Below, piece by piece: positions 1 to 22,339 of a DNA stretch of 22,339 nucleotides; the first letter of the stretch is position 1; the number at the start of each line of letters is the position of its first letter. The DNA comes from a virus. Made by a program: the position numbers and the translations under genes. The notes under the pieces are model-generated. The model had not been told where the DNA came from and made no database searches. It saw only the letters and a program-made list of their open reading frames with translations. The DNA lies in IMG/VR virus record IMGVR_UViG_3300033143_002878, positions 1-22,339 of that record; one strand, written 5' to 3'.

Positions 1-518
1 GCTTGTGTACAGGCATTGGCTTCTTCCTCAGATAATGGGGTGATATTCCACTGAAATTCAAACGTCCTAAATTGAACACCACTAAAGAACTGTTCAGATA
101 AGGGGTTGACAATTTCCTTGAATACGTGTTTGTCCATGTATTGCTTCGCCGCATCTCCGTTCATACCGAGAAACCCTAATGCTCCAGCGGCCGCATTCTT
201 TCCCATTGCCCGTGGTACACCTGCGTTCTTAATGGTATCAACAATTGCGGTTGCCTTACCATCGAGTCCCTTTTTACTAAATGAATCAATCAACGGACCG
301 GCAAGACCTACATCAGCACCTTCCCAGTTCACAGCTACGGTCTCAGTTAATCCCGTCGGTAAGGGCATGACTAGTATCCGGCTCTTCCCGTTTATTTCAT
401 GCTTCAATACCATACGAGGTGCATGAGGACTTGCGTGTAGACTTCCTGTGACTATTACATCATTACCGTATTTGGGTGTATGTAACAGGTCTTGAGGTCT
501 TATTCTTTTTCTAGGCAT
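1..518 (-). CDS. 48: Baseplate tail-tube cap/junction protein, gp48-like (N-terminal part, cut by window edge)
   Basis: Reading the minus strand from ATG at 518-516 gives about 172 open codons that run off the left edge, beginning MPRKRIRPQDLLHTPKYGND. Near the edge it reads NPLSEQFFSGVQFRTFEFQW, followed by NITPLSEEEA. This 'F.gv.fR.F.f.w...P.s..Ea' pattern is what I recognise from the T4 gp48/gp54 group, proteins that cap the baseplate and connect it to the tail tube. The assignment rests on that motif and on the neighbouring tail genes, not on an alignment. The gene diverges from gp4 with only 23 bp between the starts, so promoters must be very compact or lie inside the neighbours. The ribosome-binding site is weak. 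The C-terminal part lies outside the window. An open plus-strand frame in the same place (106-426) is its shadow. Confidence 0.72.
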   Translation of the reverse strand, partial: MPRKRIRPQDLLHTPKYGNDVIVTGSLHASPHAPRMVLKHEINGKSRILVMPLPTGLTETVAVNWEGADVGLAGPLIDSFSKKGLDGKATAIVDTIKNAGVPRAMGKNAAAGALGFLGMNGDAAKQYMDKHVFKEIVNPLSEQFFSGVQFRTFEFQWNITPLSEEEANACTQ

Positions 519-541
519 TTCTTATTAGAAAAACCGAGGGG

Positions 542-997
542 ATGAAAAGATATATGGCTTATCGTACAAGATTTATACCGAAAAATCTTAAAAAATATCA
601 TGGTTCAACAAAGAAAATCGTATGTCGGAGCAACTGGGAGCGACAATTAGCCAAATGGTGTGATAAGAACCCCAAAATTCATAGATGGAACATGGAGCAA
701 GTCATTATTCCTTATACTGACAGGGGAACGGGCAAGAGACGGCGTTATTTCGTAGACTTCTGGATAGAGTTTAAGGATGGCGAGATATATCTTATTGAAG
801 TAAAACCTTACAAACAGACGAAGCCACCTGTCAAACGTAAACGCAAGACGCGTCGATATCTCAATGAGGTCATGACATGGGCTACTAATGTCTCCAAATG
901 GGAAGCCGCTGAACGATTTTGTGAATTAAGAGGGTGGCATTTCGAGAAATGGACAGAAAATGAGCTAAAACGGCTCGGATTAAGGATTATTAGCTGA
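542..997 (+). CDS. 4: Head completion protein, gp4-like (TnsA/PD-(D/E)xK nuclease fold)
   Basis: This 151-residue protein matches the length and pattern of T4 gp4 (also called gp50), which is needed to finish DNA-filled heads before tail joining. The nuclease-type core is visible: E33 in SNWERQ, D72 in RRYFVDFW and E86-V-K88 in IEVKPYKQ. Together these give the E...D...ExK arrangement of TnsA-like PD-(D/E)xK folds. The C-terminal half (RRYLNEVMTWATNVSKWEAA) is also typical of T4-like gp4. The start at 542 sits almost on top of GAGGGG (536-541). The fifth codon, ATG at 554, would begin MAYRTRFIPKN, which looks more like the usual gp4 N-terminus, so the true start could be 554. It is the first gene of the rightward cluster, and the next ATG follows its stop by one base. 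Confidence 0.9.
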   Translation: MKRYMAYRTRFIPKNLKKYHGSTKKIVCRSNWERQLAKWCDKNPKIHRWNMEQVIIPYTDRGTGKRRRYFVDFWIEFKDGEIYLIEVKPYKQTKPPVKRKRKTRRYLNEVMTWATNVSKWEAAERFCELRGWHFEKWTENELKRLGLRIIS

Positions 998-998
998 T

Positions 999-1577
999 AT
1001 GGCAAAGATAAAAGAGCAACCCAAAGCAAAAAATATCAAAGACGCCCGTAAATGGTTCTTAGAGGCTACAGAAGAACTTCAAATGGGTGGTAAGGTAAAG
1101 GGTAAAATCCCTGCACTGGCAGATTTGCGTGGTATGGCAGGACAAATGATAGGGAAACTGATGTATTTCCGGTATTCTCCGGCTACAGGACGTGAATTGC
1201 CTTATTATGACATATTCCCACTCATTATAATTGTTAAAGAGTATGATAAATATGTAAAGGGGCTTAATCTTCATTATCTGCCACCTGAACAACGCGTTGA
1301 ATTGATGACCAATTTATTTAACATAATTACTAATGTGAAATTCGATTCAGATACACGGTTTCGATTAACATACAGATATTTGCAGAGTTTGAAGCAATTG
1401 AGATTCTTTAGACCCTGTATCAAGAGTTATCGTTATTCCAACATAGTCACAATACCGAGGGTTGTCAAACCGGCTTATTGGTACAGAGCAATCATGCTTG
1501 AAAATGCTATTTGGAAGAAAGCGGCACCTGCTAAGATATGGCAGGACAGTAGACGGACGTGGTTAAAATACGCGTAA
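999..1577 (+). CDS. Conserved T4-like phage protein, function not recognised
   Basis: The gene encodes 192 residues. The central part, YYDIFPLIIIV followed about 14 residues later by GLNLHYLPPEQR, resembles a protein I associate with many T4-like marine phages, but I cannot attach a proven function. The rest is rich in aromatic and basic residues, has no transmembrane segment, and ends in a basic tail (DSRRTWLKYA). The position corresponds to T4 gene 53, next to gene 4, but the sequence does not look like gp53. The start directly follows the gp4 stop (TGA, one base, ATG) without a clear ribosome-binding site, which implies translational coupling. A structural or assembly role in head or baseplate is inferred from the neighbours only. 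Confidence 0.85.
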   Translation: MAKIKEQPKAKNIKDARKWFLEATEELQMGGKVKGKIPALADLRGMAGQMIGKLMYFRYSPATGRELPYYDIFPLIIIVKEYDKYVKGLNLHYLPPEQRVELMTNLFNIITNVKFDSDTRFRLTYRYLQSLKQLRFFRPCIKSYRYSNIVTIPRVVKPAYWYRAIMLENAIWKKAAPAKIWQDSRRTWLKYA

Positions 1578-1587
1578 GGAGTTTTAA

Positions 1588-2385
1588 ATGGCATTTCCTA
1601 ACATAAGAATACCGAACATTCCGAAAATACCATCTATCCACGATATTGGTAAAGGTAGCACTGAGGAAGATATAGGTAACGGTCGTGTGGTCGATAGAGA
1701 TATTGGTATTGACAGAATGGTTGCGAAACTGTCTCAAGACCCTATTCTATCACCCGCTCAATATATAGTTCAGATTACACCACCTGATAAGGTAGTCGGT
1801 AATCCACATTACAATGACCTCAAGATTGACGCTAATCTTTTTCTATCTGTATCATCAATCAATCTACCAACTCGTTCATATGCGACAGTTGAGCATGCTC
1901 ACTGGGGTCCGAACATCATGGTTCCTTACCAAGAGGTCTATGACCAAGTTACAATGATGTTTTATATGTCCGAATCAATGAATGAGAGACGATTCTTTGA
2001 TATATGGCTCGATGCAGTGGGGTCAAGAGAGTATGATAGTTCATCAGATGGTGAATACAACAACAAAATGGAGTATTATAACAATTTCATAGGGCAATGC
2101 GTACTATTTCCGCTATCCAGAGATGGTAGACGCCTCAGAAAATACAAAATACACAACTTATACCCAACTCAAATGAGTCCGTCTCTATGGGGTCATGCTA
2201 TGGCTAATGCCTATAGTGAGATTACAATACAGTTTGGTATAGATAGGTATGAGCAGGACAAGAGTTTCGTCCCTGATTCAGAGCCTGTAACAAGCTTATT
2301 CAGTAAACTATATAATATTGGTGCCAGTCTTGCGGATATTCCCGGTGATTTGGTACCGTCGATTAACCCTTTTGGTGGTCGATAA
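1588..2385 (+). CDS. Tail-tube-fold protein, likely baseplate tail-tube initiator (gp54/gp19-like)
   Basis: This 265-residue protein has a strong ribosome-binding site (AAGGAG, 6-nt spacing). The first 60 residues are low in complexity (IRIPNIPKIPSI). From about residue 70 it shows the phage tail-tube pattern: ANLFLSVSSINLPTRSYAT, then VPYQEVYDQVTMMFYMSESM, then RRFFDIWLDAVG, and near the end a LYPTQMSPSLWGHAMANAYS segment followed by SEITIQFGIDRYEQ. That arrangement is shared by the T4 tube protein gp19 and by gp48/gp54, which start tube polymerisation on the baseplate. The extra N- and C-terminal tails, the length (T4 gp54 is of similar order) and the position next to gp48-like and gp26-like genes favour gp54 over the major tube protein. 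A tube subunit remains possible. Confidence 0.6.
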   Translation: MAFPNIRIPNIPKIPSIHDIGKGSTEEDIGNGRVVDRDIGIDRMVAKLSQDPILSPAQYIVQITPPDKVVGNPHYNDLKIDANLFLSVSSINLPTRSYATVEHAHWGPNIMVPYQEVYDQVTMMFYMSESMNERRFFDIWLDAVGSREYDSSSDGEYNNKMEYYNNFIGQCVLFPLSRDGRRLRKYKIHNLYPTQMSPSLWGHAMANAYSEITIQFGIDRYEQDKSFVPDSEPVTSLFSKLYNIGASLADIPGDLVPSINPFGGR

Positions 2386-2411
2386 TTCATTATTAACAAA
2401 AAGAGGAAATT

Positions 2412-3134
2412 ATGTCATTACCAGTATTGAAGTCGGCAATTTACACCATGGTTATCCCTTCAAGTAAAGAAGAGATTAAATTTAGACCCTTTACAGTAAA
2501 GGAAGAGAACGCGTTATTGATTGCAAGAGAAGCGGATGACGCAACAGTACAATTGAATACTATGGTTGAAGTACTCAAAACCTGCACTTTTGACAAAGTT
2601 GATGTAGGTAGGCTTGCAACATTCGACATTGAGTACATGTTTATCAATATCAGAGCCAAATCTGTAGGTGAGGTTGTTGATATTAACATGAAATGCAAGA
2701 ATTCTAATGCAGAAGGTGTTAAATGTGGTGGTATTGTGCCTTTTAGTATCAATCTCACCGATATAGACGTTGTATTTGACGACAATCATAGCAATACAGT
2801 GATGGTCGAGGACCAGATAGGTATCACATTCAAATATCCTAACATCGAATCGTTCAATAGAACTAAAGACACTGTAGAGAAAAATCCAATACAAGCCATC
2901 GTTGTATTAGTAGAGTCTATATTCGATAAGGACGGCACATATGAGGCTAGCTCATATAGTGATGAAGATTTACTAACATTTATAGAAAGTATCCCTTCCA
3001 AGCCATTTAAGGAGATTCAGGACAAGTTTGTTAATTCAATGCCTAGCCTGAAAGTCTCGTTGCCGTACAAGTGTACTAAATGTGGCAAAGAGGGAGTTCA
3101 TGAATTCAAGGGTCTACAAGATTTTTTCGTCTAA
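2412..3134 (+). CDS. 26: gp26-like baseplate/tail assembly protein
   Basis: This 240-residue protein is preceded by AGAGGAAATT. Its N-terminal half (IPSSKEEIKFRPFTVKEENA, then LATFDIEYMFINIRAKSVGE) is the signature I recall for the T4 gp26 family of baseplate proteins. It carries two cysteine pairs: C90 and C98 in CKNSNAEGVKC, and a C-terminal CTKC at about residues 221-224, perhaps a zinc ribbon. In T4, gp26 acts in forming the central hub of the baseplate. Here it sits immediately before a tape-measure-like gene, as the tail-assembly chaperone does in lambda-like phages. Its last codons GAT TTT TTC GTC TAA contain a canonical -1 slippery heptamer, so a longer fusion product is predicted (see 3128-3301). 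Confidence 0.8.
   Translation: MSLPVLKSAIYTMVIPSSKEEIKFRPFTVKEENALLIAREADDATVQLNTMVEVLKTCTFDKVDVGRLATFDIEYMFINIRAKSVGEVVDINMKCKNSNAEGVKCGGIVPFSINLTDIDVVFDDNHSNTVMVEDQIGITFKYPNIESFNRTKDTVEKNPIQAIVVLVESIFDKDGTYEASSYSDEDLLTFIESIPSKPFKEIQDKFVNSMPSLKVSLPYKCTKCGKEGVHEFKGLQDFFV
3122..3128 (+). promoter_or_regulatory. -1 ribosomal frameshift slippery site T_TTT_TTC
   Basis: In the frame of the gp26-like gene the codons read GAT TTT TTC GTC TAA, which is the canonical X_XXY_YYZ heptamer U_UUU_UUC, two codons before the stop. Slipping back one base re-reads TTT TTT and continues with CGT. The -1 frame is open to 3301, and a potential stem begins 6 nt after the heptamer (3135). Site, distance to the stop and spacer all match the known architecture of programmed -1 sites. 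Confidence 0.75.
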
Positions 3135-3301
3135 CCCTCTCTCATGAAGTCCTATCTAATCGGTATCGGATGAATTTCTTGCTAGTATATGACCATCCAT
3201 ACACGATGTCAGATATTGATAATATGTTGCCGTGGGAGAGGGAAATTTTAATAGCAATGGTCGAGAAAAAGATGACCGATAAGGCTAATGCTCAACAATA
3301 A
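3128..3301 (+). CDS. -1 frame extension of the gp26-like protein (predicted 296-residue fusion)
   Basis: After the slip at 3122-3128 the -1 frame gives 57 further codons, beginning RLTLSHEVLSNRYRM, continuing NFLLVYDHPYTMSDIDNMLP and then WEREILIAMVEKKM, and ending ...NAQQ. The fusion would have 239 + 57 = 296 residues. The 'Y.m.di..MlpwER...i.m.ekk' pattern resembles the C-terminal partner of tail-assembly chaperones, which typically has a short helical 'D-hydrophobic-D-x-M-P-x-x-E' segment. An alternative is independent initiation at ATG 3170 (43 residues), but no ribosome-binding site precedes it, and the frame is open upstream all the way to the slippery site. The stop lies 11 bases before the start of the tape-measure-like gene, as expected for a G/GT-type arrangement. 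Confidence 0.7.
   Translation, partial: RLTLSHEVLSNRYRMNFLLVYDHPYTMSDIDNMLPWEREILIAMVEKKMTDKANAQQ
3135..3242 (+). promoter_or_regulatory. Candidate long-range stimulatory stem for frameshifting
   Basis: CCCTCTCTCATG (3135-3146) can pair with CGTGGGAGAGGG (3231-3242). This gives 12 consecutive pairs including two G-U pairs, the outer seven being perfect Watson-Crick. The loop is 84 nt and lies wholly inside the -1 reading frame. The 5' arm starts right after the 0-frame stop, 6 nt from the slippery heptamer. Pairing was found by eye; whether it out-competes local folding was not computed. Confidence 0.55.
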
Positions 3302-3312
3302 GGTTAAGAATT

Positions 3313-5310
3313 ATGGCAGATGACGATAAACGCATAGATGCAGTCGAAGAGCGTAAACTCGCACAAGAGAGACTAGCGGCTAATAAGAAAAATATTGCCG
3401 ATATGACAAAATCATTGGAGAACGCAGGTAAGAAAAATCTCTTACATCAGCGTGCACTACTCGATTCTTCAATGAAGGGCATCACTGACTCCCTTGATAG
3501 GTCTATGAAAGAGCAAGGAAAGGACTCATCAAAAGAGTACGCAACTATTGTCACTGCCGTACAGGAATTAGCCGATAAGGCATCATCAACTGACACCCGT
3601 AAAGGCTTCAAATTATTACAGAATCAGTATGAAGAGACTAAGAAGCTTATCAAGGGTACTCAGATTACCAGTGATGAAGAATCAACGGCCGTTAAGGAGC
3701 TGATGAATACAGTCGGTAGTAAGATGACGCAGGAGTTCCAGTCTCGTCTTACTCTACCTACCATGATTGGTGAATCCCTTAAAGAGAATATTCCTAACAT
3801 GGGTGCTGTTATGGCGGGGGTGTTGGGTGATTCTCCAGCCGCTATGATGGCTATCGGATTCATGGGTGATTTGCTCAAAAAGAGAAAAGAGGCTAAAGAG
3901 GCTAATGAGCAGGAAGCCGCTAATTTCTCTCTTACCAGATTAACAGAACAGCAAGACCTGGCTAATGATATTGCCGCCGAGTCCCTAGAACTCGAAAAGG
4001 GCATATCAGAGCAGGACGAAGCCGATATAGAAAAGAGCGATGATATAGTTCCTGATATGACTGATGATTTAGAGGTCACATCTCTGGACGAGGCTGATAG
4101 TCCTCTTGAAACATCAGCACCTGAGTCATCAGAGGATAGTATGGAACTCGATTCTCCTGAAGCTGTGGATGAGTCAATGGACGAGGTTATCGATGGTCTA
4201 GAACGTATTGAAGCGGCTGTTAAAGATAACGCAATAGAACCGGCATCTGACGAAGACGCCAATGAAGCAATCAGGCGTGATGAGCTGGCTAATGATGAGT
4301 TGAATGATAATCTAGAGAGCATTGCCGAAAAAATTGACGCAACCGGTGACCCCAGTGATGGTGGTGGGTTGTTTGGTAAATTAAAAGCGTTATTTCCCGC
4401 TGTTATGAGTTTTATGGCAATTCTAGCACCATTCATTGCTCCAATACTGGCAATCGTGGGAGTACTCAAGTCATTATATGATGGATGGGTCAATGCATCA
4501 GAGAGATTAGGCAGAAATGCTGACCTCAGTGACAAGTTTGCATCAGCAATCGGCATGATATTTGAAAATATCGCAGGGTTGGGTGATTGGCTGGCTGAGA
4601 AACTAGGATTTCAAACAGATTTCCGTGAAAAGATGGAGAACTTCACACAAGCATTCGCTGATATGCTTAATATCCCGTTTGACGAGCATATAGACAACAT
4701 TAAGGGTATGATGTCTGATTTCATGGACTACCTTATGACGCCAATTAGAGCAGTTCAGGACGCGTTCTGGAATGTATGGGGGAAATTTGAACCTGTCCTT
4801 GAATCAGTAATTGACAAATTCATCAGTCTCTATAATAAGGTAAATATCTTCGGTGGGGACGATATGGAGAACCCTATCAAGAAGGCTCGATTAGCCAGAG
4901 AGGGTGAGACAAGTTCTACTGGATTGACACGCGGTAGTATTGACACCTCAGAAGTTGCAGGGTGGCCGGTTGCCAAGCAAAAAGCCTTCATGACTGAAAA
5001 TGCTGAACAGATTCATAAAGAGGGCAAGATGTCAGAAATGCAGTCCAATATTGCTGATATGGCAGTAAAGGAGCAAAAGCTCGGCATCGATAGTACAAGC
5101 CCAGCCTCAACAGCCGGTGTAGAACGAACTGGTCGTATTGAAGAGAAACAAAAACAATTCGAGGCCACTCAAGGCGGTGGTGGTACTGCCGTTATAGCAC
5201 CGACCTCTGTTAGTAACAATACTGTCAACAATACAGCACCAACAATGGTGGCAGGAGCGGGCAGAGCCTCAAATAGAACAAATACAGACAATCAGTTGGC
5301 ATTTAGTTAA
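3313..5310 (+). CDS. Putative tail tape-measure / large tail structural protein
   Basis: This 665-residue protein has an all-helical look. The first 140 residues are charged and coiled-coil-like. Residues about 190-340 are strongly acidic, with many D/E/S. A hydrophobic stretch follows at about residues 355-385 (FPAVMSFMAILAPFIAPILA), then amphipathic helices to about 510. The C-terminal tail is rich in Asn and Thr (IAPTSVSNNTVNNTAPTMVA), a tail type I recall from tape-measure-like proteins of myoviruses. T4's tape measure gp29 has about 590 residues. Position directly after the frameshifting gp26-like gene is the usual place for a tape measure. The assignment rests on position, length, composition and the hydrophobic segment, with no recognised domain. 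The start has only a weak AAGG upstream. It is the last gene of the rightward cluster. Confidence 0.6.
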   Translation: MADDDKRIDAVEERKLAQERLAANKKNIADMTKSLENAGKKNLLHQRALLDSSMKGITDSLDRSMKEQGKDSSKEYATIVTAVQELADKASSTDTRKGFKLLQNQYEETKKLIKGTQITSDEESTAVKELMNTVGSKMTQEFQSRLTLPTMIGESLKENIPNMGAVMAGVLGDSPAAMMAIGFMGDLLKKRKEAKEANEQEAANFSLTRLTEQQDLANDIAAESLELEKGISEQDEADIEKSDDIVPDMTDDLEVTSLDEADSPLETSAPESSEDSMELDSPEAVDESMDEVIDGLERIEAAVKDNAIEPASDEDANEAIRRDELANDELNDNLESIAEKIDATGDPSDGGGLFGKLKALFPAVMSFMAILAPFIAPILAIVGVLKSLYDGWVNASERLGRNADLSDKFASAIGMIFENIAGLGDWLAEKLGFQTDFREKMENFTQAFADMLNIPFDEHIDNIKGMMSDFMDYLMTPIRAVQDAFWNVWGKFEPVLESVIDKFISLYNKVNIFGGDDMENPIKKARLAREGETSSTGLTRGSIDTSEVAGWPVAKQKAFMTENAEQIHKEGKMSEMQSNIADMAVKEQKLGIDSTSPASTAGVERTGRIEEKQKQFEATQGGGGTAVIAPTSVSNNTVNNTAPTMVAGAGRASNRTNTDNQLAFS

Positions 5311-5343
5311 AAAAAGGGATACCCGAATAAGGTATCCCTTTTT
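5309..5343. terminator. Bidirectional intrinsic terminator
   Basis: GGGATACC (5316-5323) and GGTATCCC (5331-5338) form a perfect 8-bp stem with the 7-nt loop CGAATAA. It is flanked by a run of A on the left (5309-5315) and TTTTT on the right (5339-5343), so it can terminate transcripts from both directions. It lies between two convergent genes, the tape-measure-like gene ending at 5310 and gp32 ending at 5371. Confidence 0.9.
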
Positions 5344-5370
5344 GTATTACACTCCGTATATGACTAACTC

Positions 5371-6270
5371 TTAGTCATCTACTGAATCAGCAAGTTTTGA
5401 GAAATAATCAAGATTATCCCCGTCCTCACCATCATCATTAGTACCACTATCTTCCGGTACATCATCACTTACCTTTTCATCGGCAGACTCTTCATGATGT
5501 ACAACTTTCTCTTCCTCAGTCTTGTGAGGTGCACCTGTTCCGGTGACCTTGGCAAAACGAGTAGCAAGAGCAGTGTACTCCTTGAAGTTCTTTTCGTCTG
5601 CATATCCAGCCAGTACGAACTGAGTATCTTCAAGAGTCTTCACGACTTTTGCAGGAACTTTTGTAGCATCAGCAAATTCAGACTTATCGTAATTTGCGAA
5701 ACCTGCTTTCTGTCTTACTGACAGTCTGAAGTTAGCACCCTCTACAAGGTCGAATACATCAATTGGCTCGACGTCTTCGAACTCAGGCTGACCCATATCG
5801 AGAATCTTTTCGAGAATCTTCTTACCGAAACGGAACTTGAAGATTTTTCCCTCGTTCTCTGGATTAGCAGGGTCCTTAACTACAAGGATATTGCAGTAAT
5901 AGGAAGTACGGCGACTACGAGAACTGGCAATCTTCTTGCTAGCCTCAGTTCCTTCATCCCAAAGAATACCATTGGCTTCACATACTGGGCACTGCTCACC
6001 GACAGTAGTCGGACAGTTCTCAATGTACCATTGACCACCGTTCTTGAAACCGTGGGTCATAAGCTCAACATAGTATGGTTCGTCTTCGGATTGTAAACCG
6101 GGAAGGAAGCGGATAATTGCTGTTGCGTTCTTTGCGCTATCCCGTTCAGGATACCACAGGTCATCATCAGAATAATTCTTCTGCTTGCCCTGACTTGTCT
6201 TGCCAGCCGCCTTGAGAAGTTTGTCTAATTTTCCGCCTTTGTTAGCTTTTCTAAGATTTTCTAAACCCAT
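5371..6270 (-). CDS. 32: Single-stranded DNA-binding protein, gp32-like
   Basis: This 299-residue protein (T4 gp32 has 301) coats single-stranded DNA during replication, recombination and repair and recruits gp59 and the polymerase. The zinc site is complete: H73, C86, C94 and C97, in HGF...NCPTTVGEQCPVC, with spacing close to T4's H64/C77/C87/C90. The N-terminus is basic (GLENLRKANKGGKLDKLLKA), corresponding to the cooperative-binding region. The C-terminus is strongly acidic (from about residue 255, ending DNLDYFSKLADSVDD), corresponding to the protein-interaction tail. The ribosome-binding site GAGG (6280-6283) lies 9 nt before the ATG. It is the last gene of the leftward gp33-gp59-gp32 block and has an unusual repeat-bearing leader. 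Confidence 0.95.
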   Translation of the reverse strand: MGLENLRKANKGGKLDKLLKAAGKTSQGKQKNYSDDDLWYPERDSAKNATAIIRFLPGLQSEDEPYYVELMTHGFKNGGQWYIENCPTTVGEQCPVCEANGILWDEGTEASKKIASSRSRRTSYYCNILVVKDPANPENEGKIFKFRFGKKILEKILDMGQPEFEDVEPIDVFDLVEGANFRLSVRQKAGFANYDKSEFADATKVPAKVVKTLEDTQFVLAGYADEKNFKEYTALATRFAKVTGTGAPHKTEEEKVVHHEESADEKVSDDVPEDSGTNDDGEDGDNLDYFSKLADSVDD

Positions 6271-6460
6271 AATTCTTTACCTCAACTTGTGTTTTTTTGA
6301 TTTATTGTAGCTGTTGTTTTCGACTTGTGAATTCAATCACATAATTGGGTGTTTAACCCAAGGATATCATGTTGAACCTCCGTTGTATTCGACTTGTATT
6401 CTACTTGTTTTCTTCTTATGTTATATTTAGGCATTCCGCCCAATTATTGCAACATTTATT
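6271..6460 (-). promoter_or_regulatory. gp32 leader with repeated motif and hairpin (candidate autoregulatory region)
   Basis: These 190 bases upstream of gp32 hold no ordinary gene. On the transcript strand a 16-nt motif ACAAGT(C/A)GAA(A/T)ACAA(C/G) occurs three times, at 6408-6393, 6397-6382 (overlapping the first) and 6328-6313. A fourth ACAAGT at 6290-6285 abuts the ribosome-binding site of gp32. A small hairpin pairs 6345-6350 with 6356-6361 (TTGGGT/ACCCAA, 5-nt loop). In T4, gp32 represses its own translation by binding an unstructured leader next to a pseudoknot. The repeats here could be the equivalent, which is inference. No convincing sigma70 promoter was seen in it. Confidence 0.5.
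6353..6370 (-). CDS. Possible five-codon leader peptide upstream of gp32
   Basis: GGAGG (6381-6377) lies 6 nt before ATG (6370-6368), followed by ATA TCC TTG GGT TAA, encoding MISLG. This is a better ribosome-binding site than that of gp32 itself. The last sense codons form one arm of the hairpin at 6345-6361, so a ribosome reading this peptide would open the hairpin. It could be a leader controlling gp32, a remnant of a lost gene, or chance. Confidence 0.3.
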   Translation of the reverse strand: MISLG

Positions 6461-6712
6461 TTACTTTTTTGATAATAATGGATGATTTTTGACGTACTCT
6501 GACGCGTTATGGGCTACCGAGTCAATATTGATACACTTGGGTCTGTACCGTTTGAATTTACAGCATGTAACAGCCGCTCCACACTCCATTTGAGGCTTAT
6601 ACCTTTCATGAGTACATCCAGTTGTTTCATTACTATCTTGCCATTTGCAATCAGTGTTCATACATGGAAACGGCCCAAATACATTATGTACAGTCATTAG
6701 TGGCTTCTTCAT
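6461..6712 (-). CDS. Small cysteine-rich protein, function unknown
   Basis: From ATG at 6712 (MKKPLMTVHNVFG...) the product has 83 residues. It contains seven cysteines between about residues 17 and 60: one in PFPCMN, one in DCKW, one in GCTH, one in MECG, two in TCCK and one in PKCI. These may bind metal or form disulfides. I recognise no family. The frame is open upstream to an ATG at 6769, but that start would overlap the preceding membrane-protein gene by about 86 bp. ATG 6712 has GGAG 8 nt upstream (6721-6724) and overlaps only about 29 bp. It is the last small gene before the gp32 leader. Confidence 0.65.
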   Translation of the reverse strand: MKKPLMTVHNVFGPFPCMNTDCKWQDSNETTGCTHERYKPQMECGAAVTCCKFKRYRPKCINIDSVAHNASEYVKNHPLLSKK

Positions 6713-6932
6713 ATCCCTCACTCCATCCGTTACGATAACCTTCGACTCTTCCAGCTCCACACGTAGCAACGGGTGCAGTAGCCGCTAGAGCTAATGGGAA
6801 TGCAACTATTACAACCCATGCTCCCATAATTGGCATCAGTTTTGCCGCTATCATTATACTGGCACAAATACAAGCTAATGTATTCAGTATCAGTGCCAGT
6901 ATTGTCATTGGTCCTTTAATTTTTGATATCAT
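6684..6932 (-). CDS. Small membrane protein, two predicted helices
   Basis: This 82-residue protein has two hydrophobic stretches: about residues 9-28 (MTILALILNTLACICASIMI) and about 33-52 (GAWVVIVAFPLALAATAPVA). They are joined by a short turn. A soluble, polar C-terminus follows (RVEGYRNGWSEGYEEATNDC). No signal peptidase site or known domain is evident. The start overlaps the stop of the HAD gene by 4 bp (ATGA), so the two are probably co-translated. The function is not recognisable; location in the inner membrane is inferred from the hydrophobic pattern. Confidence 0.75.
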   Translation of the reverse strand: MISKIKGPMTILALILNTLACICASIMIAAKLMPIMGAWVVIVAFPLALAATAPVATCGAGRVEGYRNGWSEGYEEATNDCT

Positions 6933-7258
6933 CGTCCATCAGCCCTTATGCCTGTATTCGGGATTACCTGTACAGCACGATCGTCCCATAGTTCAATCAT
7001 TGCAAAATCTTTCACATTGGTAACCTCAAGTTTCGGCAATCCATGAGCTTCTATCCATCGCTCCACATACTTTACCTGAGATGGGTCAGACGCCCGTGCC
7101 GTAAAGATTTTAACCAATATACCTTGTGATACCCAGTTCCTTACCCTGTTCATCATATCATGAACAGGCTCACCGATATGGTCAGGTCCTCGCCAATGGT
7201 CATAATGTGCTAATGTACCATCTAAATCAACTCCTATCCAACTTGCATTACTAGCCAT
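6929..7258 (-). CDS. HAD-superfamily phosphatase
   Basis: This 109-residue protein shows the HAD motifs in order. Motif I is D11-L-D13-G-T (nucleophile and general acid). Motif II is T53 in IFTAR. A lysine near residue 83 lies in TNVKDF. Motif IV is D92-D93 in ELWDDRAVQV. The protein is short, without room for a large cap domain, which fits small phosphatases acting on phosphorylated ends or nucleotides. In T4 the PseT/Pnk 3'-phosphatase is also a HAD enzyme, but no kinase domain is present here. The substrate cannot be told from sequence. It lies between gp59 and a membrane protein, with the start overlapping the gp59 stop by 8 bp. Confidence 0.85.
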   Translation of the reverse strand: MASNASWIGVDLDGTLAHYDHWRGPDHIGEPVHDMMNRVRNWVSQGILVKIFTARASDPSQVKYVERWIEAHGLPKLEVTNVKDFAMIELWDDRAVQVIPNTGIRADGR

Positions 7259-7862
7259 TTTTTAACTCCTTTACTACACCTTTAAGAATATTCTTATAGT
7301 GCTCTATATTAATGTTCAGTATTGACTCATATTTGATGTATGCCGGCCCATATCCATATCGATAGTTCAGGTCATCGATTAATGCTTTCTCGATATTGAA
7401 GATTTTCTTCCATATGATAAAGACCTCTAATGACATCTTACCCTTCTCAAACGCGTTATATGCCCGTTTAGGCATACGTTCATCGAACCCATACCCTTTG
7501 TCGAACATTACCGACAGAAGCTCTCTGGACTCAGTTTCAAAGGTTCTCGGAAGGTCCACGAGCCTACATTCTAAATCTTCCTTCTTTTCAAGGCATTCTT
7601 CCAGATTATCACAGATATCACCTACCCATAGGCTCGGGTTATCCTTCAAAACAGCCACGCAAAGATAGAACCAATCATCGTCCTTTCGGATTTTTCTGAT
7701 TACCTTCTTATAGAGAAATCGGTCGCCCCTCTTAGCAAACTGCTCGTCTGACATCTTAACAAAGTTGAAGTCATAGTCAAGTAGATTATAAGTGCCGTTG
7801 CTGAAGTGCATCTTAACGGACTTAAATATCCTACAGGCATAGACTTCGGTCATTCTTCTCAT
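7251..7862 (-). CDS. 59: Loader of DNA helicase, gp59-like
   Basis: This 203-residue protein (T4 gp59 has 217) loads the gp41 helicase onto gp32-coated DNA at forks. The resemblance is clearest in the N-terminal half: KMSDEQFAKRGDRFLYKKVI followed about 25 residues later by SLWVGDI corresponds to T4 gp59's VSDAAYQKRRDKYFFQKL and AWIGDIS. The C-terminal half is helical with regularly placed aromatics, as in gp59. The neighbours support it: in T4 genes 33, 59 and 32 are clustered in this order, and the same order is kept here with small genes in between. ATG 7862 overlaps the stop of the upstream gene (ATGA). A second ATG three codons on (7853) is an alternative start. Confidence 0.85.
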   Translation of the reverse strand: MRRMTEVYACRIFKSVKMHFSNGTYNLLDYDFNFVKMSDEQFAKRGDRFLYKKVIRKIRKDDDWFYLCVAVLKDNPSLWVGDICDNLEECLEKKEDLECRLVDLPRTFETESRELLSVMFDKGYGFDERMPKRAYNAFEKGKMSLEVFIIWKKIFNIEKALIDDLNYRYGYGPAYIKYESILNINIEHYKNILKGVVKELKNG

Positions 7863-8110
7863 TCATTATTCCATTTCTGGTTGGCTCTAGTACTACAAGC
7901 CTTACAAACAGTTACAAGCCATGGCATGGCACCCAATATGTACATCCAACATTGCCACGGCGGTATGTTCGTGCTATTCGCACCCAATCCTACTACCATC
8001 ACGAACAGGAATGCACCCAGTGCAATTGCAACGCACACCAACAGAAGATTCATAAAGGCGTTACCAAACCACCTTAATGCATCATCTACTATCTGGTCAT
8101 CTTCTTTCAC
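7859..8110 (-). CDS. Small membrane protein between gp33 and gp59
   Basis: This 83-residue protein starts with a short acidic N-terminus (MKEDDQIVDDALRWFG). The first hydrophobic helix is at about residues 19-43 (LLLVCVAIALGAFLFVMVVG). A second, less hydrophobic one is at about 51-68 (PWQCWMYILGAMPWLVTV). The C-terminus is basic and polar and contains cysteines (CKACSTRANQKWNNE). No known family is recognised. It is embedded in the gp33-gp59-gp32 block with a 4-bp overlap to gp59, so it is almost certainly co-expressed. A tie between the replication machinery and the membrane is possible but is speculation. Confidence 0.75.
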   Translation of the reverse strand: MKEDDQIVDDALRWFGNAFMNLLLVCVAIALGAFLFVMVVGLGANSTNIPPWQCWMYILGAMPWLVTVCKACSTRANQKWNNE

Positions 8111-8118
8111 GGTTCACC

Positions 8119-8346
8119 TCATAATGAATTAAACAACGTATTTTCCTTCGGGAAATAATTCTTTTCTTGGGCTTCTACAAAGATTTTCTCTTTAATAGAA
8201 CGATTGATGATAGGACCGACCATTTCGGGGTCGATGTGGTGAGATTCGCATACTTCAAGGACTGAGTCAATCATTGATGTATCGGCTTCATCAGCAAATT
8301 TAGTTTCAATCTCATGACATATACGGTCTGCGTCAAGTATCGGCAT
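8119..8346 (-). CDS. 33: Late promoter transcription co-activator, gp33-like
   Basis: This 75-residue protein (T4 gp33 has 112) aligns by eye with the C-terminal two-thirds of T4 gp33. IDPEMVGPIINRSIKEKIFV corresponds to IPETQFAKFIPSGIIEKIQS, and the C-terminus NTLFNSL corresponds to NTLDFLL, the sliding-clamp binding tail. gp33 binds the RNA polymerase flap and couples late transcription to the replication clamp. The N-terminal part is acidic and helical. The synteny with gp59 and gp32 is the T4 order and supports the call. It is the first gene after the consensus promoter at 8378-8406, with GGAGA about 10 nt upstream of its ATG. The identification rests on the C-terminal pattern and synteny. 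Confidence 0.75.
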   Translation of the reverse strand: MPILDADRICHEIETKFADEADTSMIDSVLEVCESHHIDPEMVGPIINRSIKEKIFVEAQEKNYFPKENTLFNSL

Positions 8347-8377
8347 TTATTTGTTTCTCCATGTTTTATTTCTATAT

Positions 8378-8406
8378 ATTATACATCAAACGCAGGCCGT
8401 TGTCAA
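8378..8406 (-). promoter_or_regulatory. Perfect-consensus sigma70 promoter for the gp33-gp59-gp32 block
   Basis: On the minus strand TTGACA (8406-8401) and TATAAT (8383-8378) are separated by exactly 17 bp (8400-8384). Both hexamers match the consensus fully. Upstream of -35 lies an A/T-only tract (8407-8430 region) that could act as an UP element. Transcription would start about 8370 and run left into gp33. The promoter sits in the only sizeable gap (75 bp) between 8346 and 8422. Confidence 0.9.
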
Positions 8407-8421
8407 GTCTTTTTTTAATAT

Positions 8422-8955
8422 TTAATTTATAGGACAGTTCAACATATTCATAAACCCAACTTTCATAGCCTCATAGGCACTCATGTTTATGTTAGGCATG
8501 CAACGCGTAATTGTGCGTTGGGCGTCCATGTCAAAGTCATATGGAAGGACTCCATTTATACGCTCTTGGAGTTCTTTGATTACGACCGGCTTATTGATAC
8601 GTTGAATCATAGGGATACGGTCAGCATAGCCATTCAGTCTTTCCGATAGGATAGCCTTAGATACAGTCGATACAAATATAATAGTAGGAACAGGCAGAGA
8701 CTCAAGGTGTTGGGAATCACGGCACTCAATCATATGACATACACACTTGGTGCCAGTAGTGCCTTTCAATGCCTCTTCAAGAATCAAGAGGTCATATGCA
8801 CTGGAGTGAATACAGTCACCACAGAAATCTTTTCCGGTGATTGTCTCAATTCTCCACTCCATATCAGACTTGCGTCTTGGCATGAAATTACTGATTAAGT
8901 GTTTTAGGAGTTGTCTGGTCAGGGGATTGTCCGACACTATACCTATTTTATACAT
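8422..8955 (-). CDS. Degenerate response-regulator receiver (CheY-like) domain protein
   Basis: This 177-residue protein has the receiver-domain layout with changed key residues. Strand 1 is KIGIVSDNPLTRQLL, with S8-D9 where two acids are usual. The phospho-acceptor strand is YDLLILEEAL, with E60 in place of Asp. Strand 4 is PTIIFVSTVS (S96/T97). The conserved Lys-Pro is K122-P123 in INKPVVIKEL. A Glu at the acceptor position often mimics the phosphorylated state, so this may be a constitutively 'on' receiver. Five cysteines lie in the middle (FCGDC, CVCHMIEC), perhaps binding metal. The C-terminal 40 residues are not a known DNA-binding domain. It directly follows the 194-residue membrane-protein gene, with AAGGAAG before its ATG. 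The receiver call is by motif pattern only. Confidence 0.6.
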   Translation of the reverse strand: MYKIGIVSDNPLTRQLLKHLISNFMPRRKSDMEWRIETITGKDFCGDCIHSSAYDLLILEEALKGTTGTKCVCHMIECRDSQHLESLPVPTIIFVSTVSKAILSERLNGYADRIPMIQRINKPVVIKELQERINGVLPYDFDMDAQRTITRCMPNINMSAYEAMKVGFMNMLNCPIN

Positions 8956-8958
8956 GAT

Positions 8959-9543
8959 TTACTTCCTTGCGAATGTGGTCATTTTTTTAAACCATTTCAT
9001 GAACCGCGGGTATTGAACCAACTCGACACCCGCCAATTTCATGTTAATGATTAAATGATGAATGGCATGAATTATTTGACTAAGCAAAAATCCCCGTACA
9101 AGAACAATGTACATGTAATTGTGCAAGGAGTCGCTAGTATATTCAATACTGCCACTCTTGACAGTAGTGATAAAGGTTTTATATTCGTGGAAGTTGTAAT
9201 TGAAATTGGTAATCAGGGCTTCAAACATATTTTCAGCCCCCGAATAGTAGAATACATGATTGTATGTAACCCACAGACCCGCAAGAGTACCGAATATCAG
9301 CATCTTACCATCAGCAGAAGCCATACGGCGCATCATGCCGGTGTCGCAATAATCCATATCCTCTAATTGATTGAGCCATGTCAGGGTTCCACCTAACAAG
9401 GAAAAGAAGGAGAATAATAGAATCATCACTGCCGCCATAAAGATGATTTGCGGCGCGGTCATGATAAACCATATCATTATGATAAATAAAAGAGCCATAA
9501 TCATCTGGTATTTGATTGGATTATTGATTGCGTCTTTATTCAT
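8959..9543 (-). CDS. Membrane protein with about four helices, function unknown
   Basis: This 194-residue protein has two adjacent hydrophobic helices at about residues 13-50 (MIMALLFIIMIWFIM and IIFMAAVMILLFSFF), a third at about 81-100 (LIFGTLAGLWVTYNHVFYY) and a fourth at about 142-166 (NYMYIVLVRGFLLSQIIHAI). The C-terminus is basic (RFMKWFKKMTTFARK). It overlaps the preceding holin-like gene by 8 bp. I recognise no family. A role in lysis, superinfection exclusion or membrane remodelling would each fit a phage membrane protein in this place, but nothing in the sequence decides between them. Confidence 0.8.
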   Translation of the reverse strand: MNKDAINNPIKYQMIMALLFIIMIWFIMTAPQIIFMAAVMILLFSFFSLLGGTLTWLNQLEDMDYCDTGMMRRMASADGKMLIFGTLAGLWVTYNHVFYYSGAENMFEALITNFNYNFHEYKTFITTVKSGSIEYTSDSLHNYMYIVLVRGFLLSQIIHAIHHLIINMKLAGVELVQYPRFMKWFKKMTTFARK

Positions 9544-9913
9544 TTTTATCTGTAAACTTGCCTAAATTGAGATTTTCCAGCTTCTTTGCCGTGCCAGTAA
9601 TAGTGCTGAGTATTGTTTTAGCTATCCATAGAACACCGGGAATACCGGCTAATCCGATAAATCCAGCTGTCAATATCCTGTACATCCAGTCGATGTCAAG
9701 ACTATACACAAAAATGCTTGCCATGAAAGCAACGAATATGACCTTGGCGGTGGAGCTAAAGATATCCTTGACGCTAGTTATTGCGTTCGATTCAGACGCA
9801 AACCCACCTGCGAACGACACGACTAGAACGCCTAATACCTGAAACACCGAAGCTGGGTCTGCTACAAGAGCGTTGTGTATAAACTCCCATAGGCTGGCGA
9901 AGAAGTCTGGCAT
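9536..9913 (-). CDS. Small three-helix membrane protein, possible holin
   Basis: This 125-residue protein has a soluble N-terminus (about 20 residues) and three hydrophobic segments: about 23-39 (VFQVLGVLVVSFAGGFA), 56-72 (AKVIFVAFMASIFVYSL) and 79-101 (ILTAGFIGLAGIPGVLWIAK). A charged C-terminal tail follows (KKLENLNLGKFTDKNE). Size, number of helices, small-residue-rich helices and polar tail are typical of three-helix holins such as the LydA type. No endolysin gene is in the window, so the call rests on topology alone. It lies directly after a small coiled-coil gene. Confidence 0.5.
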   Translation of the reverse strand: MPDFFASLWEFIHNALVADPASVFQVLGVLVVSFAGGFASESNAITSVKDIFSSTAKVIFVAFMASIFVYSLDIDWMYRILTAGFIGLAGIPGVLWIAKTILSTITGTAKKLENLNLGKFTDKNE

Positions 9914-9918
9914 GGCAT

Positions 9919-10140
9919 TTATTCTTTTTCATCCTGTTCAGCATCTCGTTTTAACTCTTCTTTTCTATCGTTATCAAGTTTAATCGCTTCTTCTCGCAAA
10001 TCCTTGAGTCTGTAGTCGATTAATAGAAGATTTTGAGCCGCTAATTCTTTCTGAGCTTTGAGCCCAATAGTCTTATTTGCTATTAGGTCGATTCTTGTCT
10101 GGTGTAACTTTTCCTGCACATCTCGTAGTTGTTCACTCAT
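9919..10140 (-). CDS. Short coiled-coil protein
   Basis: This 73-residue protein is almost entirely charged and helical, with a heptad-like pattern of hydrophobic residues (LRDVQEKLHQTRIDLIANKT and YRLKDLREEAIKLDNDRKEE). It has no transmembrane segment and no cysteine. The C-terminus is acidic and basic mixed (DAEQDEKE). Its stop is five bases before the start of the holin-like gene, and its ATG overlaps the stop of the upstream gene by one base. A partner role for the neighbouring membrane protein is possible. No family is recognised. Confidence 0.7.
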   Translation of the reverse strand: MSEQLRDVQEKLHQTRIDLIANKTIGLKAQKELAAQNLLLIDYRLKDLREEAIKLDNDRKEELKRDAEQDEKE

Positions 10141-10445
10141 TAAATTTCCTTCACCCTCATTTTAACATCAATTTCCCATTGATTATCAAGACTCGTAACA
10201 ATTACAAATCTAATCCTATATGGTGACAGTGCTTGAGTCCCGCCTGTTACCTGAACTCGAACCTTTCCATCAACAATAGAATCAGTGCCGTTGACCAGCA
10301 CTATTGCGGTCGAATCGGTCCCAGCCTTATCAATAGCAGTTACTGTCTCTGAACTGATTTCTTCACCATCGCCTAAATTAAGACTGAAATTTCCAGCGAT
10401 GTAGAATTGCTCGTAACTTTGTTTTGTGAATTTTTCTATCTGCAT
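10140..10445 (-). CDS. Small beta-rich protein, probable Ig-like virion or adsorption accessory protein
   Basis: This 101-residue protein shows alternating hydrophobic strands with short turns: FYIAGNFSLNLGDGEEISS, ETVTAIDKAGTDSTAIVLVN, DGKVRVQVTGGTQALSPYRI and then RFVIVTSLDNQWEIDVKMRV. The order of turns and the closing strand resembles small Ig-like beta-sandwich proteins that many tailed phages carry near structural genes. That likeness is by pattern, not by alignment. The start follows the sulfotransferase stop by one base (TAATATG), so the two are probably co-translated. No catalytic motif is visible. Confidence 0.65.
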   Translation of the reverse strand: MQIEKFTKQSYEQFYIAGNFSLNLGDGEEISSETVTAIDKAGTDSTAIVLVNGTDSIVDGKVRVQVTGGTQALSPYRIRFVIVTSLDNQWEIDVKMRVKEI

Positions 10446-10446
10446 A

Positions 10447-11004
10447 TTATTTTTTTACTCTAATAGAGGTTCCCGAATTAATGTTAGTGACAAATTTATC
10501 GACGTCGAATTCAAATTTATCCCTTAATGTTTCGGCCGCCCCTTGCGGATTATTAATAGCTTCGTTAAAATCGATAGGTATCAGGGTGACATTATCATAA
10601 CCCGATAGTCTAGGCAACGTACGTTCATATGCACGATTGAAACGACCCGTGTAATCTTTATCTTTACCAACGAATCTCATGAATGATTTTGCTGACTCAT
10701 GAGGGTCTCTGACCATGAATATAATAGTGTACTCAAACTGATTCCATACCTTTGAGCGTTCTACAACATCACCGACATTATTATGGAAGATTTTTGTGAC
10801 TGTTCCTTCGGGGTGATTTTCATCCCACTCCGAAAATCCATGCTCATAATAAGGACCCGGATTATAATTAGCTCCGTGTTGTGCCATGAGCCTGCTTTCT
10901 ACTGCCGGCTTGTCTTTATAACGTCCTTCAATACCACCAGCAATCAGAGCAGACATCATCAATGTGGTGCCTGACCGATATGTACCACTTACAATATATA
11001 TCAT
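10447..11004 (-). CDS. Sulfotransferase-family protein (short form)
   Basis: This 185-residue protein begins with the 5'-phosphosulfate-binding loop S6-GTYRSGTTLM, the PAPS-binding P-loop of sulfotransferases. The 3'-phosphate-binding segment is visible as IIFMVRDPHESAKSFMRF, with R99 and the serines of ESAKS. H74 in KIFHNN is a possible counterpart of the catalytic base region. The protein would transfer sulfate from PAPS to an unidentified acceptor, probably a glycan. It is shorter than most family members but has both cofactor motifs. The ribosome-binding site GAGGAT is well placed. It lies immediately after the giant repeat gene, and a second sulfotransferase lies upstream of the fibre genes. 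Confidence 0.85.
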   Translation of the reverse strand: MIYIVSGTYRSGTTLMMSALIAGGIEGRYKDKPAVESRLMAQHGANYNPGPYYEHGFSEWDENHPEGTVTKIFHNNVGDVVERSKVWNQFEYTIIFMVRDPHESAKSFMRFVGKDKDYTGRFNRAYERTLPRLSGYDNVTLIPIDFNEAINNPQGAAETLRDKFEFDVDKFVTNINSGTSIRVKK

Positions 11005-11037
11005 ATTTTATCCTCAATACTATTTATGAGTTTGAAA

Positions 11038-14000
11038 TCATTGTATTGTCAGGGTGAACAATTTCTGTTCCTCTCGCCTATCGAACTCGGCATCAACTTC
11101 TTCTCTAATATATTCAGTCTGTACTTCTTGTCTGGTGAATACATATCTGATTTCCGGTATGTTACCATACGCTTCTATCAAACACTCATATGTCGCAATT
11201 ACCAGAGCCTGTGGTGCATTACAGAAGATGAAGTAATTTTCATCATATGCTACAGTTGCCTGATTTTCAACAATGATGAGCGCTTGTGGTGCATTTGTGA
11301 TAATCTCTAAAGGAGTTCCGAATGAAACTTTATATGTCGCAACTACAAGATTATCAGGTGCACCGGTCACTACCGTTGTTTCACGATTGACCTGTGATGT
11401 CAATCCATCAATTACAAGGGTGTCAACATTGGTTGTCAGAGTAGTATTAAATACTACAACTGATTGATATGTTGTGATATCAAGAGCATCCGTATCAGCG
11501 ACAACATATACATCATTCTGAAGTTGTGCCACCCACTCAGTAATGACAAGTGCGTGAGTATCAGCATTTACACCGGTGTCGAATTTGATATCCGAGGCAT
11601 AAGAGGCAATTACTAAAGTGTCGCGGCTCGCACTTACTAACTTATTTAAATTGGGGTCTGCCGGATAGGTCGCTATGGTGAGTGGCCTATAGTCCGGAAT
11701 CAGACTAATTTCTGCATTAATATTTGGTGTCTGTTCTGCAACTACCAACCCATCAGGTGTAGTAGCAACCGTTGTATGAGTTGTCAGATTGACTTCAAGT
11801 GGAGAAATCAATAATACAGCAGTACTAGCAAAAACTTCCCTGTTACCTGTCAAGACTGCAGTCTTACCAGAAATTACCAGAGTATCAACACCGGCATTAA
11901 CTACGGCATCAAATGTCAGGGTGACATCATATGTAGCGATTACAAGAGTATCAGTTCCTGCATCGGTTATCTGATTCAGATTGATTGTTGCTGTCAATCC
12001 ATCAACTACCAGAGCATCAGTGGTTGTATCAACCGTACTGTTCAGATTGATATCAGCAGTCTTTCCATCAATCAGTAGAGCATCAGGAGAATTCGTTGTA
12101 ATGTCAATTCCAGCACTCAGACCCACAGTCTTCCCTGTGATTACCAGAGCATGTGGTGCATTGGTAGACAATTCCACATCAAATGTCAATGTAACGTCAT
12201 ATGTTACAATTGACAGAGCATCGGTTCCAGCCTCTACCGTTACAGAACCACCGATATCAGGAGCGTATGTAGCAATCGTAAGAGCATGAGTTCCGGCACT
12301 TACCAATTTGTTCAGATTTGGGTCTGCGTCATATTCTTGTATTACAAGAGCTTTCGACCCCACCTGTACATTAGTATCTTCCTTGGTTACAGCAGTCTTG
12401 CCCGATATCACTAATGCTTGAGGTGTTCCGGTCACTATCGTTGTTTCACGATTGACTGTTGCTGTCTTGCCTGATATTAATAATGCCTGAGTTTCAGCAT
12501 TTATCGTTACATTACCACCAATATCCGCAGTCTTTCCACTAACCACCATTGCGACTGATGTGGTATAAACATTATCATCATGAGAAGTAGTGGCTTGGAT
12601 TCCAAGAACTGCTAATTCCTGATAACCGGCATTTACATTGATATCATAAGCTATACGATACGGAGCGTATGTAGTGATTTCCAGAGCATCAGGAGCATTC
12701 GTTGTGATACTGATTTCTGCATTGACTGTCGCTGTCTTTCCTGCAATTACTAGAGCATCAGGAGCATTCGTTGTGATACTGATTTCTGCATTGACTGTTG
12801 CTGTCTGTCCTGCGACTACCAGAGCATGAGGTGCGGTCGTAATAACTTGAGCGTTACGGGTAATCGTAATATCATATGTTGCGATATCAAGAGCATGAGT
12901 TCCTGCCAGTACATTGATATCTTCGACTATTTCAGCAGTCTTTCCTACAACATCAAGAGCACCGGTTTCTACCAGTACATTGATATCTTCGACTATTTCA
13001 GCAGTCTTTCCTACAACTACCAGAGCATCAGGTGCATTCGTTACAATCTCGACCCCAGCACTTAAATCCGCTGTCTTACCAGATATTACCAGTGCACCGG
13101 TATCAGGATTGATTACTGCGTCAAATGTTAGGGTAACGTCATAGGTGGCAATTACCAACGCGTCGGTATCGGGGTTGATTACTGCATCAAATTTAATAGT
13201 GGCATCATATGTCGCAATTACTAATGCCTGAGTTGTTGCATCAACAACCTTATCCAGATTCGGGTCAGCGTCATATGTGGCAACTATTAATGCCTGAGGT
13301 GCATTCGTTGTGATACTGATAGGTGCAAGATTCGCATCGACTGGATATTCAACAAGGTCCAGAGTATCAATTCCATCAGCGTATATATGGGCAGAAGCGG
13401 TTAGACTTGACTGACGTCCTTGAATTATCAGTTCATCATATCCTGCCAGTACATTGATATCTTCGACTATTTCAGCAGTCTTGCCTGAAATGATTAATGC
13501 TTGAGGTGTACCAGAATCAACAACCTTATCCAGATTCGGGTCAGCGTCCTGTCCTACAATTACCAGTGCGTCAGGAGAACCGGTTGTAACATGAACTTCA
13601 GCATTGACAGTCGCTGTCTTGCCTGATATTACTAGTGCCTGAGTTGTTGCATCAACAATAGTATCTGCCTTGAGTAATGCAGTTTCTCCAGAAATTACAA
13701 GAACACCAGTTTCTGCTAGTATATTGGCTTCGGCATTGATTGTAGCAGGATACCACCACCAACCAAGATTAATTTCATCATCATCAATATCATCAATTGT
13801 GACATGTGATTGAATAGCGTTGGGATGTACTTCGTCAAATATTACTGTCGAATTAGATATCGCTTCATTATATACAGTAGAAGTGATTGCATCGGTGGAA
13901 ATGGTAATTTTAGTATCTTTAATACCTTTAGTATAACCACCACCAGTAGCATATGTATTTGAGTTGTTAATAACAATCTCGTCAAATGTTACTGGACTAT

Positions 14001-17000
14001 CAAATACGATAATTAACCGTTGTTCAATTTTTATCAGTGCCGACTGCCACTCTGTACCAAGATTAGACCCGATTTTACTCAATGATGTATCAAACGCCTT
14101 GGCTGCGTCAAGAATGGCCACCATCGATGAAGTTGCATATGCCGTAGCATTCTGCCCCACGCCTTCCGTGTCAATAGGTATCAATGTGCCGTTATTCTTA
14201 AACTCTATACTTCTGACGGCCATTGAAGAATTACCGTAATTATCGGCTATATCAAAAATTACGGATTTAACACCGCTGAATTCGGGTCTTGAATATCCTG
14301 AATACAGTGCTATATGAGTAGTGTATACATTCTTATCCAGATTCGGGTCAGCATCCAGACCAGCAACTATCAGAGCCTGAGGTGTTCCCGTTGTAATCGA
14401 TATTTCAGCATTGACTGTTGCTGTCTGTCCTGCAATGACCAGAGTATCAACATTAGCCGCTACATCAATATTTTGAGTTAATGTAACATCTCCAGTTGCA
14501 ATAACTAGGGCGTCAGGAGCATTCGTTACTATATTCAACTCGGCGTTGATATCAGCCTGATATTTCGCAATGTTCAGCGCCTGATATCCCGCAAGCTTGA
14601 TAGCCTCTACTTTAATAGTGACTGTCTGTCCTGCAATGACTAGGGCATCAGGAGAATTAGTTGTTAATGATATATCAGCCTTGATTGTCGCATCATATGT
14701 AGCGACTACCAGAGCATCTGGTGCATTAGTGTATACATTAACCGAAGCATCAGCAGACGCCTGATAATGTGCAATAACAAGGGCATGAGTACTGGCTTCT
14801 ACATTTCTGTCATATTCGACATCAGCTGTATATTCAACAAGGTCCAATGCATCAGTAGAGCAATCAACTACCTTATCCAGATTCGGGTCTGCTTGATTAG
14901 TAACTAGGTCAAGAGCCTCAAAACCTGCTAACACATTGATATCATACTCAATATTTGCTTGATTGGTAACTATATCTAGAGCGGCAAAATCGGCATCGAT
15001 GACTATATCAGCTTTGGCTGTCGCATCATGTCCAGTAATTACCAGAGCATCGGGAGCGTTGGTAGTAACCGATGTTTCAGCGTTGATATTGGCTACAGAA
15101 GCAATTCCACTACTTGTGCCGCCAACTAATGCTAGAATATCATCATCAATTTCGTTAAGACCGATATGTTCATTAACTTCACTATCAAATACTAAAGTGC
15201 TATTTGCAATAGATTCATCATAGACGGTTGAACTAATTGCATCTGTCGAGGTGTAAATCTTGGTATTTCTAACACCTGCAGTTGTGGTACCACCGCCATT
15301 ATGATAATTGTTTATGACTATTGCATCAAATTCGGTCAGGGCATCAAAAACACAAATAATTCTTTGATTTACTTTATCTGTGGCTATCCAAGAACCTACA
15401 GAACCACCGTCTATCTTATGTGGGTATGTTGTATCAAAGGCGACTTCAGCGGAATATGATGGATTGAGGGCGGAAGTTTCGTAAAATGAGGCATTGGCTA
15501 TGGAGGTGGTAATAACTTCACCATCCTTCATGAACTCAACTGTCCTCAATCCCATATTGCCGGCGTCACCCCAATTATCAGTGAAATCTAAAATTACTGA
15601 TTTAACTCCACTATATACCTGACCCTCTAGTATAAGAGCATCCGTTCCAACAGTAACAACCTTATCTAGATTCGGGTCAGCGTCATACGTTGCAACGACA
15701 AGAGCATCAGGAGCATTCGTTGTGATTGCCACCGGCGCCATATTGCCGTCTGCGGCGTATGTAACGATATCAAGGGTATCAGTAACCGCATCAATATCGA
15801 CCCCGAGATTGATAGTCGCATCATATGTAGCGATTACCAGAGCATCAGGTGTACCAGTGGTCAGACTGATGTCGGCATTTACTGTAGCTACAGAAGCCAC
15901 ACCGGAACCGACGCTACCAGTAGCGCCTGTTAATGCTATCGTCTGGTCATCGGCAGTATTAGCCGCTATATGTTCCGCAAATGTGGAATCAAATATTAAC
16001 GTACTATTGGCTATCGCTTCATCATATACAGTAGAAGTGATTGCATCAGTAGATACATGAATTTTTACATTTTCTGCACCACGCAAACGACTGAAGCCGT
16101 TCTGGTGAGCGTTGTTAACTTGTATTTCATCAAAACTAGTAGGTGAATTAAATACACAAATTATACGTTGATTAGTAGTAGTACCAAAAGCGGCGTACCA
16201 TCCAGAAAATTGCATTGAGTCAATTTTACTTGTACTGGTATCAAATGCCAGAGCGGCTCGATATTGTGTACTAAATTGACTAGTATAGTAGAAAGAACCA
16301 AGTGTTTCATTGTTGGTTATTTTACTACCACCACTAAAGAAGTCAATCTGCCTTATTCCGACCCAATCAGCATCACCGAGATTGTCGGCAATATCAATAA
16401 TTACAGATTTTACATTGGAATATTCTGGTATTCCTTGAAGTACAAGTTCATCAGTTATTGCGTCCAGAGTAACATTCAGATTGACGTCGGCATCATATGT
16501 AGCGACTGCCAGAGCATCAGGAGCATTCGTTGTGATGTTCAGACCGGCATTGATTGTCGCTCTCGAAGCACTTGATATGAAAATGACATCAAAATCATCA
16601 ACCTGATTAGCCGCTATATGCTCGTCTATAGCTCCATCAAATATCAGATTAGAATTGGCTATCGCTTCATCATATACAGTAGAAGTGATATCATCCGGTG
16701 CAGTGTAAATCTTGGTATTGTTTATACCACGGTCCGTTTCACCACCAAGACCATTATGGGAGTTGTTGATTACTATTCCGGTAAAGAATATCGGCTCATC
16801 AAATACGATTATTAAGCGTTGATTTGAAGCTCCACCATCACCAGATATCCATTCTCTATCAGTATAAGCTCCTATTTGAGATAGGGAAGTGTCAAATGCG
16901 TTTTTAGAATGAAAATCAATTCCGGCTTGTGTAGTAGTTGCATAAGAGGTTGCATTCGGCGTTACATGTAAATCAATATCAATGACTACTGAATCACCAT

Positions 17001-18882
17001 CAAGGAACTCAATACTTCTTACACCAGTATTCGATATATTACCCCAGTTATCGGCAACATCAAATATTACAGATTTGGCTGTGAAACCATCAGGACCGGA
17101 TATGAAACGCTCATTAGTACTAGCGTTTATAATCGCATCAAATGTCAGGGTAACGTCATATGTGGCAACTACCAGAGCATCAGGAGCATTGGTGACTACA
17201 TATATGTCATTTTCAAGGGTAGCCTGATTCTCTGTTAATGTCAATGCTTTGGTATTAGGATTGACCCCTACATCAAATGTCAGGGTAACTGCCTGTCCTG
17301 CAACTACCAGAGCATCGGGTGCATTAGTTGTCAGACCATAGGCGGCGTTGATAGTCGCTGTCTTACCTGATATTACTAGTGCGTCAGTATCAGCAAGAAC
17401 TTCTACATCTTCTAATCGTGCGGTTGCCTGATATGTTACAATGTCCAGAGCACCGGTTATCGAGTCTACATTGATATCATATTCAATCTGTGATTGATAT
17501 GTTACAATGTCCAGAGCACCGGTTGTTGCATCGACACCGACATCATATTTTACTGTAGCACTAAGTTGAATATCAATCGCTACATCTTGGTCATCTGCAC
17601 CATTGATTCCAGCTTGCTGGGCTACTATTCCATCAAATATTTCAGTACCATTTGTAATGGCCGCTTCAAACACGGTATTACTATAATCTTCAAGAGTATG
17701 TGTAATAACCGTACTCTTGATACCAGTATCAGTTGCAACTCCACTATTATGAGAGTTGTTGATTACTATTCTATTGAAATCAACTTCTGCATCAAATACA
17801 ATAATTAATCGATTAGGTAGGTGGGTGCTACCGTTTCCAGATATCCAAGCAACTCCGTATCCCGGTTCAGGACCGGATTTTGATTCACCGGTAATGAAAG
17901 CATGTTCTACTTCACCTAGTACGGCCACCCAGTCACGCGTGGCATAGAAACTCGCATTTGCGTTACTAATTGTAACCAAATCATCATTCAGATAGAACTC
18001 AATTGAACGAACCGCAATATAAGATACACCACCATGGCTATCGGCAATATCGAAAACGACTGATTTCGCCCTAACAATGTCTATCAGTAATTCATCCGTT
18101 CCGGCATCAAGAGTAACATTCAGATTGACATCAGCATTACTAGAACTATCGATGATTAATGCGTCAGGAATATTAGTTGTCAGATTCAGCTCAGCATTGA
18201 CGGTTGCCTGATATTCATTAATGATTAATGCGTCAGGAATATTAGCATTTATATTCGTTCCGGCATTTACCGTTGCTTGATTTTCAGTAAGAACCAGAGC
18301 AACGACAGCATTGACGTCAAGAGTAACATTCAGATTGACATCAGCCTGAGTTGTACTAATCAGTAATGCGTCAGGAGCATTAGTCGTAAGATTGTATTCG
18401 GCATTTATAGTGGCTGTTTGTTCAGATAGGGATAATGCGTGAGGTGCGTCGGTCGTGATAGAAATTCCAAGACCAATTTGTGCGGAGTTTGTTGCGAGGG
18501 TTAAAGCGGCTGCAAGTTGCAGAACCTCGACATCAAACTCTTGAGTGGCCGCGTATACCGCTATAGCCAGAGTATCGGTATCGGTTTCTATATGGAAATG
18601 TTGGGCGACATCAGTGATATAGTACGCTATCGCAAGAGTATCTAGATTCGCTTGTACATTGACATCAAATATAATTTCGGCAGTATTGGCAGTGATTACT
18701 AATGCGTGTGTATTGCAACCAATCTTGGTTGACGCATTGACAGTAGCTGTTTCTCCGGTTAAAGCTAAAGCATCAGGTGAGTTGGTAATTACCTCAACAT
18801 CAACATTACCTGACGTTTCGGAATCATGAGCCTTCCAATTCGCCGCGGATATATTACTATCTCTTGTATACCAATTAGCCAT
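11038..18882 (-). CDS. Giant repetitive adhesin/fibre-like protein (2614 residues) with five discoidin-like domains
   Basis: The protein begins MANWYTRDSNISAANWKAHD, without a signal peptide. Most of it consists of 22-23 residue units of the form 'TTNAPDALVIAGKTATVNAEISI' with varying sides; roughly 70-75 units by length. Five larger domains interrupt them at about residues 270-437, 594-769, 814-985, 1082-1256 and 1532-1707. Each reads like '..KSVIFDIADNxG....VRSIEF', an 'AFDTS..kI' part, a Trp segment, 'QRLIIVFD.P..F..IVINN' and 'T.VYdEAI.NS..IFD'. This is close to the F5/8 type C (discoidin) carbohydrate-binding pattern. From about 1707 to 2570 only the short repeats remain, followed by about 40 charged residues (VFTRQEVQTEYIREEVD). 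Host-surface binding by the virion is inferred; the short repeats could form a beta-solenoid shaft. It follows the fibre paralogues with a 3-base gap. Confidence 0.85.
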   Translation of the reverse strand: MANWYTRDSNISAANWKAHDSETSGNVDVEVITNSPDALALTGETATVNASTKIGCNTHALVITANTAEIIFDVNVQANLDTLAIAYYITDVAQHFHIETDTDTLAIAVYAATQEFDVEVLQLAAALTLATNSAQIGLGISITTDAPHALSLSEQTATINAEYNLTTNAPDALLISTTQADVNLNVTLDVNAVVALVLTENQATVNAGTNINANIPDALIINEYQATVNAELNLTTNIPDALIIDSSSNADVNLNVTLDAGTDELLIDIVRAKSVVFDIADSHGGVSYIAVRSIEFYLNDDLVTISNANASFYATRDWVAVLGEVEHAFITGESKSGPEPGYGVAWISGNGSTHLPNRLIIVFDAEVDFNRIVINNSHNSGVATDTGIKSTVITHTLEDYSNTVFEAAITNGTEIFDGIVAQQAGINGADDQDVAIDIQLSATVKYDVGVDATTGALDIVTYQSQIEYDINVDSITGALDIVTYQATARLEDVEVLADTDALVISGKTATINAAYGLTTNAPDALVVAGQAVTLTFDVGVNPNTKALTLTENQATLENDIYVVTNAPDALVVATYDVTLTFDAIINASTNERFISGPDGFTAKSVIFDVADNWGNISNTGVRSIEFLDGDSVVIDIDLHVTPNATSYATTTQAGIDFHSKNAFDTSLSQIGAYTDREWISGDGGASNQRLIIVFDEPIFFTGIVINNSHNGLGGETDRGINNTKIYTAPDDITSTVYDEAIANSNLIFDGAIDEHIAANQVDDFDVIFISSASRATINAGLNITTNAPDALAVATYDADVNLNVTLDAITDELVLQGIPEYSNVKSVIIDIADNLGDADWVGIRQIDFFSGGSKITNNETLGSFYYTSQFSTQYRAALAFDTSTSKIDSMQFSGWYAAFGTTTNQRIICVFNSPTSFDEIQVNNAHQNGFSRLRGAENVKIHVSTDAITSTVYDEAIANSTLIFDSTFAEHIAANTADDQTIALTGATGSVGSGVASVATVNADISLTTGTPDALVIATYDATINLGVDIDAVTDTLDIVTYAADGNMAPVAITTNAPDALVVATYDADPNLDKVVTVGTDALILEGQVYSGVKSVILDFTDNWGDAGNMGLRTVEFMKDGEVITTSIANASFYETSALNPSYSAEVAFDTTYPHKIDGGSVGSWIATDKVNQRIICVFDALTEFDAIVINNYHNGGGTTTAGVRNTKIYTSTDAISSTVYDESIANSTLVFDSEVNEHIGLNEIDDDILALVGGTSSGIASVANINAETSVTTNAPDALVITGHDATAKADIVIDADFAALDIVTNQANIEYDINVLAGFEALDLVTNQADPNLDKVVDCSTDALDLVEYTADVEYDRNVEASTHALVIAHYQASADASVNVYTNAPDALVVATYDATIKADISLTTNSPDALVIAGQTVTIKVEAIKLAGYQALNIAKYQADINAELNIVTNAPDALVIATGDVTLTQNIDVAANVDTLVIAGQTATVNAEISITTGTPQALIVAGLDADPNLDKNVYTTHIALYSGYSRPEFSGVKSVIFDIADNYGNSSMAVRSIEFKNNGTLIPIDTEGVGQNATAYATSSMVAILDAAKAFDTSLSKIGSNLGTEWQSALIKIEQRLIIVFDSPVTFDEIVINNSNTYATGGGYTKGIKDTKITISTDAITSTVYNEAISNSTVIFDEVHPNAIQSHVTIDDIDDDEINLGWWWYPATINAEANILAETGVLVISGETALLKADTIVDATTQALVISGKTATVNAEVHVTTGSPDALVIVGQDADPNLDKVVDSGTPQALIISGKTAEIVEDINVLAGYDELIIQGRQSSLTASAHIYADGIDTLDLVEYPVDANLAPISITTNAPQALIVATYDADPNLDKVVDATTQALVIATYDATIKFDAVINPDTDALVIATYDVTLTFDAVINPDTGALVISGKTADLSAGVEIVTNAPDALVVVGKTAEIVEDINVLVETGALDVVGKTAEIVEDINVLAGTHALDIATYDITITRNAQVITTAPHALVVAGQTATVNAEISITTNAPDALVIAGKTATVNAEISITTNAPDALEITTYAPYRIAYDINVNAGYQELAVLGIQATTSHDDNVYTTSVAMVVSGKTADIGGNVTINAETQALLISGKTATVNRETTIVTGTPQALVISGKTAVTKEDTNVQVGSKALVIQEYDADPNLNKLVSAGTHALTIATYAPDIGGSVTVEAGTDALSIVTYDVTLTFDVELSTNAPHALVITGKTVGLSAGIDITTNSPDALLIDGKTADINLNSTVDTTTDALVVDGLTATINLNQITDAGTDTLVIATYDVTLTFDAVVNAGVDTLVISGKTAVLTGNREVFASTAVLLISPLEVNLTTHTTVATTPDGLVVAEQTPNINAEISLIPDYRPLTIATYPADPNLNKLVSASRDTLVIASYASDIKFDTGVNADTHALVITEWVAQLQNDVYVVADTDALDITTYQSVVVFNTTLTTNVDTLVIDGLTSQVNRETTVVTGAPDNLVVATYKVSFGTPLEIITNAPQALIIVENQATVAYDENYFIFCNAPQALVIATYECLIEAYGNIPEIRYVFTRQEVQTEYIREEVDAEFDRREEQKLFTLTIQ
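11160..18830 (-). repeat. Coding tandem repeats, 66-69 bp unit
   Basis: The short units of the giant gene are repeats at DNA level too. For example, the plus-strand text agagcatcaggagcattcg starts at 12683 and again at 12752, exactly 69 bp apart, and the next 28 bases or so are also identical. The text acattgatatcttcgac occurs at 12911, 12977 (66 bp apart) and again near 13447. Unit identity varies from near-identical neighbours to strongly diverged copies, and the series is broken by the five longer domains. The frame is kept throughout. Confidence 0.9.
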
Positions 18883-18885
18883 TGA

Positions 18886-19878
18886 TTATGCCGGTGCAAT
18901 TGCCTTCGTTGCCACTGTCTGGTCATCTGTTACGCTTTGACCAGGTGCAAGGACAACATAATAGTTTGGATGTACGACTGCTAGACTTGTAAATGTAAAA
19001 TTGTAGGTCGTTTGGTCAGATATAGCAACCTCTCCAAAATATGAATCATCCGCCGCGTTATAACATTGTAATATCTTTCCATCTGGCACTAGAGTAAGTC
19101 CATCTGCCAGATACAATAACCCTCTAACATATTTAGTAGTTGGCGATTCCACTGTTCCCGAAGCCGTACCTTCTGGCATAGAACTTAGGACACCTGCACC
19201 ATCGCCTACAGGACCGGTTGGAGAGTGTTGAACACTGAAAGTATATGAATCACATTCCTCACTATCAAATTCAAATGTCTTTGTTCCTGTAGCACCGGGC
19301 GATGCGAAAACTTCTTCAATTAGTGCATGAGCCGCTCCAGCTCCATTAGTAGCACCGTAATTTTCATTTACTCGAACTGTTCCAGACGGTAATGCCGTAA
19401 ATGCAGTTCCCGAATCCTTCTTACAACAATGGTAGACTGTTTCATCTGCCACGGTGGTCGTAACACTAGGTGCATCAATCGATGTTCGGTTACCAGTAAG
19501 TTCGGTTTTCGCAAATTGACCCCATACAGCAGGGTCGAATAAAAATAGAACACCCATCTGTTCTTCACTACCACCGAATGTCCATTGATAGGTCTTTGAA
19601 TCAGCATTAGCTTCATCATCAGCAGAAACATCTTTATAGTAAATCCAGACGGCATTAGGTGAAGCCGCACTAGTACCATCAATCGGCATACTGCCAGATT
19701 CGGCTAATGTCCATGTTTCATTAGATGGTGGAGTGGGTGATATATCAGGTGCATTATCAGAGGTCTGTACACAAACCACCATGAAATCGCCTTCAAGGGC
19801 ATCAGCCGGTACAAGCAAATCAGGGTCAAACCCTGTTGAAGTATCTCCGAAACTTTCTTCTTGTGATTTATAAGCCAT
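18886..19878 (-). CDS. Fibre-like structural protein, paralogue of the next gene upstream
   Basis: This 330-residue protein is beta-rich and low in charge. The N-terminal about 210 residues (MAYKSQEESFGDTSTGFDPD...) look like a jelly-roll type module with several Trp and aromatic strands and a CC pair (YHCCKK). A linker GPVGDGAGVLSSMPEGTASG follows. The C-terminal domain of about 90 residues contains YNAADDSYFGEVAISDQTTY and HPNYYVVLAPGQSVTDD and ends TKAIAPA. The same linker and C-terminal domain occur in the neighbour at 19882-20752. Such shared ends usually mark phage fibre or appendage proteins with exchangeable tips. It is closely spaced with its neighbours (3-base gaps), pointing to one operon. 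The exact role is not recognisable. Confidence 0.75.
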   Translation of the reverse strand: MAYKSQEESFGDTSTGFDPDLLVPADALEGDFMVVCVQTSDNAPDISPTPPSNETWTLAESGSMPIDGTSAASPNAVWIYYKDVSADDEANADSKTYQWTFGGSEEQMGVLFLFDPAVWGQFAKTELTGNRTSIDAPSVTTTVADETVYHCCKKDSGTAFTALPSGTVRVNENYGATNGAGAAHALIEEVFASPGATGTKTFEFDSEECDSYTFSVQHSPTGPVGDGAGVLSSMPEGTASGTVESPTTKYVRGLLYLADGLTLVPDGKILQCYNAADDSYFGEVAISDQTTYNFTFTSLAVVHPNYYVVLAPGQSVTDDQTVATKAIAPA

Positions 19879-19881
19879 CTA

Positions 19882-20295
19882 TTACACCGGAGTAATTGAT
19901 TTGGTAACTATTGTGATATCATCTGTCAACCCTTGACCCGGTGGCATGATGATATAGTAATTTGGATGAGTGACCTTAATACTGGTAAAACTGAATGTAT
20001 AGGTCGTTTGGTCAGATATTGTAGTCTCTCCAATGAAAGCGTCATCAGCCGCGTTATATGCACGCACCACAATTCCGTTAGGAATCTTAGTCGACTCATT
20101 CGGATAGTATAGTGGTAGGCTCAACCGTACCACTTGCCGTACCAACAGGCATCGCTCCGAAATCCGCCGCTCCATCGCCTGTAGGGCCGGTTGTCGCCGC
20201 AGTTTCATCGATAATGATTTGTCCTGACATTCCAGAACTTCGTGCACTTGTGCCAATGTACCATCTAGCAGAACCACCAGAAGAAACGATATCAT
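19882..20295 (-). pseudogene. Out-of-frame C-terminal part of the fibre-like protein
   Basis: Only the portion from about 20125 down to 19882 is meaningful. It encodes PLYYPNESTKIPNGIVVRAY, then NAADDAFIGETTISDQTTYT, then HPNYYIIMPPGQGLTDD and ends TKSITPV. This matches the C-terminal domain of the 330-residue paralogue residue for residue in long stretches. It lies in a different frame from the N-terminal portion (20096-20752), needing a +1 shift near 20110-20125. The upstream half of this open frame (20295-20125) only shadows the other reading frame and has no proper start. The two parts are probably one gene broken by a small deletion or a sequence error. Confidence 0.7.
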
Positions 20296-20752
20296 GTCTT
20301 ACTACAAGCCACCCACCAGCTGGGACAGTGACAGTCATTCCCGTCATGCTGATTGTGTAATGACCGGTGGTCGTATGAGTAAGCTGACTATAACCAGTTG
20401 ATGTAGAATCAAGAGAACCGCCCGAAGTGTAAGCTTCAAAATACATTCTCTGTACAGTGCTGTACCGTTGAACTTGTTGTGCACTGACTCCTGTAATAAT
20501 TGTAGCGGCCGGATATGAATGATTGATAGCCGCATACACCCATCCCGGTCCAGTTTGAGAACTGGCATCGAATCTATAATCTGTACCACCACCGCACATT
20601 GCACCAGTACCAGTGTCATAGATATATTGTGCGCCATATCCCGATTCAACGGCACTAGGTAGACCACAAGGGGGAGTGGCATCGGAAGTAGTAAAGCCGG
20701 AGAATACCGTTACGGCATCAACTAGATGAAAATAATAAGTTGCTTGTGCCAT
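20096..20752 (-). CDS. Fibre-like structural protein, N-terminal part, interrupted before its C-terminal domain
   Basis: This 218-residue, Gly/Ser/Thr-rich protein has many short beta-strands (MAQATYYFHLVDAVTVFSGF...) and no charged helix. It ends GPTGDGAADFGAMPVGTASG followed by TVEPTTILSE and a stop. The linker GPTGDGA...MP.GTASGTVE is the same as in the 330-residue neighbour, where about 85 more residues follow. The matching C-terminal domain is present downstream in another frame, so the stop at 20096 looks premature. Compared with the paralogue about seven residues are missing exactly where the frame changes, suggesting a small deletion. The start overlaps the stop of the 113-residue gene by one base (TAATG). 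Confidence 0.75.
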   Translation of the reverse strand: MAQATYYFHLVDAVTVFSGFTTSDATPPCGLPSAVESGYGAQYIYDTGTGAMCGGGTDYRFDASSQTGPGWVYAAINHSYPAATIITGVSAQQVQRYSTVQRMYFEAYTSGGSLDSTSTGYSQLTHTTTGHYTISMTGMTVTVPAGGWLVVRHDIVSSGGSARWYIGTSARSSGMSGQIIIDETAATTGPTGDGAADFGAMPVGTASGTVEPTTILSE

Positions 20753-21093
20753 TAGTCAAGTACCCGCCAATCGAACTCATCGATGATTCTGGCTCTAACA
20801 GCCCACAATTCTCTTAACTCTTGAGGTCCGTGTGGCACCCATGATACATCAATCCGCTTCCGTACATATTCCAATATCGTTATGAACATGTCATATCGCG
20901 GAGTAGTAGCCGGTGCAACATTGTCTCGACAAGTAACAATCAAGGCACGGAGGTTTTCACGTGATTGAGTAACTTTGATATCAAGTTCATTATCGTCAAA
21001 GAACTCCAGTAACAGAGTCCACATTATATCAATTGGATATGCGTCAATGATTTCTTGTGGTGTCATTTTCGGTAAATCGGTCTGTACGGGCAT
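20752..21093 (-). CDS. Small protein of unknown function before the fibre genes
   Basis: This 113-residue, mostly helical, charged protein (SRENLRALIVTCRDN and then DMFITILEYVRKRIDVSW, HGPQELRELWAVRARIIDEF) has a good ribosome-binding site (AGGGAG, about 7 nt before the ATG). That supports the start at 21093 even though it overlaps the sulfotransferase gene by 50 bp. No membrane segment, no cysteine cluster and no recognised family are seen. Its place directly before two fibre-like genes suggests an adaptor or assembly role in the same appendage, which is inference. Confidence 0.75.
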   Translation of the reverse strand: MPVQTDLPKMTPQEIIDAYPIDIMWTLLLEFFDDNELDIKVTQSRENLRALIVTCRDNVAPATTPRYDMFITILEYVRKRIDVSWVPHGPQELRELWAVRARIIDEFDWRVLD

Positions 21094-22339
21094 TGAGTGT
21101 CTCCCTTAACGGTGCTAATTGCTCGTGGTAATTCTTGGCTTTATTTAAAGAATCCTTATATATGGGTTTATTTACCTGTCCAGTACTAGCAGTCCTTACA
21201 TCCCGCTTTGTCTTGTAAAATTCAAGGCACTCATCTTCCCATTCAAGGTCAAGATATTCAAGGATTCTTTTAGATTCTTTTTCGTTATCTTCAATCATAT
21301 CTTCATAATTGACCGTCAGAATAGTTCCTTCTGGAAGTACACTTTTCCAATGGTCCATAATATCAAGATGTGAATTGTAATATTCACCTAACAATTTAAA
21401 ATCGTATGTATAGGGGTGAGGCTCATCAAATAACGTATTGTAGCATGAAAGGCAGTTATTTTCAGCGTCTCGTTTACAGAAAATAAACTTGGCATTCGGC
21501 ATGAGCATATGAATAAAACCAATAAAGGTAAAATTGGCTGGTAATTGCATCATATCGTTTATTTCTGCAAGCATATTCAGAGTTTCACCATTGGTATCGA
21601 TATCTGAATGAGTGACCAATATCTGTTCTACCAAAGTAGTGCCAGAACGGGGCATACCAAAAATAAATAGCATGGGTGATTCTCGGTCATCTTTAAATTC
21701 CGCCAACATCTCTCTAGTATATATAAGTTTTAATTTATCAATCATTTCGAGATATGGGGTCATGAATTGACTACAATCGTCTCCAAAATGCTCTTTGAAA
21801 TTACCATCTGCACTAGCTTTAAAATACTTGAAAGCTGTCTCATAATCTTTTTTGGACTCATATACCTTCCCTAATACATGTTGAATAAAGATTTTCACCT
21901 TAGTACTAACGGACACCCGGTCAAGGAATGATTCAAGGAACTTATGGTCAAACAAGTCATCAGTGTATCCGTCGATATTGACAAGGTTACCGTAGGCACC
22001 GATTTGATTTGGGTGTGCTTTTATGAGGGATTTGAGAATGTCAATGGCTTTTTGGTTCTCACCGAGAGCTAAATAACACCGATGAAGATACATAGGAGCT
22101 CTAAAGTCATTTGGATAGTTGAGAATAAATTTCTCAAATATAGGAAGGGATTCAATATAACACCCATGTTCCCATAACGCAAGGGCGATAGGGAACTGCA
22201 TATCCGCTTCATAAGGGGCCGATGAAGATTCCTTGAAGCATTCAACTGCTTTTTCGATGTTATTTTGTAGTTTATATAAAGTTCCCTTGGCGTATAAATG
22301 TCCAGAAGTACATTTCACGGCAAGGGCTTTATCAATGAG
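21044..22339 (-). CDS. TPR-sulfotransferase protein (N-terminus outside window)
   Basis: The frame is open to the right edge (reading LIDKALAVKCTSGHLYAKG), so the start is outside; a GTG at 22318 is an internal codon rather than a convincing start. The first about 200 residues are TPR-like helical repeats (YKLQNNIEKAVECFKESSSA, LGENQKAIDILKSLIKAHPN, SKKDYETAFKYFKAS). Near 21664-21620 comes the PAPS-binding loop FIFGMPRSGTTLVEQIL, followed by THSDI...GETLN. The 3'-phosphate segment is PNAKFIFCKRDAENNCLSCY. This fusion is known in bacterial TPR-sulfotransferases that modify peptides or glycans. The Cys/Lys-Arg-Asp form (CKRDAEN) keeps the essential Arg. It is the most upstream gene seen in the leftward fibre block and overlaps the next gene by 50 bp. 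Confidence 0.88.
   Translation of the reverse strand, partial: LIDKALAVKCTSGHLYAKGTLYKLQNNIEKAVECFKESSSAPYEADMQFPIALALWEHGCYIESLPIFEKFILNYPNDFRAPMYLHRCYLALGENQKAIDILKSLIKAHPNQIGAYGNLVNIDGYTDDLFDHKFLESFLDRVSVSTKVKIFIQHVLGKVYESKKDYETAFKYFKASADGNFKEHFGDDCSQFMTPYLEMIDKLKLIYTREMLAEFKDDRESPMLFIFGMPRSGTTLVEQILVTHSDIDTNGETLNMLAEINDMMQLPANFTFIGFIHMLMPNAKFIFCKRDAENNCLSCYNTLFDEPHPYTYDFKLLGEYYNSHLDIMDHWKSVLPEGTILTVNYEDMIEDNEKESKRILEYLDLEWEDECLEFYKTKRDVRTASTGQVNKPIYKDSLNKAKNYHEQLAPLRETLNARTDRFTENDTTRNH

Follow-up and report, generated by a model that had tools for sequence, protein, structure and literature searches.

The frameshift that is conserved in the tail genes of dsDNA phages, and which in lambda yields gpG and gpGT, has been described by Xu, Hendrix and Duda (2004) and reviewed in 2016, with T4 named as the exception to G-T frameshifting (PMC5009743). 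In T4 itself, gp26 and gp51 are listed as hub assembly chaperones in a review of the tail (PMC3004832). The T4-type chaperone genes gp26/gp51 are the subject of Vladimirov, Gautam and Davidson (2022; PMID 34826709), as cited by two later papers. The first of these, on PRFect, states in the relevant passage that in some T4-like phages frameshifting is replaced by two copies of the gene, a short one and a long fused one (PMC10885494). The second, on phage Adele, treats poly-T -1 signals as established for the TAC-N genes of T4-like phages, and reports that in Adele (Pakpunavirus/Vandenendeviridae) TAC-N ends in a poly-T site for a -1 shift, with an extension of more than 200 bp (PMC12846349). 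Judging from these citing passages, such systems are already described, including in T4-type phages, and the locus reported here is a further instance. The original prediction, which held that no frameshift had been described in the gp26 family, was therefore out of date in this respect.

Our locus lies in a window, meaning the whole stretch of viral DNA analysed, of 22,339 nucleotides, and its features are collected in Table 1. The gp26-like ORF ends with GAT TTT TTC GTC TAA, and the T_TTT_TTC heptamer that had been predicted for its last codons is indeed found there in frame, although one sense codon (GTC), and not two, separates it from the stop. Also as predicted, 57 codons can be read in the -1 frame without a stop (3128-3298), and the TAA that closes this frame (3299-3301) falls 11 nt before the next gene. 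An open -1 frame beyond a stop is not rare in itself, as six other genes out of the 23 in the window have one of at least 55 codons, five of them explained by overlap of the next called gene. The ORF list holds no ORF of at least 50 aa in the frame of the gp26 extension. An in-frame TTTTTTN, in turn, occurs a single time in the 7043 codons of the called genes of the window, 13 nt from the gene end.

Table 1. Features of the gp26-like locus, given as positions in the window, and of related junctions, given as locus and position.
Feature	Position	Strand	Evidence
Tail tube protein, syntenic upstream neighbour	1588..2385	+	phrog_45 E 1.7e-18
gp26-like gene, short tail-assembly chaperone (TAC-N), 240 aa	2412..3134	+	PF12322, phrog_150, AF2 model
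SD-like AAGGG, 9 nt upstream of slip site, candidate stimulator	3108..3112	+	family-wide anti-SD pairing
Slippery heptamer T_TTT_TTC	3122..3128	+	sequence; gp26 frame
-1 frame extension, gp51-type C-terminal domain, 57 codons + TAA	3128..3301	+	phrog_634, phrog_150 C-terminus
0-frame stop TAA, end of short form	3132..3134	+	ORF list
Probable tape-measure protein, 665 aa	3313..5310	+	position, weak tblastn, hydropathy
gp26 ends with NTT_TTC junction	L168 3301, L186 1992, L187 1968, L188 2559, L169 3094		

With lambda gpG/gpGT, the locus shares a predicted -1 shift close to where the chaperone gene ends, and two predicted forms of the product; in lambda the tape-measure gene comes next, and here a probable one does. 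The locus differs from lambda in belonging to another family according to sequence profiles, and in that gp26 is larger and has a second domain. The lambda slip site also differs from the T_TTT_TTC of the gp26-like gene. The chaperone gene of Adele is similar in that TAC-N ends in a poly-T site for a -1 shift, but this site is an invariant GTTTTT in Pakpunavirus/Vandenendeviridae and T_TTT_TTY in gp26-like genes. The T4-type gp26/gp51 genes, for which poly-T -1 signals are cited as known, belong to the same families and come in short and long forms, and yet T4 itself, unlike the phage of the window, has two separate genes in place of a frameshift.

Profile searches place the short product in the T4 gp26 family, with matches to PF12322 (T4_baseplate; 209.7 bits against a curated cut-off of 24.5, E 5.7e-62, profile positions 3-218 of 219) and to phrog_150 (gp26; E 3.8e-65). 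The search of the extension against known families, which had been proposed with the original prediction, returned gp51 (phrog_634, 'baseplate hub assembly catalyst'; E 1.9e-14, profile positions 58-112 of 121), as well as the C-terminus of phrog_150 (E 2.1e-6). By these matches, therefore, the extension is the known C-terminal part of gp51 and not a new domain.

The reading that we prefer, with a probability of about 94%, is that the gp26-like gene encodes a tail-assembly chaperone in two forms by means of a -1 frameshift. Most ribosomes would stop at 3132 and release the 240-residue short form; a minority would slip back one base on T_TTT_TTC, as tRNA-Phe in both the P and the A site pairs anew with TTT TTT, and would continue into a long form of 296 residues whose C-terminal domain is helical. 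An SD-like element 9-10 nt upstream probably assists the slip. If the analogy with lambda gpG/gpGT holds, the short form may coat the tape-measure protein encoded by the next gene, and the long form may recruit tail-tube subunits, these being the same two products that in T4's own lineage would come from two genes, gp26 and gp51. The sites, their conservation, the logic of the reading frames and the homology to gp51 are shown by the sequences, and the efficiency of the shift, the ratio of the two forms and their roles in assembly are what we infer here.

The gp26 frameshift is very probably real, and it is very widely conserved. A first set of 64 loci, 60 of them complete, was fetched using gp26 peptides whose codons all lie 5' of the slip site, so that the site itself was not selected for. 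In all 60 complete loci the -1 extension is open and follows a poly-T shift site, which is T_TTT_TTN in 54 of them and, in six near-identical copies of one sequence, G_TTT_TTT. Together with isolates and with a search by the extension, which is biased in that one of its patterns spans FFRLTLSH, this set grew to 100 distinct loci. Every one of them has the extension in the -1 frame, preceded by a poly-T slip site: T_TTT_TTC in 70, T_TTT_TTT in 27, T_TTT_TTA in two and G_TTT_TTT in one, so that T_TTT_TTN is found in 99. Among 51 non-redundant extensions, a set which required FF and thus leaves out the single G_TTT_TTT variant, the T6 run is invariant, with no codon position varying, and the variability of the extension at positions 1/2/3 is 0.38/0.22/0.54, which is coding-like in the -1 frame. 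A mixed alignment, A2, was excluded because in it the gp26 C-terminus is misaligned with the extension. Among isolates, the same layout is found in Kyanoviridae, Emdodecavirus, Pootjesviridae, Menderavirus and some Straboviridae, and in phages of Sinorhizobium, Agrobacterium, Rhizobium and Ochrobactrum, Stenotrophomonas phage Ps15 and Vibrio phage D491s.

This conservation of the -1 extension and of the poly-T site is far beyond chance, and the joint loss of heptamer and open -1 frame, named beforehand as counter-evidence, is not what the relatives show. That the heptamer and the open frame coincide by accident, or that a sequencing error has split an in-frame gene, has a probability close to nil: although the gp26 frame of one locus, L110, is broken elsewhere, 100 distinct loci, drawn from many data sets, are arranged in this same way, and isolates are as well. 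L110 had been considered as an 'in-frame' case and was rejected as such, since its gp26 frame is broken and the extension is in the -1 frame relative to the C-terminal piece. The two pieces of this gp26 frame (L110 3526-4195) probably reflect an assembly or sequencing error.

The extension could also be a separate small gene, a stand-alone gp51 with its own or a re-initiating start codon, as it has been annotated. Several records of cyanophages and other phages in the databases have a short gp51 at this place, the annotated starts overlap the gp26 stop in Vibrio phage D491s and Rhizobium phage RL38J1, and an ATG is found near the gp26 stop in three of the 100 loci. However, conservation of the residues starts immediately 3' of the slip site, and before this conserved block ATG is absent in 97 of the 100 loci and any start codon (ATG, GTG or TTG) in 74, the window being without one as well. 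Moreover, in none of the 100 loci is a start accompanied by strong SD pairing, the run of six T's does not vary, and gp51 of the T4 lineage is a fusion with a gp26-type domain. We thus consider a separate gene extremely unlikely, and the stand-alone extension gene with its own ribosome-binding site, which the original prediction had named as evidence against itself, was not encountered among the relatives. In HTVC008M, P-SSM2, phiN3, Milchi and MED4-213, the annotated gp51 starts 3' of the slip site. Such stand-alone annotations most likely represent the -1 part of a gene that is read by frameshifting, and therefore many records of cyanophages and related genomes, in which a short 'gp51' stands beside gp26, need correction.

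We then consider how the shift may be stimulated. In 61 non-redundant loci, anti-SD pairing just 5' of the slip site is -5.53 kcal/mol, versus -4.29 kcal/mol in synonymous shuffles (p 4.5e-6, a statistic that ignores the relatedness of the loci), and none of 13 control offsets gives a comparable gain in the same loci. The typical element of the family is GAGGG or GGAGG, 9-10 nt before the slip. Thus, an SD-like element is probably under synonymous selection and is a candidate stimulator of the slip. No downstream stimulatory RNA structure beyond that of shuffles was found in the window (z -0.21). A related arrangement is known from dnaX of E. coli, where a -1 frameshift on A_AAA_AAG is accompanied by an SD-like stimulator about 10 nt upstream and by a downstream stem-loop. 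The gp26 site resembles it in having the SD-like element about 10 nt 5' of the heptamer, and differs in the heptamer itself and in being without a clear downstream structure. We found no description of such an SD-like stimulator for this family in the literature, as far as Vladimirov et al. (2022) is represented by the papers that cite it.

The SD-like element also bears on transcriptional slippage, in which the long form would arise by RNA polymerase adding one U on the T run. One added base would likewise lead to the -1 frame, and many relatives have a run of eight T's (GATTTTTTTTAG). Nevertheless, the window and most relatives have only six T's, always in the phase X_XXX_YYZ, and an upstream SD-like stimulator makes sense for ribosomes only. 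A T6 run would be too short for efficient transcriptional slippage, which we regard as very unlikely here.

Both gp26 and gp51 of T4 are homologous to the short form, and residues 1-201 of T4 gp51 match full-length PF12322 and are followed, in frame, by the extension. The same two-gene layout is found in Moon, IME08, DLP1, IME13, phiP4-3 and JK32, and gp26 of such phages has neither the extension nor T_TTT_TTY (GAG TTC TTT in T4). By sequence, then, T4 and several Straboviridae lineages are predicted to make the same pair from two genes, namely, gp26 as the short form and gp51 as the long fusion. Two other phages classed as Straboviridae, Aeromonas phage ZPAH1 and Cronobacter phage S13, are laid out for a frameshift, and their extension is not annotated. 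Ackermannviridae phages Vi01, phiDP10.3, Bue1 and Kevin, together with Vibrio phage D494, have a homologous -1 extension (hmmsearch E-values of 1e-9 to 4e-3). Their junctions are NTT_TTC (A_ATT_TTC, G_ATT_TTC, G_GTT_TTC and A_CTT_TTC) in place of T_TTT_TTY, and therefore a non-canonical shift site is likely in these phages.

We lean towards a scenario where T4-type chaperones widely rely on frameshifting, with the aid of a conserved SD element like that of dnaX, and where gene duplication took the place of the frameshift in the T4 branch of Straboviridae, gp26 losing the extension and the poly-T run and gp51 keeping the fusion. Under this scenario ZPAH1 and S13 would still frameshift, and Ackermannviridae would keep the extension with a non-canonical NTT_TTC. 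Many T4-type phages, using a frameshift, and T4, using two genes, would offer a natural comparison of two ways to set the ratio of chaperone forms. In Citrobacter phage Moon, the joined gp27-gp28 (L160 60-1698, minus strand) is annotated as 'GT-like fusion protein'; the real chaperone pair of this phage appears to be gp26 and gp51.

To compare the gp26-like protein with known folds, we used an AF2 model (pLDDT 94.3). A sequence search of the PDB gave no relative, and Foldseek with this model gave no match in the PDB. VIA-align matched residues 1-85 of the model to the HK97 tail assembly chaperone (2OB9) with a Z of 7.6 and an rmsd of 4.1 over 83 residues, the next best match having a Z of 2.9. 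This is suggestive of an HK97 chaperone fold of the modelled N-terminal domain, although a Z below 8 is in the chance range and not safe alone. Since the fusion spans two frames, gp51 of a T4-like contig was modelled as a stand-in for it (pLDDT 88.4). The order of its elements is similar to that of the gp26 model, and its helices at 196-248 correspond to the extension; the tail assembly chaperone was not among the matches listed by VIA-align for this model, which is no evidence of its absence. The idea that gp26 corresponds in T4-type phages to the G chaperone, and its fusion to gpGT, is supported by the conservation, the lack of an independent start, the gene order, the suggestive fold match and the in-frame fusion in T4 gp51.

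Regarding the gene order, in most of the loci surveyed a long ORF lies directly 3' of the extension, and 80% of the complete next ORFs have at least 400 aa. The product of the corresponding ORF in the window has a weak tblastn match to the 'tail length tape measure' of Vibrio phage YC (E 7e-3), and a hydrophobic segment near residues 356-390 according to hydropathy. Based on position and this weak similarity, it is a probable tape-measure protein.

Elsewhere in the window, a head-closure (gp4-like) protein (542-997) has a strong match to a TnsA-like endonuclease (PF08722, E 8.2e-20). On the minus strand, a single ORF of 2614 residues (11038-18882) consists of repeats of about 30 residues, such as 'TNAPDALVIATYDADPNLDKV', and has several larger repeated domains as well; it is probably a giant tail fibre or adhesin. 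Also on the minus strand, by eye, a fibre-like gene seems to be split over two frames (19882-20752), as the ORF at 20096-20752 ends with GTVEPTTILSE and the continuation, AYNAADDAFIGETTISDQTTY..., is found in another frame, in the ORF at 19882-20295. This seems to be a broken gene or a sequence error, and the same continuation is intact in the neighbouring paralogue at 18886-19878.
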